Source of the DNA: Alteromonas australica
GTDB taxonomy: Bacteria > Pseudomonadota > Gammaproteobacteria > Enterobacterales > Alteromonadaceae
Reading direction: 5' to 3'
DNA: 64,000 nt
NCBI RefSeq assembly: GCF_000730385.1
Contig: NZ_CP008849.1
Coordinates: forward strand, 682,001-746,000
Every line of letters starts with the position of its first letter. The stretch's first letter is position 1. The translations under genes were made by a program, and so were the position numbers. This document shows positions 1-64,000 of this stretch, in pieces. Below the pieces are notes generated by a model. That model ran no database searches and was not told where the DNA came from. It was given only the letters and a program-made list of their open reading frames with translations.

Positions 1-2
1 GG

Positions 3-761
3 CTTAGGCAAAAGTCGGTTCCTATTTTCAACTTACGTAGCCCTGTCTTTATTATTTGGGAGCAGCGTCAGTATTTATTTAAATTTGGCGCAAACCGCCC
101 AGTCACTTGTGGCGCTCACCACATGTATCAAAATGTCACCATGTTTCCGATTATCGGCGACAATGGCGAAGTATCGCGTTTTTGTATCATGGTGTATGAC
201 GTTACCGATCAAGCATTAAGTAAATTAGGCATGAGCCGTCTGAACGACGAGCTTAAAGTCGCCAGTCGCATTGACGGTTTAACAGGGCTTTTTAATCGGC
301 GCTATTGGCAAGAGCGTTTCGAGCAAGCCTACAAATTAGCGAAACGAAGAGAAAAACCTAGCACGGCACTCATGTTAGACATTGACCACTTCAAAAAAGT
401 CAATGATACCTATGGGCATCAAGCCGGAGATAGCGTTATTCAAAGCTTGGCACATTTAATTAAGCGATGCGTCAGAGAAACCGATTTGGCGGGGAGATAC
501 GGTGGAGAAGAATTTGCCGTTATTTTGACAGACTCAGCGGTGGATAATGCTGTTACGGTCGCCGAGCGCCTAAGACGTCTGGCTGAGCATTCACAGGTTG
601 AGCACGAAGGTCAAATTATCAAATTCAATATAAGCGTGGGGTTAGCAGAGTTTTCTCCCTTGTGCGATTCGCCTATGGAGTGGCTTGAGCGAGCCGATCA
701 GGCCTTATACCAAGCCAAGCAAACCGGCCGAAATAAATATTGCGTGTGGCAAGAGCAGTAA
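3..761 (+). CDS. Diguanylate cyclase, PAS-like sensor plus GGDEF domain (5' end outside window)
   Basis: The frame is open from base 3 to the stop at 761, so this is the C-terminal part of a longer protein; the ATG at 123 is internal. The first ~65 visible residues look like the end of a PAS-type sensor (ending in a VYDVTDQ-like strand). A full GGDEF domain follows, opening with DGLTGLFNRRYW and carrying the active-site motif GGEEF. An RETD inhibitory site sits exactly five residues before GGEEF, as in product-inhibited cyclases. The expected activity is cyclic di-GMP synthesis from two GTP. The input domain cannot be judged because it is cut by the window edge. Confidence 0.9.
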   Translation, partial: LRQKSVPIFNLRSPVFIIWEQRQYLFKFGANRPVTCGAHHMYQNVTMFPIIGDNGEVSRFCIMVYDVTDQALSKLGMSRLNDELKVASRIDGLTGLFNRRYWQERFEQAYKLAKRREKPSTALMLDIDHFKKVNDTYGHQAGDSVIQSLAHLIKRCVRETDLAGRYGGEEFAVILTDSAVDNAVTVAERLRRLAEHSQVEHEGQIIKFNISVGLAEFSPLCDSPMEWLERADQALYQAKQTGRNKYCVWQEQ

Positions 762-819
762 CCTTAGGTTATGCCTGTTAGCCTTGCGACGGTAGTGGCG
801 ACACGTCATGCAATACAGG

Positions 820-3036
820 TTAATGCTCTGATTGATATAAAAAAGACAGCCTAAGTGTATTTTTCAATTCTTGGAAGGTAACCGGCTTCACTAAATGATA
901 CCGAATACCCGCTTTTAAGCTTAGTTCCTTGTCGCTTTTATGGGCATTGGCCGTGAGCGCAATAATGGGAATACTTGGGTGCTGTTCTCTTATTATACGC
1001 GCCACTTCAAGCCCATTGATGTCTGGCAGGTTAATATCTAACAGTACAGCATCAAATGCGCCTTCTCTCGCCGCAATGATAGCTTCTTCCCCAGAGCGCA
1101 CGGTGGTGGGGATATGGCCCATGCACAGCATCATATTTTCAACCATTTCAGCATTTATCGCCTCATCCTCTATCACTAATACCCTAGCATGAGAGAAGCT
1201 TTGTAATGTTTTTCCTCGTGGATTCGCTAAATGGTGAAGACAATCTACAATTCTATTCTTATCAATTGGCTTCACAAAAGACTGCCATACTTCAACGTTA
1301 TGGTTGGCGATAATATTGGCAATATCCGGTGTTGCTGATAACACAATAATTGGTGGAGTACGGTCACCATAAATGGCAGTGAGGGTGTTGATGAGCTCGA
1401 TGCCGTTAATGCCAGGCATATATAAATCGACAAACACCCCCGAAAATTGCAGTACCTCGTCATGTAAATTGAGTAAGTCAGAACCGGATGCAAAGCATCG
1501 CGTTCTATAGCCTTCTGCATTAATGAGGTTTTGAATATGAATGCGGGATATTTCTAAATCATCCACAATCGCAAAGCGGGCAGTGCCACAAACATGTTGC
1601 TCAGGAACATCGTCGTTAATGGGGCTGATGGGTATATTAAGGGTAAATTCACTTCCTAGCCCTTGTTCACTGTTTACTTCTAAGCTTCCATTCAGTGCGT
1701 CGAGCGACTTCTTCACTATCGACAACCCAATTCCTGCACCTGGGTAGCGTTGATTATAGGGTTGGCTCCCACGGTAAAAGCGTTCAAAGATTCGCGCTTG
1801 TTCCCCATCGCCAATGCCAATGCCTGAATCTACCACTTTTACCACAAGGTAGACTTTTTTGTCCTTCACTTTAGTCGTGATATTGGTATCTATAATACCG
1901 TTGGAGGTAAATTTAACGGCGTTATCTAGAATATTTTTTAATATATTGGCAATTAAGGTGGGGTCGCCGTCAATGTAGTGGGGCACGCTATGACTACAGT
2001 GCATACTGAACTCTACTTGTTTATCCCTTACTTGAACTGAGAAGGGCGCAATACATTCATCCAGTAAGCTAATTAAATCAATACGTGTAGTGTGAGGGGT
2101 GATGGATGATTCATCACTTAGCACATCGAGTAAGTTATTCGTCAAATTAAGTAGGCGAAAGCAAGATTGTTCCGCTTGCTGAATTAATTTGGATTGCTTG
2201 TCTTTCATATTCGGTAGTAGTTCTAAAGCGGCGACAATGGCACTTATTGGAGCGCGAAATTCGTGACTCATTAAGTTTAAGAACTGCTTTTTTCCCGGCT
2301 CCAATGGCAAAGGTGACTGAGAGGAATAAGCTGATAAATTGCTTTCACTTTTCTTTGATTCGTCGGTGAGAGGATTCGCCTCGAGTGTGCGCGCCTGCTG
2401 TCGGCTTTTATACAGGTGCCAGGATACGATAGTAAGGCTAAGCAACAGTATTGCGAAGGCCAAATTGAGCGTCATTTGCGCTTTCTTACTTAAGGCATCT
2501 TCTTGGGATATCAGTACTTGTTCTTGTATCTGCAAATGGGTAATGATGGCGTTTAAGGGGAGCTTATTTGATAAAAGCCGCAGTGCCTCATCCGGAGAAT
2601 ATTGAACCAAGCTTCTTAGCAGGTTTAGGGTGGTTATACTTTGATGAATAAGCCCCGCATTCCCAATGGATTCTCGGTACGCCTCATATTGATCAACTTG
2701 TATGATGCGGCGGGAAAAGTCTATTTCGTCCGCTTGTGTTTTTAGGTAATTGACGAAATGAAAGTCAGCTTCAGTGGTAAGGCTAAGTAACTGACGTTGT
2801 AATACGAAAATGGAATCTAGATTTTCATCCTGGTAATAGCTTTCTACGTTTCTTTCAATATTGTAAAAGGTATTCTCTACACCATTCAAAGATAGCAGAG
2901 AGGCGCGCAAGGCGGTTTGCTGTTGAAACAGTGTGTAGTGATAGCCGTAAAAGAATAAGGTTAATCCAAGCATTAGCCAAATTAGCGGCACAAGGCGAGT
3001 TTTATACATCGATAGCAGGTGAGTGACGTAGCGCAT
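820..3036 (-). CDS. Hybrid sensor histidine kinase with two receiver domains
   Basis: 738 residues. Two membrane segments (about 15-37 and 188-208) flank a ~150-residue periplasmic sensor with no recognised fold. Next come a HisKA domain with phospho-acceptor His258 in SHEFRAPIS, a HATPase domain (N box DNAVKFTSNG, G box GAGIGLSIVKK) and two receivers. Receiver 1 (~490-600) has DLYMPG and receiver 2 (~615-730) has DINLPD as phospho-aspartate motifs. No HPt domain is present, so the relay needs a separate phosphotransfer protein. It sits alone between the preceding cyclase gene (convergent) and the permease (same strand, 138 bases upstream). Signal and target are unknown. Confidence 0.9.
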   Translation of the reverse strand: MRYVTHLLSMYKTRLVPLIWLMLGLTLFFYGYHYTLFQQQTALRASLLSLNGVENTFYNIERNVESYYQDENLDSIFVLQRQLLSLTTEADFHFVNYLKTQADEIDFSRRIIQVDQYEAYRESIGNAGLIHQSITTLNLLRSLVQYSPDEALRLLSNKLPLNAIITHLQIQEQVLISQEDALSKKAQMTLNLAFAILLLSLTIVSWHLYKSRQQARTLEANPLTDESKKSESNLSAYSSQSPLPLEPGKKQFLNLMSHEFRAPISAIVAALELLPNMKDKQSKLIQQAEQSCFRLLNLTNNLLDVLSDESSITPHTTRIDLISLLDECIAPFSVQVRDKQVEFSMHCSHSVPHYIDGDPTLIANILKNILDNAVKFTSNGIIDTNITTKVKDKKVYLVVKVVDSGIGIGDGEQARIFERFYRGSQPYNQRYPGAGIGLSIVKKSLDALNGSLEVNSEQGLGSEFTLNIPISPINDDVPEQHVCGTARFAIVDDLEISRIHIQNLINAEGYRTRCFASGSDLLNLHDEVLQFSGVFVDLYMPGINGIELINTLTAIYGDRTPPIIVLSATPDIANIIANHNVEVWQSFVKPIDKNRIVDCLHHLANPRGKTLQSFSHARVLVIEDEAINAEMVENMMLCMGHIPTTVRSGEEAIIAAREGAFDAVLLDINLPDINGLEVARIIREQHPSIPIIALTANAHKSDKELSLKAGIRYHLVKPVTFQELKNTLRLSFLYQSEH

Positions 3037-3173
3037 TTATACTCCATTATGACAGCCAAGGTCGTCTCGTTGTGCGCGATATAGCGGGTTAAGGCGAGCG
3101 TTAATTTCCAAGGTAGATGGAATATACCCTAACTTTAGTCGCTAAAGGCTGAATTGCCAACTTTGTGTTCCTG

Positions 3174-4502
3174 TTAGGTTGGCGGGTGTTCAAGGTGTTG
3201 AATTTTGTCCTTTATTCGATATAAGAAATACAAGCTTGGTAGCACCATTAAGGCGGTAGCAATGAAAAAGAAGCTCCAATTGCCATCAAGGGCATCGACA
3301 ACGAAACCACTGCCCGCCGCTAAAAATGTTCGCCCAGCAACGCTTAATGAGGCCATTAGAGCGTATTGCGTGGCACTAAACGCTCGATGACATAAAAGCG
3401 AAATGAAGGCCACCATGGCTACGGTACTCCATGCTGATGTGAAACCATCCACGATCACAGCGGCAGCTAATAGGGTAACGTTTGGTCCGGATTGAGCAAT
3501 CCATGCAAACATCAAATTGGACGCGGCCATGGCAATACCCGCCGTCATTAAACCACGATAGATACCATAGCGAATATTCACCATACCGCCCACAAGTGAG
3601 AATAATATAGTCACCCACCAATTAAGGAGTTTCGAATAGGTGCCTATATCGCTGTTTGAAAATCCAATTTCTTTGTAAAAAACCAAACTCATGCGACCTA
3701 GGAAGGCTTCGCCTATTTTAAAAAGAAAGATAAACAATAGAAAAGAGAGAGCGAGTTGTACCCCATTACGAACGAAAAACTCAGCAAAAGGCGCAATTAA
3801 GGTTTGCTTTATCCACGTTAGGAACCGATTTTTTGTTGAAAGCGGAATGTGAGACACCGCACTTTCTAATAAGCGCTCTCTGGCAATCGCCGGCTCTCTT
3901 GCTAATAAGGTGCCTAACATCAGTATGCCCATTGCCGCGGCAAGTAAGAGGTACACGTTGGGCCAATAAAAGTAGGGCGTATCTACGAGGAAAAACGGAA
4001 TGGCGCCCAGGCCTCCAAAGCCGGTCCACCATCCTGCAGTGGCAACGGACGATGCGGCAGAGAGCCCATCTTTATCGCTCTCATCAATGATATCAATTCT
4101 GTAGCCATCAATAGCAATATCTTGTGTGGATGAACATAGTGCAATACAGAAACTAAAAAGAGCGAGGTAGAAAAGATGCGTGTCAGCGGTAAGTTGTGAC
4201 ATCGCAACACAGCCGAGGGCAATGCCTATTTGCATGGAGATAATCCATCCTCTCCGCTGCCCTAAGAATAAGGGTTTAATTCGGTCTATCAGCGGTGACC
4301 ATAGGAAATTAAGGGAATAAACTGAGAAAACTATGCCAAAGAGTCCGATGGCCGATCGCGACAAGCCTTCATCGGCAAGCCAAGCATTTAAAACTGAACC
4401 AATCATCACCCAGGGGACACCGCTTGCAATACCAAAGATAAAAATACTGAGGTAGCGACGATCATTAAAGGTTTTAAGGGACTGCAGCAAAGAACAACTC
4501 AT
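3174..4502 (-). CDS. AmpG-like MFS permease
   Basis: About 442 residues with roughly twelve hydrophobic segments. The N-terminal stretch, with GIASGVPWVMIG, a LWSPLIDR loop and a GQRRGW basic loop, matches the AmpG family of inner-membrane muropeptide importers. AmpG brings GlcNAc-anhydroMurNAc peptides into the cytoplasm for cell-wall recycling. The reading frame extends to a TTG at 4508, but the ATG at 4502 gives the usual short N-terminus. No beta-lactamase or amidase gene is adjacent, so a recycling role rests on family resemblance alone; other AmpG-related MFS carriers are possible. Confidence 0.8.
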   Translation of the reverse strand: MSCSLLQSLKTFNDRRYLSIFIFGIASGVPWVMIGSVLNAWLADEGLSRSAIGLFGIVFSVYSLNFLWSPLIDRIKPLFLGQRRGWIISMQIGIALGCVAMSQLTADTHLFYLALFSFCIALCSSTQDIAIDGYRIDIIDESDKDGLSAASSVATAGWWTGFGGLGAIPFFLVDTPYFYWPNVYLLLAAAMGILMLGTLLAREPAIARERLLESAVSHIPLSTKNRFLTWIKQTLIAPFAEFFVRNGVQLALSFLLFIFLFKIGEAFLGRMSLVFYKEIGFSNSDIGTYSKLLNWWVTILFSLVGGMVNIRYGIYRGLMTAGIAMAASNLMFAWIAQSGPNVTLLAAAVIVDGFTSAWSTVAMVAFISLLCHRAFSATQYALMASLSVAGRTFLAAGSGFVVDALDGNWSFFFIATALMVLPSLYFLYRIKDKIQHLEHPPT

Positions 4503-4641
4503 CAGCAATAAGGGAAAATGCTATTGAGCCATGTTAGCACTTAATGTGCAACGTCTTAAATAAGGAAATAATGCCTTCTTGATAGCAATGACCATTGATA
4601 CCAAGAAGGGCTATTAACAAATGAAAATTCTACGCCGACAT

Positions 4642-4965
4642 TTAAGGGCGAATGCCTACGCAGTCAAACGGGCAGTGACCTTTGCCTTCTAAAAAAAGCA
4701 CACAGTTAGTGAGCTCTTCTATAAGGTAGGTATCGTGCGCCAATTTATCTTCAGGCCAATAATGAACTTGGTGTAACAAATGCCAAAATACACGCTCTTT
4801 GGGCGTATAGGGTTGCGTAAAGGTGTATTCTATCTGGCCCCACTCTTCCATACTATCCCAAAAGAATAGCTCGACCTCCTCGATTGGAAGCTCTCCATGC
4901 CAGAATGCTCGCAAATAAAAACACAGCTGCTTGGCTTTTTTATTGACAAACTCTTGTACAGTCAC
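4642..4965 (-). CDS. Conserved-looking hypothetical protein, 107 aa
   Basis: Not recognised. A small soluble acidic protein with many aromatic residues (Trp, Phe, Tyr), no signal peptide and no membrane segment. The central part contains TPKERVFWHLLHQ, and the C-terminus has two cysteines in a GHCPFDCVG context that might bind metal or form a disulfide. The frame starts with GTG at 4965 and no clear ribosome binding site is visible. Codon use looks like that of its neighbours. It stands alone between the AmpG-like permease and the DUF3530-type gene, both on the same strand. Confidence 0.6.
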   Translation of the reverse strand: MTVQEFVNKKAKQLCFYLRAFWHGELPIEEVELFFWDSMEEWGQIEYTFTQPYTPKERVFWHLLHQVHYWPEDKLAHDTYLIEELTNCVLFLEGKGHCPFDCVGIRP

Positions 4966-5098
4966 AGAGATTCAGCCGCTGGTTAATTTGTTTCAATGAA
5001 TTATAGTTTATTACGAACTTACTGCCTTAAACGCCGATGCATTTAAAGCTAGGTTGCTGTTTTATTGCAAAAATTAGACTAAACAATTTGCGTTTGTA

Positions 5099-5980
5099 TT
5101 ACCAGCCTAAATATCGTGTCCAGCCAATAATATGTCCACTAAGAATATGAATGTACGGGGGTTTGTCATTGTCCATTAGACTAAAAGTTGAAATTTGAGC
5201 AGGAATGGACTGTTGGCGGTAGTGTAATTTTAATGAGGTGGCGGCTTTATGCCTGCGTTTAGAGGCTGTTTGATGTGCCCAGGCATTCACATTGGGCAAT
5301 GATAAATCGAGCACGGGAAAACTAGTACTGGCAATGACATCAGGGATGGCACGGTTTATTTGCGCTTCTGGCCAAAATGGCGAGAGGGTCACCAAGGTGC
5401 TTGGCGCCGCTATTTTTTCCTGCGCCCCTAAATCTAAAACTTGTGCGGCGGTCATTCCTTGGGAAACAATCACTCGAAACCCTTGATGTCCCTGACTGTA
5501 ATTGTCTAACGCGTTAAGCAATACCACAAGATGTTGGGCACTGGCTTGATAATCGAGTTGGGTTGAACGGCTGTCTATTCTTGGATGGGCGCCGCTACTC
5601 TCGCCCTTTGCATCTTCACTTGTATTTTCAGCCCAAACGGGGTTGCCTAAAATTAAAGGTATAGGGCTTACAATACAATGCCAACCTTTTTCACTTAACG
5701 ATTCAGCTAACGCTTTTGATTGCGTAAGATTCAGCTCGTTAGAAGACTGGTCGGCCAGTATATACACCACCCCGCGAGAAAGCGGTGTAGAAGCGGGAAT
5801 GTCAAAGATAGGTACCGCCGTATCGCCCACCATCAATTGAGACAGTTCGTTGGGTAAAAAGGCGTTTGAAATGTCGCTGTAAAAGCTTGCCCAGCTCATT
5901 TTGCAAAATGCACTAGCAATTAAAAAAGCCAAAATGAAACGAAAAGGACGGACCATGTTATACCTGTATATTTTCTTCAT
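5099..5980 (-). CDS. DUF3530-type secreted alpha/beta-hydrolase-like protein
   Basis: 293 residues with an N-terminal hydrophobic signal segment ending near CKMSWA. The body resembles the DUF3530 family: an early strand (VVYILADQ), a helix with SLSEKGWHCIVSPIPL, a nucleophile-elbow-like stretch with VIVSQGMTAA, then PVLDLSLP, and later YRQQSIP with a closing GWTRYLGW. In the expected serine position the motif reads SQG, so activity is uncertain. An alternative start is the ATG at 5956, which has an AGG upstream and places the signal peptide closer to the N-terminus. The protein is probably periplasmic. No function is known for the family. Confidence 0.7.
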   Translation of the reverse strand: MKKIYRYNMVRPFRFILAFLIASAFCKMSWASFYSDISNAFLPNELSQLMVGDTAVPIFDIPASTPLSRGVVYILADQSSNELNLTQSKALAESLSEKGWHCIVSPIPLILGNPVWAENTSEDAKGESSGAHPRIDSRSTQLDYQASAQHLVVLLNALDNYSQGHQGFRVIVSQGMTAAQVLDLGAQEKIAAPSTLVTLSPFWPEAQINRAIPDVIASTSFPVLDLSLPNVNAWAHQTASKRRHKAATSLKLHYRQQSIPAQISTFSLMDNDKPPYIHILSGHIIGWTRYLGW

Positions 5981-6082
5981 ATTTATATCGGCAAGCGCGA
6001 TGACTTCTTCAATAAAATTCTAGTATACAGCGTATAAAAGGGTTAGCCCTCCTTGAGCGCAACGCATTCGCAGCGCTATGCG

Positions 6083-6787
6083 CTAGGGCCTGATCTCATC
6101 AAACAGGGGCTTAGGCACATAGTCACTAAAAGGAATAGGGCTATTAAATGTCATTGCTTCTAGGGTTACCGGATGTGCAAAACAGAGCGATTCAGCATGG
6201 AGTTGCAACCTAGGCGCCATGGCTAGCGCCTTCTCATGGGCGTATAGCCTATCACCTAATATGGGGTGGCCAAGGGCTAACATGTGCACCCTAAGCTGGT
6301 GGGAGCGACCTGTCACCGGATATAGCGCTACCAGTGTTTCGTCACCCTCTTGTTGTATGGTTTGGTAACGAGTGTGAGCAGGTTTACCCCTTTCATGATC
6401 CACCATTTGCTTTGGCCGGTTAGGCCAATCGCAAATAAGCGGTAGCCTTATCTCGCCCTCTGCTTGTTCAACGTTGCCAAACACTCGAGCGAAATAGCGC
6501 TTTCGAGTTTGACGAAGCTCGAACTGCTTCGATATATGCCTATGACTGGCCTTATTCAAGGCCATCACCATGATACCAGAAGTGGCCATATCCAAGCGAT
6601 GCACGACAGTCGCAGTTGGAAACACATGGTTTACTCGGCCGATTAGGGCATCTTTATGCTCGTCAGCCTTTCCAGGCACACTGAGTAACCCGCTGGGTTT
6701 ATCGGCCACTAAGATGTGGTCATCGTAATACACTATACGTAAATACGGTGACATTGGAGGCCGGTACACGAAAGAGGGGTTCGCCAT
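6083..6787 (-). CDS. rluA: Dual-specificity 23S rRNA / tRNA pseudouridine synthase RluA
   Basis: 234 residues against 219 in E. coli. The catalytic motif HRLDMATSG carries the nucleophile Asp66. The CDWPNRPKQ and TGRSHQLRVHMLALGHPILGDRLYA motifs are both typical of RluA rather than RluC or RluD. No S4 domain is present. RluA converts U746 of 23S rRNA and U32 of certain tRNAs to pseudouridine. Its start codon overlaps the stop of rapA by one base (TAATG), so the two are co-transcribed and probably translationally coupled, as in enteric bacteria where rapA-rluA are also adjacent. Confidence 0.95.
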   Translation of the reverse strand: MANPSFVYRPPMSPYLRIVYYDDHILVADKPSGLLSVPGKADEHKDALIGRVNHVFPTATVVHRLDMATSGIMVMALNKASHRHISKQFELRQTRKRYFARVFGNVEQAEGEIRLPLICDWPNRPKQMVDHERGKPAHTRYQTIQQEGDETLVALYPVTGRSHQLRVHMLALGHPILGDRLYAHEKALAMAPRLQLHAESLCFAHPVTLEAMTFNSPIPFSDYVPKPLFDEIRP

Positions 6788-9612
6788 TAGGGATTATTTA
6801 CCACGATACGTAATGCATCCAATTGTACATCAGCAGACTGAATAACCTTGTTTAACGTTTGCATTTGCGTTTCTATAAATGCAATTTCACTGTCTCTTAC
6901 CGCTGGGTTACGTTTTTGTAAGTCTTTAAGGCGCTGAATTTCCCCATTTAATGTTTCATGCATGTTTTCCAGGGCATCGTGCAATAGTGTGTTGGCTTGT
7001 TGATGCGCCAGTTTTCTTGCGGTTTCAATAGCAAGCGTAAGGGGTTGTTGCAAAGCCTTAATGAGCTGTGAGGAAATTTTACGGCCCACTTTGCGACTAA
7101 TTTGCACATCAAGATCGACGGCGTTGCCTTGCGCATCTAAACAAATCCGCACCGGTGTTTGAGGTAAGAAGCGGCCTAGCTGTAGAGATTTTGGTGCGCT
7201 TGCGTCAAGTACGAATAACGCCTCTACCCAATATGCCCCTTTGGGCAATGTGGGATCTGCCATAAAGCCCATGCTGCTTTTGCCATGAACATCAGTAAGA
7301 ATGACATCAATGGCGGTATGCACTAATGGGTGATCCCAGCTTAAAAAGTGCACATTTTCTAATACCGTGGCCACACGACGCTTATAAGTTACGGTCATGC
7401 CTTCTGGATCAAGTCCAGGAATTTGGCTCACCATATGTTCAGTGGGCATGAGAATAAAACAGTCGTTATCTTTTTCTTCTTGTTGCACGCCAATAGCGTC
7501 GAAGACGCGACCCATAAATCGTGACAAGTCTTGGGAAGTATCAAGGTCGATAATGTCTTCTAATAGTTTCTCTACCCGACCTTCACCCGACGCGTTGAGT
7601 TCTAAAAGGCGATCCCGTCCTGCTTCTAGTTGGCTGACGAGCTGACTATTTAGGGTATGGCTTAAATTAATGAGTTCTTCTCTTGCACGGTCGTCTGACG
7701 GCTTAAGGCAAGCCCCAATAAGTAAGGGTTTGACGTCGTCAAAAACCCCAGCACCTGTGGGGCAGGTCTTTTCAAATGCATTCAAGCCCTGGTGATACCA
7801 ATCTACCAACACATTCTGCGCACTTTGTGCTAAGTAGGGTACGTGGATTTGTACCGTATGCATTTGTCCTATGCGGTCTAAACGGCCAATGCGCTGTTCA
7901 AGTAAATCTGGCGTAATGGGTAAATCGAACAAGACCAAGTGATGGGCAAATTGGAAATTGCGCCCTTCACTACCAATTTCACTACATAGCAGAATTTGAG
8001 CACCATCTTCATCATCGGCAAAATAGTGAGCGGCTTTATCTCGCTCAACGATGCTCATACCTTCATGAAACACACTATGGCGAATGCCTGTTTGTGTTCT
8101 TATCACTTCGCCAAGCTCTTGTGCTGTGCGTGCACTGGCACAAATGAGCAATATTTTTTCTGGCTTAACCGAGTTCATAAAGTCGAGTAACCACTCAACT
8201 CTGGGGTCTACCTGCGTCCAAGTATTGACCACACTAGGCATGCGTTCGGGATAAAGCGCGTAAGTGAGGTTGCCTTCGCTTAAGGCGGCATCGTAGGCCG
8301 CGGGTAAGGCAAGCGGATATGCAGATAATGCACGCTCTGGAAAGCCTTCAATATTTGCACGGCGGTTTCTAAACAACATTCGCCCGGTGCCGTGACAATC
8401 AATAAGTTGATGAACAAGGTTATTGCGAGCTTTTGCATCATTCAAATCGCCGGCGTGAGCCATTATGTCAGGGGCGAAGTCATTCAGTTTAGCGCGTTGC
8501 TTTGGATTGGGCTGGGCATCAGATAGCAAGGGGGCGACGGCGTCCGCCAACTGGCTATAACGTGATTCTTCGGTTAAAAACGCCTCGTAACTATGAAAAC
8601 GGGCAGGATCAAGTAACCGTAAGCGAGCAAAATGACTTTCATGGCCTAATTGGTCAGGGGTCGCGGTGAGCAGAAGCACCCCTGGCGTTGCGTTTGCCAA
8701 AGCCTCTACACATAAATATTCTTGTGAAGGCGTGTCTTGAGACCATGCAAGGTGATGGGCTTCATCAACGACCATTAAATCCCATGAGGCCGCTTGAATC
8801 TGCGTTTGGCGTTTAGGGTTTTGGCTAATGAAATCGATACTGCTAAGTACCAGCTGGTCGTTTTCAAACGGATTGGCATCATCGTCATCCAGTGCTTCAC
8901 ATCGACTTTCATCGAAAATAGCAAAAGGTAAATTCACCCGTCGTAACATCTCAACTAACCACTGATGCACGAGTGAGTCAGGCACCAAAATAAGCACCCG
9001 CTGGGCACGGCCAGTGCGTAATTGTTGGTGAATGATTAAGGCGGCTTCAATGGTTTTGCCCAGTCCAACTTCATCAGCAAGTAATACTCTTGGAGCGTGG
9101 CGAGAGCCCACTTCAGACGCAATATGTAGCTGATGAGGAATTAGGGATATACGCGCTCCTGCAAGCCCTATAGTACTTGAACGTAAGTATTCGTATTGAT
9201 GATTAAGTGCACTAAGGCGTAAATCGAACCATTTGGGATTGTCGAGTTGCTCGCTAAATAATCGTCGCTCAGGTTGGTTTAAGCGAATGTGGTGATCCAG
9301 CATGGTTTCAGAGAGGCGTACTTGGGCTTTATTGTCTTCCCTGATACCGGAATAAATGCACACGCCTTGGCTTTCTTCGATGTCAGAGATGGTCATTTCC
9401 CACCCGTCCTGACTTTTAACCGTTTCACCAATATCAAAAATTAACCGCGTTAACGGCGCTTCTTGTTTGGTGTACATTCGCGCTTCGCCTGTGGCAGGGA
9501 AGAGAATTTCAACTGAACGAAAATCGACACCAATAACCGCACCAAGACCCAGCTCGGTTTCTGTATTACTTAACCAACGCTGACCAATAGAAAACGGGCT
9601 TTCTGAACTCAT
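6787..9612 (-). CDS. rapA: RNA polymerase-associated Swi2/Snf2 ATPase RapA
   Basis: 941 residues, close to the 968 of E. coli RapA. The N-terminus carries Tudor-like barrels (SIGQRWLSNTETELGLG). The Snf2 motor follows, with Walker A DEVGLGKT near residue 175, the DEAHH box, a later motor motif with SEIGSEGRNFQF, and an arginine-finger region QRIGRLDRIGQ. RapA rides on RNA polymerase and recycles it after termination under high salt. The spacer domain and C-terminal domain are present at usual length. It is first in an operon with rluA, on the minus strand. Confidence 0.96.
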   Translation of the reverse strand: MSSESPFSIGQRWLSNTETELGLGAVIGVDFRSVEILFPATGEARMYTKQEAPLTRLIFDIGETVKSQDGWEMTISDIEESQGVCIYSGIREDNKAQVRLSETMLDHHIRLNQPERRLFSEQLDNPKWFDLRLSALNHQYEYLRSSTIGLAGARISLIPHQLHIASEVGSRHAPRVLLADEVGLGKTIEAALIIHQQLRTGRAQRVLILVPDSLVHQWLVEMLRRVNLPFAIFDESRCEALDDDDANPFENDQLVLSSIDFISQNPKRQTQIQAASWDLMVVDEAHHLAWSQDTPSQEYLCVEALANATPGVLLLTATPDQLGHESHFARLRLLDPARFHSYEAFLTEESRYSQLADAVAPLLSDAQPNPKQRAKLNDFAPDIMAHAGDLNDAKARNNLVHQLIDCHGTGRMLFRNRRANIEGFPERALSAYPLALPAAYDAALSEGNLTYALYPERMPSVVNTWTQVDPRVEWLLDFMNSVKPEKILLICASARTAQELGEVIRTQTGIRHSVFHEGMSIVERDKAAHYFADDEDGAQILLCSEIGSEGRNFQFAHHLVLFDLPITPDLLEQRIGRLDRIGQMHTVQIHVPYLAQSAQNVLVDWYHQGLNAFEKTCPTGAGVFDDVKPLLIGACLKPSDDRAREELINLSHTLNSQLVSQLEAGRDRLLELNASGEGRVEKLLEDIIDLDTSQDLSRFMGRVFDAIGVQQEEKDNDCFILMPTEHMVSQIPGLDPEGMTVTYKRRVATVLENVHFLSWDHPLVHTAIDVILTDVHGKSSMGFMADPTLPKGAYWVEALFVLDASAPKSLQLGRFLPQTPVRICLDAQGNAVDLDVQISRKVGRKISSQLIKALQQPLTLAIETARKLAHQQANTLLHDALENMHETLNGEIQRLKDLQKRNPAVRDSEIAFIETQMQTLNKVIQSADVQLDALRIVVNNP

Positions 9613-9966
9613 ATATCACCAACCTTTTTTACGGGGGCGGTATTGTACGCATTGCGACATAATAAGTCATTAATACTAGCTCATTTGTCGACGATTGAGA
9701 GAAGCGTGAATGCATCCGATGCTTTTTGCCGTCAAAAATAAAAGTAGAAAAACAGTGCCAAATTTAAAAATCTGGATTATGGTGGAATTAGACGTTCGTG
9801 AAATTGAAAAAGCGAACGTTGGAGGCAAGGTAACAGACCTTGCTTCTCAGTCGACGCGATAAGGGGGTGAAGTCCTGTTCGAGCGACAACTTCTCCTTTA
9901 CGCGGAACTGTTACCTTGCAAACTGCGCAGTTGCAGTGAGCCTGGCTTTATTTACCGGAGTGAAGG
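9613..9966 (+). ncRNA. Structured untranslated region upstream of the PIN-PhoH gene
   Basis: This 354-base gap has no convincing ORF but strong dyad structure. ACGTTCG at 9792-9798 pairs with CGAACGT at 9813-9819. GCAAGGTAACAG at 9825-9836 is perfectly complementary to CTGTTACCTTGC at 9908-9919, and also forms a local 7-bp hairpin with ACCTTGC at 9837-9843, so the two folds exclude each other. Inside the long-range stem, CGCG (9855-9858 with 9901-9904), TAAGG/CCTTTA and GAAGT/ACTTC (9869-9873 with 9889-9893) nest around a 15-base loop. AACTGCGCAGTT at 9921-9932 is a perfect palindrome. It could be a cis-regulatory leader or a small RNA; no known class was recognised. The strand is inferred from the downstream gene. 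Confidence 0.45.
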
Positions 9967-11364
9967 ATGCCCAAAAGAAATTCTAGCGATACAAAAATAT
10001 ACGTCCTCGATACCAACATTCTGCTGCACGAACCTCACGCCTTTCTCTCTTTTAAAGAACACGATGTGGTCATTCCCATGACAGTGTTAGAAGAGCTCGA
10101 TTATATAAAAGACAGTAAAAAAGACGTGGCTCGTGATGCCAGGGTATCAATTCGCGCAATGGAAGATTTGCTACATGATGCCACACCGGAAGAAATGTTA
10201 GCGGGAGTCACGATGGAAGGCATGGGAGCGGGTTCTACCGCGCCCTCGGGAAGCCTCTCCATTTTCACTGATCTGAATATGGCGGAAACCCAGCAGGTTT
10301 TTACTAGCAATGAAAATGACAACCGCATTATCAATGTGGCGTTACATCTGCAAAAGACATTCGCGCCTCAGCAGGTGGTGTTGGTAACGAAAGACTTAAA
10401 TATGCGCTTGAAAGCAAAAGGCGCAGGCTTAGCTCACGTTGAGGACTACCGAACCGATCAATTAATTACTGATATCAAATATCTGTCCCGAGGCTTTCAT
10501 CAGTTCGAAGGCAATTTTTGGGATGCGGTTAAAAGTGTAGATAGCCGAACAGAAGGGCGTGACACCATTCACACGGTACCAAAATCTATGTTGCCAGAAG
10601 CCTACGTCAACGAGTTCTTACTGGACGACAGCAAACATTTTGCCGGGTTAGTGGAGGCTGTTAATCAGGACTCCCTTGAAATACTCGATTTAGGCTATGA
10701 GCGATTAATGAGTCGCCATGCCTGGGGCATTACGCCCAAAAATATAGGCCAGGCTATGGCGCTTCACGCGCTACTCGACCCCCATATCGATTTAGTGGTG
10801 CTGACAGGGCCGGCAGGCAGCGGTAAAACTCTTCTCGCCCTTGCCGCTGCTTTGGAAATGGTGGTAGAGCGTAACATGTACGATAAAATCATCGTGACGC
10901 GAAGTACGCCAGAAATTGCTGAATCCATTGGCTTTTTACCCGGTACCGAGGAAGAAAAAATGTTGCCGTGGTTGGCAGCCATTACGGATTCTTTAGAAGT
11001 GCTGCATAAGCACGATGAGAACACGAAAGGTTCGATGAATTACATCATGGAGAAAGCCAATATTCAGTATAAATCGGTTAACTTCATGCGCGGCCGAAGT
11101 ATACAAAACTCCATTGTTATTCTTGATGAGTCGCAAAACCTAACTGCCTCTCAGCTTAAGACGATTATCACGCGCTGTGGCGAGGGGACGAAAATTATTG
11201 TGGGGGGGAATTTAGCGCAAATAGACAGCAATTACCTTTCGGCAGTCACCTCTGGTTTAACCTACTTAGTTGAGAAATTTAAGTACTTCTCAGGAAGTGC
11301 CACGATTAATCTTGATGGTGTGGTCAGAAGCCGCTTAGCCAGTTTTGCGGAAGAAAATCTATAA
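9967..11364 (+). CDS. PIN-PhoH fusion ATPase (PhoH2 type)
   Basis: 465 residues. An N-terminal PIN ribonuclease domain (~8-140) carries the acidic motif VLDTNILLHEP and a conserved EELD. A PhoH ATPase domain (~260-460) has Walker A GPAGSGKT near residue 279, a Walker B ILDESQNL and the late VRSRLA. PIN-PhoH proteins are RNA helicase/ribonuclease-type enzymes, sometimes placed in toxin-antitoxin-like settings. No small antitoxin ORF directly precedes this one; instead there is a structured leader. The ATG at 9967 has a GGAGTGAAGG ribosome binding site. A hairpin terminator follows the gene. Confidence 0.92.
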   Translation: MPKRNSSDTKIYVLDTNILLHEPHAFLSFKEHDVVIPMTVLEELDYIKDSKKDVARDARVSIRAMEDLLHDATPEEMLAGVTMEGMGAGSTAPSGSLSIFTDLNMAETQQVFTSNENDNRIINVALHLQKTFAPQQVVLVTKDLNMRLKAKGAGLAHVEDYRTDQLITDIKYLSRGFHQFEGNFWDAVKSVDSRTEGRDTIHTVPKSMLPEAYVNEFLLDDSKHFAGLVEAVNQDSLEILDLGYERLMSRHAWGITPKNIGQAMALHALLDPHIDLVVLTGPAGSGKTLLALAAALEMVVERNMYDKIIVTRSTPEIAESIGFLPGTEEEKMLPWLAAITDSLEVLHKHDENTKGSMNYIMEKANIQYKSVNFMRGRSIQNSIVILDESQNLTASQLKTIITRCGEGTKIIVGGNLAQIDSNYLSAVTSGLTYLVEKFKYFSGSATINLDGVVRSRLASFAEENL

Positions 11365-11377
11365 GCCTCTCAATACC

Positions 11378-11439
11378 AACCTGCTAAGCACACAAAACGC
11401 GGTATTTTATCCACGTTTAAGGGTGTGCAGCAGGTTTTT
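11378..11439 (+). terminator. Intrinsic terminator after the PIN-PhoH gene
   Basis: AACCTGCT (11378-11385) pairs with AGCAGGTT (11429-11436), and GCACAC (11388-11393) with GTGTGC (11423-11428), leaving a two-base bulge. An inner AAACG/CGTTT pair extends the stem. A run of T follows on the plus strand only. Confidence 0.65.
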
Positions 11440-11446
11440 CACTTAC

Positions 11447-12421
11447 TTAATCAATCACTTCTATTTGATAGCGACCGGTTTGCAGGTATCGTTGGGTTGA
11501 CTCTGATACCTGCCCAAAAGGAAGCAGTGCAGGCCCCGTGGGGTCATACAGCACAAAGTCGCGTCCATCTATTTGTATGGTGCTATCGTCGATTAAGGGG
11601 GTAAGTGCAACGGCGAGCAATGCATGGTTCGGCAAGAATACCATTGCCATGTCGGTGGTAGGTAAAAACGCCCGTACCAACGCACTGGTTAATACCGCTT
11701 TACTGTCACAATCTCCCAGATTCTGGTTAAGTAGTCCAACCGGAGGCGCAAAACCCGAACCATTGCTGGCCACACGATCTTCTAAGGTGTCGTATGGAAT
11801 GCTTTGTATCCACCCAAGCAGTAAATCGAAATAGTCTCGCGCATCAGCATCTTGTCTAATTTTTTCATAAAATGCTTGAGAAACAGGGACAAGGGCTTTA
11901 GTGGTTTCTTCAACATAGCGTAAGTGGTCGGGTTTCACGGCGCCTTGGTTGAATATGGTGGTAAAACGTACGTAGTAGTTTTGTTCAAGGTAGGTGTTAA
12001 AGGCTCGTACTTGCTCTGCTTGCAGTTCTTCTAAAATAACATCCGCGCGTGTTTCACTTTGCGCTCGAACTTCAATGTTAATGCGCTGATTATCATTTTT
12101 TATCGCGATACGGGCGTCTTTAGGGTCGTAGGTTTTGGCTTTCTTCATTAAGGCTACAGTAACGAAGCGCTGTGCTAAAGAAGGTTTATAGTTAGGCTGT
12201 AGCGTTGGCGCGGCTTTAAAGGCGGTATGGGGTAGGCGAAAGCGAATTTCTTGTACTTCGTTGTCAGCATCTAGCCAGCGATAATAATAATCGGTGGCAT
12301 CACCTTTTTGTGTTTTTTGAAAATTCAATTGCTCCGCTAAAGCCGAGGGAGCCACACCTTGCAGCAGTAAGAAGCAAAGCATACAAGTATAGCGTAAGGG
12401 GGTTAAATACGTATCGGCCAT
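11447..12421 (-). CDS. Periplasmic transglutaminase-like cysteine protease-fold protein
   Basis: 324 residues with a signal peptide (hydrophobic stretch at ~12-28, cut near PSALA). The C-terminal half has an ordered Cys-His-Asp set: GDCDSKAVLTSALVR, then PNHALLAV, then YDPTGP. This is the arrangement of transglutaminase-like/papain-fold domains. The first half is rich in charged residues and has no recognised domain. The protein is likely periplasmic, and its substrate is unknown. It is encoded convergently with the PIN-PhoH gene and lies 61 bases after cysG on the same strand, so the two could be co-transcribed. Confidence 0.7.
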   Translation of the reverse strand: MADTYLTPLRYTCMLCFLLLQGVAPSALAEQLNFQKTQKGDATDYYYRWLDADNEVQEIRFRLPHTAFKAAPTLQPNYKPSLAQRFVTVALMKKAKTYDPKDARIAIKNDNQRINIEVRAQSETRADVILEELQAEQVRAFNTYLEQNYYVRFTTIFNQGAVKPDHLRYVEETTKALVPVSQAFYEKIRQDADARDYFDLLLGWIQSIPYDTLEDRVASNGSGFAPPVGLLNQNLGDCDSKAVLTSALVRAFLPTTDMAMVFLPNHALLAVALTPLIDDSTIQIDGRDFVLYDPTGPALLPFGQVSESTQRYLQTGRYQIEVID

Positions 12422-12481
12422 AGCGCCTACAGAAGATTAAAGGTTAGTATCAGTATGCGCATGGCCGTTGAAAGTGCAAGT

Positions 12482-13870
12482 TTATGCTTGGGTAAACCAA
12501 TCCAACTCTTTGTGCAAATTCACCACCGTACCCACAATAATAAGCGTGGGAGGCTTGAGGTTTGCGGTTTCAGGCAAAGAAGCAATAGTGTTAAGGGTGC
12601 CTGTTACCACTGTTTGATTTTCTGTGGTAGCGGACTGCACCAAGGCGATAGGCGTATCTTCATCGAGTCCGTTTTCAATTAACTTCTGGCAAATAATGGG
12701 TAAGCCAGTTAAGCCCATGTAAAACACTATGGTTTGATTGGCTTGGGCCAAAGAAGGCCAGTTTAAGTCTATGCTTCCGTCTTTAAGGTGGCCCGTAGCA
12801 AATACCACAGACTGGGCGTGATCTCTATGCGTTAGCGGAATGCCAGCGTAACTAGATGCCCCACTTGCTGCAGTAATGCCTGGCACAACCTGAAAGTCGA
12901 TACCATGTTCAATAAGGGTTTGTATCTCTTCTCCACCGCGGCCAAAGATAAAGGGGTCGCCGCCTTTCAGCCTGACCACTCTATTGCCTTTTTTCGCTTC
13001 ATCAACCATCAACTGATTAATATCCTGCTGTGGTAGCGTGTGATTGCTTTTTGCTTTACCTACATAAATCTTTTCAGCATCTCTGCGCACCAATTCTAAA
13101 ATTTGCGGTGACACTAAGCGGTCGTATACCACAACATCGGCTTTCTGCATCAAACGTAAGGCGCGAAAGGTCAGTAAATCGGGGTCGCCAGGGCCTGCAC
13201 CCACGAGATAAACTTGGCCTTCTAACTGCTGATTCCCTGCCGCAGCCTCCAGGGCTTTTAGAAAGGCATTATCGGCTTTTTCATCTTGGCCTTTTTCGAC
13301 CATTTCTGCGATATCACCGTCTAATACATCTTCCCAAAAGTAGCGTCTTGCCGTCACGCTTGAAAGTGCGCTTTTAACTTTGTCCCTGAATTTTTCAGAA
13401 AAAGCGCCCAGCTTACTTAAGTTTGCGGGTATGACAGTTTCTAACTTCTGACGTAAGTAACGCAGTAGTACAGGGGCGACTCCTCCACTACTCATGGCAA
13501 TAACGATAGGGGAGCGATCAACAATAGAGGGGGTAATAAATTGGCAAAGTGGCGTGTTGTCCACCACATTTACTAATACTTTTTGTTGGCGGGCAAGGTC
13601 ATGAACGTATTGATTAACATCTCCCTTATCCGTTGCCACAAACACCATGTCTTTGTCATTGAGATCAGCGTCGCTAAATTCCCGTTCGATAAGGGTTACG
13701 TTAGGCGCATCAGCAAGTTGCTTTACCGTGCTGCAAACCCACGGAGCAACCACAGTGATAGTGGCGGGTGTTTTCATGATGAGCTCAAGCTTTCTGGCCG
13801 CTACTTCGCCAGCGCCTACAATTAAGCAGCGCATAGAACGAGCATCTAAAAACAGAGGGAAATAATCCAT
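12482..13870 (-). CDS. cysG: Siroheme synthase CysG (trifunctional)
   Basis: 462 residues (E. coli 457). The N-terminal half is the NAD-dependent precorrin-2 dehydrogenase/ferrochelatase with a Rossmann motif (LIVGAGEVAARKLE) and the SSGGVAPVLLRYLR region. The C-terminal half is uroporphyrinogen-III C-methyltransferase (VYLVGAGPGDPDLLT, VVRLKGGDPFIFGRGGEE, VPGITAASGASSYAGIPLTHR). Together they turn uroporphyrinogen III into siroheme, the prosthetic group of sulfite reductase and of the NirB encoded later in this window. A second, stand-alone methyltransferase lies in the nitrate operon. No sulfite reductase genes are nearby. Confidence 0.96.
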   Translation of the reverse strand: MDYFPLFLDARSMRCLIVGAGEVAARKLELIMKTPATITVVAPWVCSTVKQLADAPNVTLIEREFSDADLNDKDMVFVATDKGDVNQYVHDLARQQKVLVNVVDNTPLCQFITPSIVDRSPIVIAMSSGGVAPVLLRYLRQKLETVIPANLSKLGAFSEKFRDKVKSALSSVTARRYFWEDVLDGDIAEMVEKGQDEKADNAFLKALEAAAGNQQLEGQVYLVGAGPGDPDLLTFRALRLMQKADVVVYDRLVSPQILELVRRDAEKIYVGKAKSNHTLPQQDINQLMVDEAKKGNRVVRLKGGDPFIFGRGGEEIQTLIEHGIDFQVVPGITAASGASSYAGIPLTHRDHAQSVVFATGHLKDGSIDLNWPSLAQANQTIVFYMGLTGLPIICQKLIENGLDEDTPIALVQSATTENQTVVTGTLNTIASLPETANLKPPTLIIVGTVVNLHKELDWFTQA

Positions 13871-13891
13871 AATGAACAGGTACGCAAAAAA

Positions 13892-13923
13892 AAAGAACTA
13901 ACGCTATTTTGCGCTAATTCTTT
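13892..13923 (-). terminator. Intrinsic terminator of deaD
   Basis: Read on the minus strand, a 13-bp stem (including two G-U pairs) closes a six-base loop and is followed by a run of nine to ten T. On the plus strand the two wobble positions become mismatches, so it serves deaD, whose stop lies about 70 bases away. Confidence 0.8.
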
Positions 13924-13991
13924 TTTATTAGAAACAACGAAATCAGCCTTTATATTCCCTTACGTTATATGCAGGCTGGTTTGTGTGCTAT

Positions 13992-15755
13992 TTAGTTCTT
14001 ACGTTTCTTGTCTCGGGTTCCGCGATTGTCACGGCTACCTTTCTCAGCACTACGTCCGCCGCGGCTTTCACGCTTAGGTGGCGTGTCTGACCAAGCACGA
14101 ATAGACAAACGTTGGCCCGCAACACGGGTGCCCGTAAGCTTATCTTGCGTCTCTTTTGGCATACCTGCAGGTAAGTCAACCGTACTGAAGTTATCGTATA
14201 TCTCGATAGCGCCAATGTGTTTCGAATTGATGTTACCTTCGTTGGCGATAGCGCCCACGATATTACCTGGCTTAGCACCATGTACATGGCCTACATCAAT
14301 TCTATAACGCTGCATACCTTCTTCTGGTTTGCGGCTAGTACGAGTGGACTTGCCTTTACGATCTCGGCTTTCTCTTCCGTCACGGCGCTCTCGTTGTTCA
14401 CGAGGTGGCTTGCTGTGAAGATCAGGGCGGTCGCTTTCTTTCAAGATAAGCGGTTCGTCACCTTGGGCAATTTTAAGTAGCGCAGCCATGATAACTTCAG
14501 GAGACGCTTCCGCTTCTTCCTTTATCATTTCAACAATAGGAATAAGCGATTCAATGCTATCGTCTTGGGCAGCTTCAACCACAGATTGTTTAAAGCGGCT
14601 AAGGCGAGTTTCATTGATTTCGCTAATTGAAGGAATGGGCATAGCTTCAATCGGCTGCTTGGTGGTTTTCTCTATAGAGAACAGCATGCGCTTTTCACGA
14701 TGCGAAATAAACAAAATAGCATCGCCTTGGCGTCCAGCACGGCCTGTACGACCAATACGGTGAACATACGATTCACTATCGTAAGGAACGTCAAAGTTAA
14801 CCACGTGACTTACACGCTCAACATCGAGGCCACGTGCTACTACGTCTGTGGCGACCAAAATGTCAATATTGCCTTGCTTCAATTTATCAACAGTACGCTC
14901 ACGGGCGTTCTGTGGAATGTCACCATTAAGCGGTTCAACATCGTATCCACGCGCAGATAGTTTATCTGCAAGCTCTACGGTAGCGGTTTTTGTGCGCACA
15001 AAAATAATCATGCCATCAAAAGGTTCCACTTCCAGAATACGGGTTAACGCTTCAAGCTTATGGTGTGGAGCAACTTGGCAAAAACGCTGGCGAATCGTAC
15101 TTGCGGTACTTACCTTCGATGCGATTTTAACTTGCTTAGGGTCTTTAAGATAACGCTGAGTAATCTTTTTAATAGGCCCTGGCATGGTTGCCGAGAACAA
15201 CGCAGTTTGTCGCTCTTCTGGTGCATGGCTTAAAATAAGCTCTACGTCATCGATAAAGCCCATGCGTAGCATTTCGTCAGCTTCATCGAGAACCAAAAAT
15301 TTAAGTTCGCTTAAATCTAATGTTTTACGCTTTATATGGTCGATAACACGACCCGGCGTACCTACAACAACCTGAACACCACGTTTAAGTTGGCGAATTT
15401 GGTTGTCATAAGACTGACCGCCGTATACCGGCAGTACTTTAATTTTTTGGCTAAAACTTGCGTAAACTTGGAACGCTTCGGCTACCTGAATCGCTAATTC
15501 GCGAGTCGGTGCGAGTACCAGTAATTGCGGCTTACGTTGCTCAGGATCAATATTTGCCAACATAGGCAGGGCAAACGCGGCGGTTTTTCCTGTTCCTGTC
15601 TGGGCCTGACCGAGTAAATCATGACCTTCAAGAAGTAATGGAATACTTTCTGCTTGAATAGGCGATGGTTTCTCGTAGCCAACTTTTTCAAGGGCTTGTA
15701 AGATAGGTTCTGGTAGTTTGAGATCTTTAAATGTCATGTCGACAGTTGTTGTCAT
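13992..15755 (-). CDS. deaD: DEAD-box RNA helicase DeaD/CsdA
   Basis: 587 residues. The helicase core has all landmarks: an N-terminal F near the Q motif, Walker A AQTGTGKT (51-58), LDEADEMLRMGF, SATMP and HRIGRTGRAGR. A C-terminal DbpA-like RNA-binding domain (MQRYRIDVG to FSTVDLPAGMP) and a basic Arg/Gly-rich tail are diagnostic of DeaD/CsdA rather than RhlE or SrmB. It unwinds structured RNA during large-subunit ribosome assembly and mRNA decay in the cold. It is monocistronic, with a terminator downstream and a ~100-base or longer leader upstream. Confidence 0.94.
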   Translation of the reverse strand: MTTTVDMTFKDLKLPEPILQALEKVGYEKPSPIQAESIPLLLEGHDLLGQAQTGTGKTAAFALPMLANIDPEQRKPQLLVLAPTRELAIQVAEAFQVYASFSQKIKVLPVYGGQSYDNQIRQLKRGVQVVVGTPGRVIDHIKRKTLDLSELKFLVLDEADEMLRMGFIDDVELILSHAPEERQTALFSATMPGPIKKITQRYLKDPKQVKIASKVSTASTIRQRFCQVAPHHKLEALTRILEVEPFDGMIIFVRTKTATVELADKLSARGYDVEPLNGDIPQNARERTVDKLKQGNIDILVATDVVARGLDVERVSHVVNFDVPYDSESYVHRIGRTGRAGRQGDAILFISHREKRMLFSIEKTTKQPIEAMPIPSISEINETRLSRFKQSVVEAAQDDSIESLIPIVEMIKEEAEASPEVIMAALLKIAQGDEPLILKESDRPDLHSKPPREQRERRDGRESRDRKGKSTRTSRKPEEGMQRYRIDVGHVHGAKPGNIVGAIANEGNINSKHIGAIEIYDNFSTVDLPAGMPKETQDKLTGTRVAGQRLSIRAWSDTPPKRESRGGRSAEKGSRDNRGTRDKKRKN

Positions 15756-15829
15756 TAAGGGTCCTGGTGCATTAAGTAAGGAGGGCGCGGCAAACGTGAA
15801 CCGGCAATAGTTTGTGCCGGAGTATGCCT

Positions 15830-15880
15830 GCGGTATTGCAAAAAACGTTATTATATTCGAATAATGGGCAGGTTGCCACG
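15830..15880 (-). promoter_or_regulatory. Possible deaD promoter
   Basis: On the minus strand a perfect TATAAT (15850-15855) follows a weak TGGCAA 17 bases upstream. It would give a leader of roughly 85-90 bases before the ATG at 15755. The -35 match is poor, so this is only a candidate. Confidence 0.3.
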
Positions 15881-15974
15881 AAATTGCACAATAATGATGA
15901 AAAAATGCACAGGCATTGGTGTAAGCTTCGATGAATAGACAACAAATAATTACATGCAGGGCAAAGGAAATAGA

Positions 15975-18752
15975 ATGAACAAAAAATCTTCACACCGCTT
16001 TGTTAAGCGCGCATCAGTAGCTGCCATGCTACTCAGCAGCCTCATATTGACAGGCTGTGGTGAAAAATCGATGGAAGCGCACTTAGAAGATGCTCGGGCG
16101 TATGTACAGAAACAGCGTGTAGATGCTGCTATCGTGGAATACAAAAGCGCCATTCAGTTAAAGCCTGATGTTGCGCAACCGCGTTTTGAGTTAGGACGCT
16201 TATACCTGCAAAGTAACAACTATGTGGCGGCAGAGAAAGAACTGAATAAAGCCCTTGAGCTTGGTTATGCTGCCAGCGAAGTTATTCCATTACTTTCAGT
16301 GGCGTATCAGCAGTCAGGCGCGGAAACAGCATTGGCTGGGGTAGACTATCGCGCAGAAGGTATGACGGTGGTTGAGTCTGCAGAGGTGGGTTTCTACAAA
16401 CTGCAAGCGTTAGTACAGCTAGAAAAATTTAACGATGCAGAAGCGTTGCTCAGCGATTTAATGACCTTAGATACAGAATCTGTTTATAAAGGGCTCATTG
16501 ACAGCTACCAGTACATTTTAGATAAAGACTACCAAAGCGCCCTTACCGCGACTGAAGCGTTGCAGGAGCAAGCGCCGCAAAATAAAGATGTATTGTTACA
16601 GCTTGCACGCCTCTATTTACTCGCCGGGCAACAAGAGCAAGCATTAGGCGTATACGAAGACTATGTAAGCGCATTTCCCAATGACCTCACCAGTAAATTT
16701 GCTTTTGCCGCCCTGCTTATTGAGCAGCGAGAGTTAGGCAAAGCTGAGCCTATTGTTGATGATTTACTTACCCTGAATAACACGCACCCCTTATTGAACA
16801 CGTTCAAAGGGATAATCGAGTCAGCGAATGGAAATTATGCCCAGGCGTTAGATTACTTGGAAGTGGCTATTCAAAATGGGCGCAGCGATCAAATTGTGCG
16901 TTTAGTGGCCGGCTTTAGTGCCTATCAAATTCAAGATTTTGAAGCGGCGCAACGTCACCTTGCCATGATTGCATCAACGTTACCTGATAACCACCCAGGC
17001 CTTCGTATGCTTGCCGACAGCATGTTGCAGTTAGGTGAGAATGATGAAGCACTAGAAGTGCTTAATCGTGTAGAAGGGCAGGCCAACGCAGACGCCGCTT
17101 TGTTTTCAAAAGCCAGTTATCAATTGCTTAAAGAGGGCAATGTGATAGGGGCGCAACAGATGGCGGAACGCAGCGAAACAGCGAGCTCGTCGCCAGAAGA
17201 TTTAGCCCGTCTTGGTGTGCTTCAGCTTTCATTAAATGATATTGATGGTTTAGTGAAGATTGAAGAGGCAGTGCAGCAGGCGCCTGAGTCTACCACCACG
17301 CAAAATACCCTGTTGCGAGCTTACCTTGCCACGGGGCAAATTGATAAAGCGAAAGTGGCCGCCACCGAATGGCGCGAGCAGTCGCCAGAATTGGCGTTAC
17401 CCATGGTGTATTTGGCGAATATTGCCATGGAAGAAGAAGACTACACATCGGCAGAAGGTTATTTAGCGAAGGCGGCCACCTTAGAAGGTGCCCAAAACGA
17501 AGTGGTTTATGCCAGAACTAAATTGTTAATTTTGCAAGAAAAACGCGACCAGGCAATAGCGCAAATCAAGCAGTTTATTGATGGCCAGCCGGCGGATGTG
17601 CAAGCCATTACGTTATGGTATGCCCTTGAAGCGAGTCAACAAAATGGTGACACGGTAATTCAACATGCCACCAAACAGTTAAACCGCGACAAAGACAATA
17701 TCATGTTGCGTATTTTGCTGTCGCGTATGTACGCAATGTCCGGCGACCTTGATAAAACGGTTAGCTTACTTTCAGAAGTGGAAGGTGACGAAACTACACC
17801 AATGGCCTTTTGGAATCTAAAAGGGCAGGCATTGGTAGCCACCAATAAAGTGGAAGAAGCTAAAGCCTTGTTTGAGCGTTGGGTAGAGTTTTACCCACAA
17901 GACAAAAACGCGGTTTTAGGCATGTTGCTTATTTTTGATTCGCAGAAAAATTATCGCCAAGGTTTGTCCATGGCGGATAAAGTGTTAGCGAAACGCCCAG
18001 ATCCGCAAATTCGTCTATTAAAAGCCTACTTCCATAGTATGCTGGGTCAAAGCCAGCCTGCATGGAGCATTATCGACAACTTGTCGAACGAGGCGAAGCG
18101 TTTACCTTTCGTGCGTGGCGTCATTGCCCGTTTGTACGTTATCGATAAGCGCCCTGAACAAGCCTTAGATCACGCGCAAGCTGCCTACGAAGCTACACCA
18201 AATGCAGATAACGCATTATTGATGGTGGCTATTCTGGAGATGACAGATAAAGCCGGTGAGGCGTACGCATTTTTAGCTACTCACGTTGAAAATAAGCCAA
18301 ACGATATTAGAAGTGCAATGCTGTTAGCTGAGCGACAAATTAACCGTGATCGAAAGCAAGCGATAGGCACTTACGAGACAATTCTTGAGAAAACATCAGA
18401 TAACTTCGTCGTGTTGAATAACTTAGCCTATCTCAAATTCAAGGAAAATGAGCTGGAAGAGGCGCAAAACCTTGCCAATAAAGCAATTGCGCTACAACCT
18501 GAAAATGCCGATGCCATCGACACGCTAGCACAGGTACTCATTGCAAAAGGTGAGAAACAAGAAGCGTTGAGTTTGTATGAAGAAATAGCAACACGGCCTA
18601 TTGCCAATGAGGAAGTGTACTTAAATCACGTGGAATTATTACTAGAGCTAGACAAAGACAGTTTAGCGAAACGGCGTCTATCAAGCCGAGAGTTTAAGCA
18701 AAAAGTCTCGTTAGTGCGGATCGAAAGCTTGAAAACGACTTACGGTATTTAG
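15975..18752 (+). CDS. Large TPR-repeat lipoprotein, PrsT-like
   Basis: 925 residues from the ATG at 15975, chosen because AAAGGAAA precedes it; the frame itself extends back to 15954. A signal peptide ends in the lipobox LILTGC, so the protein should be a lipoprotein. The rest is almost wholly tetratricopeptide repeats, for example AIVEYKSAIQLKPDVAQPRF and similar helical pairs to the end. Length, lipobox and repeat pattern resemble PrsT, the TPR lipoprotein of PEP-CTERM/exosortase systems, but no exosortase, PEP-CTERM protein or polysaccharide gene occurs in this window. A scaffold role is inferred only. Confidence 0.8.
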   Translation: MNKKSSHRFVKRASVAAMLLSSLILTGCGEKSMEAHLEDARAYVQKQRVDAAIVEYKSAIQLKPDVAQPRFELGRLYLQSNNYVAAEKELNKALELGYAASEVIPLLSVAYQQSGAETALAGVDYRAEGMTVVESAEVGFYKLQALVQLEKFNDAEALLSDLMTLDTESVYKGLIDSYQYILDKDYQSALTATEALQEQAPQNKDVLLQLARLYLLAGQQEQALGVYEDYVSAFPNDLTSKFAFAALLIEQRELGKAEPIVDDLLTLNNTHPLLNTFKGIIESANGNYAQALDYLEVAIQNGRSDQIVRLVAGFSAYQIQDFEAAQRHLAMIASTLPDNHPGLRMLADSMLQLGENDEALEVLNRVEGQANADAALFSKASYQLLKEGNVIGAQQMAERSETASSSPEDLARLGVLQLSLNDIDGLVKIEEAVQQAPESTTTQNTLLRAYLATGQIDKAKVAATEWREQSPELALPMVYLANIAMEEEDYTSAEGYLAKAATLEGAQNEVVYARTKLLILQEKRDQAIAQIKQFIDGQPADVQAITLWYALEASQQNGDTVIQHATKQLNRDKDNIMLRILLSRMYAMSGDLDKTVSLLSEVEGDETTPMAFWNLKGQALVATNKVEEAKALFERWVEFYPQDKNAVLGMLLIFDSQKNYRQGLSMADKVLAKRPDPQIRLLKAYFHSMLGQSQPAWSIIDNLSNEAKRLPFVRGVIARLYVIDKRPEQALDHAQAAYEATPNADNALLMVAILEMTDKAGEAYAFLATHVENKPNDIRSAMLLAERQINRDRKQAIGTYETILEKTSDNFVVLNNLAYLKFKENELEEAQNLANKAIALQPENADAIDTLAQVLIAKGEKQEALSLYEEIATRPIANEEVYLNHVELLLELDKDSLAKRRLSSREFKQKVSLVRIESLKTTYGI

Positions 18753-18781
18753 ATAAGACCATTCACGATTTAGCATGACAT

Positions 18782-18822
18782 AAAAAACGGCCGTTTGAGT
18801 GATACTCAAACGGCCGTTTTTT
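18782..18822. terminator. Bidirectional intrinsic terminator
   Basis: A perfect 19-bp stem with a three-base loop (GAT at 18801-18803) and A/T runs at its two ends. It separates two convergent genes and its right arm touches the stop codon of the ion-channel gene, so it can terminate both transcripts. Confidence 0.9.
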
Positions 18823-19667
18823 TATTTTTCTTTATGGTCTATTTTAGCTTTAATGGTTTGCAGTTCAGACATCAATAATTCTAATGTGACTTCTCGATAG
18901 CCTTCAGCTTCTTTCTCAGCTTTTAGTAATGCGGCTTTTTCTGCACGGGCCTTTTCGTTCTCACGCTCCATGACATTCACCACGATGCCAATCACCATGT
19001 TTAAAAACGCAAAGGCGGTGAAAAAGATGAAGGTTAAGTAATATACCCAGCTTAACGGGTACACTTCCATGGTCTCATACATGACATCGGTCCAATCTTC
19101 AAATGTCATTACCCGAAACAGGGTTAGCAGTGAAATGGTGATATCGCCCCATAATACAGGGTTAATGTCCTCAAATAAGGTACTGCCAATGGCTGCGTAA
19201 ATGTAAAAGATAATAAACATCAGCAGCATGACATAGCCCAATTGTGGGAGGGCTTTGACCAAAGAGACCAGAAGAATTCTAAGTTCAGGTATAATTGATA
19301 TCATACGAAGTACCCGAAACACTCTCACTAAGCGGGCGATAACGGCCAGTTCAGCATCGTCAGCTGGGATTAAACTTATTATCACTATGAGAGTGTCAAA
19401 CCAGTTCCAAAAGCTCTTGAAAAAGTGTCGTTTTTTGCGTTCTGCCAAAAATCGAATGGTTATTTCTGTTAAGAAAAACGCACTGATAAACCAGTCTAAT
19501 ACTAGCGTGACGGAACCAAAGCCAGCGGGTAACTCATAGGTTTTAGCTCCGACGAGTAGGGCGGATATAACAATGACGCTAACCACAAACGCTTCAAACC
19601 ACTTATTGGCGCGAATGTGTTCAAAACGGTTTTGTAACTCAGAGGCTTGCATGTTTTTTTCGCTCAA
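18822..19667 (-). CDS. Voltage-gated cation channel, single six-helix domain
   Basis: 281 residues with six membrane segments. S4 carries Arg112, 115, 118 and 121 at three-residue spacing, as in voltage sensors. A pore loop between S5 and S6 has the filter TFEDWTD (188-194). A charged C-terminal helix (ERENEKARAEKAALLKAEKE) fits the tetramer coiled coil of bacterial NaV channels. In NaChBac/NavAb the filter is TLESW(A/S)x; here the fourth and seventh positions are Asp, as in calcium-selective engineered NavAb variants. The product is therefore a tetrameric inner-membrane channel, possibly calcium-preferring. The gene is monocistronic and convergent with the TPR gene. Confidence 0.88.
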   Translation of the reverse strand: MSEKNMQASELQNRFEHIRANKWFEAFVVSVIVISALLVGAKTYELPAGFGSVTLVLDWFISAFFLTEITIRFLAERKKRHFFKSFWNWFDTLIVIISLIPADDAELAVIARLVRVFRVLRMISIIPELRILLVSLVKALPQLGYVMLLMFIIFYIYAAIGSTLFEDINPVLWGDITISLLTLFRVMTFEDWTDVMYETMEVYPLSWVYYLTFIFFTAFAFLNMVIGIVVNVMERENEKARAEKAALLKAEKEAEGYREVTLELLMSELQTIKAKIDHKEK

Positions 19668-19742
19668 AATACAAACTAATACTCCTTAGGCATTGAGCCT
19701 ACACATCACTGGAGTATACTGGAATAAAAAAGGGGCAATATC

Positions 19743-19922
19743 ATGGACGATGATTTACATTCGTTGCAAGAAAAATTATTTCGTGTTTCTGCTGCGCTAA
19801 GCCAACGTGCGGTGCACCGAGACAATGTCAGCGCACTTTGCGAGGATATCAAACACCTTATTGAAACCTTAGAACGCGCAGCTCAATGTTCCCATTCTTC
19901 GACGGCTGCAAAACCACAATAG
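19743..19922 (+). CDS. Small hypothetical protein, 59 aa
   Basis: An ATG-to-TAG frame with a good AGGGG ribosome binding site 6-7 bases before the start. The product is acidic at the N-terminus (MDDDLHSLQEKLFRVSAALS), predicted mostly helical, with two cysteines and a polar tail. It begins 75 bases from, and divergent to, the ion-channel gene and ends before the tolC terminator. Not recognised. The ribosome binding site and reading length are the only support, so it could be spurious. Confidence 0.55.
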   Translation: MDDDLHSLQEKLFRVSAALSQRAVHRDNVSALCEDIKHLIETLERAAQCSHSSTAAKPQ

Positions 19923-19944
19923 CCCGTTAGATTGCTGATATAAA

Positions 19945-19967
19945 AATGGCGGCTAAATGCCGCCATT
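19945..19967 (-). terminator. Intrinsic terminator of tolC
   Basis: A 9-bp stem (AATGGCGGC with GCCGCCATT) around a five-base loop. The T run lies on the minus strand, just after the tolC stop. Confidence 0.75.
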
Positions 19968-19987
19968 CATTGTGTACAGCATTTTTT

Positions 19988-21361
19988 TTAGTTGCTGGTG
20001 GTAGTTTCAACCGGTTTTAACCCTCGGTTTATCATTGCCACGTCTTCACTGGTTAACGTACCCGCTGCCTGCTTTAATGTGATCACGGATTGAATGAAAT
20101 CATAACGTGCGCCGGATAAGTTTCGGCGAGCATCAAAGAGATTTCTTGTGCTATCAAGTACGTCCACGATAGTCCGAGTACCCACATCAAAGCCCGCTTC
20201 TGTTGCTTTCAAAGCGCTGTCAGCTGATACCACTGATTGCTCTAGTGCTCTGATAGTAGAAATCGCCGCTTTGACATCGTTGAACGAGCTTCGAACCGAC
20301 TGTACTGTTTGACGGTAGGTTTGCTCTGCCACCTGGCTTGTCACTACATAGTTATACTGAGCTTGCTTGGTTGACGCAGAGACACTGCCACCTTGGTAAA
20401 TTGGCACGCTAAGGGTAACCCCCACTGAGCGGCTATCTAAATACGGGGTTTCGTAAGCAAGAAATTCATTTTCTACGTCATTTTTAGTGCGGCTAACGCT
20501 CGCGCTTAAATCTAGTGTCGGTAAATGGCCTGTTTTTGCTACGGCGATGTCTTCTTTCGCAACATCCATGGCCAAACGGTCAACTAACAACGACAAATTG
20601 CTTTCTTCAGCAATTTCTAACCATTCGTCAACTTGCGCAGGAACGGGCATGGTCGCTGAGAAGTTTTCTGTGTTTAAACCGTAAAGGCGATCGTGGTATT
20701 TTCCCGTAATCACTCGAAGGGCTTCTAACGCCGACTCTAATGCGTTTTTAGCCTGAATTTCTTGTGCTACCGTGCTGTCATAATTTGCTTGTGCTTCATG
20801 TACATCAGTGATGGCCGTTAAACCCACTTCAAAGCGCTGGCGAGTTTGTTCTAACTGACGCTCAATAGCACGCTTTTCCGCGCCTACAAATTCAACGTTA
20901 TCGCGGGCACGTAAAATATCGAAGTAAGCGGTAACTGTGCGCACAATCACATCTTGCATACTGGCGGCTAGCGCTGCGTCCGATTGCTGTGCGATTTTCT
21001 CAGCACGATTTAACCCCACCCAGTTTGCATGATCGTATAACGACATACTTAGCGATAGGCCGTAGTCGAGGGAATCAGCGTCACTTTCGAAGGTCACTAC
21101 TTGCAAATCTTCGGCGCCTGAACCTAGTGTTTGGGCGCTTTCTGAGGTGGACTTTGTATAGTCAACGTAGCCTGAAATTTGTGGAAGTAAACTTGCACGA
21201 CTAATGCTAATACCTTGATACGCAGCATCACGCTCCGCTTTTGCTTGGTTGACAATGGGATCGTTAGATACTGCTTGCTCATAAACCTGTACTAAGTCAT
21301 CGGCAAGGGCGCTAGTGCTTATAGATAAACCGATTACCAGCGACAGAAGTGTTCGTTTCAT
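19988..21361 (-). CDS. tolC: Outer-membrane efflux channel TolC
   Basis: 457 residues with a Sec signal peptide (cut near STSALA). Two outer-membrane-efflux repeats give long coiled-coil helices; typical stretches are YEQAVSNDPIVNQAKAERDAAYQGI and GLTAITDVHEAQANYDSTVAQ, with the matching second-repeat GFDVGTRTIVDVLDSTRNLFDARR. It would form the trimeric exit duct for tripartite efflux pumps and type I secretion. Divergence from nudF-yqiB-cpdA-yqiA-parE is the same order as in E. coli, which supports true TolC rather than a paralogue. No pump genes are adjacent. Confidence 0.93.
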   Translation of the reverse strand: MKRTLLSLVIGLSISTSALADDLVQVYEQAVSNDPIVNQAKAERDAAYQGISISRASLLPQISGYVDYTKSTSESAQTLGSGAEDLQVVTFESDADSLDYGLSLSMSLYDHANWVGLNRAEKIAQQSDAALAASMQDVIVRTVTAYFDILRARDNVEFVGAEKRAIERQLEQTRQRFEVGLTAITDVHEAQANYDSTVAQEIQAKNALESALEALRVITGKYHDRLYGLNTENFSATMPVPAQVDEWLEIAEESNLSLLVDRLAMDVAKEDIAVAKTGHLPTLDLSASVSRTKNDVENEFLAYETPYLDSRSVGVTLSVPIYQGGSVSASTKQAQYNYVVTSQVAEQTYRQTVQSVRSSFNDVKAAISTIRALEQSVVSADSALKATEAGFDVGTRTIVDVLDSTRNLFDARRNLSGARYDFIQSVITLKQAAGTLTSEDVAMINRGLKPVETTTSN

Positions 21362-21641
21362 GCTTACGTATTCCTGTTAAGTCTTGTTGAGTCTTATAGA
21401 CTGCGAATTTTATTAGTTTAAGAATAATTAACGGTAAACCGAAAGCGTCTTCTCGTAACAGTCTTGGTTTAACTGTAACAGAATATGTGATCTGGCCTTT
21501 ATATTTCACCAGTACCCAAGCTAATAATTATATTTGCTCTCGTGTTTTATCCACCCTTGTTGCAAAAAGCGCAGCGTATACAAAAATGGAGTCAATCTGT
21601 ACTATGCATGATAAAGCGTTTCAAACCAAAAGTGTCTGCAA

Positions 21642-22268
21642 ATGAGCAAGAAAATCCTTTCATTTACCTCAAACGATGTGGAAATATCTCAAATCACGCC
21701 AGTTTATCGTGGTTTTTTTACCATGCAAGAATATCAATTTAGGCACAAATGTTTTAATGGCGAATGGAGCGCCATGGTTAAACGTGAAATTTTCGAGCGA
21801 GGTCATGCTGTTGGCGTTTTACCTTACGACCCAGTTCAAAAAGAGTTTGTGTTAATTGAGCAGGTTAGAATTGGGGCAATGGCCACATCTTCAACCCCTT
21901 GGATGATAGAAATTATTGCAGGGATGATTGATGAAGGAGAAACGCCGGAAGCCGTTTGTCATCGGGAATCTATGGAAGAAGCGGGTATTATTTTAGACGG
22001 ATTAACCAAGGCGTTAAGTTATTTGTCTAGCCCTGGCGGAACCACAGAGCGCCTGCACATTTATGTGGCTAAAACCGATGCCACCTTAGCCCAGGGGATT
22101 CATGGTTTAGCAGCAGAGTCTGAAGATATAAAAGTGCATCGGGTTTCAGAGGAAACTGCCCTTGAATGGCTAGAAAGTGGCCTTATAGACAACGCTGCGG
22201 CAGTAATTGCGCTACAATGGTTTTTCATGAACAAAACAAAACTACAGGAGCAGTGGCAGACCAGGTGA
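21642..22268 (+). CDS. nudF: ADP-ribose pyrophosphatase NudF
   Basis: 208 residues (E. coli 209). It has YRGFF and REIFERGHAVGVLPYDP in the N-terminal part, then an intact Nudix box G-x5-E-x7-R-E-x2-E-E-x-G starting at GMIDEGETPEAV. It hydrolyses ADP-ribose to AMP and ribose-5-phosphate. It is first gene of the operon reading to yqiA and probably parE. Its TGA overlaps the GTG start of yqiB. No strong ribosome binding site is seen before the ATG. Confidence 0.94.
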   Translation: MSKKILSFTSNDVEISQITPVYRGFFTMQEYQFRHKCFNGEWSAMVKREIFERGHAVGVLPYDPVQKEFVLIEQVRIGAMATSSTPWMIEIIAGMIDEGETPEAVCHRESMEEAGIILDGLTKALSYLSSPGGTTERLHIYVAKTDATLAQGIHGLAAESEDIKVHRVSEETALEWLESGLIDNAAAVIALQWFFMNKTKLQEQWQTR

Positions 22269-22705
22269 CTTCTTTAACGCAGCGGAAATATGTTCCGAAG
22301 TTAGCAACTATGCAGGCACTGTGTGAGTTGAACTACGCTCACGTGCTCAAAATTTTACCCGATTGCGATACTGAAGCGTTGAAGTACGTTTTTGCAGTAG
22401 GAGACACGCTAACCTATGAAATTCGAATCATTGAAAGTTCTCGCTACACCAGCACGCTTACTGTACAACAGACCACCAAAGACATGCCGGCATACCTGAC
22501 GCCATCAATGACAGTGCGGTTGTATCATGATGCAAGAATGGCGGAAGTGATCAATAGTCAAAATACAGGGGCTTTAGCACCCTCGTACGATTACCCCAAT
22601 ATTAAGATGCGACAACGCAACGAAAAGCAAATGGTTAATATTTTTCTCGCTGAATGGCTTCACTTCTGTCTTAGCTTGAAACCCAAGGTGGCGTCTGAAG
22701 CGTGA
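22265..22705 (+). CDS. yqiB: DUF1249 protein YqiB
   Basis: 146 residues from the GTG at 22265, which overlaps the nudF stop as GTGA. This start gives a length close to E. coli YqiB (140 aa) and places the conserved KYVPKLATMQALCELNY near the N-terminus; an AGGAG lies 14 bases upstream. The frame is open further back to an ATG at 22166, but that part overlaps nudF. Conserved motifs are ESSRYTSTLTV, PSMTVRLYHDARMAEV and YDYPNIKMRQRNEK. The function is unknown; the position between nudF and cpdA is conserved in gammaproteobacteria. Confidence 0.9.
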   Translation: MTSLTQRKYVPKLATMQALCELNYAHVLKILPDCDTEALKYVFAVGDTLTYEIRIIESSRYTSTLTVQQTTKDMPAYLTPSMTVRLYHDARMAEVINSQNTGALAPSYDYPNIKMRQRNEKQMVNIFLAEWLHFCLSLKPKVASEA

Positions 22706-23460
22706 TTCGGTTACTGCATCTGTCAGATTGTCATCTATTTGCAGAAGTTAACCGCAGTGGTTATGGGCAAGTTAACCCATTTTCTTCGTTAAAAAGCCTT
22801 CTTAAACGCGCTTTTGCCAACCAGGTTAACCATTTTGGGGTTGACGCTATTGTGGTTACTGGCGATATTTCCGGTGATAATTCAGCACAAAGTTATCACC
22901 ATTTCCTCTCGCTTTTAGCGCGTTATTCGCCAGTGCCTTTTTTTGTGATTCCTGGTAATCATGATGACAACCCGTATTACCAAGAGTATTTGGGGGATGT
23001 CACCCTCGCCCCGGGCAAGAGTGTGGCGCTAAGGAATTGGCAAATTCATGGTTTAGACACCCGAGGGAAGGGAGCGAGTGGTCAGGTGTGCAGCCAGCAA
23101 CTTGCCAGTATATCTGATGATATAACACAACATTCTTCTGCTTTTCATTTGTTGTGTTTGCATCATCATATACGCCCAAGTAACAGTTGGATGGACAAAC
23201 ATGCTTTAGTGAACCCCAGCGATTTACTGCATTGGCTAAATACCCAAAGGTTAATCCGAGGTATCATACACGGTCACGTTCATTATCCTATTTTTGATGA
23301 GTTAGGCGAGGAACACAAAGTGCCGGTGTTTGGCGCGCCATCCACTTGTTGGCAGTGGGCAATGACCTCAGATTTTGGGGTAAGTGAGCTAACCCCGGGC
23401 GGGCAAATTATTACACTTCACGACACAGGTGCCGTAACACGGCATATAGAGAGACTTTAA
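22702..23460 (+). CDS. cpdA: 3',5'-cyclic-AMP phosphodiesterase CpdA
   Basis: 252 residues of the metallophosphoesterase fold. The metal ligands appear in order: LSDCHLF, VTGDISGD, PGNHDDN, a CLHHH pair and GHVHYP. Class III phosphodiesterases of this kind lower cAMP and so tune Crp signalling. The GTG start at 22702 overlaps the yqiB stop as GTGA, implying translational coupling. It is slightly shorter than the 275 residues of E. coli CpdA. Confidence 0.92.
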   Translation: MIRLLHLSDCHLFAEVNRSGYGQVNPFSSLKSLLKRAFANQVNHFGVDAIVVTGDISGDNSAQSYHHFLSLLARYSPVPFFVIPGNHDDNPYYQEYLGDVTLAPGKSVALRNWQIHGLDTRGKGASGQVCSQQLASISDDITQHSSAFHLLCLHHHIRPSNSWMDKHALVNPSDLLHWLNTQRLIRGIIHGHVHYPIFDELGEEHKVPVFGAPSTCWQWAMTSDFGVSELTPGGQIITLHDTGAVTRHIERL

Positions 23461-23464
23461 CCCT

Positions 23465-24055
23465 ATGCATCACATCTTGTATCTTCATGGATTTTTAAGT
23501 TCGCCGGCGTCGGTGAAAGCGCAAGCCACGAGAGAATATTTCGCCCAGTACTATCCCGATGTTCAGTTGCACATTCCGCAGATTTCTAATTCCCCAGCCC
23601 ATGTTGAACAGCAGCTTCTTACCCTAATTGCCCAGCACCCTGGACTGATTGAAAACGGGCTAAAAGCGATAGGCAGTTCCATGGGCGGTTACTTATCAAC
23701 CTACTTGATTGAAAAGTTTGGTGGTAAGGCTGTGTTAGTCAACCCAGCCGTACGCCCCTATGAACTACTCCAAAACTACTTAGGAGAACATGTTAACCCT
23801 TACACCAATGAAGGGTTTACTATTGTGCCTAGCGATATAGAGGTATTAAAACAGTTGGATACCGCTAGGCTGAATAATCCCAAGGCCTATCGCGTAATGT
23901 TGCAAACTGACGATGAGACCTTAGATTATCGTCAGGCAGAACAAAAATATGCCCATAGCCACCTTATTGTAGAGCAAGGTGGAGACCACAGTTTTGTTGA
24001 TTACTCACGACACTTACCCGATATCGCTGAATTCCTGCTTAACGGGATAAAATAG
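23465..24055 (+). CDS. yqiA: Esterase YqiA
   Basis: 196 residues (E. coli 193). An alpha/beta-hydrolase with oxyanion-hole region YLHGFLSSPASVKA, nucleophile elbow GSSMGGY and catalytic His in GGDHSFVDY. The VNPAVRPYELLQNYLGE block is diagnostic of YqiA. The enzyme hydrolyses short acyl esters; its physiological substrate is not known. It follows cpdA by four bases and precedes parE, as in E. coli. Confidence 0.92.
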   Translation: MHHILYLHGFLSSPASVKAQATREYFAQYYPDVQLHIPQISNSPAHVEQQLLTLIAQHPGLIENGLKAIGSSMGGYLSTYLIEKFGGKAVLVNPAVRPYELLQNYLGEHVNPYTNEGFTIVPSDIEVLKQLDTARLNNPKAYRVMLQTDDETLDYRQAEQKYAHSHLIVEQGGDHSFVDYSRHLPDIAEFLLNGIK

Positions 24056-24181
24056 TGAGTAGGTTGACACGCAACACGGTAAACGTGCTTTTCGTTGCTA
24101 GGCTCGAAAAGCCTTGATAACATCAAAATCGTTTGCTTTCGTCATGTGCATGTGTGCATGTTTTTCTTATTGCTGGCTTAA

Positions 24182-26092
<1,911 letters not shown>

Positions 26093-26115
26093 TTCGCGAC
26101 AATTCGAATCATACT

Positions 26116-26146
26116 AAGGGGTAATGATAACAATTACCCCTTTTTT
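26116..26146 (+). terminator. Intrinsic terminator of parE
   Basis: A 10-bp stem (AAGGGGTAAT with ATTACCCCTT), seven-base loop and six T. It lies 24 bases after the parE stop. Confidence 0.85.
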
Positions 26147-26155
26147 ATACCCTCA

Positions 26156-26177
26156 AACCTATACTTTAGTATAGGTT
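26156..26177. repeat. Perfect inverted repeat upstream of the CheBR-GGDEF-EAL gene
   Basis: AACCTATAC and GTATAGGTT flank a four-base TTTA. There is no T tract after it, so it looks more like an operator dyad than a terminator. It ends 78 bases before the start of the large signalling gene. Confidence 0.45.
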
Positions 26178-26255
26178 GGTTGAAGGGTTACTGGTATAGT
26201 GACGGTGTTCCTTTGGGGGCTGAGAACCGGTTGTTAAAATGAGGCGAAATGTAAA

Positions 26256-29200
26256 ATGGATTCTTTACCTGTATCGAATGATGGGAAAACTGACGTTGCA
26301 CCATTTGTCGTTGGCGTAGGCTCTTCAGCGGGAGGCATCGAAGCACTGATTAATCTTGTTAGCAACCTACCTAAGTCAATCAACGCCTCTTTTATTATTG
26401 CACAGCACTTATCACCCTCCCATAAAAGTCAAATGTCGGATATTTTGGCGCGTGAAACCGAATATCCTGTAGAAGAAGCTAGCCAGCAATGTCGCGTTAA
26501 AGCCAATACCATATACGTAGGGCCGCCGGGTTACCATTTGCGTTATACCGAAGGGCGCATTGCCTTAGACAAAACGCCCAGCGAATTGTCTCCAAAGCCT
26601 TCGGTCAATCTTTTGTTTGAGTCATTAGCCGATGAAATTGGGGACCATGCCATTGGCGTTATTTTATCGGGCACTGGCGGTGATGGCGCCCGTGGTCTAA
26701 AAGCCATTAAAAGTGTGGGGGGCTTTGCATTTGTACAAGACCCAGCCACCGCAAAGTATGACGGCATGCCCAAAGCGGCACTGGAAAGTGTTGCGGTTGA
26801 CGGTATTTTAGAGCCGCAAGAAATGGGGCAGGAAATTGCCCATATTTCGCAAAACATTTCCCGAAACGTGTTTTCTTCTCAAGAAGATGATCGGCATGAG
26901 CTAATGAGTGAACTTTACGGAAAAATTCGTGAAGCCACTAAAATTGACTTTAGTTTCTACAAGCAATCTACCTTGCTACGCCGGGTTAATCGTCGTCTTA
27001 TTGCTACGCAAACAACGGAACTAAAAGAGTATCTTAGCTACCTTGACGAAAATGCAGACGAAGTCGTCGCCCTCTCGAAAGAGTTGCTTATTTCGGTCAC
27101 CGATTTCTTCCGTGACGCCAAGGCCTTTAACGCCATTCGTCATCACATTGAAGAAATTATAGCGCGAAAGCGTAACGGCGATAGTGTTCGTCTTTGGGTG
27201 GCAGGCTGCGCCACGGGGGAAGAAGCTTATTCACTCGCCATCGTATTTCTCGAAGCCATAGAAAATGCAAACTTAGAGATTACGCTTCAAGTTTTTGCCA
27301 CTGATATTGATGAACATGCTTTAAACGTAGCGCGCAAAGGTGCCTATTCGGTGCAATCCATGTCAGGCTTAGACAGTGAAATGATGGATAAGTACTTTCG
27401 CTACGAGAGAGACGCTTATTATCCTCAGAAGCAATTACGAGACGTGATTACATTTTCGCGCCAAGACATTACGCGCGACCCGCCATTTTTACATTTAGAT
27501 ATGGTGTCGTTTCGCAACGTACTTATTTATTTCAACAGCGAGTTGCAGCATAGGGTGTTATCGCTATTTAGGTATTCACTGCTCAAAGATGGTGTTCTTT
27601 TCTTAGGAAAATCTGAATCTATTGGGTCCACCGAAGATATGTTTGTGGCCCTTGATAGGCGTTGCCGCATTTTCAAGGTTAGCCAAGCTTCGAAGCGGCC
27701 TAATTTGCCGAAAATGCTGAAAAGTCACTTATCCACATCGAAAGTGAAAGACACGGTCACTAACAGCTATGAAAACATCTTCACCCGTTCGGTGTTAGAT
27801 TGTTTTGGCCCTAGCTTATTGATTAATGAACGCTTCTCTATTTTGCATTCGCATGGTCGGCTTGAGCCTTTTATTCGTTTTCCGTCTGGCATACCCGATC
27901 TTAATCTATCAAAACTCATTGCGGCGCCGTTTTCCGCTGAGCTTATTTCCTGCATGAACAAAGCCAGTCGAACAGGTGAGATGATCGTCAGCCGAAGTAA
28001 GCAGCTGGACGAAAGTGACGAAAAGCAATGGAAAATGCGGATCCTGCCGTTAGAGACCCACTCGCCTTCTCATTTTTTAGTGAATTTTTTCGAAGTAGAA
28101 GTCCAAGCATCAACCTCGCCGTCGCAGGAAGCGGATAACAGTGAAGCGGACGTGGCCGAACTCATTGCAGCACGAGAGCAATTGCAAACGCTAACCGAAG
28201 AAATGGCGGCCTCAGCAGAAGAAATGCAAGCGCTCAACGAGGAAGTTCAGGCTGCAAACGAGGAACTGCAAGCCAATAACGAAGAACTAGAAGCCACCAA
28301 TGAAGAGCTTCAAGCCACCAATGAAGAACTCATTAGTGTGAATGAAGAAAGTATGCGTAAATCCGCAGAACTTGGAGCCGTAAACAGTGAGTTAATGAGT
28401 GTATATAACACCTTGGATTTTCCTATTTTGGTGTTCGACATGGATCATTGCTTAAATCGCACCAATGATGCGGCGAATAGGCGCTTTCATTTAAATAATG
28501 GGTCTTTTAGAAAGCCCATGGACACCCTTAACTTTCCTGATTATTTCGAAGACATTGAAATGCGTTTGAATAAAACGCTGCAAACGGGTGTGGCAGAGAA
28601 TGTGATTATCAAGCCTTCGAGCCAAGAAACCTATAACGTATTCATTACGCCTATCTTCAACAGCCGCGAGCGTATTACAGGCGCAATTATTGTTATTATC
28701 GATAATTCAGAATTGGTATTGGCCCATGAACGTATAGAGAAGAGCCAAGAACAACTTCTTTCTATTATGAATAATTCACTGGCTGTGATTGCGCTTAAAG
28801 ACAACGCGGGACGTTACGAGTTCGTCAACGCGCGTTTTGAAGAAGTGTTTGGACTGCATGCCGATGAGGTGGTGGGCAAAACCGATTTGCAAATATTCGA
28901 AAGAGAAACGGCTAAGCAGTTTCGTGATAAAGATTTAGATACTATGCGTACTTTATCACCATTGGAAACCATTGATGAATTCACACTACCGTTAGGTAAA
29001 GTCACGTTAAACAGTGTACGTTTTCCGATTTTTGATGCTGAAGGTACTATTAAGTCCATTTGCACTCAAGCCACCGACATTTCTAAGGAAAAGCACGCTA
29101 ATGAACAGCTAAGACTGGCGGGGAAAATTTTTGAGCGTACCAGTGAAGCCATTTTAGTGACGGACGCTAACGAAAAAATTGTTACGGCCAACGAAACCTT

Positions 29201-30755
29201 CACGGAAGTTACCGGTTACACTACCCAGGAATTGACCGGAAATGCGCCCAGCATGCTTCAATCTTCCTCTCATTCCGACGATTTTTACCGGGGAATACGG
29301 GCCTCGCTAAGTGAACGCGGCTTTTGGCAGGGAGAAGCCGAGATAAAGGTGAAAAGTGGGTCGAGTGTCACTATGTGGCTAACCGTTAACGCTGTGAAAG
29401 GCGGCGATGGCGACATAGTGAACTATGTTGCAGCTTTCAGTGATGTTAACGAAATTAAAGACATGCAGCGGCGTATTGAATATCTGGCCACCCACGACGA
29501 GTTAACGGGCCTGCCCAATCGCGCGGTTTTGCTTGAGCGTTTAGAGTTGATGGTAGGTAACGCAAAGCGTGCGGAACAATTGTGCGCCGTGCTTTTTATC
29601 GACTTGGACAAGTTTAAGCCGGTGAACGATAACTTAGGACACAAAGTGGGAGACTTGTTACTTAAACAAGTGACGAAGCGAATCAACAAGTGCATTCGTG
29701 ACACCGATATGTTGGCGCGACTAGGCGGTGATGAATTTGTGGCGATTGTTTCTGCGGCTCGTGTGGATGAAATAGATGAAATCGCTAAACGGATTATTAC
29801 CCAAGTAGAAACTGAGTTCCAGGTGGCCAATCACCAAATTGCAATTTCTGCCAGCGTGGGAGTGGCTGTCTATCCTAATGACGGAATCACGCCAGACGTG
29901 CTGTTACACCACGCTGATGAAGCCATGTACCATGCGAAATCGCTAGGGCGAGGCCAGTATCAGTATTTTACTGCCCGAATGATGGAAAAGGCACAAGCCC
30001 GGGTTCAAATTGAAGCGCGATTAAAAAGCGCGTTACAAGAGCGTCAGTTTAGTTTGGTTTACCAACCCCAGTACGATATTGCCAGCAATGCTATAGTGGG
30101 AATGGAAGCGTTGTTACGTATTGCGAATGATGAACAAGATATTACCCGGGCAGCAGAGTTTATCGATGTTGCTGAAAAAGCGAATCTTATTGATGCTATT
30201 GGATTTCACGCGCTAGAGCTGGTGGCGTTCGATTTAAAAATGGCGATGCAAAAAGGTATCTCTCTACCTAGAGTATCTGTTAATCTTTCTGGAAAGCAGT
30301 TGCTAACATCAGACTTCACAAAACGCTTCGAACAACTACTGTCGCGCACCTCTCTACCCGCAGAAGCTTTTAAGTTTGAAATATCCGAGCGTGATATCCA
30401 AAAGGGTGAGAAGCGCATTTTCCACCGATTACAGTCGCTAAAATCGATGGGCGCGGTTATTTGTATTGACGATTTTGGTATTCACCAAAGTGCAGTTGCA
30501 CAGCTACAGCAATGTGGTGCCAGTGAAATGAAGCTTTCTCGTCAAATTATTGAACAACCAGACGACGCCAGTGAGCAGTTGCTTCGCGCCTATATTGATG
30601 TCGCCAACGTATTGGGTATGACAGTGGTGGCTGACCAAGTGGAAACGGAAGAACAAATGGACTACCTCGTATCGGTAGGGTGCGAATTAGCGCAAGGTTT
30701 CGTGTTCTCTGCACCAGTAACGTTTGATAACATGCTCGAAAAACTAGACCGCTAA
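26256..30755 (+). CDS. CheB-CheR-PAS-GGDEF-EAL multidomain signalling protein
   Basis: 1499 residues. Order: CheB methylesterase (~14-200; Ser24 in GSSAGG, His51 in AQHLS, Asp143 in GGDGARG); CheR methyltransferase (~215-480; WVAGCATGEEAYS, FATDIDEHAL, RNVLIYF); a Glu-rich coiled coil (~630-715, repeats of EELQATNEEL type); two or three PAS domains (~720-1070); GGDEF (~1085-1240; GGDEF near 1157 with an RDTD inhibitory site five residues before it); EAL (~1255-1495). In the EAL domain EALLR, NLS, EISE and DDFG are kept, but the usual KID reads KLS and AEGVE reads ADQVE. No membrane segment is visible. It should be a cytoplasmic c-di-GMP enzyme with methyl-transfer domains. The next gene, a phytochrome core, starts five bases later. 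Confidence 0.93.
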   Translation: MDSLPVSNDGKTDVAPFVVGVGSSAGGIEALINLVSNLPKSINASFIIAQHLSPSHKSQMSDILARETEYPVEEASQQCRVKANTIYVGPPGYHLRYTEGRIALDKTPSELSPKPSVNLLFESLADEIGDHAIGVILSGTGGDGARGLKAIKSVGGFAFVQDPATAKYDGMPKAALESVAVDGILEPQEMGQEIAHISQNISRNVFSSQEDDRHELMSELYGKIREATKIDFSFYKQSTLLRRVNRRLIATQTTELKEYLSYLDENADEVVALSKELLISVTDFFRDAKAFNAIRHHIEEIIARKRNGDSVRLWVAGCATGEEAYSLAIVFLEAIENANLEITLQVFATDIDEHALNVARKGAYSVQSMSGLDSEMMDKYFRYERDAYYPQKQLRDVITFSRQDITRDPPFLHLDMVSFRNVLIYFNSELQHRVLSLFRYSLLKDGVLFLGKSESIGSTEDMFVALDRRCRIFKVSQASKRPNLPKMLKSHLSTSKVKDTVTNSYENIFTRSVLDCFGPSLLINERFSILHSHGRLEPFIRFPSGIPDLNLSKLIAAPFSAELISCMNKASRTGEMIVSRSKQLDESDEKQWKMRILPLETHSPSHFLVNFFEVEVQASTSPSQEADNSEADVAELIAAREQLQTLTEEMAASAEEMQALNEEVQAANEELQANNEELEATNEELQATNEELISVNEESMRKSAELGAVNSELMSVYNTLDFPILVFDMDHCLNRTNDAANRRFHLNNGSFRKPMDTLNFPDYFEDIEMRLNKTLQTGVAENVIIKPSSQETYNVFITPIFNSRERITGAIIVIIDNSELVLAHERIEKSQEQLLSIMNNSLAVIALKDNAGRYEFVNARFEEVFGLHADEVVGKTDLQIFERETAKQFRDKDLDTMRTLSPLETIDEFTLPLGKVTLNSVRFPIFDAEGTIKSICTQATDISKEKHANEQLRLAGKIFERTSEAILVTDANEKIVTANETFTEVTGYTTQELTGNAPSMLQSSSHSDDFYRGIRASLSERGFWQGEAEIKVKSGSSVTMWLTVNAVKGGDGDIVNYVAAFSDVNEIKDMQRRIEYLATHDELTGLPNRAVLLERLELMVGNAKRAEQLCAVLFIDLDKFKPVNDNLGHKVGDLLLKQVTKRINKCIRDTDMLARLGGDEFVAIVSAARVDEIDEIAKRIITQVETEFQVANHQIAISASVGVAVYPNDGITPDVLLHHADEAMYHAKSLGRGQYQYFTARMMEKAQARVQIEARLKSALQERQFSLVYQPQYDIASNAIVGMEALLRIANDEQDITRAAEFIDVAEKANLIDAIGFHALELVAFDLKMAMQKGISLPRVSVNLSGKQLLTSDFTKRFEQLLSRTSLPAEAFKFEISERDIQKGEKRIFHRLQSLKSMGAVICIDDFGIHQSAVAQLQQCGASEMKLSRQIIEQPDDASEQLLRAYIDVANVLGMTVVADQVETEEQMDYLVSVGCELAQGFVFSAPVTFDNMLEKLDR

Positions 30756-30760
30756 CAACA

Positions 30761-32266
30761 ATGCAGAAAATGACTAAGGGGACCAATTTGGAGACCGACG
30801 ATTTCAATGAGCTCGTTGCAAATTGTGAAAAAGAAGCATTGCACTTAAGCGGTCAAATTCAAGGTTTTGGCGGTGCATTTTTTATTGACAACGAAAGCTT
30901 AACGGTCACTGCCGCCAGTGAAAATATTGCTGAGTATTGCCCTTTATCTGTCGCGCAACTCGTGGGGACAAAAGTTCACGATTTAACCTGGCTACCCTTA
31001 GAATTACTGTACAATTTGGGCATCAAAGCGGGCAATCGTGCTTATGCGTTTAATGACAATACCACGACAGCGTCTTTGAATTATAGAAGTCATCGCAGTG
31101 ATGCAGGCATCTTAATTGAAATTGAACGCAGTACCGCCACTGTTACCCAGCGCCAGTATTTGCAATTGCGCGCGTCTATCTTGCCGCGCATTGATGCATC
31201 TTGGCAAGAACATGACTACTGGAACCAACTTATTCACACCCTCGATGAATTCCTCCCCTGTGAGCGAATTGTGCTTTACCGTTTCAATGAACATTGGTCG
31301 GGGGAAGTGGTGGCTGAAAAAGTGGTTACGGGGCTGCCGCCTTATCTAGGCCTAAAATTTCCTGCGTCAGACATTCCCGCCATTGCGAGGCAAATGTATT
31401 ATCAGAATCCCTCACGGTACATTGCAGATAGTCGTCAGGAGGCAGTTAACTTCCTCACCCAATACGGCACGCCACTGGATTTGACCTATTCCGATTTACG
31501 CAGCGTGTCGCCCCTACACGGCGAATACCTTCAAAATATGGGGGTAGCAACGTCGTTTTCTGTTCCCATTATGCAAACGGGAAAATTATGGGGAATTATT
31601 TCCTGTCACCATGCTACAGCTACGCCCATTGACGCGCATCTGCGCTATCAGGCGGAAAGTTTAGTTAAATATTTTTCTATGATTTACTCTACGTATCAGT
31701 CGAAAAAGCGTTTAGCCTTATTGACCAGCCTAGACGATGAAGTTAGCGTACTAGCGCAAAAATTGAGAATAAAAGGTGAGCAGAGTATTCCGTCATTCTT
31801 GCAGGCAGCAAAGACGGCGTTTCAGGCCAGCGGCGCTGCTATGTACATTAACGATGATTGGCATCTTTGCTTGCCAAAGGCCGAACAGCGACTTGTGCGA
31901 GATATAGATAATGCCTGTCGACATGACACCTCAGATGTTCTTTTAAGTAAACAAGATATAAGGGACGTCGACGGACTCGCGAGTGTGTCTCATGAGGAAG
32001 TACGTGGCGTAATGTTAATTCGCTTGAACTTTGAGCTTAAAAGCTTGCGCCTCTATGTGTTTCGGCAACCTGAGAAGCAAATCACTCACTGGGCAGGTAA
32101 CCCCGACAAAACCATGCAAAAAGTAAATTCTCACGGCGTTTTGTCACCCAGAGCGTCGTTTGAAAAATGGAGTGAGGTAGACGGTGAACAAAGTCTGCCG
32201 TGGTCAAAAAGGGATTTGTTATTGGCGAAAAAGCTAAGAGCCGCACTTATACGATTACTCACCTAA
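30761..32266 (+). CDS. Bacteriophytochrome photosensory core (PAS-GAF-PHY) without output domain
   Basis: 501 residues. The PAS domain has Cys22 in NCEKEALHLSG, the biliverdin attachment position of bacteriophytochromes. The GAF domain has Tyr173 in LYRF, PASDIP with Asp204, SPLHGEYLQNMG with His253, and SCHH at 281-284. The PHY domain has WAGNP and the tongue motif PRASF (463-467) followed by the W..E.....S.PW pattern. The protein stops at the end of PHY: there is no histidine kinase, GGDEF or other effector. The start is uncertain: no ribosome binding site precedes ATG 30761, while AAGGGG precedes a TTG at 30788. Tandem placement suggests the upstream protein is its partner. Confidence 0.92.
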   Translation: MQKMTKGTNLETDDFNELVANCEKEALHLSGQIQGFGGAFFIDNESLTVTAASENIAEYCPLSVAQLVGTKVHDLTWLPLELLYNLGIKAGNRAYAFNDNTTTASLNYRSHRSDAGILIEIERSTATVTQRQYLQLRASILPRIDASWQEHDYWNQLIHTLDEFLPCERIVLYRFNEHWSGEVVAEKVVTGLPPYLGLKFPASDIPAIARQMYYQNPSRYIADSRQEAVNFLTQYGTPLDLTYSDLRSVSPLHGEYLQNMGVATSFSVPIMQTGKLWGIISCHHATATPIDAHLRYQAESLVKYFSMIYSTYQSKKRLALLTSLDDEVSVLAQKLRIKGEQSIPSFLQAAKTAFQASGAAMYINDDWHLCLPKAEQRLVRDIDNACRHDTSDVLLSKQDIRDVDGLASVSHEEVRGVMLIRLNFELKSLRLYVFRQPEKQITHWAGNPDKTMQKVNSHGVLSPRASFEKWSEVDGEQSLPWSKRDLLLAKKLRAALIRLLT

Positions 32267-32333
32267 TCACGCTAGATTCCCTGATGAGATAGGCGTAAGT
32301 TACAAATTTGATTTGACGCACCTAGGAGTTTAC

Positions 32334-33005
32334 ATGGTTAAAAAAGCTGTCACCGCCAACACGTCCACTTTACTGTTCGATCATGACGGTACTTTGATAA
32401 ATTCAGAGGCTGTCCACTATAAATTGTGGTGCGAAATATTGTTGCCCTACGGCGTGTCACTCTCTGAGTCTTTGTATTGCGATATGATGGCTGGGGTGCC
32501 GGTGAAACAAAACGCCATCGATCTAAAAAATCACTTCGACATTAGCGCAAGTACGCTAGCCTTAGAAAATGAAAAACATGAAAAGGTTGAAGCCTTCTTG
32601 AAAGAGCAACCGTTTCCACTCATGCCATATGCTGCTGAGACAATAAAGGCGTGCCACGAAAAGGGGTATACCTTGGCGATTGTCACTGGTGGCAGTAAGC
32701 TTTCCGTCGAAAAAACCTTAGATGGCTATGGATTACGAGAATACATCAGCACAGTGGTGGCCGTCGAAGACGTTACCCGAAGTAAGCCAGACCCCGAAAG
32801 TTACCAGTTGGCAATGGAAAAGTTAGGTGTGGCAGCATCTGCCTGTGTCGCCATTGAAGATACGATGCATGGTTTGCAGTCAGCGGTCGCGGCGAAGTTA
32901 GATTGCGTGGTTATTCCCACCGCCCAAACCGCGAATCACGATTTAGGACTGGCCACCGTCAGTTACGGCTCGTTACAACATTGGTTAGAAGCCGAGGTGT
33001 TGTAA
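32334..33005 (+). CDS. HAD-superfamily subfamily IA hydrolase
   Basis: 223 residues from the ATG at 32334, chosen for its TAGGAG seven bases upstream; the frame continues back to a TTG at 32313. HAD motifs are complete: nucleophile DHDGTLI (two aspartates), TGG in IVTGGSK, Lys in KPDPESY and the acidic pair AIEDT. The helical cap is of the C1 type seen in phosphoglycolate phosphatase and beta-phosphoglucomutase. Substrate cannot be assigned. It lies 67 bases after the phytochrome gene on the same strand and could be part of that transcript. Confidence 0.88.
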   Translation: MVKKAVTANTSTLLFDHDGTLINSEAVHYKLWCEILLPYGVSLSESLYCDMMAGVPVKQNAIDLKNHFDISASTLALENEKHEKVEAFLKEQPFPLMPYAAETIKACHEKGYTLAIVTGGSKLSVEKTLDGYGLREYISTVVAVEDVTRSKPDPESYQLAMEKLGVAASACVAIEDTMHGLQSAVAAKLDCVVIPTAQTANHDLGLATVSYGSLQHWLEAEVL

Positions 33006-33080
33006 GCTAGCTTTTACGGGTGACTTTCAGTTACTATTTTTTTTTTCACAGGCTTAGCCACGAGGATTAGAAGTTAAATT

Positions 33081-34373
33081 ATGGCGCGTGCATTTCGTTG
33101 GCTAATTGGCCTGCTTGTTACCCTGTTTATACTAATACTTGTTGCGGTGGTTGGGCTTAGCATCGCGATTATTCAAAAACAGCCATTAGTGGCGGCTAGC
33201 GCCCCGAACCAGTTAGATGGTGCAGACACGGTAAATACGCTTCTTGCGCAACTCAATACGGCCTTCTCTAAGCGGGAAGAAGGTCACACCATTGTGTTAT
33301 CTGAAACTCAAATCGAGAGCTTGGTGGGCGTGCTGCAGCGCGCAGTGCCCCATTTTCGAGGTGTAGTGAATGTTACCGCGAATGGCGGTACAGTGGCCTT
33401 TACCTTTTCACCGAATAACGATGACATCTATATTAATGTGTCGGCGCTGATTTTACCGGGTAAAGCGCTGACAATTGATTACATCACCCTGGGAGATATC
33501 TCTATACCCGGTGATACCGCGTTAGGTTTAGCAGAGGCTGCTATTAATCGCTATACCCGTTCTGAAATCGGCACGCTTGCGCTAACACGGGTTGAAGCCG
33601 TGGTAATGAGAGATAATGAAGTAGAGTTACAGCTGGGGCCCCTCGACGAACTGCTTCATGAAATTGACAACGTCAGTAATCAGCTTTCGGTCGATACCAA
33701 CAACGAATTAGAGACCCTTACCGCTTACTATTTGCGCTACATTTCTGGCCGAGAACTTGCCCTGTCTTCTACCCCGGTTCCACTTATAGAGTACCTACGC
33801 GAAGGTATGGCAAGAGCGAGAGAACAAAGTCAGACCCCAGATGACGCCGTAATACATAACAAGGCGGTTATTTTTGCTTTAGCCGCTTTTGTTGGACATC
33901 ATAGAGTGGGGCATTTAGTGGGCAATATTCAACCTAATCCAGACAAAGCACTAAAGCCACGTTCAGCGGCAATTTTGGCTGAACGCAACGATTTAGCGCG
34001 CCATTTTATTATCTCTGCTGCATTAGAATTAATGGGGGAAGCGGGTATGTCCTTGGCCATTGGTGAATTTAAAGAACTTATGGATAGAGGGCTAGGCGGT
34101 TCCGGATATAGCTTTGTCGATTTAGCGGCCGATATGGCTGGTGCTGAATTTGCCAAGGTTGCAAATCATCCAGACCATGCAATAGAGGTTCAAAATGCGG
34201 TGGCGCGGATACAATCTGATTTGGATATTATGCCCCCTATCGAAGGCTTGCCCGAAGGGCTCAGCAAGGCAAAATTTACTGAGCGCTACCAACGGGTAGA
34301 TAGCCCGCCTTACATTGCACAAGTCAATGAAATCAGACGCCGACTAGCCAACATCCCCCTGTATCGTGATTAG
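33081..34373 (+). CDS. Membrane-anchored hypothetical protein, 430 aa
   Basis: No confident family. A single N-terminal membrane anchor (~8-30) precedes a large, mostly extracytoplasmic body. The C-terminal part has an ordered set of polar residues in hydrophobic helices: HHRVGHLVG, LARHFIISAALEL, GEFKELMDRG and YSFVDLAADMAG. The H..S...G..KE..D....D..AD..G pattern recalls YfiM/DUF2279-like proteins, but the match is by eye only. It follows the HAD gene by 75 bases on the same strand. The gene appears intact and shows ordinary codon use. Confidence 0.7.
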   Translation: MARAFRWLIGLLVTLFILILVAVVGLSIAIIQKQPLVAASAPNQLDGADTVNTLLAQLNTAFSKREEGHTIVLSETQIESLVGVLQRAVPHFRGVVNVTANGGTVAFTFSPNNDDIYINVSALILPGKALTIDYITLGDISIPGDTALGLAEAAINRYTRSEIGTLALTRVEAVVMRDNEVELQLGPLDELLHEIDNVSNQLSVDTNNELETLTAYYLRYISGRELALSSTPVPLIEYLREGMARAREQSQTPDDAVIHNKAVIFALAAFVGHHRVGHLVGNIQPNPDKALKPRSAAILAERNDLARHFIISAALELMGEAGMSLAIGEFKELMDRGLGGSGYSFVDLAADMAGAEFAKVANHPDHAIEVQNAVARIQSDLDIMPPIEGLPEGLSKAKFTERYQRVDSPPYIAQVNEIRRRLANIPLYRD

Positions 34374-34383
34374 AAACACGAGA

Positions 34384-34698
34384 TTACTTTTTGCTCAGTG
34401 TTGACTGAAACTGGGCAATAGTGACTAAGGCCAACTCTATTTTTTTTATCAGCAGAGGCAATGCTGCTTTTGCCTCTTCTTCAGACATCGCTTTTAGCGC
34501 TTGCCAATCTTGCGCTATTTCTTCCACGTAGGGGCCAAATCGTTTGGATGAGGTATTAAACGGGCTGTCTGCGGTGAAAACCGCCGCAAACTTACCCTTT
34601 TGGTCTTTTTGTAAATGATCGAGCGCTTGATCTGCATCGACGGCTTTACGGTAAAGGGTTTGAATGGTGTCTTGAAGTTTTTGATGTATCGCTTGCAT
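34384..34698 (-). CDS. Small helical hypothetical protein, 104 aa
   Basis: Start taken at the ATG at 34698, which has GAGGGT upstream; the frame extends to a TTG at 34710. The product is charged and almost wholly helical, with a middle segment FNTSSKRFGPYVEEIAQDWQALK and a C-terminal amphipathic helix. No signal peptide or cysteine. A faint resemblance to the N-terminal region of PriC was considered but not supported. It is convergent with the 430-residue membrane protein gene, with only ten bases between the two stops. Confidence 0.65.
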   Translation of the reverse strand: MQAIHQKLQDTIQTLYRKAVDADQALDHLQKDQKGKFAAVFTADSPFNTSSKRFGPYVEEIAQDWQALKAMSEEEAKAALPLLIKKIELALVTIAQFQSTLSKK

Positions 34699-34744
34699 GG
34701 TTACCCTCAAAGCTGCCTATGTAAAAAATGATTAAAGATACTGT

Positions 34745-34791
34745 TTAAGGTGTCGATACCTTAAGAGGTGGGCAATTCTGCCCACTTTTTT
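34745..34791 (+). terminator. Tandem hairpins with T tract upstream of the YjfB-like gene
   Basis: A first dyad TTAAGGT/ACCTTAA (34745-34764) is followed by GTGGGCA/TGCCCAC (34768-34774 with 34779-34785) and six T. It looks like an intrinsic terminator on the plus strand, yet no plus-strand gene ends next to it. It may stop read-through from the 430-aa gene or act as an attenuator for the small gene at 34822. Confidence 0.6.
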
Positions 34792-34821
34792 ACTTTGCTA
34801 CAAGCAACAAAGGAAATCGGT

Positions 34822-35013
34822 ATGGATTTACAAGGTGCAAGTGCATCTGGAACGTCCGGTGCGTCACTTGAGGTAGCTTCGCTAAAGTTGGCAAAAAGCC
34901 AACAGGAGCAAGAAGGAAAAGCGACGCTTCAGCTACTGGAAACAGCAGCTGACGTACCAAAACCTGCGTCATCTAACCCGTCACTAGGTGCCAATATTGA
35001 CACCTATGCGTAA
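34822..35013 (+). CDS. YjfB-like putative motility family protein
   Basis: 63 residues from the ATG at 34822, with AAAGGAAA upstream. The N-terminus (MDLQGASASGTSGASLEVASLKLAKSQ cut into a helix) and the C-terminal SLGANIDTYA match the YjfB-like family, whose members end in LGxNID. The family is annotated as putative motility proteins without a known mechanism. The gene stands alone: no flagellar genes are near. It ends three bases before the stop of epmB on the other strand. Confidence 0.75.
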   Translation: MDLQGASASGTSGASLEVASLKLAKSQQEQEGKATLQLLETAADVPKPASSNPSLGANIDTYA

Positions 35014-35015
35014 GA

Positions 35016-36041
35016 TTATGGATGCAAATGTAAGTCGATAGGCGTCTTGCCAGGTTGCCCACCAATTTCTCTCACCAGTTTTGGTACTAGGAAACCTGGC
35101 AGACGTTTTATCGTTTCTTTCATTAGCTGCCGTGCGCTATCATCACAAACATAAAAGTGATGCGCCCCTTCAACCTTATCCAGTACATGTAGATAATACG
35201 GCAATATACCAGCATCAAACAGGGTTTCGCTTAAATCGCACAGTGAAGATGCATTGTCGTTTACACCTTTAAGTAGTACAGCCTGATTCAGTATTGTCGT
35301 GCCTTCTCGTCGCAAACCACTTAATCGCTCTGCCAATGCGGGTGTTACTTCATTGGCATGGTTCGCGTGCAGCACCAAAACGGTTTGTAGCGGTAAACGG
35401 GTTAGCCATGTGGTAAAGGCGTGGTCTATACGCTCTGGCAACACCACAGGGAGGCGTGTATGTATGCGTAAACGTTTAACGTGGTGAATCGCCGCTATTT
35501 CCTCGGCAAGCCATGCTAACTGGTTGTCGTTAGCCATTAGCGGGTCGCCACCGGAAAATATCACCTCGTTAATATTAGGATGACTCGCAATATAGGCGAG
35601 GGCGTCGTCCCATTGCCTTTTGCTTACCGCATTATCTTGATAAGGGAAGTGGCGACGAAAGCAGTATCGGCAATTGACGGCGCAGCCCGTTTTAACCATA
35701 AGCAACACGCGAGAGTCGTATTTATGCAGCACGCCTCGACCCGCAGTGTCATGCTCTTCAAGGGGATCTTGGGTATAACCGGGTTCGCTAACAAATTCAT
35801 CACTTAACGGTATGACTTGCTTCAATAGAGGGTCATTGGGGTTTCCCTTTTCTATTAAGTGAGCAAAATGCCGAGGTACACGCATCGGAAATAAACGACG
35901 CGCTTTTATGTGTTGGCGGTAGTTTTTGCTGTCTAAATCTAAAAAATCGAGCAATTTAGTGGGATCAGTAAAGCTCTTTGCTAATTCTTTTTGCCAGTTT
36001 GACTCTACAGAAATCGGTTTTTTAGGTATTATTTGTTCCAC
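35016..36041 (-). CDS. epmB: EF-P (R)-beta-lysine synthase EpmB (lysine 2,3-aminomutase-like)
   Basis: 341 residues, GTG start. Radical-SAM motif [15 protein letters not shown] with three cysteines, then [14 protein letters not shown] and the PLP lysine region in the C-terminal ...KVEGAHHF. Short length compared with catabolic lysine 2,3-aminomutases is typical of EpmB. It makes (R)-beta-lysine from lysine, which EpmA then attaches to elongation factor P. The gene is divergent from efp, with 36 bases between the two start codons. Confidence 0.95.
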
Positions 36042-36077
36042 GAAACTTTTTGTACCTTATGTTTAGACAGAGGAAAT

Positions 36078-36647
36078 ATGGCTAATTACAGCACTAACGA
36101 GTTCAAAGGCGGCCTGAAAATCATGCTGGACGGCGAACCATGCAACATTCTAGAAAACGAATATGTGAAGCCGGGTAAAGGTCAAGCCTTCAACCGTGTA
36201 AAAATCCGTAAGCTTATTTCAGGTAAAGTTCTTGAAAAAACCTTCCGCTCAGGTGAATCAGTAGAAGGCGCTGACGTAATGGATACAGAGCTAGCCTACT
36301 TGTACACCGACGGCGAATTCTACCACTTTATGAATAACGATACATTCGAACAAATCGCTGCTGACGAAAAAGCCGTGGGCGAGAATGTAAAATGGTTGGT
36401 AGAAAACGATGTATGTACCATTACGTTATGGAACGGCTCGCCCATTACCGTTACACCGCCTAACTTTGTCGAACTAGAGATTACTGAAACGGATCCAGGT
36501 CTAAAAGGGGATACTGCGGGTACAGGTGGCAAGCCTGCGACACTCAGTACGGGTGCTGTAGTTCGTGTCCCACTGTTCGTTCAAACCGGAGAAGTTATCC
36601 GTGTAGATACGCGCTCTGGTGAATATGTGTCTCGCGCGCAAAAATAA
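36078..36647 (+). CDS. efp: Elongation factor P
   Basis: 189 residues from the ATG at 36078 (GAGGAA upstream); the frame is open back to 36033. Three beta-barrel domains: KOW-like N-terminal domain with the modified lysine in the loop [10 protein letters not shown], then OB domains with [11 protein letters not shown] and [29 protein letters not shown]. It relieves ribosome stalling at polyproline. Lys in KPGKGQ is the expected beta-lysylation site, in agreement with the flanking epmA and epmB. Confidence 0.97.
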
Positions 36648-36660
36648 GCCATACACCTAT

Positions 36661-36693
36661 TGCCGATATGTTCTTCATGCATATCGGCATTTT
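36661..36693 (+). terminator. Hairpin after efp
   Basis: TGCCGATATG pairs with CATATCGGCA around a nine-base loop, followed by only four T. It is a weak terminator or attenuator between efp and epmA. Confidence 0.55.
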
Positions 36694-36719
36694 CATTCCA
36701 CATTTCGCTTTTCTTTTTT

Positions 36720-37688
36720 ATGCATCATTGGCAACCAACAACCTCTCATGAAAACCGCTTAGCCCGAGCTAAATTGCTTTCTACCATTCGTGACTTTTTC
36801 GCCCAGCGGGATGTGTTAGAGGTAGACACGCCAGTGCTTTCTCATGGCACAGTGACCGATGAACATCTTGACGGGTTTTGTACTGAATTTCACTACGACG
36901 AGTCAGGTAAGCCGACAACCTTATACCTTCAAACGTCACCTGAATATGCCATGAAGCGTCTTTTGTGCGCACAAAGCGGGGCAATCTATCAAATAGGTAA
37001 GGCCTTTCGGCATGAAGGAGAAGGTCGCTGGCACAACCCAGAATTTACCATGCTTGAATGGTACCGCCCCCACTTCACCCATGTTGAATTAATGGAAGAA
37101 GTGGATGCGCTTCTAATGGCCACCTTAGACACAGAACCCGCCGATAAAATGAGTTATAAAGAGGCATTTATTACGTATTTAAGGGTAGATCCGCTTATTG
37201 CGTGCAGTGACGAACTACTGAACGCAATGGAGGCATCGGGCATTGATATCGACACACCGGAATTGCTCAGTGATGATGCCAAATTACAATTGCTTTTTTC
37301 TGTGGTGATAGAACCCTCAATCGGTCAAGTACGGCCCTGTTTTATCTATGGTTTTCCCGCTACACAAGCTGCTCTGGCAAGAATCAACGAAGAAGACAGT
37401 CGCACCGCAGACAGATTTGAGGTGTACTATAAAGGCGCGGAACTGGCAAACGGCTTTTATGAATTATGCGCTCCAGAAGAGCAGCGAAACCGCTTTTATC
37501 AAGACAATGCGAAACGTAAAAAAGCCAATTTACCTGAAAAACCAATAGACGAGTATTTTTTAGCCGCTTTAGCATCGGGGTTACCTGATTGCGCTGGCGT
37601 TGCCCTTGGTATAGACAGGCTTCTTATGTTGAAAGTGGGCGCCTCTCATATCCGCGAAGTCATTAACTTTCCCATTAGCCGCGCTTAA
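36720..37688 (+). CDS. epmA: EF-P lysyltransferase EpmA (PoxA/GenX)
   Basis: 322 residues from the ATG at 36720 (E. coli 325). A class II lysyl-tRNA-synthetase catalytic core without the anticodon-binding domain: TPVLSHGTVTDEHL, LQTSPEYAMKRLL (motif 2 region), FRHEGEGRWHNPEFTMLEWYR and the C-terminal GVALGIDRLLML. It activates beta-lysine and ligates it to EF-P. No Shine-Dalgarno is evident before the ATG, so expression may depend on read-through from efp past the weak hairpin. The frame runs back to a TTG at 36660. Confidence 0.95.
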   Translation: MHHWQPTTSHENRLARAKLLSTIRDFFAQRDVLEVDTPVLSHGTVTDEHLDGFCTEFHYDESGKPTTLYLQTSPEYAMKRLLCAQSGAIYQIGKAFRHEGEGRWHNPEFTMLEWYRPHFTHVELMEEVDALLMATLDTEPADKMSYKEAFITYLRVDPLIACSDELLNAMEASGIDIDTPELLSDDAKLQLLFSVVIEPSIGQVRPCFIYGFPATQAALARINEEDSRTADRFEVYYKGAELANGFYELCAPEEQRNRFYQDNAKRKKANLPEKPIDEYFLAALASGLPDCAGVALGIDRLLMLKVGASHIREVINFPISRA

Positions 37689-37757
37689 ATTTATTTCACG
37701 ATAAATGGAATCTTTATTCCGGTTAACGGCTGTTGACTTTCTCGCGCACATCCTTAA

Positions 37758-37780
37758 GAATGTTATAACATCACAGCTAA
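37758..37780. promoter_or_regulatory. Candidate Zur-type operator
   Basis: A perfect 12-bp palindrome ATGTTATAACAT at 37760-37771 within GAATGTTATAACATCACA. The left half matches the gammaproteobacterial zinc-uptake-regulator half-site AATGTTATA; the right half of the longer consensus is only partly matched. It lies about 40 bases before the TonB receptor start. The assignment rests on motif memory and the metal-type receptor. Confidence 0.45.
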
Positions 37781-37812
37781 TAACAACATTCTCTTTTAAA
37801 AAAGGAAACCAC

Positions 37813-40227
37813 ATGAAGATGCGTTCACTGCTAAGCTTGTCTATAGCAGCGTTATTAAGTACGCCTGTCCTTGCCACAACCATCACGGGAAAAGTGACCG
37901 ATCCTGCGGGGAACCCTGTAGCGGGTGCTGAAGTGAAAATTGAAGGCACACGTCGCGTAGCGATGACCGATGAAAGTGGTGTCTATCGATTTGAGGACGT
38001 CGCACAACCTCATGTCCATCTTCATGTTTTTTCACCCCAGTTTATCCACGGCGATAATGACTTAGGCGACATCCAGGGCGATCAAACGGTTAACTTTATA
38101 CTGAGCCCAGCCTCGGTTGAAAACATCGTTGTGACTGCGACAGCATTAAACTCGTCGGTATTAGAGTCAGTGACTCCTGTCACGGTTATCAGCGCTGATA
38201 AACTTCGTAAAATTGAAGCACCCACTCTAGGTGAAACACTCAAAAACACCGCAGGTGTGCACAGTACCTATTTCGGGCCTGTCTCGAGTAGCCCGATTAT
38301 TCGTGGCAACGATGGCCCACGAGTTAAGATTGTTCAAAACGGGTTAGATGTGTCTGATGTTTCCCGTGTAGGTCCAGATCACAATGTCGCTTCAAGCACG
38401 GCGAGTGCAACCCAAATTGAAGTATTGCGCGGCCCAGCAACCCTACAATACGGTAGTGGCGCTATTGGTGGAGTGGTGAATATTGTTGATAAACGTATTC
38501 CACAGTACCACGTCGACGGTGTAGAAGGTGAGGCTGAAGTGAGTTACAGCACTGTAAATGAGGGTAAGTATACCCGCGGTGATGTAACAGGTGGCAGCGG
38601 CAATATCGTTTGGCACCTAGATGGATACTATCGCGACACTGAAAACGCGGATATTCCTGGTTATGCCTCCGTAGACCCAGATGAAGACGAAGAAAAAGGG
38701 GTACTGGAAGACAGTCAAATGGAGACCTCTAATCTTGTCGCGGGGATTTCCTATGTGGCAGATGAAGGGTACTTTGGCTTTGCGGTTGAACAATTAGACA
38801 ACGAATACGGTGTACCGGGTCACAGCCACGAGCATGAAGAGGAACACGAAGACGAAACGGAAGAAGAGCACGAAGATGAAGAAGGCGTGTCTCTTGACGT
38901 AGATATGACCCGCTACCAAGTGGCAGGTGAATGGCATTCACCAATGGAAGGCTTAACGAATATTAAGTTTGCCGGTTCATACACGGACTATGAGCATACA
39001 GAAATAGAAGATGGTGAACCCGCCACCGTTTTCTCTAATGAATCAAGTGATATCCGAGTCTCGCTTTATCATGAAGAAGTGCAGGGCTGGCATGGCGTGT
39101 TCGGCATGCAGTTTGCTCATAGTGATTATGCTGCTGAAGGCGAAGAAGCTTTTACCCCTGCTAACACCAGCACCAATTACGCTTTTTATGTTGTGGAGCA
39201 GAAAAAAGTCGGAGACCTCACATTCGAGCTTGGTGGCCGGCTAGAAAATACCGCTTATGATGCACAAGACAGTGACGTAGAGTTAGATATTTTCCATGAA
39301 GATGAAGAAGAGCATGAAGAGGAAGACCATGATGAAGAAGAGCATGGGACCGAGTTTAGTTTCCCTGAGTATGACTTCACCAGTTTATCTTTGTCAGCGG
39401 GTGTGAATTGGGAATATACCGATGGTCAGTCTGTTGCTGTTACCCTATCACGGAGCGAGCGAGCGCCGAGTCAGCAAGAGCTATTTTCGGCGGGCCAGCA
39501 TTTAGCGACCGAAAGTTACGAAGTAGGCCTAGTGTTTGATATGGACGACGAAGGCCATATTGAAGATGAATTAAGGGATGTGAATGAGGAAGTAAGCACA
39601 AACTTAGACGTTACTTTCCGTAAGTTTACCGGCGACTGGGGCTACAGTGTTTCCTTCTTTTATAACCAAGCCGATGATTATATCTTCCAGTCGAACACGG
39701 GCTTGCTCGCGTTAACCGAGCATGAAGAACATGATGAAGATGACGCCGAGTTGGAAGAGGATCACAGTGACGAAGATACAACCCCTGTGTATTACTTCCA
39801 ACAAGCCGATGCTGATATTTGGGGCGTAGAAGCTGAAGCTTATGTCGATTTAAACGATGCTTTCCGTTTAACCGTTTTTAGTGATTATATTAATGCTGAA
39901 GTGGAGGACGACAATTTACCTCGCACGCCGCCTATGCGATTTGGCAGTGAACTAAGCTATGTCAATGACGGCTTAACTGCCGATGTCGGTTTTACGTGGT
40001 ATGACGACCAAACCGATGTGGCTTCATACGAAACCACGACCGACGGCTATACGCTGGTTAATGCCAATGTGCAGTATGAGATATCTGGCCAGGGTGTTGA
40101 TTGGGTACTGTTCGCTAAAGGCAGCAACCTTACCGATGAAGAGGCACGTGTTCACACATCCTTTTTGAAGGACAAGGCGCCGCTTCCGGGCAGAAATATC
40201 ACCTTTGGTGTAAGAGCGCTATTCTAA
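37813..40227 (+). CDS. TonB-dependent outer-membrane receptor with metal-rich loops (ZnuD-like)
   Basis: 804 residues from the ATG at 37813 (AAAGGAAA upstream); the frame extends back to 37705. Signal peptide, then a carboxypeptidase-regulatory-like domain (ITGKVTDPAGNPVAGAEVKIEG), a plug domain (VTVISADKLRKIEAPTLGETLKN, RGPATLQYGSGAIGGVVNI) and a beta-barrel ending in aromatic-type ALF. Three His/Asp/Glu-rich insertions, at about 38824-38890, 39289-39350 and 39718-39780, fall in predicted surface loops. This plug and loop style matches ZnuD-like zinc receptors. A Zur-like palindrome upstream supports zinc; copper or other metals remain possible. Confidence 0.88.
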   Translation: MKMRSLLSLSIAALLSTPVLATTITGKVTDPAGNPVAGAEVKIEGTRRVAMTDESGVYRFEDVAQPHVHLHVFSPQFIHGDNDLGDIQGDQTVNFILSPASVENIVVTATALNSSVLESVTPVTVISADKLRKIEAPTLGETLKNTAGVHSTYFGPVSSSPIIRGNDGPRVKIVQNGLDVSDVSRVGPDHNVASSTASATQIEVLRGPATLQYGSGAIGGVVNIVDKRIPQYHVDGVEGEAEVSYSTVNEGKYTRGDVTGGSGNIVWHLDGYYRDTENADIPGYASVDPDEDEEKGVLEDSQMETSNLVAGISYVADEGYFGFAVEQLDNEYGVPGHSHEHEEEHEDETEEEHEDEEGVSLDVDMTRYQVAGEWHSPMEGLTNIKFAGSYTDYEHTEIEDGEPATVFSNESSDIRVSLYHEEVQGWHGVFGMQFAHSDYAAEGEEAFTPANTSTNYAFYVVEQKKVGDLTFELGGRLENTAYDAQDSDVELDIFHEDEEEHEEEDHDEEEHGTEFSFPEYDFTSLSLSAGVNWEYTDGQSVAVTLSRSERAPSQQELFSAGQHLATESYEVGLVFDMDDEGHIEDELRDVNEEVSTNLDVTFRKFTGDWGYSVSFFYNQADDYIFQSNTGLLALTEHEEHDEDDAELEEDHSDEDTTPVYYFQQADADIWGVEAEAYVDLNDAFRLTVFSDYINAEVEDDNLPRTPPMRFGSELSYVNDGLTADVGFTWYDDQTDVASYETTTDGYTLVNANVQYEISGQGVDWVLFAKGSNLTDEEARVHTSFLKDKAPLPGRNITFGVRALF

Positions 40228-40239
40228 AAAGCCTACCTC

Positions 40240-40275
40240 GACGCATTGGCAGCGTTGTTGCCAATGCGTCATTTT
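40240..40275 (+). terminator. Terminator of the TonB receptor gene
   Basis: A perfect 12-bp stem (GACGCATTGGCA with TGCCAATGCGTC), seven-base loop and a short ATTTTG tail. Confidence 0.6.
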
Positions 40276-40360
40276 GTTGAGTTTGTGCGACTGTTGGTTT
40301 GAACATACCCAAGTGTGACAGGTATTATCAGTAGCGTCCTTGTCTCTCGGCTCAAATGGT

Positions 40361-40858
40361 ATGAACATTGTTACTCCTCGATTACGTTTACGCCCGCTTT
40401 CATTAGATGATAAGCACTGGATCCTCACCCTAAATCGAGACCCCCTATGGCTTAAATTTATTGGCTGTAAATCAATCTTCACCTTACAAGATGCATGTGA
40501 TTACATTGCGCGTACCAATGCCCAACGAGATGAGTGGGGATATGGTTTGTGTGCTGTGGTATGTCAGTCTACGGGTAACCCTCTAGGGGTATGTGGTTTG
40601 TTTAATCGGTTTTCGTTTCGCTGCCCAGATTTAGGATTTGCATTACTGCCAGAAGGACGAGGAAAAGGCGTGGCAAATGAAGCCTGCCAAGGCGTGATGG
40701 CGTGGGCGAAGCAACAAGGTTTTGATTTTCTTACCGCCATGACCCACCCACACAATGTCGCGTCACAGCAATTACTGGTGGGTTTGGGGTTTCACAAGCA
40801 CGGTTTTTATGCAGATAAAGGCTTTGATGTTCAGCATTTGTATTGGCTTAAGTTTTAG
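40361..40858 (+). CDS. GNAT acetyltransferase, RimJ/RimL type
   Basis: 165 residues from the ATG at 40361; the frame runs back to a TTG at 40340. Starts with TPRLRLRPLSLDD, typical of the RimJ/RimL branch, and has an acetyl-CoA loop variant LLPEGRGKGVANEA and the later NVASQQLLVGLGF. The substrate is unknown; members acetylate ribosomal N-termini, small molecules or antibiotics. It stands alone after the TonB receptor terminator and has no clear ribosome binding site. Confidence 0.88.
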   Translation: MNIVTPRLRLRPLSLDDKHWILTLNRDPLWLKFIGCKSIFTLQDACDYIARTNAQRDEWGYGLCAVVCQSTGNPLGVCGLFNRFSFRCPDLGFALLPEGRGKGVANEACQGVMAWAKQQGFDFLTAMTHPHNVASQQLLVGLGFHKHGFYADKGFDVQHLYWLKF

Positions 40859-40919
40859 TAAACCTTTATAAATGCAGGCGTTCAGCGAGGCCACCTATGT
40901 GCACCTCGCAAAGGAGTGA

Positions 40920-41528
40920 TTAAAGTGGTGGGAGTACCGTCACTTTCTTTATCACAATGGGCTCAATAGGCACGTTGTTCGCATTTAGCACCAATGAGTA
41001 CTCTGTTTCTACTTCTGACATGGCATCTACCACATCTTCCCCTTCCACGATGAGGCCAAAAACCGCGTAGCCCCAATCTCGCCCGGGGTTCAGGCTTTCG
41101 TTATCGTTAACGTTGAAGAAAAACTGACGGTTTGCGGTATGAGGATCATTTTGGCGAGCCATGGCAATGGTGTGTAAGTCATTAGTTAACCCATTACCCG
41201 ATTCGTTAAAAATAGCAGGAAAGTTCGACTTCCCTTCAAAATCAGTGGTGTAACCGCCGCCTTGTACAACAAACCCAGGCACAATACGATGAAAAATGGT
41301 GTCTTCATAACTGCGTTTATCTACGTACCGTAGAAAGTTATTGACAGTAATTGGCGCGCGACGCCTATCAAGTTCTACAACAATATCACCCATGGAGGTT
41401 TCAATCTTAACCCGAGGATAATAGTTGTCAGGTTGAATATGTGAACCATCGGATTTATTTGCCGCATGGGCAAGGCTGGTGACTGCCACACTCAATACAA
41501 AAATAATGGAGGCAAATGTTTTTAACAT
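40920..41528 (-). CDS. Periplasmic cyclophilin-type peptidyl-prolyl isomerase
   Basis: 202 residues with a Sec signal peptide (cut near LAHA). Cyclophilin core: VELDRRRAPITVNNFLRYVD, FHRIVPGFVVQGGGY with the catalytic Arg, and a substrate-binding MARQNDPHTANRQFFFNV. This matches the PpiA group of periplasmic proline isomerases. It follows rlmG on the same strand with ten bases between, so the two probably share a transcript. Confidence 0.92.
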   Translation of the reverse strand: MLKTFASIIFVLSVAVTSLAHAANKSDGSHIQPDNYYPRVKIETSMGDIVVELDRRRAPITVNNFLRYVDKRSYEDTIFHRIVPGFVVQGGGYTTDFEGKSNFPAIFNESGNGLTNDLHTIAMARQNDPHTANRQFFFNVNDNESLNPGRDWGYAVFGLIVEGEDVVDAMSEVETEYSLVLNANNVPIEPIVIKKVTVLPPL

Positions 41529-41538
41529 AAAAAGTCCT

Positions 41539-42741
41539 TTAACGTTTTGCTGTGCCTAGTACTACGAATTTATTGTCACTTGCTATCACCTTAGCACCGC
41601 CGAATAGGCGTTTAAGTTTTATGTGATATTCAAGGTGTCTGTTACCTACAACAATAAGGTGACCACTTTTCACCAAGCATTCTCGGGCATCTTGAAACAT
41701 CTGCCACGCAATATGATCGGTAATCGCATTTTGCTGATGAAACGGCGGGTTGCAGAACACTTTAGTGATTTCAGGTGTGGGCTTTTTGTTTAGCAAGGCT
41801 TCAAGACAGTTACTGGCCACAAATTCACACTGATCTATTTTGTCTGGGAAATTTTCTAAGACATTTAAGCGGGCGCTTTCCACAGCCATGTAAGATTCAT
41901 CCACAAAAAACACTCTACAATCCGGTGCCATCGCCAGTGCCTGTAACCCTAATACGCCATTGCCGCAGCCTAAGTCTACGACCACATCATTGCTGCTCAC
42001 TGTCATGTGAGGCAAAAGTACGCGGGCACCAATATCTAGCGATTGACGAGAGAATACATTGGCATGGTTATTCAGTTGCACTGTTTTGCCGGTGGGCAAT
42101 GTGCAAGTCCACCGGCTAGGGTAATCATTGGTTTTTGGGCGAAGTGCCGGCGACACTTGGCAGAAGATGAGACGAGACTTCTTCTTAGCCAGCGACGTTG
42201 TGGTTGGCCCCAGTATATTTTCAAACAGTGCTAAAACAGATTTAGTGATAGATTTCACTTTGCCTGCAGCGATAATCTGAGTATCCGGTGTGGCCACCTT
42301 TCTAATATCGATAAGCTGTTGTTCTAACAGCGCCAAAGTGCGAGGAACTTTGATTAATATGATGTCAGGCGCTAAATGTGTGTCTAGCGTAAGGCTTTCC
42401 ACACTGGTGAGTGACCTTACCGGTGCGCTTATTTTGTCGTTATCATCAATGACGGGGTTCAATTGGTTGGCTTTTAAGTTTTCACCTAGGCTTTTTAACG
42501 CAATGAAAGAATCTGAAATCCAAATAGGGTTATGTTGCGTAAACCAACAACCAAGAGCACCAAAGTCGTCATTGAGAATGAGCATGTTTGCGGTTAGTGA
42601 TTGCTCGCTCACTAAATCGTCCACATGAGAAATGAGTAGCTCGTCGGCACTGTCCCATGCTTGTAAACTCACATGTTGGTGCTTTTCGGGATAGCGAATT
42701 AAGGTAAACTGGCGCTCGGCCAGAATAAATTCTGTGTTCAT
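41539..42741 (-). CDS. rlmG: 23S rRNA (guanine-1835-N2)-methyltransferase RlmG
   Basis: 400 residues (E. coli 378). An N-terminal degenerate methyltransferase-like half and a C-terminal active half with the SAM motif VVDLGCGNGVLGLQA and the catalytic FCNPPFHQQNAITDHIAW. The ending GNRHLEYHIKLKRLFGGAKVIASDNKFVVL matches RlmG rather than its paralogue RsmC. It methylates G1835 of 23S rRNA. It is divergent from the AlkB-like gene, with 29 bases between starts. Confidence 0.92.
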   Translation of the reverse strand: MNTEFILAERQFTLIRYPEKHQHVSLQAWDSADELLISHVDDLVSEQSLTANMLILNDDFGALGCWFTQHNPIWISDSFIALKSLGENLKANQLNPVIDDNDKISAPVRSLTSVESLTLDTHLAPDIILIKVPRTLALLEQQLIDIRKVATPDTQIIAAGKVKSITKSVLALFENILGPTTTSLAKKKSRLIFCQVSPALRPKTNDYPSRWTCTLPTGKTVQLNNHANVFSRQSLDIGARVLLPHMTVSSNDVVVDLGCGNGVLGLQALAMAPDCRVFFVDESYMAVESARLNVLENFPDKIDQCEFVASNCLEALLNKKPTPEITKVFCNPPFHQQNAITDHIAWQMFQDARECLVKSGHLIVVGNRHLEYHIKLKRLFGGAKVIASDNKFVVLGTAKR

Positions 42742-42770
42742 TTAATTCTTTCTAAGGTTGTCGGGTCATT

Positions 42771-43400
42771 ATGCAACTACCCCTTTTTTCCGGTACAGAA
42801 AAAGCAGTGAAGTCACCGTTCACGCTTCCGTTACCAGAAGCCCACGTGCGCTATTATCCGCAATGGCTTACCACAGAGCAAGCCAACCTTTACAAGAAGC
42901 GGCTCGTCGAGTCGTTGCCATGGCGCCAAGACAGTCTACGTATGTTTGGTAAGTCTATCCCAATTCCTCGATTACAGTCGTGGCACGGCGATGCCAATTG
43001 TCACTACACCTATTCAGGTTTGTCCCTTTCCCCCGCGCCATGGACCAAGGAGTTGGCCGCTATTCGTGACTTATGTTCGGCCGAAGTTGGCGCACATTTT
43101 AATAGCGTACTGGCAAATTGGTATCGAGATGGTCAAGATAGCATGAGTATGCACGCCGACGACGAACCAGAGCTTGGCCCCGCGCCCACGATTGCGTCGG
43201 TAACCTTGGGTGAAGCCAGGCCGTTTGTTTTTAAGCACAAAGAAACAAAAGCGCGCCATGTTCAAGTGTTGGAACACGGAAGCTTGTTAGTGATGTCAGG
43301 TAGTACACAACACCATTATTTTCATGGTATTGCAAAGACGACAAAACCAATCGGTGATAGAATCAACCTCACGTATCGACAGTTAATTTTGCCTGATTGA
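42771..43400 (+). CDS. AlkB-like 2-oxoglutarate/Fe(II) dioxygenase
   Basis: 209 residues. Jelly-roll dioxygenase with the iron ligands HAD in SMHADDEPELG and His in HHYFHGI, and the 2-oxoglutarate arginine in RINLTYR. A GLSLSPAPW and SVTLGEARPFVFKH layout is closest to the ALKBH2/3-like bacterial branch that repairs alkylated bases in DNA or RNA. No ada or other alkylation genes are nearby. bolA follows eight bases later. Confidence 0.9.
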   Translation: MQLPLFSGTEKAVKSPFTLPLPEAHVRYYPQWLTTEQANLYKKRLVESLPWRQDSLRMFGKSIPIPRLQSWHGDANCHYTYSGLSLSPAPWTKELAAIRDLCSAEVGAHFNSVLANWYRDGQDSMSMHADDEPELGPAPTIASVTLGEARPFVFKHKETKARHVQVLEHGSLLVMSGSTQHHYFHGIAKTTKPIGDRINLTYRQLILPD

Positions 43401-43407
43401 GTTAACC

Positions 43408-43725
43408 ATGAATGTACAAGATTTTTTAACGTCTGCACTAAAAGAGGCGTTGCACCCGGTCTATTTAGATATCCGCGACGAAAGCTTTATGCACAGTGTC
43501 CCCGACGGCGCGCAAAGTCATTTTAAGGTGACAGTGGTGTCAGACGAATTTGAAGGTAAACGCTTGATTGCTCGTCATCGCCAAGTTAATGCGTTGGCAG
43601 ATGAGGCCCTTAAAGGCCCGGTACACGCATTGGCGTTGCATACTTATACGCCACAAGAGTGGGAAGCGCGCGGCGGTCAAGCGGCGAATTCCCCTGCGTG
43701 CCTTGGTGGCAGTAAACGCGATTAA
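43408..43725 (+). CDS. bolA: BolA family protein
   Basis: 105 residues, the same length as E. coli BolA. Class II KH-like fold with SHFKVTVVSDEFEGKRLIARHRQVNALA and the conserved ALALHTYTPQEW. The conserved histidines in HSVPDGAQSHF and LHTYTP fit [2Fe-2S] sharing with a monothiol glutaredoxin, and a Cys lies in the tail (SPACLGG). It is a stress- and iron-related regulator. The gene is probably translated from the same transcript as the AlkB-like gene. Confidence 0.92.
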   Translation: MNVQDFLTSALKEALHPVYLDIRDESFMHSVPDGAQSHFKVTVVSDEFEGKRLIARHRQVNALADEALKGPVHALALHTYTPQEWEARGGQAANSPACLGGSKRD

Positions 43726-43750
43726 CCCTTTATAAGGAGCAGATACAAAC

Positions 43751-44422
43751 ATGGAAGTGAAAAGTACCTTTAAGGCCTACTTTCAAATTCTTGAAACCCC
43801 CACGGTGCAAGTCGTGCTATTAGGCGGTGGTTTTTTGTTACTTATGCTGTTTGAGACAATGGGAGTATTAACGCCATTCGATACCCAGCTTCATGGCGCC
43901 TTATCACAGTACCCGTTGGCTGAGTGGCAGCAGGATATACTGAGGGATGCTACCGCCATGGGCAGCAACAGTGTGTTGTTGTTTATTGCTTTTGTAGCGG
44001 CATTAGGACTTAAATTTCAAGGCTATACTAAACAGGCGAGTACCCTGGTATTTGCCGTTATTGCGGGGTTAGCATTAACCTTTGCGTTAAAGTATGGAAT
44101 AAGTCGCGGTCGTCCACCGCTGGCTCAACACCAGGTAGACGTATACACGCAAAGCTTTCCCTCTGCCCATGCAATGATGTCTACCATAGTGTATTTTTAT
44201 ATAGCTCGCCTTTTTGCTAAATCGACCACGCAGATCTCAGTCAAAATATGGGTGTACATGGTGGCTGGTTTACTTACCTTTTTTGTGGGGGTTAGTCGGG
44301 TATTTTTGGGCGTACATTGGCCTACCGATGTGCTGGCGGGATGGTTAGGTGGTGGTGCCTTTGTGGCATTTTGCTTTTATATTCTAAAGTGGCAGCGAAA
44401 ACTGCGTATTCGCCATCAGTAA
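43751..44422 (+). CDS. PAP2-family membrane phosphatase
   Basis: 223 residues with about five membrane segments. The three acid phosphatase motifs are present: K...ISRGRPP, PSAHA (the usual PSGH has Ala for Gly) and SRVFLGVHWPTD. Such enzymes dephosphorylate phosphatidic acid, undecaprenyl pyrophosphate or phosphatidylglycerol phosphate; the true substrate is open. AAGGAG precedes the ATG. It follows bolA by 25 bases, and a nucleotidyltransferase starts soon after its stop. Confidence 0.9.
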   Translation: MEVKSTFKAYFQILETPTVQVVLLGGGFLLLMLFETMGVLTPFDTQLHGALSQYPLAEWQQDILRDATAMGSNSVLLFIAFVAALGLKFQGYTKQASTLVFAVIAGLALTFALKYGISRGRPPLAQHQVDVYTQSFPSAHAMMSTIVYFYIARLFAKSTTQISVKIWVYMVAGLLTFFVGVSRVFLGVHWPTDVLAGWLGGGAFVAFCFYILKWQRKLRIRHQ

Positions 44423-44442
44423 AGGGTAGGGCAGCATTAACA

Positions 44443-45018
44443 TTGGCAGGGTCAAATGAATATCACGCGCGTATTGGGTTATTGCTAAAGGCAGACCCGT
44501 TTCGCTGGCGGTGCTTACTGGCCCTGCAGTCTCTTCAACTTCCCCAAGGTTATATCGGTGCTGGCTTTTTACGTAATTGCATTTGGGACAGCCTGTTACC
44601 AGAGCATCGTTCAAACTTCACTCATAGTTCACCGCTTAACGATATCGACGTTATCTATTTTGATGTAAAGGATACGAGCAAAGAAACAGAACGCTTATTG
44701 GAAACACAACTTAGCCGTAGGGTTCCTGAAGCTAACTGGCAGGTAAGAAATCAAGCGCGTATGCACCTTAAGCATGGTCATGCTGCCTATAAAAACTGTG
44801 AAGAAGCTTTGTCGTATTGGATAGAGCGAGAAACCTGCGTGGCGGTAAGATTAACCGATGAGGGAAAATGCGATATTCTTGCGCCTTACGGTATAGATGC
44901 GAATTTTTCAGGTACGCTAAGTATTAATCCGCAATACCCCAGACCCAGTGTATTTCGTCAAAGAGTGAACGACAAAGGCTGGTTGACCCTCTGGCCTTTT
45001 TTAACCCTTTCGGGGTGA
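44443..45018 (+). CDS. Nucleotidyltransferase-like protein (DUF925)
   Basis: The conserved core includes GAGFLRNCIWD, NDIDVIYFD (metal-binding aspartates), WQVRNQARMHLKHGHAAYKN, then ILAPYGIDANFSG and a closing WLTLWPFL, all typical of PF06042. The start is unclear: the frame is open to 44317. The family's usual N-terminus puts the start at about the TTG at 44443 (used here); a GTG at 44389 would overlap the PAP2 gene. Function unknown. Its last 18 bases overlap the end of the convergent nasR gene. Confidence 0.82.
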   Translation: MAGSNEYHARIGLLLKADPFRWRCLLALQSLQLPQGYIGAGFLRNCIWDSLLPEHRSNFTHSSPLNDIDVIYFDVKDTSKETERLLETQLSRRVPEANWQVRNQARMHLKHGHAAYKNCEEALSYWIERETCVAVRLTDEGKCDILAPYGIDANFSGTLSINPQYPRPSVFRQRVNDKGWLTLWPFLTLSG

Positions 45019-46344
45019 CGCCGCTTTCTGCGCTATCTCTACCACTTTATTCGCGATGGAAGGCAAAGTGGTATTTTCATTCATGGCTTGTTTTTGCAAT
45101 CGTCGATAGGCCTCGTGCTCACTGATTTTAAATTGCTGCATTAGAATTAATTTCGCTCTATCAATAAGCTTATGTTCTGTGATGGCGCGCTTGGCTTCTT
45201 CTAGCTCACGGGTCATATCTTCGATGTATTGTGCCTGCCCTCGCAATAAATCATAAAACGAGCGATGTGCCGATAGCGTTTCAGTTTGTCCGTCTAGCGT
45301 AGGGTGGGGATGTGCATCATGATCTTCCACTAGCCCAGGCATGCTGGGGTCAAACAACAACGTTAATGGGGAGCCTTCTGGCACATACTCATCAGAAAAA
45401 CTACTAATGAGACGCTGATGGTTTTTCATTTCATTTTGGGCGTTCGTGACTTTGTGTCTCGCCTCGTTAATTAACCCTTCGGTGAGGGTATTTTCAATTT
45501 CTTGCATGGCATCGATGCGGCGAGTGGCAACGTCGAACCACACTTCACTAATTTCAGGTGCAATAGGGCTACCATCGGCCAATTGCGCAATCATTTTTCG
45601 TAGCTGGTTAATATCATGCGCCGCAGGGCTATCGTTTAATTTATCTAGTAAGGCGGTTTGCTTGGCGGCGGCGAATTCTTGAAATACAGAGAAGTGGTGC
45701 AATTGCGCTTGTTGGAGCGTGCATAGTTTTTCACATAAACGTTTATCAAAATGAGTTTCGGCAAAACCAATGGCCCCCCAGGCCCTTTCTTGGCCCGCAT
45801 ACTCTTTGCCCTGCATAAAGTTAAACAGTGCCACGAGGGTGCGAGTGATAGTGGGATCACTGGCAATATCCGCAGCTTCAAATATCACGGTAAGTAACCC
45901 AGCCACTAACCGACAATATGCACGAGTAGACTCGAGGGCTGATAATGATAAGCCCGACACCTTTTCCCTCAACACAGGCAAATAGTCGATGCCTTGAAGG
46001 GCTAACGTGATGCTGCTTAACAGGCGCGGGTTAGCGTTGACTCTATCTTGAGTTAGAAATAGCGATTTAAGCTGGCTGCGTAATATGGATTCAGCGTCTT
46101 TTGCGTGCGCAATATGAGTGTCTCTTTGCTCAACGAAACGGGTACCTTTCGATGCAAGGTAAATGTTACTGGCTCCCCGCTCTTTTTGCAGAGCATGCAC
46201 TACATTTTTCACGGCAATAACAATACGGCAGTTGCTGGATAACTGTTCTAGCACGTTAATTTCAGCATGCTTGGCAGCTAATAAAAAGCGCTTGGTTGCA
46301 TCGCTTAAATTATCGGCATGTGCAGTTTGGGTATCGGTAGGCAT
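45001..46344 (-). CDS. nasR: Nitrate/nitrite-sensing antiterminator, NIT plus ANTAR domains (NasR-like)
   Basis: 447 residues. The NIT sensor (~35-290) has the conserved HALQKERGASNIYLAS helix that carries the nitrate-binding arginine region. The ANTAR RNA-binding domain (~375-440) has DRAKLILMQQFKISEHEAYRRLQKQAM. NasR binds nitrate or nitrite and then stabilises a hexaloop hairpin in target leaders to prevent termination. Two leaders with such a hairpin occur in this window, before nirB and before nrtA. The gene reads away from them and is separately transcribed. Confidence 0.9.
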   Translation of the reverse strand: MPTDTQTAHADNLSDATKRFLLAAKHAEINVLEQLSSNCRIVIAVKNVVHALQKERGASNIYLASKGTRFVEQRDTHIAHAKDAESILRSQLKSLFLTQDRVNANPRLLSSITLALQGIDYLPVLREKVSGLSLSALESTRAYCRLVAGLLTVIFEAADIASDPTITRTLVALFNFMQGKEYAGQERAWGAIGFAETHFDKRLCEKLCTLQQAQLHHFSVFQEFAAAKQTALLDKLNDSPAAHDINQLRKMIAQLADGSPIAPEISEVWFDVATRRIDAMQEIENTLTEGLINEARHKVTNAQNEMKNHQRLISSFSDEYVPEGSPLTLLFDPSMPGLVEDHDAHPHPTLDGQTETLSAHRSFYDLLRGQAQYIEDMTRELEEAKRAITEHKLIDRAKLILMQQFKISEHEAYRRLQKQAMNENTTLPSIANKVVEIAQKAASPRKG

Positions 46345-46627
46345 GATTCAGTGTTTACACCCTAATAGATGAGCTTATACCGGGCGTGTGCGCCGTCTCA
46401 CGTAAGCTCACTATCCGTATGCATAAAATTTGAGTGAATAACATAAGAAAAGCAATGGCTATGCCCACTTTTCGCCTCTTGCATAAAATGAGCTAGATTG
46501 CTGAATTTAAACGTATTTCTTTAAATATTGTCGCAGTGTGGAGAAGCAATGAGAGACATTGATAGTCTCTGTTTGCGCTATTTTGGTGCAGCACGACCCT
46601 TTCTAGCAGAAATACCTCTGCCTTGCG

Positions 46628-46915
46628 CTACTGTCTTACTACTCTTAAAAACCAGCCAACAAAGAGGGAAATCAAAAAGCCGAAAAATGCCATAAGCAGC
46701 GTTATAGTGGGAAGTTTGCCAGAAAAATTAGCGTTTTCGCCGGTTTCTTCACTGATCAGCATGCCAGAGGCTTGAAAGATGAATAATGCGGCGATTGAGA
46801 ATAACAGAATGACGCCAGTGGACATAAAGGTGGCTTTCCAATAAGACTTGGGGGCAGTCCAGTGTATGGCGCCTGCAACCAATACACACAAAAGGGTCAA
46901 TATATAAGGGACCAC
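46628..46915 (-). CDS. Small three-helix membrane protein
   Basis: 95 residues if started at the GTG at 46915, chosen because AAGGAG lies five bases before it; a GTG two codons upstream overlaps the ribosome binding site. Three hydrophobic segments (~5-20, ~30-50, ~72-92) separated by short loops with KSYWKA and EETGENANFSGK. Not recognised. It sits between nasR and the SulP gene without operon partners. Confidence 0.65.
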   Translation of the reverse strand: MVPYILTLLCVLVAGAIHWTAPKSYWKATFMSTGVILLFSIAALFIFQASGMLISEETGENANFSGKLPTITLLMAFFGFLISLFVGWFLRVVRQ

Positions 46916-47229
46916 ATACACTCCTTAACACGTTAATTAAGATTCAGGGTTGGCCGTTAGACAAAAAATAAACACCTGACACGACGACACTAGCAAAAAA
47001 GTAACGATGCCATGTATTACTATGAATGTCAGCTTACTTAGGTAATTTATTCTACGCTTTCATCGTCATAGAGTGTGCTTTAGGTTGGTGCCCTTTAACA
47101 TTCTATTAAAAGATTTTAAGCCAAAATGGTGATAGAATCGCCACCACTTTCTACGTGCTTACTTAGTGCTGCTTGTCTGCAAGCACAGCGTAGCATGCCT
47201 ATATTAATTATTTTAACTCCTGAGAAAAC
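46916..47229. other. Intergenic region before the SulP gene
   Basis: 314 bases, AT-rich, with no convincing ORF. A short hairpin TGCTTG/CAAGCA lies near 47170-47190. It probably holds the divergent promoters of the small membrane protein and the SulP transporter; no clear -35/-10 pair was identified. Confidence 0.4.
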
Positions 47230-48795
47230 ATGTTTGATTTAATTACGAGTCGCGATAGCAATGTTAAAAATGACGTGCTCTCTGGCATTACCGTTGCGTT
47301 AGCATTGGTACCAGAAGCAGTGGCCTTTGCCTTTGTTGCAGGTGTTGAGCCTATGATAGGCCTCTATGCCGCCTTTATGATGGGCTTGATTACGTCAGCA
47401 ATTGGTGGACGTCCTGGAATGATTTCAGGGGCCACAGGTGCAATGGCGGTGGTCATGGTAGCCCTGGTTGCTCAGCATGGCGTGCAGTACCTTTTCGCTG
47501 CGGTCATCCTTGCCGGTTTACTCCAGATACTGTGTGGCGTGTTCAGGTTGGGTAAGTTTATTCGACTTGTACCCTATCCCGTCATGCTAGGCTTCGTGAA
47601 CGGGTTAGCCATCGTCATCTTTCTTGCCCAGTTAGGACAATTTAAAGTCATTAACGCCGCTGGCGAACTTAGCTGGATGCAAGGCACTATGCTTTATTGG
47701 ATGCTAGGTTTGGTGGCACTAACCATGGCAATTATTTACTTGCTGCCTAAGCTGACCACCGCTGTACCGGCTTCCTTGGTGGCGATTATTACTGTCACAG
47801 CACTGGTGCACGGCTTAGATTTAGAGGCTCGTACTGTGATTGATTTCGTTCGCGATTTATTACCTGCTGAACAAAAAGCCAGTGCCACCTTAGCGGGTGA
47901 GTTGCCTAGTTTTGCTATCCCTATGGTGCCGTTCAATTGGGACACCCTAATGATTATTCTACCTACCTCAGTCATTCTCTGCTTGGTGGGCTTAATTGAG
48001 TCGCTTCTTACGTTGTCGCTTATTGATGAAATGACAGATACACGGGGTCGAGGCAACAAAGAATGTGTGGGTCAGGGCGTTGCTAATACAGTAAATGGTT
48101 TCTTTGGCGGCATGGGCGGTTGTGCCATGATTGGGCAGAGCATGATCAATATTAATTCAGGTGGTCGTGGTCGACTTTCTGGTATTACAGCGGCGTTAGT
48201 TTTGCTCGGGTTTATATTGTTTGCTGCGCCACTTATTGAAATGATTCCTTTGGCTGCCTTGGTAGGTGTGATGTTTGTAGTGGTTATTGCCACTTTCGAA
48301 TGGGCTTCATTTCGCATTATTCGAGGTGTTAACAAAGAAGACGCCTTCGTTCTGTTTTTAGTCACCGGCGTGACTGTTATTGCTGACCTTGCCATTGCGG
48401 TGGTCGTGGGGGTCATCGTGTCAGCGCTTGTTTTCGCTTGGAAGCATGCACGTCACATCGAAGTGAAAAGCCATATCGATAAAGATGGTTGGAAAGTCTA
48501 CGACCTTGAAGGGCCATTATTCTTCGGATCAGTGACTCACTTTAAGGATTTGTTTGATATAGCCAACGATCCCCAAGACGTGGTTATCGACTTTAAAGAG
48601 TCACGTATATGGGACTCTTCAGGTATAGATGCATTGGATACCTTGGCTGATAAATATGAGCTACAAGGTAAGAAGCTACACATTCGTCATATTAGTGACG
48701 AGTGCCGAAGCTTACTTCGCAAAGCGGATAAATTTGTTGAAATCAACGTGAGTGAAGACCCTCGCTATCGTGTAGCCACAGACAAACTTGCTTAA
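47230..48795 (+). CDS. SulP-family anion transporter with STAS domain
   Basis: 521 residues. The membrane part (10 or more segments) begins with [24 protein letters not shown] and contains [30 protein letters not shown] and the signature [24 protein letters not shown]-terminal STAS domain (~410-500) has [21 protein letters not shown]. The family moves sulfate, bicarbonate or other anions, and the substrate here is unknown. Lying between nasR and nirB it could serve anion supply for nitrate assimilation, but it has no NasR-type leader. A long hairpin follows. Confidence 0.9.
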
Positions 48796-48814
48796 GGGAA
48801 GCCCGCTCTTGTTC

Positions 48815-48850
48815 GCACCATGGAAAGGCATTTTTGCCTTTCCATGGTGC
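48815..48850. terminator. Perfect long hairpin after the SulP gene
   Basis: A 16-bp perfect stem (GCACCATGGAAAGGCA with its complement) around TTTT. It lacks a T tract, so termination would be inefficient or rho-assisted. Confidence 0.5.
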
Positions 48851-48913
48851 ACTAAAGGCTAGTGTCATTTGCGAATAAGCGAAAAAACCTCGATAAATTA
48901 AGCGCCTACTAAT

Positions 48914-48930
48914 ATGGCATCGTTTTTGGA
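48914..48930 (+). promoter_or_regulatory. Candidate sigma-54 promoter of nirB
   Basis: TGGCATCGTTTTTGGA has GG at 48916-48917 and GG at 48928-48929, with ten bases between. The -24 element is good; the -12 element has G where C is usual. It would start transcription near 48941 and give a leader of about 150 bases that contains the attenuator. Confidence 0.45.
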
Positions 48931-49020
48931 TACGTATTTAGTGAAAGTGTGAATGTGTGTCGAGCAATTTGCTCAAAACAATGTGTGTGTTGTGATTACG
49001 TGAATGGTCATAACAGTAGA

Positions 49021-49069
49021 TAGGCAACGAAGCCCGCTCCAACGTTAGTTGGAGCGGGCTTTTTTTTTG
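49021..49069 (+). promoter_or_regulatory. NasR-type attenuator in the nirB leader
   Basis: A hexaloop hairpin GGC-AACGAA-GCC (49023-49034) has A at loop position 1 and G at position 4, as ANTAR domains require. Its 3' arm overlaps the 5' arm of a terminator: 13-bp perfect stem 49031-49043 with 49048-49060, loop GTTA, and nine T to 49068. The two hairpins exclude each other. nirB starts at 49092 with GAGGAGA upstream. The upstream companion hairpin usual for ANTAR targets was not clearly identified. Confidence 0.8.
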
Positions 49070-49091
49070 CGATGAAAAAAGAGGAGAGACC

Positions 49092-51641
49092 ATGACATCT
49101 CTGGCTTCGAAAGAACGAATTCTTGTTGTTGGTAACGGCATGGTGGGACACCACTTTGTTGAGCAGTTACATCAGGCCAACGAAAATGCTCAAATTACCG
49201 TGTTGTGCGGCGAGTCGCGCTTGGCCTATGACCGTGTTCATCTGTCCTCTTATTTCAGTGGTGCCAGTGCAGAAGACCTTGCATTAACTGATGCTGCTAC
49301 TTATACAGAGTGGGGAGTGAATTTCGTTACGAACGCCATGGTAACCGACATTCTCCGTGATGAAAAAAAGGTATTAACCTCTGAAGGTCAGGCCTATGTG
49401 TACGACAAACTCATTTTGGCAACGGGTTCGTACCCCTTTGTTCCTCCTATTCCAGGCAATAACCAACCCCACTGTTTGGTTTACCGAACCATTGACGATT
49501 TAGAGGCAATAGAAGCTTCTGCCAGAGAAAGTAAAACAGGGGTTGTTGTAGGTGGCGGTCTACTGGGATTAGAAGCTGCAAATGCTTTGAAAGAAGCCGG
49601 TTTAGATACCCACGTGGTGGAATTTGCACCTCAGCTCATGGCCGTGCAACTTGATGTTACTGGCGGTCAAGTCCTCAAGGACAAGATTGAAGGTTTAGGG
49701 GTGACTGTGCATACCCAAAAAGCCACTCAGGTCATTGAGAGTGGCGAGCAGGCGCGATACCGTATGGTGTTTGCCGACGATACTTATTTAGAAACGGACA
49801 TGATCCTGTTTTCTGCAGGTATTCGTCCTTCCGACCAGTTGGGCAAAAAAGCCAATTTGGCGCTAGGTGAACGTGGGGGCATCGTCATTGACGATAGCTG
49901 CCTAACCTCAGATCCCGATATCTACGCCATTGGTGAATGTGCCTTGTGGCAAAACCGTATTTTTGGCTTAGTCGCGCCTGGTTATACTATGGCACGCGCC
50001 GCCGTCAGTCATTTGACCGGTGGCGATACACGCTTTTCCGGCGCAGATATGAGCACCAAATTAAAGTTAATGGGTGTAGAGGTTGGCTCTATTGGTGATG
50101 CTCACGAGCGAACCGAGGGGGCGCAAAGTTACACCTACTTTAATCAACCGGAAGGTGTGTATAAAAAATTAGTGGTCGATGCTGAGCAAAAGCAAGTGTT
50201 AGGTGCTGTACTTGTGGGTGACACCAGTGATTACGACACGTTGTTGCAGTATGCCTTAAACGGAATTGAACTGCCCGAACAGCCAGAAAGCCTTATCCTC
50301 CCAAGTAGCGATGCCGCACCTGCGCTAGGGGCAGATGCATTGCCTGATACCGCCACGATTTGTTCGTGTCATAACGTAGCCAAAAGCGACATTGTCACTG
50401 CAATTGATGGGGGTTGCTGTAGCTTAGGGGATGTGAAAGGCGCAACGAAAGCAAGCACCGGCTGTGGCGGATGCACTGCATTGCTGAAAAATGTCGTAGA
50501 CAGTGAGCTTGAAAAGCGCGGTGTTGAAGTGTCTAAAGCTATTTGTGAGCACTTCAATTATACCCGACAAGAGCTTTTTCACATTGTTAAAGTGAATGGC
50601 ATTACCTCGTTTGAGCAGTTGCTTGAAGGTCATGGCAAAGGATTAGGCTGCGAGATTTGTAAACCTGCCGTGGGCTCAATTCTGGCCTCTGTGTACAACG
50701 ACTATATTCTTAAACAAGAGCACCTCCCCCTGCAAGATACCAACGATATTTACCTTGGTAACATGCAAAAAGACGGGACTTACTCCATTGTACCAAGGGT
50801 GGCTGGCGGCGAAATTACCCCAGAAAAACTCATTCTTCTGGGTGAGGTCGCCAAGCAATATAACCTCTATACAAAAATAACCGGTGGCCAACGTATCGAC
50901 CTTTTTGGGGCGCGGGTGGAGCAATTACCTGAAATTTGGGAAACCTTAGTGGCCGGTGGATTCGAAACGGGCCATGCCTACGCGAAAGCGCTGCGAACAG
51001 TGAAATCCTGTGTAGGCAGTACTTGGTGTCGATACGGTGTTCAAGACTCAGTAAAAACCGCTATTGATTTAGAAAACCGTTACAAGGGATTGCGCGCGCC
51101 ACATAAAATCAAATTTGCGGTCTCTGGTTGTACCCGTGAATGCGCAGAAGCGCAAAGCAAAGATATTGGTGTTATCGCCACCGAGAATGGCTGGAATTTA
51201 TATGTGTGTGGCAACGGCGGTATGAAGCCTCGTCATGGCGACTTGTTTGCCACCGATTTAGATACTGAAACCCTAGTACGTTATATCGACAGAGTCTTGA
51301 TGTTCTACGTGCGTACTGCCGACCGACTCCAACGTACCTCAGTTTGGATGGACAATTTAGAAGGTGGCTTGGCATACCTTCAAGATGTGGTGATAAATGA
51401 TTCGTTGAATCTCAACGATGAACTTGAAGCACAAATGAATACCTTGGTAGCAAACTATCAGTGCGAGTGGAAAACCACTATTGAAGATGAAGCATCACGC
51501 AAGCGTTTCCGTCAGTTTGTAAATAGCAAAGCTGCAGATGCCAATATTCAATTCGTTGAAGAGCGTGGACAAGTTCGACCGGCAACAGAAATGGAAAAAA
51601 AGCTAGGTACGAATAAAGCGATTCCAGTGGACGTAATTTAA
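49092..51641 (+). CDS. nirB: NADH-dependent nitrite reductase, large subunit NirB
   Basis: 849 residues. N-terminal FAD/NAD(P)H oxidoreductase (VVGNGMVGHHFVEQL, VVVGGGLLGLEAA), a BFD-like [2Fe-2S] region (CSCHNV to STGCGGC), a NirB-specific ferredoxin-like half repeat and the siroheme/[4Fe-4S] reductase part with CVGSTWC and CTRECAEAQSKD. It reduces nitrite to ammonia in the cytoplasm with six electrons from NADH, together with NirD. It is first gene of an operon that runs to the trpD2 gene, behind the NasR-type attenuator. Confidence 0.97.
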   Translation: MTSLASKERILVVGNGMVGHHFVEQLHQANENAQITVLCGESRLAYDRVHLSSYFSGASAEDLALTDAATYTEWGVNFVTNAMVTDILRDEKKVLTSEGQAYVYDKLILATGSYPFVPPIPGNNQPHCLVYRTIDDLEAIEASARESKTGVVVGGGLLGLEAANALKEAGLDTHVVEFAPQLMAVQLDVTGGQVLKDKIEGLGVTVHTQKATQVIESGEQARYRMVFADDTYLETDMILFSAGIRPSDQLGKKANLALGERGGIVIDDSCLTSDPDIYAIGECALWQNRIFGLVAPGYTMARAAVSHLTGGDTRFSGADMSTKLKLMGVEVGSIGDAHERTEGAQSYTYFNQPEGVYKKLVVDAEQKQVLGAVLVGDTSDYDTLLQYALNGIELPEQPESLILPSSDAAPALGADALPDTATICSCHNVAKSDIVTAIDGGCCSLGDVKGATKASTGCGGCTALLKNVVDSELEKRGVEVSKAICEHFNYTRQELFHIVKVNGITSFEQLLEGHGKGLGCEICKPAVGSILASVYNDYILKQEHLPLQDTNDIYLGNMQKDGTYSIVPRVAGGEITPEKLILLGEVAKQYNLYTKITGGQRIDLFGARVEQLPEIWETLVAGGFETGHAYAKALRTVKSCVGSTWCRYGVQDSVKTAIDLENRYKGLRAPHKIKFAVSGCTRECAEAQSKDIGVIATENGWNLYVCGNGGMKPRHGDLFATDLDTETLVRYIDRVLMFYVRTADRLQRTSVWMDNLEGGLAYLQDVVINDSLNLNDELEAQMNTLVANYQCEWKTTIEDEASRKRFRQFVNSKAADANIQFVEERGQVRPATEMEKKLGTNKAIPVDVI

Positions 51642-51653
51642 TTCCGGGAGAAG

Positions 51654-52013
51654 ATGATGACAGCAACAACACAACTTGCCGCTCAGTGGCATGATGTCTG
51701 CGGGCTAGACGATTTAGTGAACAATAGTGGCGTATGTGCCCTCATCGGCGAACAACAAATTGCCATTTTTTCACTCACTATCAAGGGTGAGCAGCAAATC
51801 TACGCGATTAGCAATTGGGATCCCGTAGGGAAAGCAAATGTACTTTACCGCGGTTTACTTGGCTCTATTGGCGATGAAATTGTCGTAGCCTCACCGCTGT
51901 ATAAAGAGCATTACTCATTAGTGACGGGGCGCTGTCTAGAGCGAGATGACGTCAGCGTGCTGGCATATAAAGTGAAGCGAGACGGTGACCGTATTTTTGT
52001 TGCCGTTGAATAA
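51654..52013 (+). CDS. nirD: Nitrite reductase, small subunit NirD
   Basis: 119 residues. A Rieske-like fold without the Cys/His cluster ligands, as usual for NirD: IYAISNWDPVGKANVLYRGLLGS, then VVASPLYKEHYSLVTGRCLE. GGGAGAAG precedes a double ATG. It lies 12 bases after nirB and 29 bases before nasA and completes the NADH-nitrite reductase. Confidence 0.95.
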   Translation: MMTATTQLAAQWHDVCGLDDLVNNSGVCALIGEQQIAIFSLTIKGEQQIYAISNWDPVGKANVLYRGLLGSIGDEIVVASPLYKEHYSLVTGRCLERDDVSVLAYKVKRDGDRIFVAVE

Positions 52014-52042
52014 TTCCAAATAAGATTGCGAAGTGAAATAGG

Positions 52043-54796
52043 ATGAATATGGCCACACCCACCTACCAAGCGAATACATCGACAGAACAACTAAGGCAAT
52101 CTACCTGCCCTTACTGTGGTGTGGGCTGCGGTGTGGATATCAGTTGCAACGTAAATGGGCGTGTCGTATCCCTGGACAAGATTTGTGGTACGCCCGAGCA
52201 TCCGGCCAATCACGGTCGCTTATGTGTGAAAGGTACAAACCTGCTAGAAACAAACAGCCTTGGCGGGCGTTTGCTCCATCCAACCATAGCAGGGGAAAAG
52301 GTGGAATGGGACACAGCAACGCGCCTGATTGCCGACAAAATAACACAGACCGTAGCGCAGTATGGCGCGGATGCCGTTGCTTTTTATGTCTCGGGTCAGC
52401 TCCTGACAGAAGACTATTATATTGCCAATAAGCTAATGAAAGGCTTTATTGGTAGTGCCAACATAGACACCAATTCTCGCTTGTGCATGTCCTCAGCAGT
52501 AGCGGCATATAAGCGCGCATTTGGTGAAGATGTGGTGCCTTGTCAATATACCGACTTAGAGAGCACTGAATTGCTGGTGCTTACTGGTAGCAACACCGCA
52601 TGGGCCCACCCTGTGTTATTTCAACGAATTCAACGGGCGAAATTGCGTAATCCCAACATGAAAGTGGTGGTGCTAGATCCGCGTAAAACAGAAACTTGTA
52701 CCCTTGCAGATTTGCATTTACCGCTTAAGCCAGGTACAGACGTGGCGGTGTTTAATGGGTTGCTTAACTTTGCTCACACCAATGGCAGCATTGACGCAAA
52801 CCGCGTACATACCTTTGCCGATGGACTGGATGACGCTGTGGCGGCTGCTAACGACATGGACATAGATAGCGTTAGCCAATATAGCGATGTAAACGCTAAC
52901 GATTTACTCACCTTCTATAGGTGGTTTTGTGACGCTGAGCGCGTGATTACGTTTTACTCAATGGGCATCAATCAATCGGCCTTTGGCGTAGACAAAGCAA
53001 ATGCCATCATCAATTGTCACCTAGCACTGGAGCAGATAGGTCGAGAAGGGGCGGGGCCATTTTCTATTACCGGCCAACCTAATGCCATGGGGGGAAGAGA
53101 GGTGGGCGGATTAGCGAATATGCTTTCGGCTCACAGAGACATTGAAAACCCCAAGCACCGGGACAGTGTCAAATCGTTTTGGAACGCGCCGCATATTTGT
53201 GAACATCAAGGCCTTAAGGCGGTGGATCTATTTGATGCTATGGCATCAGGTAAAGTGAAGTTTGTGTGGATAATGGGCACAAACCCCGTGGTGAGTATGC
53301 CACACCGAGAACAAGTGGAAAATGCCCTTCGCCGATGTGAAACCGTGGTGGTGTCAGATATTGTCAATAAAAATGATACCCTTGATTTTGCACATATTGC
53401 TTTGCCTGCAACCGGGTGGTCAGAAAAAGATGGGATGGTGACAAATTCAGAGCGAAGAATGTCTCGTCAAAGAGGCATACTTCCTCCCCCCAAAGAGGCG
53501 CGTCACGATTGGCAAATTATGTGCGATGTTGCCAAAAAAATGGGGTTTGAAGATGCCTTTGATTATTCTCATCCTTACCAAATTTTTGATGAGTTTGCGC
53601 GTCTTACTGCTTACGAAAATGACGATGAAAAATTGCTGAATTTAGCCGCTTTGGTTGGCATGACTCAACAGGAATACGACAACTTCAGCCCTGTACAATG
53701 GCCTCTTGAAAGGCGCTCTGATGGAAGTGTACAAACTATTCGCCCCTTTACTTCGTTAACCTTTCCAACGGATAACGGTAAGGCGAAATGTATTGCAGTG
53801 ACGCCTCAGTTACCCCAACAAGTCACCACCGCTAGCTTTCCATTTGTGCTTAACAGCGGCCGCTCTAGAGACCATTGGCATACCATGACACGTACAGGGA
53901 AGGCCGCTAAATTACATGCGCATATGCCACACGCAAGCGTGTCTATGCATCCAATGGACGCACAAGCCCTGCAGCTTTCCTCAAAGGCTTATGTGAGTTT
54001 AAGCAGTGAAGTCAGTGGAGAAACCCCGTGTATTTTCCCTGTAAGTATTGATGAGGGTATCAGACGGGGAGAGCTTTTTATTCCCATTCACTGGTCCGGA
54101 GTTTGGGGTTCCCACAGCAAGCTCGCAAAGCTTTATGCTCCGGCGACAGATGCTATTTCTGGCCAACCCGAGTTAAAGCATGCCGCGGTTAATGTGGTGC
54201 CAACCTCATTTAAGAGTTTCGGGCAAGTGTGCATAAGAGAACAAGATGCGCAGCGTTTAGGCGATAGCTGGGGAGATTACTGGGCCAAAACTCAAACGGC
54301 ACATGGCGTCAGCTGGTCAGTGGCAAGTCACCTTGATATTTCACAGTGGTTATCACACCTTTTAACCCGTTTACCCAAAGATTGGGTAATATACCAACAC
54401 AAAAATACCTCAGGCGTCTGCCTAGTCGGTGTTCATAACGATACCGTGTGTGCCTTCGTCTCCCTTGGCCAGGTATGTCCTAGTCAATCACCGGATTGGC
54501 TACTGCCAATGGGGGGGATTGATAGCTTACTCAACTCAGCGCTCACTAACGACACCTTATCCAATTTGCTTCATGGACGTGTGGACGATGCCTTCACAAA
54601 AGGGGCACAGGTTTGTAGTTGCTTTAATGTGAGAGAAAAGACCATCAGTGAAGCGATTGAAGCTGGATGCCAAACGGTGGATGAGTTGGGTGAGCGATTA
54701 AAGTGTGGCACCAATTGTGGTTCTTGTAAGCCTCGACTGAGCGAAATGCTTAACGCTTTTGCTTCCCTTGAAATCCCCTCTGTTGAAACAGCCTAA
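52043..54796 (+). CDS. nasA: Assimilatory nitrate reductase catalytic subunit NasA
   Basis: 917 residues. N-terminal [4Fe-4S] motif CPYCGVGCGVDI with GRLCVKG, a molybdopterin oxidoreductase core (VLDPRKTETC, GQPNAMGGREVGG, MGTNPVVSMP) and a molydopterin-dinucleotide-binding domain (NSGRSRDHWHTMTRTGKAAKL). A C-terminal BFD-like [2Fe-2S] domain has CSCFNVREKT and CGTNCGSC. No signal peptide, so it is cytoplasmic. It reduces nitrate to nitrite. No separate NADH or ferredoxin subunit gene is adjacent. The ATG at 52049 is an alternative start with better ribosome-site spacing. Confidence 0.96.
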   Translation: MNMATPTYQANTSTEQLRQSTCPYCGVGCGVDISCNVNGRVVSLDKICGTPEHPANHGRLCVKGTNLLETNSLGGRLLHPTIAGEKVEWDTATRLIADKITQTVAQYGADAVAFYVSGQLLTEDYYIANKLMKGFIGSANIDTNSRLCMSSAVAAYKRAFGEDVVPCQYTDLESTELLVLTGSNTAWAHPVLFQRIQRAKLRNPNMKVVVLDPRKTETCTLADLHLPLKPGTDVAVFNGLLNFAHTNGSIDANRVHTFADGLDDAVAAANDMDIDSVSQYSDVNANDLLTFYRWFCDAERVITFYSMGINQSAFGVDKANAIINCHLALEQIGREGAGPFSITGQPNAMGGREVGGLANMLSAHRDIENPKHRDSVKSFWNAPHICEHQGLKAVDLFDAMASGKVKFVWIMGTNPVVSMPHREQVENALRRCETVVVSDIVNKNDTLDFAHIALPATGWSEKDGMVTNSERRMSRQRGILPPPKEARHDWQIMCDVAKKMGFEDAFDYSHPYQIFDEFARLTAYENDDEKLLNLAALVGMTQQEYDNFSPVQWPLERRSDGSVQTIRPFTSLTFPTDNGKAKCIAVTPQLPQQVTTASFPFVLNSGRSRDHWHTMTRTGKAAKLHAHMPHASVSMHPMDAQALQLSSKAYVSLSSEVSGETPCIFPVSIDEGIRRGELFIPIHWSGVWGSHSKLAKLYAPATDAISGQPELKHAAVNVVPTSFKSFGQVCIREQDAQRLGDSWGDYWAKTQTAHGVSWSVASHLDISQWLSHLLTRLPKDWVIYQHKNTSGVCLVGVHNDTVCAFVSLGQVCPSQSPDWLLPMGGIDSLLNSALTNDTLSNLLHGRVDDAFTKGAQVCSCFNVREKTISEAIEAGCQTVDELGERLKCGTNCGSCKPRLSEMLNAFASLEIPSVETA

Positions 54797-54815
54797 TTAA
54801 ATAGGAGGCATTCAC

Positions 54816-55712
54816 ATGCAAACACTCACGCATCGTTGTCATTGTTTTTTGAAAGCAACCATTGATACTTCAGTGGAGTTAAAAGAGGTATTTTCACGTT
54901 ATTTATCATCTTTTAGCCGCTCTGGAGCTAATCGCTCTAAGTATGGTCATGTCTTTATTGTTGGGGCAGGACCAGGGGATGCTGAGTTACTTACGGTTAA
55001 AGCGGTCAATGCTATTCAAAGCGCTGATGTGGTTTTGTTTGATGCCCTGGTTAGTAAAGAAGTATTGGCGGTGATCCCTCACCACGTAAAACGAGAATTT
55101 GTTGGTAAACGCTGTGGCAAGCACAGCATGACTCAACAGGAAATTTGTCAAAAAGTAGTGTTACTTGCTCAGCAAGGTGTCAACGTAGTACGGCTGAAAG
55201 GCGGTGACCCAGCGCTGTTTGCGCGTACCTGCGAGGAAACCACCGCGCTCACTCAAGCCAGCGTCGAATTTGCTATTATCCCTGGTATTACAGCCGCATC
55301 CGGTATGTCGGCCTACACGGGCATCCCTTTAACCGACAGACGCTGCGCCCAAGCCGTCAGTTTTATCACCGCACATTTTAGCGATCCTAAGACCTGGCCT
55401 GATATGCAGCGCCTTTGTGCCACTATGCAGCAGCAAACGGTCGTGGTGTATATGGGGTTAAGTCGTCTAGCACTGTTATCTGAGCGATTAATCGCCGCGG
55501 GGCTAAGTGCACAATGGCCGGTGGCAGTTATCGAAAATGCGACGTGCGCCAATCAACAAACGATGACCGGCACCCTTGAAACCATTTCACAGCAGGTTAA
55601 GACAGCAAACCTTCAAGGTCCGACGTTACTTGTATTTGGAAAAGTGGTAGAGTCGAGACAAGACGTTTCATTATCTCTGCTTCAATCGAATCTCAATGTC
55701 ACAGCAATTTAG
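54816..55712 (+). CDS. cobA: Uroporphyrinogen-III C-methyltransferase (stand-alone SUMT)
   Basis: 298 residues. After a ~45-residue N-terminal extension the SUMT fold has HVFIVGAGPGDAELLTVKA, VRLKGGDPALFARTCEE and IPGITAASGMSAYTGIPLTDRR, plus a VVVYMGLSRL strand. It makes precorrin-2 for siroheme. It duplicates the methyltransferase half of CysG in this window and probably raises siroheme supply for NirB. AGGAGG precedes the start. Its end overlaps the next gene by 17 bases. Confidence 0.94.
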   Translation: MQTLTHRCHCFLKATIDTSVELKEVFSRYLSSFSRSGANRSKYGHVFIVGAGPGDAELLTVKAVNAIQSADVVLFDALVSKEVLAVIPHHVKREFVGKRCGKHSMTQQEICQKVVLLAQQGVNVVRLKGGDPALFARTCEETTALTQASVEFAIIPGITAASGMSAYTGIPLTDRRCAQAVSFITAHFSDPKTWPDMQRLCATMQQQTVVVYMGLSRLALLSERLIAAGLSAQWPVAVIENATCANQQTMTGTLETISQQVKTANLQGPTLLVFGKVVESRQDVSLSLLQSNLNVTAI

Positions 55713-56688
55713 CGAATATATTAAAATAATTGGCAAGGGCCAAAAAGGTAGCCGAAGTTTAACGCGGGAAGAAGCTTACCACGCGATGAAAATGGTGTTA
55801 GCTGATAAAGTCACGGGCGAGCAACGAGGAGCTTTTTTAATGTTGCTGCGTACCCGTGAAGAAACGCCCGAAGAGGTGATTGGGTTTATAGACGCGTGTA
55901 GGGAACTGCTAGCGCCTGATTTATCAACCCTTACTCCACAAATCGATATAGGGTGTTACGCAGGTAAACGTCGGCAATTACCTTGGTATTTACTGGCGGT
56001 GGCGCTATTAGCACGAAAAGGCTACACCGTTATGCTACACGGCGCGCACGAGCCGGGTTCAGGCCGTTTGTACGCCAGCAAAGCGCTGCCCCTCTTAGGT
56101 TTACCTCCGGCAACAGATATACCTCACGCAAAATCACAATTAGCACAGGTTGGCGTAACCTACCTGGACTTGTCCCATTTACTCAGCCCGCTTAATAAAC
56201 TGATTAAATTACGCGAGTTTTTTGGTTTGCGCTCATGTGCGAATACCTTAGCAAGGCTATTGAATCCCACCTTGGCCAAATGTTGCGTACAAGGTGTTTA
56301 TCATATGCACCTTGATCATAAACATTGTCGTGTGAATGAAGCGTTTCCCGAGTTCGATGCACTTTGCTTTCGTGGCGATGGGGGAGATCCTGAGGTAAAC
56401 AGCGAGCGAGACACCGAGCTATTTATTACCCGAAGCGGACAAACTCAAGAAATTATCCTGCCAGCACAAACGCAAAAGTGGGCATTGAAAGATACCGCAA
56501 TGGATGTCAACGATATGCTCAAATTTTGGCGAGGTGAAATTCAACACGCTTATGGACAACAAGCGGTTATCGCAACCTTAGCAAGTTACTTAGTCCTGTT
56601 GGAAGATATTAGCGTCGAGCGAGGTATAGCGCTGGCTCTCGAGTTATGGAATCAACGGGAAGCAACACAATTACCCTTCAGCGGTTAG
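55696..56688 (+). CDS. TrpD2-like phosphoribosyltransferase-fold protein (YbiB family)
   Basis: 330 residues. The fold is that of anthranilate phosphoribosyltransferase (LTREEAYHAMKMVLADKVTGEQRGAFLMLLRTREET cut as helical N-domain, a degenerate phosphate-binding loop HGAHEPGSGR, then LREFFGLRSCANTLARLLNP). The YbiB/TrpD2 group binds nucleic acid and lacks TrpD activity. It is co-transcribed with nirBD-nasA-cobA, overlapping cobA, and ends at an intrinsic terminator. Its role in nitrate assimilation is unknown. Confidence 0.85.
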   Translation: MSQQFSEYIKIIGKGQKGSRSLTREEAYHAMKMVLADKVTGEQRGAFLMLLRTREETPEEVIGFIDACRELLAPDLSTLTPQIDIGCYAGKRRQLPWYLLAVALLARKGYTVMLHGAHEPGSGRLYASKALPLLGLPPATDIPHAKSQLAQVGVTYLDLSHLLSPLNKLIKLREFFGLRSCANTLARLLNPTLAKCCVQGVYHMHLDHKHCRVNEAFPEFDALCFRGDGGDPEVNSERDTELFITRSGQTQEIILPAQTQKWALKDTAMDVNDMLKFWRGEIQHAYGQQAVIATLASYLVLLEDISVERGIALALELWNQREATQLPFSG

Positions 56689-56704
56689 CCCAATCATTTT
56701 TCAG

Positions 56705-56730
56705 AAAGCCGGTTTTGACCGGCTTTTTTT
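56705..56730 (+). terminator. Terminator of the nirB operon
   Basis: A 9-bp stem (AAAGCCGGT with ACCGGCTTT), four-base loop and seven T, just after the trpD2-like gene. Confidence 0.85.
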
Positions 56731-56880
56731 GTTTTTCGTGGCCAAAACAGGACAAGTGAAAATCCTCTGCTATCTTTAATGCACTACATACGTAATGTGT
56801 TATTCCTCGCCTGATCTACTTAATTTTCCATTTCAACACAAACATAGGCGAGCAGGGTGCTGTGATATTAGGAGCAAGAG

Positions 56881-58197
56881 ATGTTTTTTAAAAACAAAGA
56901 ACTAGAAGCAGAAAATGCACGTTTAAAAAAGGAGCTGGCTGCCTTTTTGACGGTACAAGATGAGTTGCGGGAAGAAATGTTACACATTGCCCTTAACCCT
57001 CAAGGGCAAATTACTGATATTAATGATGGCTTCTCAACAGTATCAGGCTATGGATTACCCCAGTTACAAGGCAAAAGTTTATCTTCTTTAATTCCACAGC
57101 ATCTAACCCAACATGATGGCGTAAAGCGTATGTTGAAGGCCATAAAAGATGGCGATCATTGGCATGGTATGATGAACTTTCTTCACGCCAACGGCGAGGA
57201 ATTATGGTTTCGCGGTATTTTACAGCCCATTGAGGGGCAGAAGGACAACGTGATCCAGTTTGCCATTTACATGGCAGAACAGACCAAAGACATCACCAAA
57301 AGCCATGAAATGAAAGACATGCTAGCAGCGCTTCACAATGCCTCGGCCGTTATCGAATTTGATTTAAACGGAAATATATTGAAAGCCAACCATAACTTTC
57401 TTTCTACCATGGGCTATAGCGAGTCACAGATTGTCGGTAAACATCATCGAATATTCTGTAGTGCCGAAGACGCTGAATCTCCCGAATACAAAAGGTTTTG
57501 GCAAGATCTGAGCCAAGGTAAAATGTATTCAGATCGCTTTAAACGGGTGGACAGTCGCGGGAATGAGGTTTGGCTTGAGGCCTCATACAATCCCATTAGA
57601 GACGAATACGGAAAACTGTACAAAGTGGTGAAATTTGCCACTGTGATTACTGAACAGATGCAAAGGGAATTTGCTATTTCTGAGGCAGCTAACGTCGCTT
57701 TTAGTATTTCAAAAGAAACCGGCGAGCACGCAAAAAATGGCAATCAAGTGTTAGATAACACGGTTCGCATTATGGGAGAACTCACAGAGCAAACCGGGAA
57801 GGCGAGCAGTGGAATTAAAGAATTAGACGAGCAATCTCAAAAAGTGGCTGATTTGGTGCAAAGTATAAGTGGTATTGCTGACCAGACTAATTTACTGGCT
57901 TTAAATGCCGCTATTGAGGCCGCGCGTGCTGGGGATCAAGGTCGAGGATTTGCAGTGGTTGCCGATGAAGTTCGCCAACTCGCTTCACGCACCAGCAGTG
58001 CGACAGAAGAGATTGTTAACGTAGTGGTAGAGAACAGAAAGCTCACAGAAAATGCTGTACAGCTTATTGAGGCAGGACAAGAAAAAGCACGTGAAGCCCT
58101 AGAGTACTCAACAGAGTCAGGCAAAGTGATGAGTGATATTGAGAAAGGCGCCACAGAAGTGGTAAATGCCATCGGTCAATTTACCCAAAGGTTATAG
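56881..58197 (+). CDS. Soluble PAS-PAS methyl-accepting chemoreceptor
   Basis: 438 residues without membrane segments. A short coiled coil is followed by two PAS domains (~35-145 and ~150-265) and a receptor signalling domain with the hairpin tip [35 protein letters not shown] shown in part. The second PAS has HHRIFCS, found in the Aer/BdlA-like cytoplasmic receptors. It would report redox or energy state to CheA. Location between nirB operon and nrtABC suggests a link to nitrate, but nothing in the sequence proves it. A terminator hairpin follows. Confidence 0.88.
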
Positions 58198-58251
58198 CGG
58201 CCGCTTGACGTTCCAAGGCCTCGCTCGTTATGCACAAAAACGTGCTTATCT

Positions 58252-58275
58252 AGTGCATGGTTTGCACTTTTTTTG
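58252..58275 (+). terminator. Terminator after the PAS chemoreceptor gene
   Basis: A six-base-pair stem AGTGCA/TGCACT with five-base loop and seven T. Confidence 0.6.
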
Positions 58276-58341
58276 TTCAGTCTCTTTTGTGGCCTGAAGG
58301 GGGTAAAGTCAAAAGTTTAGTAATTTCATAAGGTTAAACTT

Positions 58342-58359
58342 TTGGCATGATCAGTGCTT
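58342..58359 (+). promoter_or_regulatory. Candidate sigma-54 promoter of nrtABC
   Basis: TTGGCATGATCAGTGCTT has GG at 58344-58345 and GC at 58356-58357 with exactly ten bases between, the sigma-54 -24/-12 spacing. It would place transcription start near 58370, before the attenuator. Confidence 0.6.
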
Positions 58360-58528
58360 TTTATAAATGTAACTCGTTCAATGCATAATATGACATTGAG
58401 TGATAATAAAAATAAGAAACGCTAGGAATATATCGCGTACATCTTCAGAGGTATGCAAGGAAGAGAAGGAATCCTCTTCATATAACAATACAGTCGCTTG
58501 TTTCTCATCGCGAGGTGACATAACAGGC

Positions 58529-58590
58529 ATGGCAACGAAGCCCACCAGCAAATAATGCTAATCCATTATTCGCTGGTGGGTTTTTTTTTG
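58529..58590 (+). promoter_or_regulatory. NasR-type attenuator in the nrtA leader
   Basis: The hexaloop hairpin GGC-AACGAA-GCC (58531-58542) is identical to the one before nirB. It abuts and shares bases with the terminator: 9 bp CCCACCAGC/GCTGGTGGG, one mismatch, 7 bp AATAATG/CATTATT, six-base loop and nine T (58581-58589). A shared CATAACAG lies upstream in both leaders. nrtA starts at 58606. Confidence 0.8.
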
Positions 58591-58605
58591 GTTCGAGGAA
58601 CGCAA

Positions 58606-60009
58606 ATGTTTACGTTAAAAACTAGCTCGCTGTTAAAAAATGTACCCAAAACACTGACGAAAGTACTCGCCCTGACGCTCATGGTCAGTGCTCCCCTAAG
58701 CCTTGCGCAAAGCGAAGAAAGCGTGGGGTGGCCAGAGAAAGAAGAACTTAAATTCGGTTTTATTAAACTAACCGATATGGCTCCCCTTGCCATTGCCTAT
58801 GAAAAAGGCTTCTTCGAAGATGAAGGACTGTACGTAACACTGGAAGCACAAGCGAATTGGAAAGTGTTGCTTGACCGTGTTATCGACGGGCAATTAGATG
58901 GTGCGCATATGTTGGCTGGGCAGCCACTAGGCGCAACCATTGGGTTTGGTACGGAGTCCCACGTTGTCACTGCATTTAGTATGGACTTAAACGGTAATGG
59001 TATCACTGTCTCCAACGAAATTTGGGACAAAATGAAAGCCCATATTCCCGTAAAAGAGGGTAAACCAGTACATCCTATTAAAGCAGATTACCTAAAACCT
59101 GTTGTGGATGAATACCGCGAAGCGGGTAAGCCATTTAAAATGGGGATGGTATTTCCTGTCTCTACTCACAACTATGAACTTAGATATTGGTTAGCAGCAG
59201 GTGGTATTCATCCTGGTTACTATGCACCTCATAAAGGTGATACCTCTGGGCAAATAGATGCTCAAGCGCTACTGTCGGTTACGCCACCACCACAAATGCC
59301 AGCCACGATGGAAGCCGGCACCATTTACGGGTATTGCGTAGGTGAGCCATGGAACCAGCAGGCGGTATTTAAAGGTATTGGTGTGCCAGTGATCACCGAT
59401 TACGAAATTTGGAAAAACAACCCAGAGAAAGTATTTGGCGTAAGCCAGGCTTGGGCGGATAAATACCCTAATACGCATATCCGAGTGGTTAAAGCGCTTA
59501 TCAGAGCCGCCATGTGGTTAGATGAAAACAACAATGCCAATCGTCCTGAAGCAGTAAAAATTCTTGCTAAAAGCACGTATGTAGGTGCGGATGAAGAAGT
59601 ACTGGCTAACAGTATGACAGGTACTTTCGAATACGAAAAAGGCGACAAACGCGAGGTGCCTGATTTCAACGTGTTCTTCCGTTATAACGCTACCTTCCCT
59701 TATTACAGTGATGCCATCTGGTACTTAACGCAAATGCGTCGTTGGGGGCAAATTTCTGAACCTAAGTCAGACGACTGGTACAAGGACATTGCGCGCAAAG
59801 TGTACAAACCTGAAATTTATGCGGTGGCGGCGAAAGCCCTTATCGCTGAAGGCAAAGCCGATGCGGCAGACTTCCCAGAATTCGATACAGAAACAGGGTT
59901 TAAACCACCGCAAAGCGAGTTTATCGACGACGTCACTTACGATGGTTCAAAACCCAACGCTTATTTAGAGCAGTTTAACATTGGCTTGAAAGGCGAAACG
60001 GTACTGTAA
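58606..60009 (+). CDS. nrtA: Nitrate ABC transporter, substrate-binding protein NrtA
   Basis: 467 residues from the ATG at 58606 (GAGGAA upstream). Sec signal peptide ending near PLSLAQ. The NMT1/NrtA fold has [52 protein letters not shown] and [12 protein letters not shown]. Periplasmic, binds nitrate (possibly nitrite). First gene of the nrtABC operon, behind an attenuator. Confidence 0.93.
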
Positions 60010-60042
60010 TCCGAACATCCACAGGTATTCATGGAGAAATTT

Positions 60043-61038
60043 ATGAGCAAAATGGCAAATATCCTCAGTGTGTCCCCTACCAGAGCCCCCTCTGGCGGGG
60101 CACTCGCTAAAGTGTATCAATCAGCACCGGTATTGTTGTTGCCATTGATTGGACTGCTGATGTTTTTAGCGGTGTGGAATGGTGTGGCGAAATCCATTGA
60201 TACGTCTTTAGGGCAGTTCCCTGGTCCTGCTCAGGTATGGGAACAAGCGGGTGTATTGATTGATGAGCACAACGCACAGCGCGAAAAAGCGGATGCATTT
60301 TACGAGCGACAAGCGCAGCGTAATGCGGCAAGAGTGGCACAAGATCCAAGCTATGAACCTAAAGTGAGAGACTTCACCGGCGCACCTACTTTCATTGACC
60401 AAATATGGACAAGTTTGTATACCGTGATGGTGGGGTTCTTTATCGCGTCTATCATTGCTGTGCCGTTGGGTATAGTGTGTGGTTTAAGTAAGTCAGCTTA
60501 TACTGCGATTAACCCGCTTATTCAGCTGTTCAAGCCGGTTTCCCCGCTTGCGTGGCTGCCCTTAGTCACTATGGTCGTGAGTGCCTTGTATGTCAGTGAT
60601 GACCCCGCCTTTTCGAAGTCGTTTGTTACCTCAGCATTTACCGTATCACTCTGCTGCTTATGGCCGACGCTTATCAATACAGCCGTTGGTGTATCCAGTA
60701 TCGATAGTGACCTTATAAACGTGAGTAAAGTACTTCGCTTAACACCGTTTTCCCATCTCACGAAAATTGTATTGCCATCGTCCATCCCTATGATTTTCAC
60801 CGGTTTGCGCTTGTCCTTAGGCATAGGTTGGATGGTATTGATTGCGGCAGAAATGTTGGCGCAAAACCCTGGGTTAGGGAAGTTCGTCTGGGATGAGTTC
60901 CAAAATGGTAGTTCAGAGTCACTGGCTCGAATTATGGTGGCAGTGCTCACTATTGGGGCTATCGGCTTTGTGTTAGATAGAGCCATGTTATCGATACAGC
61001 GATTCGTAAGCTGGGACAAAACCAGCGTATTACGCTAG
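60043..61038 (+). CDS. nrtB: Nitrate ABC transporter, permease NrtB
   Basis: 331 residues from the ATG at 60043, which has GGAGAA upstream; an ATG at 60031 is the alternative. Six membrane segments and the permease motif EMLAQNPGLGKFVWDEFQN. The N-terminal region carries an extra charged loop (NAQREKADAFYERQAQRN) between the first helix and the core, common in NrtB. Forms the inner-membrane channel with NrtA and the ATPase. Confidence 0.92.
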   Translation: MSKMANILSVSPTRAPSGGALAKVYQSAPVLLLPLIGLLMFLAVWNGVAKSIDTSLGQFPGPAQVWEQAGVLIDEHNAQREKADAFYERQAQRNAARVAQDPSYEPKVRDFTGAPTFIDQIWTSLYTVMVGFFIASIIAVPLGIVCGLSKSAYTAINPLIQLFKPVSPLAWLPLVTMVVSALYVSDDPAFSKSFVTSAFTVSLCCLWPTLINTAVGVSSIDSDLINVSKVLRLTPFSHLTKIVLPSSIPMIFTGLRLSLGIGWMVLIAAEMLAQNPGLGKFVWDEFQNGSSESLARIMVAVLTIGAIGFVLDRAMLSIQRFVSWDKTSVLR

Positions 61039-61053
61039 TCAAAGGAGACACAT

Positions 61054-61920
61054 ATGCAACCTAAACATTTAGAACTAACCCAAGTAGGGATTGACTTCCC
61101 TACACCAAAGGGCCCGTTTACTGCGCTCACCGACGTTAACCTTAAAATAGCGAAAGGTGAATTTGTTTCTCTTATTGGCCACTCAGGTTGTGGTAAATCC
61201 ACCGTACTGAATATTGTCGCGGGCTTGCATACAGCCACTACCGGAGGCGTCATCCTCGATGGTGCGGAGGTGAACTCTCCGGGGCCTGAGCGTGCAGTCG
61301 TGTTTCAAAATCATTCATTGCTGCCTTGGTTAAGCGTGTATAAAAATGTTGAGTTAGCGGTAAAACACGCTATGCGTGGAAAATCGAAACAGGAAATGCG
61401 TGATTGGGTCATGCACAACCTTGAACTCGTTCATATGACCCATGCTTTAGATAAGTTGCCCAGTGAAATCTCTGGTGGCATGAAGCAAAGAGTCGGTATT
61501 GCCAGGGCACTGTCTATGCAACCTAAAGTGTTACTTATGGATGAACCCTTTGGGGCGCTTGACGCACTTACACGTGCACATTTGCAGGATGCGCTTATGG
61601 AAATTCATGCAAATTTGGGTAACACAGTGATTATGATTACCCATGACGTGGACGAAGCCGTTTTGTTATCCGATCGTATCGTGATGATGAACAATGGCCC
61701 AGCGGCCACCATTGGTGAAATACTCAACGTTGAACTGCCACGCCCACGTGAACGTCTTGCGCTGGCGGATAATCCTGAATACAACCACTATCGTCATGAA
61801 GTGCTCACCTTTTTGTATGATAAACAAAAAAAAATTGAGCCTGTCTCGCCACATATTAAAGCCAATAAGGAAAAGGAGACGTCTGAATCAAAAGCTTCAA
61901 ACAGTTCAGATGCTGCCTAA
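61054..61920 (+). CDS. nrtC: Nitrate ABC transporter, ATP-binding protein NrtC/NrtD type
   Basis: 288 residues. Walker A GHSGCGKST, Q loop FQNHSLLPW, signature SGGMKQRVGIARAL, Walker B VLLMDEPFGALD and the switch His in MITHDVD. It lacks the fused NrtA-like domain of cyanobacterial NrtC, so it is NrtD-like in length. The C-terminal tail is Lys/Glu/Ser-rich. Follows nrtB by 15 bases. Confidence 0.94.
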   Translation: MQPKHLELTQVGIDFPTPKGPFTALTDVNLKIAKGEFVSLIGHSGCGKSTVLNIVAGLHTATTGGVILDGAEVNSPGPERAVVFQNHSLLPWLSVYKNVELAVKHAMRGKSKQEMRDWVMHNLELVHMTHALDKLPSEISGGMKQRVGIARALSMQPKVLLMDEPFGALDALTRAHLQDALMEIHANLGNTVIMITHDVDEAVLLSDRIVMMNNGPAATIGEILNVELPRPRERLALADNPEYNHYRHEVLTFLYDKQKKIEPVSPHIKANKEKETSESKASNSSDAA

Positions 61921-62065
61921 GCTGTACGCCGTAATCTGATTTAAATACGTTAATTGTAAAAGGAACGTTTTCTTGGTTTTACACCAGGAAGGGAGCCCTT
62001 TACCTAAAAATCACTATTTGAAACTCACATTTAAGAAAGAGTTTAGTTCGATAAGGGAACGCATA

Positions 62066-63289
62066 ATGAAAAATCAAAAGAGGTTCACACTGGCGTTAGT
62101 CAGTACAGCGGTATTGTCATCGTTGAGTGTTTCAGCGATGGCTGATGAAGATTGGTACGACATACTTAGCAATTCCAAAGCATGGGCAGACTTAAACTTG
62201 CGCTATGAAGGTGTTGATCAAGATAATGCCTTAGACGATGCCAGCGCGTTAACACTAAGGACACGCTTGGGCTTTCAAACAGGCAGTTTAAATGGGTTTT
62301 CATTTACTGCAGAAGTAGAAGACAGCCGAATTGTTATGGGGCAGGGCGATTATACTGTGGGACCTACAGGCTATAATGTAGGCGAGTATTCGGTGATTGC
62401 AGACCCTGAAACCACCGAAGTAGATCAAGCATTTCTACAATACAAGACTGAAGGTTTGACCTTAAAAGCAGGCCGCCAAGTTATCGCATTGGACAATCAT
62501 AGATTCATCGGCCATGTGGGCTGGCGTCAAGACCGTCAAACGTTTGATGGCGTAAGCGCGAAATACGTAGTCAGTGAGAACGTGGATGTATTTTATGCTT
62601 ACCTCAATCAACGTAATCGTATCTTTGCAGAAGCTGCAGATTTTGATTCTAAAGATCACCTGATCAACGCTAATTTCAAAACTGAAATGGGTAAGTTCAC
62701 CGCTTATGCGTACCTGTTAGAAGTTGATAATGATACCGCCAATGGCTTAGATACCTATGGTATTCGCTATAGCGGTAGCTATAAAACACAGAGCGTAGGC
62801 TGGGGATACGGCGCTGAATACGCTTCCCAAACGAGTGAGTCAGGGTCTGGCGATACTGCCACCGAATACGATGCTAACTATTTGAATGCGTACTTAGCGG
62901 CAACGGTTTCAGGTATTACAGCGAAAATTGACCACGAAGTGTTAGGCAGTGACGACGGTGCTTACGGTTTCTCTACCCCTCTTGCGACTTTGCACAAATT
63001 TAATGGCTGGACCGATCAGTTTCTTGCCACTCCAGCGCAAGGTTTAGTCGACACAACATTCTCTTTAAGTGGGAAGTTGGGTAAAGGTAAATGGTTATTG
63101 TCTTATCATAACTTTAGCGCAGATGAGAGTACCGAAGGTGTTGACGACTTAGGTAGTGAAGTGAACGTGCAATATACTGGGAAGCTGATGGAACGTTTCA
63201 ATTTTGGTATTAAATATGGTCATTACATGGCTGAAGATATCAAAGTAGATGCGGATAAATTCTGGGTCTGGGTGGGGACAAAGTTCTAA
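62066..63289 (+). CDS. Outer-membrane beta-barrel porin, alginate-export-like
   Basis: 407 residues from the ATG at 62066 (AAGGGA upstream); the frame extends back to 61973. Sec signal peptide (cut near VSAMA). Alternating beta-strand pattern, with LRTRLGFQTGSL, VDQAFLQYKTEGLTLKAGRQVIALDNHRFIG and a C-terminal strand ending KFWVWVGTKF (aromatic last residue). The family is alginate-export or phosphate-selective porin-like. Position after nrtC and before mobA suggests outer-membrane nitrate entry. Confidence 0.88.
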   Translation: MKNQKRFTLALVSTAVLSSLSVSAMADEDWYDILSNSKAWADLNLRYEGVDQDNALDDASALTLRTRLGFQTGSLNGFSFTAEVEDSRIVMGQGDYTVGPTGYNVGEYSVIADPETTEVDQAFLQYKTEGLTLKAGRQVIALDNHRFIGHVGWRQDRQTFDGVSAKYVVSENVDVFYAYLNQRNRIFAEAADFDSKDHLINANFKTEMGKFTAYAYLLEVDNDTANGLDTYGIRYSGSYKTQSVGWGYGAEYASQTSESGSGDTATEYDANYLNAYLAATVSGITAKIDHEVLGSDDGAYGFSTPLATLHKFNGWTDQFLATPAQGLVDTTFSLSGKLGKGKWLLSYHNFSADESTEGVDDLGSEVNVQYTGKLMERFNFGIKYGHYMAEDIKVDADKFWVWVGTKF

Positions 63290-63293
63290 GCCT

Positions 63294-63902
63294 ATGCCGA
63301 GGATGACGTTACCACAAAATGTGCTTTTGTTTCTTCTCTGCGGCGGCCAGTCACGTCGTATGGGAAGAGACAAAGGCTCATTGTTGTTTCAAGGAACTAG
63401 CTTTGAGCAACGTACCAAGCGAATTGCCCTTGACGCCGGTGTTACTGATGTTTGCACTGTGGGAGGCAAGGGTAAAGATATTGTCGATTGTATTCCTCAT
63501 CGAGGGCCGGCAGCGGCCACGATTTTTGCCATGAATGAGGCAAAAGAAAACATCCTTAATCAGGCACATGCGCTGGTTCTTTTACCGGTAGATATGCCGA
63601 TGTTAAGTGCGGTGTTACTGCACCAGCTTATTGGGTTGAGTTTATCTCAGCAAACAAGCTGTTATTACAATAGAGACTGGTTTCCATTGGTTATCTACAA
63701 ACCCGTTGATTACCTCGAAGAACTTAATAAGTTAATCACCGACTCACCGATGCCTTCAATGAAAGCGCTTGCCAACGTGTGTCACGCACAATCGGTTCCC
63801 CTTTCTTCGCGTTTGCACTTAGCATTACTCAACGTCAATACGCCACACGACTTTTCACAGTTGCAATCACTAACCCAACGTAGCCAAACGCAGATTTCTT
63901 AA
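63294..63902 (+). CDS. mobA: Molybdenum cofactor guanylyltransferase MobA
   Basis: 202 residues from the ATG at 63294; the frame is open back to 63249, and the ATG at 63303 is another possibility. GTP-binding loop LLCGGQSRRMGRDKGSLLF, catalytic LVLLPVDMPML and the late region NVNTPHDFSQL. It attaches GMP to molybdopterin, as needed by nitrate reductase NasA. It follows the porin by four bases, so it should share the nitrate transcript. Confidence 0.92.
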   Translation: MPRMTLPQNVLLFLLCGGQSRRMGRDKGSLLFQGTSFEQRTKRIALDAGVTDVCTVGGKGKDIVDCIPHRGPAAATIFAMNEAKENILNQAHALVLLPVDMPMLSAVLLHQLIGLSLSQQTSCYYNRDWFPLVIYKPVDYLEELNKLITDSPMPSMKALANVCHAQSVPLSSRLHLALLNVNTPHDFSQLQSLTQRSQTQIS

Positions 63903-64000
63903 GGCAGAAGCCACCCCTTTTTTACGGCATTATCCAACTGTGTATTAACGTAATCCCATAAGCTTGGTGCACAGGTAATAAGGTGTTTGTTTCTTTGTGC
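63899..64000 (-). CDS. Possible 3' end of a minus-strand gene
   Basis: The minus strand has an open frame of 33 codons from the window edge to a TAA at 63899-63901, overlapping the mobA stop. Its residues (APSLWDYVNTQLDN near the end, then KKGWLLP) look like real protein, but another frame is also open for 25 codons, so it is only a candidate. Identity unknown. Confidence 0.35.
   Translation of the reverse strand, partial: AQRNKHLITCAPSLWDYVNTQLDNAVKKGWLLP

Follow-up and report, generated by a model that had tools for sequence, protein, structure and literature searches.

Two nitrate-assimilation operons of Alteromonas australica probably begin with an RNA switch that stops transcription unless the regulator NasR grips one small hairpin. 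The switch seems to belong to a known type, the ANTAR-protein attenuator, with its second landing hairpin missing, and the comparison of leader sequences makes it likely, with about two chances in three, that both leaders are NasR-controlled ANTAR attenuators using only one canonical hexaloop. The relevant features, all within a single window (the whole 64,000-nt stretch of contig NZ_CP008849.1 that was analyzed), are as follows.

45001..46344, minus strand: nasR, encoding NIT and ANTAR domains (PF08376 and PF03861, each above its cut-off); no other ANTAR gene in the genome
48915..48930, plus strand: sigma54-like promoter of nirB, TGGCATCGTTTTTGGA, with TTGG for TTGC; consensus match only
48978..48982, plus strand: ACAAU 5′ of P1′, nirB leader
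48988..49015, plus strand: P1′, predicted hairpin of the nirB leader, from folding; loop non-canonical
49023..49034, plus strand: putative P2 antiterminator hairpin, nirB leader; 12-mer identical to the nrtA copy
49029..49068, plus strand: intrinsic terminator, nirB leader; stem of 15 bp, then T9
49092..54796, plus strand: nirB, nirD and a molybdopterin oxidoreductase gene with BFD domain, downstream of the nirB leader
58343..58358, plus strand: sigma54-type promoter of nrtA, TGGCAT-N5-GTGCT; consensus match only; predicted leader of 162 nt before P2
58485..58489, plus strand: ACAAU, AU-rich element 5′ of P1′, nrtA leader
58496..58528, plus strand: P1′, predicted hairpin of the nrtA leader, from folding; 2 nt 5′ of P2; no A1/G4 hexaloop
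58531..58542, plus strand: putative P2 antiterminator hairpin, nrtA leader; GGC-AACGAA-GCC, A1/G4 hexaloop, C:G closing pair
58537..58589, plus strand: intrinsic terminator, nrtA leader; stem of 13+7 bp, then T9
58606..61920, plus strand: nrtABC-type nitrate ABC transporter genes; NtrCD model above cut-off, NrtA by Pfam NMT1_2, NtrB model below cut-off

The initial annotation described a second copy of one hairpin, adjoining a different but equally strong terminator before nrtA, and both copies, the other of which precedes nirB, are indeed present: the 12-mer GGCAACGAAGCC lies on the plus strand at 58531-58542 and 49023-49034, and 100 shuffles of the window yielded no match. The hairpin has A and G as the first and fourth bases of its AACGAA loop, a C:G closing pair and a stem of three pairs, and thus fits hairpin P2 of the ANTAR motif as well as the SELEX consensus for both hairpins that Klebsiella NasR binds (A1/G4 loop, C:G closure, three pairs; PMC7496416). 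The terminator stems are long and differ between the two leaders, each being followed by nine T. Because the 3′ arm of P2 is also the start of the terminator 5′ arm in both leaders, the two structures would be mutually exclusive. Set against the dual hexaloop motif (PMC3369931), the leaders contain a P2 with an A1/G4 hexaloop and at least 3 bp, whose 3′ arm doubles as part of the 5′ arm of an intrinsic terminator. The region of upstream hairpin and terminator folds at -50.4 kcal/mol before nrtA (58457-58590; z -6.2) and at -48.3 kcal/mol before nirB (48960-49070; z -6.7). No Rfam family reached its gathering score in a scan of the window. Judged by sequence, GGCAACGAAGCC corresponds to P2, the antiterminator hairpin in the leaders that ANTAR proteins bind, and so to only half of the published target, a point missed by the initial annotation; a P1 hairpin is expected upstream.

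Exact matches to the 12-mer number four in the 4.31-Mb genome, a single contig, against about 0.5 expected for a random 12-mer. The genome-wide search suggested earlier, for the 12-mer pattern followed by a terminator pattern, returned exactly two sites, nirB and nrtA, and its reversed control none. The remaining two copies fall within open reading frames, and neither was seen to have a terminator downstream. Copies lacking a terminator had been named as grounds for rejecting an attenuator, but two coding-sequence sites are unsurprising for a 12-mer and do not refute that reading.

The product of nasR combines a NIT domain with a C-terminal ANTAR domain and matches Klebsiella oxytoca NasR (4AKK) at 4e-39, its sole match in the PDB by sequence; this match settles its fold, and the protein belongs to the NasR family. 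Like the K. oxytoca nasF/NasR system, the leaders here pair a NIT-ANTAR regulator with nitrate-assimilation targets and with a P2-type A1/G4 hexaloop overlapping an intrinsic terminator (PMC3369936). Unlike it, they serve two operons through separate leaders.

The proposal that NasR controls these attenuators gains support from comparison. Across the genus, a pattern search matched P2 plus terminator in all 46 genomes that carry an ANTAR gene and in 1 of the 13 that do not (Fisher p about 1e-11, relatedness ignored; reversed control 0), the 46 ANTAR matches being of NasR length except for a 65-aa frame in G188. The sole ANTAR-less genome with the pattern, G195, is a draft assembly in about 590 contigs and is 7% contaminated; it carries nrtA and P2 elements of two types, no ANTAR gene having been found, and is possibly a mixed draft. 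An ANTAR gene was found in 75 of the 147 genomes of the family sample, always singly apart from a weak second match in G106. Ten of these are of NasR type (also recovered with a NasR protein query), and nearly all other frames are about 200-270 aa and are here named NasT-like; among eight NasT-like proteins tested, all have the ANTAR domain and five match a receiver domain, three of the five above cut-off. The P2 element was not found in G047, the only family-sample genome with NrtA and no ANTAR gene. G195 and G047, where no ANTAR gene was found, are excluded from the class statistics, and 13 of 57 non-NasR NrtA matches, 4 of 28 non-NasR genomes lacking the locus and a partial nirB match in G198 were left out.

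By script, P2 plus terminator precedes 48 of 49 NasR nrtA genes (the 49th, in G183, was seen in the pattern search) and 51 of 51 NasR nirB genes, and it occurs in 10 of 24 NasT-like nirB upstream regions. The NasT-like (receiver-type ANTAR) relatives in the family have the same targets and sigma54-like promoters, and P2 stands before a terminator in 43 of 43 of their nrtA leaders. In every one of the 99 NasR leaders scored, the terminator takes in all three P2 arm bases, which follows partly from the construction of the filter. The P2 loop reads ANNGAA in 92 of the 99, in contrast to NasT-like nrtA leaders, where ANNGUA is commonest (20/43) and ANNGAA is found in 9/43. Comparison across leaders supports the earlier suggestion that selection maintains the hairpin and not the sequence of the terminator. 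Two NasT-like loci, L208 (G001) and L211 (G142), have tandem A1/G4 hexaloop hairpins before nirB with no T-rich terminator seen by eye, which suggests another mode of control.

ANTAR attenuators have been described as two A1/G4 hexaloop hairpins, and EutV antitermination in vivo needs both hexaloops and a linker of limited length (PMC3369931). For Klebsiella NasR at nasF, the P1 stem, A1 and G4 are reported as essential (PMC3369936). Because P1 is essential in both systems, a leader without it should fail by the published model. A canonical P1, strictly defined as a C:G-closed ANNGNN hexaloop with at least 3 bp, was looked for in both window leaders and is absent, which sets them apart from nasF, where NasR binding requires it (PMC3369936). 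The segment GUG-AAUGGU-CAU of the window nirB leader was rejected as a canonical P1, as it has a G:C closing pair and 3 bp and is not the predicted fold.

The same absence extends through the genus and family. Within 50 nt before P2, a canonical P1 occurs in 1/42 NasR nrtA, 1/43 NasR nirB and 1/10 NasT-like nirB leaders, and in 24/43 unique NasT-like nrtA leaders (shuffle mean 0.6). Scoring from promoter to P2 covered leaders with promoter-like matches (NasR nrtA 39/48, 37 unique; NasR nirB 49/51, 43 unique; NasT-like nrtA 40/43 and nirB 8/10). It placed a canonical P1 in 2 of 80 unique NasR leaders (1/37 nrtA and 1/43 nirB; shuffle means 0.9 and 1.0) and in none of 8 NasT-like nirB leaders, whereas NasT-like nrtA leaders have kept it in 27 of 40 (shuffle mean 1.1). 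Of the 80 unique NasR leaders scored across genus and family, 78 thereby lack a canonical P1, the exceptions being the nrtA leader of G154 and the nirB leader of G171; for these NasR leaders, nrtA and nirB together, versus the NasT-like nrtA leaders, Fisher p is about 7e-15 with relatedness ignored. Allowing any Watson-Crick closing pair with 4 bp gave 29 NasT-like nrtA and 1 NasT-like nirB leaders (shuffle 3.5 and 0.6) and 2 NasR nrtA and 3 NasR nirB leaders (2.8 and 3.0). Within genus g3, the NasR genome G053 has no P1 before nrtA, and the NasT-like genomes G088, G116 and G140 have one. The lack is not specific to NasR, being shared by 13/40 NasT-like nrtA and 8/8 NasT-like nirB leaders. Among leaders of formate/nitrite-family (FNT) transporter genes, described below, a candidate P1 of at least 3 bp appears in 6/14 and one of at least 4 bp in 2/14 (shuffle means 0.3 and 0.1). 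One appears in 1/13 nirB leaders of the set L246-L294, in which 24 of 49 loci have no accepted leader and which also holds L247, L251, L260, L264 and L265 from Alteromonas and near kin.

Some NasR lineages outside the clade have kept P1 (G536 and G327 by script; G422 and G219 by reading of the sequence). In the gammaproteobacterial NasR loci L326 and L331, of G422 and G219, respectively, a canonical P1 stands about 45 nt before P2 and an extra hairpin occupies the linker. Given this retention together with a linker hairpin, it is likely that P1 was lost from the Alteromonas-type leaders and that the hairpin now upstream of P2, here P1′, is the old linker hairpin.

A non-canonical hairpin usually stands between promoter and P2 in NasR leaders, in many cases with an ACAAY stretch ahead of it. 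Folding of the 45 nt before P2, compared with shuffles, has z below -2 in 20/29 NasR nrtA leaders (control stretch 2/29) and 31/40 NasT-like nrtA leaders (control 12/40); the 12/35 of NasR nirB leaders (control 6/35) give weak folding-energy support. The word CATAACAG, noted earlier as preceding both window hairpins, does lie 5′ of each P2, where it overlaps the P1′ 3′ arm, but it was rejected as a shared element: among 99 NasR leaders, only 3 have it within 60 nt before P2, and two of those are the window leaders. Farther upstream, 45 of 51 NasR nirB leaders have, in their best sigma54-like match, G, T or A rather than C after TGGCAY-N5-TTG; the window nrtA promoter has the usual GC, unlike the nirB promoters of NasR genomes.

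It could be that these are ordinary dual-hairpin ANTAR leaders in which P1′ is the true P1 and NasR tolerates other loop sizes or sequences in the first hairpin, a reading to which we give roughly one chance in five. The hairpin is commonly predicted directly before P2, by eye some of its loops look like A-N-N-G (for instance CUC-AUCGC-GAG before nrtA in the window), and the altered ANTAR surface of these NasRs could mean an altered loop preference. P1′ also covaries in one lineage, represented by 12 nirB leaders (L267-L291: Rheinheimera, Alishewanella and two gammaproteobacterial MAGs). There, 98.5% of cells are paired (0/500 shuffles), and the covariation score is 0.367 vs 0.171 (0/500 shuffles; no more than 0.081 for slid versions). 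Of the five measures, two do not stand out, namely changes on both sides (6/9 pairs in these Rheinheimera-type leaders; 35/500 shuffles as high) and further pair types (469/500 shuffles). The loop in this set is UUU-like, not A1/G4. Against P1′ as a true P1, the predicted loops overall vary in length from 3 nt to 11 nt and beyond and share no G, and the flipping of G4 and a Met plug in the ANTAR fold probably rule out smaller loops, tetraloops among them (PMC8934654). Of 118 aligned sequences, 116 retain this Met; one of the remaining two is a gapped row and the other a misread frame.

Returning to leaders with a single canonical hexaloop, the stretch 5′ of P1′ is commonly ACAAUUU-like, a word that might be read as boxA-like or IHF-like. 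ACAAY occurs 12-70 nt from P2 in 21/29 NasR nrtA (shuffle 5.6), 16/35 NasR nirB (4.8), 11/14 L246-L294 nirB (2.1) and 19/40 NasT-like nrtA leaders (7.8), and it is not enriched in FNT-transporter leaders (1/11; 1.8). The Alteromonas and near-kin records in L246-L294 are partly of the same species as the genus set; counts repeated without duplicate species were 20/28 (5.5) for NasR nrtA, 16/33 (4.6) for NasR nirB, 3/5 (0.6) for L246-L294 nirB and 0/8 (1.7) for FNT-transporter leaders. With hairpins folded out, the distance from ACAAY to P2 narrows to 9.8 +/- 2.7 nt in NasR nrtA (raw 37.9 +/- 7.0), 9.8 +/- 5.2 nt in NasR nirB (raw 29.7 +/- 13.2) and 10.5 +/- 5.1 nt in NasT-like nrtA leaders (raw 46.4 +/- 10.0). 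ACAA is the commonest 4-mer of the excised flank, at 36/83 against a largest null count of 34 (mean of largest counts 23.6); without duplicates it stands at 32/74, reached by 1 of 300 shuffles. ACAAY was rejected as a proven second contact: the word test barely exceeds the null maximum, and the enrichment extends to NasT-like nrtA leaders and is absent from FNT leaders. Its enrichment in NasR leaders is moderate, and a role as part of the element is suggestive only.

The regulator itself may also have changed. Position R340 of K. oxytoca NasR is reported to be near-universal and essential for RNA binding, R340K binding about ten times more weakly (Goodson et al., PMC7496416). Window NasR, unlike the K. 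oxytoca protein, has His at that position and Gln at R366 (numbering after PMC7496416); Arg at the two positions is a trait of the characterized K. oxytoca protein rather than a formal family criterion. In our own mapping by position, they would correspond to Arg142 and Arg168 of EutV, both of which touch RNA in the crystal structure (PMC8934654). At R340, Arg is found in 29/29 NasT-like proteins and Gln or His in 31/31 ungapped NasRs of Alteromonas and near kin (rows L215-L247 without L246; one NasR row is gapped and L304 misread), with R 25, Q 22 and H 1 among 48 other NasRs. At R366, the corresponding counts are Arg 29/29, Gln 31/31, and Gln 38 and Arg 10. A strict tie between loss of R340 and loss of P1 was rejected, as G253, G471 and Alcanivorax L285 keep R340 without a canonical P1 (scored over 55-60 nt before P2); the Arg change is therefore not required for P1 loss. 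In L332 (G253), whose NasR keeps both arginines, two short leaders with P2 and without canonical P1, with ACAAU about 15 nt before P2, precede genes for an NMT1-type substrate-binding protein and a nirB-like protein.

Conceivably, P1 was lost in the lineage of this NasR together with the two RNA-contacting arginines, leaving a working single-hexaloop attenuator in which ACAAY has taken the place of P1, as a single-stranded NasR contact or as an aid to pausing or folding, about 10 nt from P2 once P1′ folds out. We hold this fuller scenario only tentatively, at about one chance in three, its probability being lowered slightly by the FNT-transporter leaders without ACAAY.

The genes downstream of the element fit a nitrate-assimilation regulon. 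The initial annotation proposed that NasR governs both uptake and reduction, and comparison supports this, the matches in the window's own genome being nrtA and nirB. By context, the molybdopterin oxidoreductase with BFD domain is the assimilatory nitrate reductase, although it does not reach NCBIfam cut-offs. Two ANTAR genomes of the genus, G171 and G164, have no NrtA match at 1e-100; the element stands before a NarK-family transporter gene and a porin gene in G171 and before a porin gene in G164. These porin genes are of Alginate_exp type (elements at L343:3794-3806 in G171 and L344:6606-6618 in G164). A porin gene of the same family (PF13372) follows nrtABC in the window, at 62066-63286, and the protein may be a nitrate porin. 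An equivalent P2 precedes FNT-transporter genes in Rheinheimera, Alishewanella, Marinobacterium, an Aestuariibacter and one Alteromonas, with the sequence GGAC-AAAGGC-GUCC (loop AACGGC in Marinobacterium); the family assignment comes from PF01226 on one protein (L275), the others having the same N-terminal words. From its position before NarK-type, porin and FNT transporter genes, the element appears to follow gene function rather than gene homology. Further genus pattern matches outside nas genes number one each in G149, G150, G151, G179, G191 and G195:C75.

This distribution bears on whether the leaders could be plain terminators or attenuators under another factor, tied to NasR by neighborhood only. 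The NasR link in this genus is comparative only, but the distribution of P2 follows that of the ANTAR gene from genome to genome, even where the target genes are not homologous, and the NasT-like relatives have the same P2 type, so that such a factor is very improbable. Slightly less probable still is translational rather than transcriptional control, as proposed for ANTAR RNAs with hairpins at the ribosome binding site (PMC3369931, PMC8164766): the P2/terminator block does lie near the start codon in both window leaders, but a strong stem and T9 overlap P2 in each, as a terminator does throughout the NasR leaders scored.

For NasR-controlled antitermination through one hexaloop, nitrate sensing, RNA binding and antitermination are carried over here from homologous systems. 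Transcription would start at the sigma54-type promoter under nitrogen limitation and, when nitrate is lacking, the leader would fold into its intrinsic terminator ahead of nrtA or nirB, giving terminated transcripts of about 220 nt (nrtA) and 128 nt (nirB) provided that the predicted starts are right. In the presence of nitrate or nitrite, the NIT domain would release the ANTAR domains, and a NasR dimer would bind the A1/G4 hexaloop of P2 and keep its 3-bp hairpin closed. The closed P2 would then occupy the terminator 5′ arm until polymerase is past. Between promoter and P2, the upstream recruitment hairpin P1 would be gone, with the ACAAY stretch and a P1′ of non-canonical loop in that interval. 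The Enterococcus faecalis EutV leaders are alike in having a P2-type hexaloop antiterminator, several leaders per genome and one hexaloop per dimer (PMC8934654), and differ in their signal domain and in needing both hexaloops and a limited linker (PMC3369931). In the EutV crystal structure, the ANTAR dimer touches one hexaloop, P1 is proposed as a recruitment hairpin, and single-hexaloop sites are raised as possible where no transcribing polymerase imposes a time limit (PMC8934654).

In the open-access literature, no paper has ANTAR and Alteromonas as whole words (subscription papers being outside the search), the two with ANTAR and Rheinheimera were off topic by title, and titles and abstracts yielded no natural single-hexaloop attenuator. 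The main text of a paper on nitrate genes in Alteromonas (PMC12388587) has, by word search, no nasR, nasT or nrtA.

In the published ANTAR model, the first hairpin recruits the protein before polymerase passes the terminator, and here 78 unique, related leaders look like attenuators without P1. The role of single-hexaloop sites was left open by the authors of the EutV-RNA structure (PMC8934654), and searches requiring both hairpins would overlook such sites. In this family, P1-less leaders occur beside close relatives that keep P1, along with candidate compensating changes in the protein, so that the question could be tested by swaps of leader and regulator.
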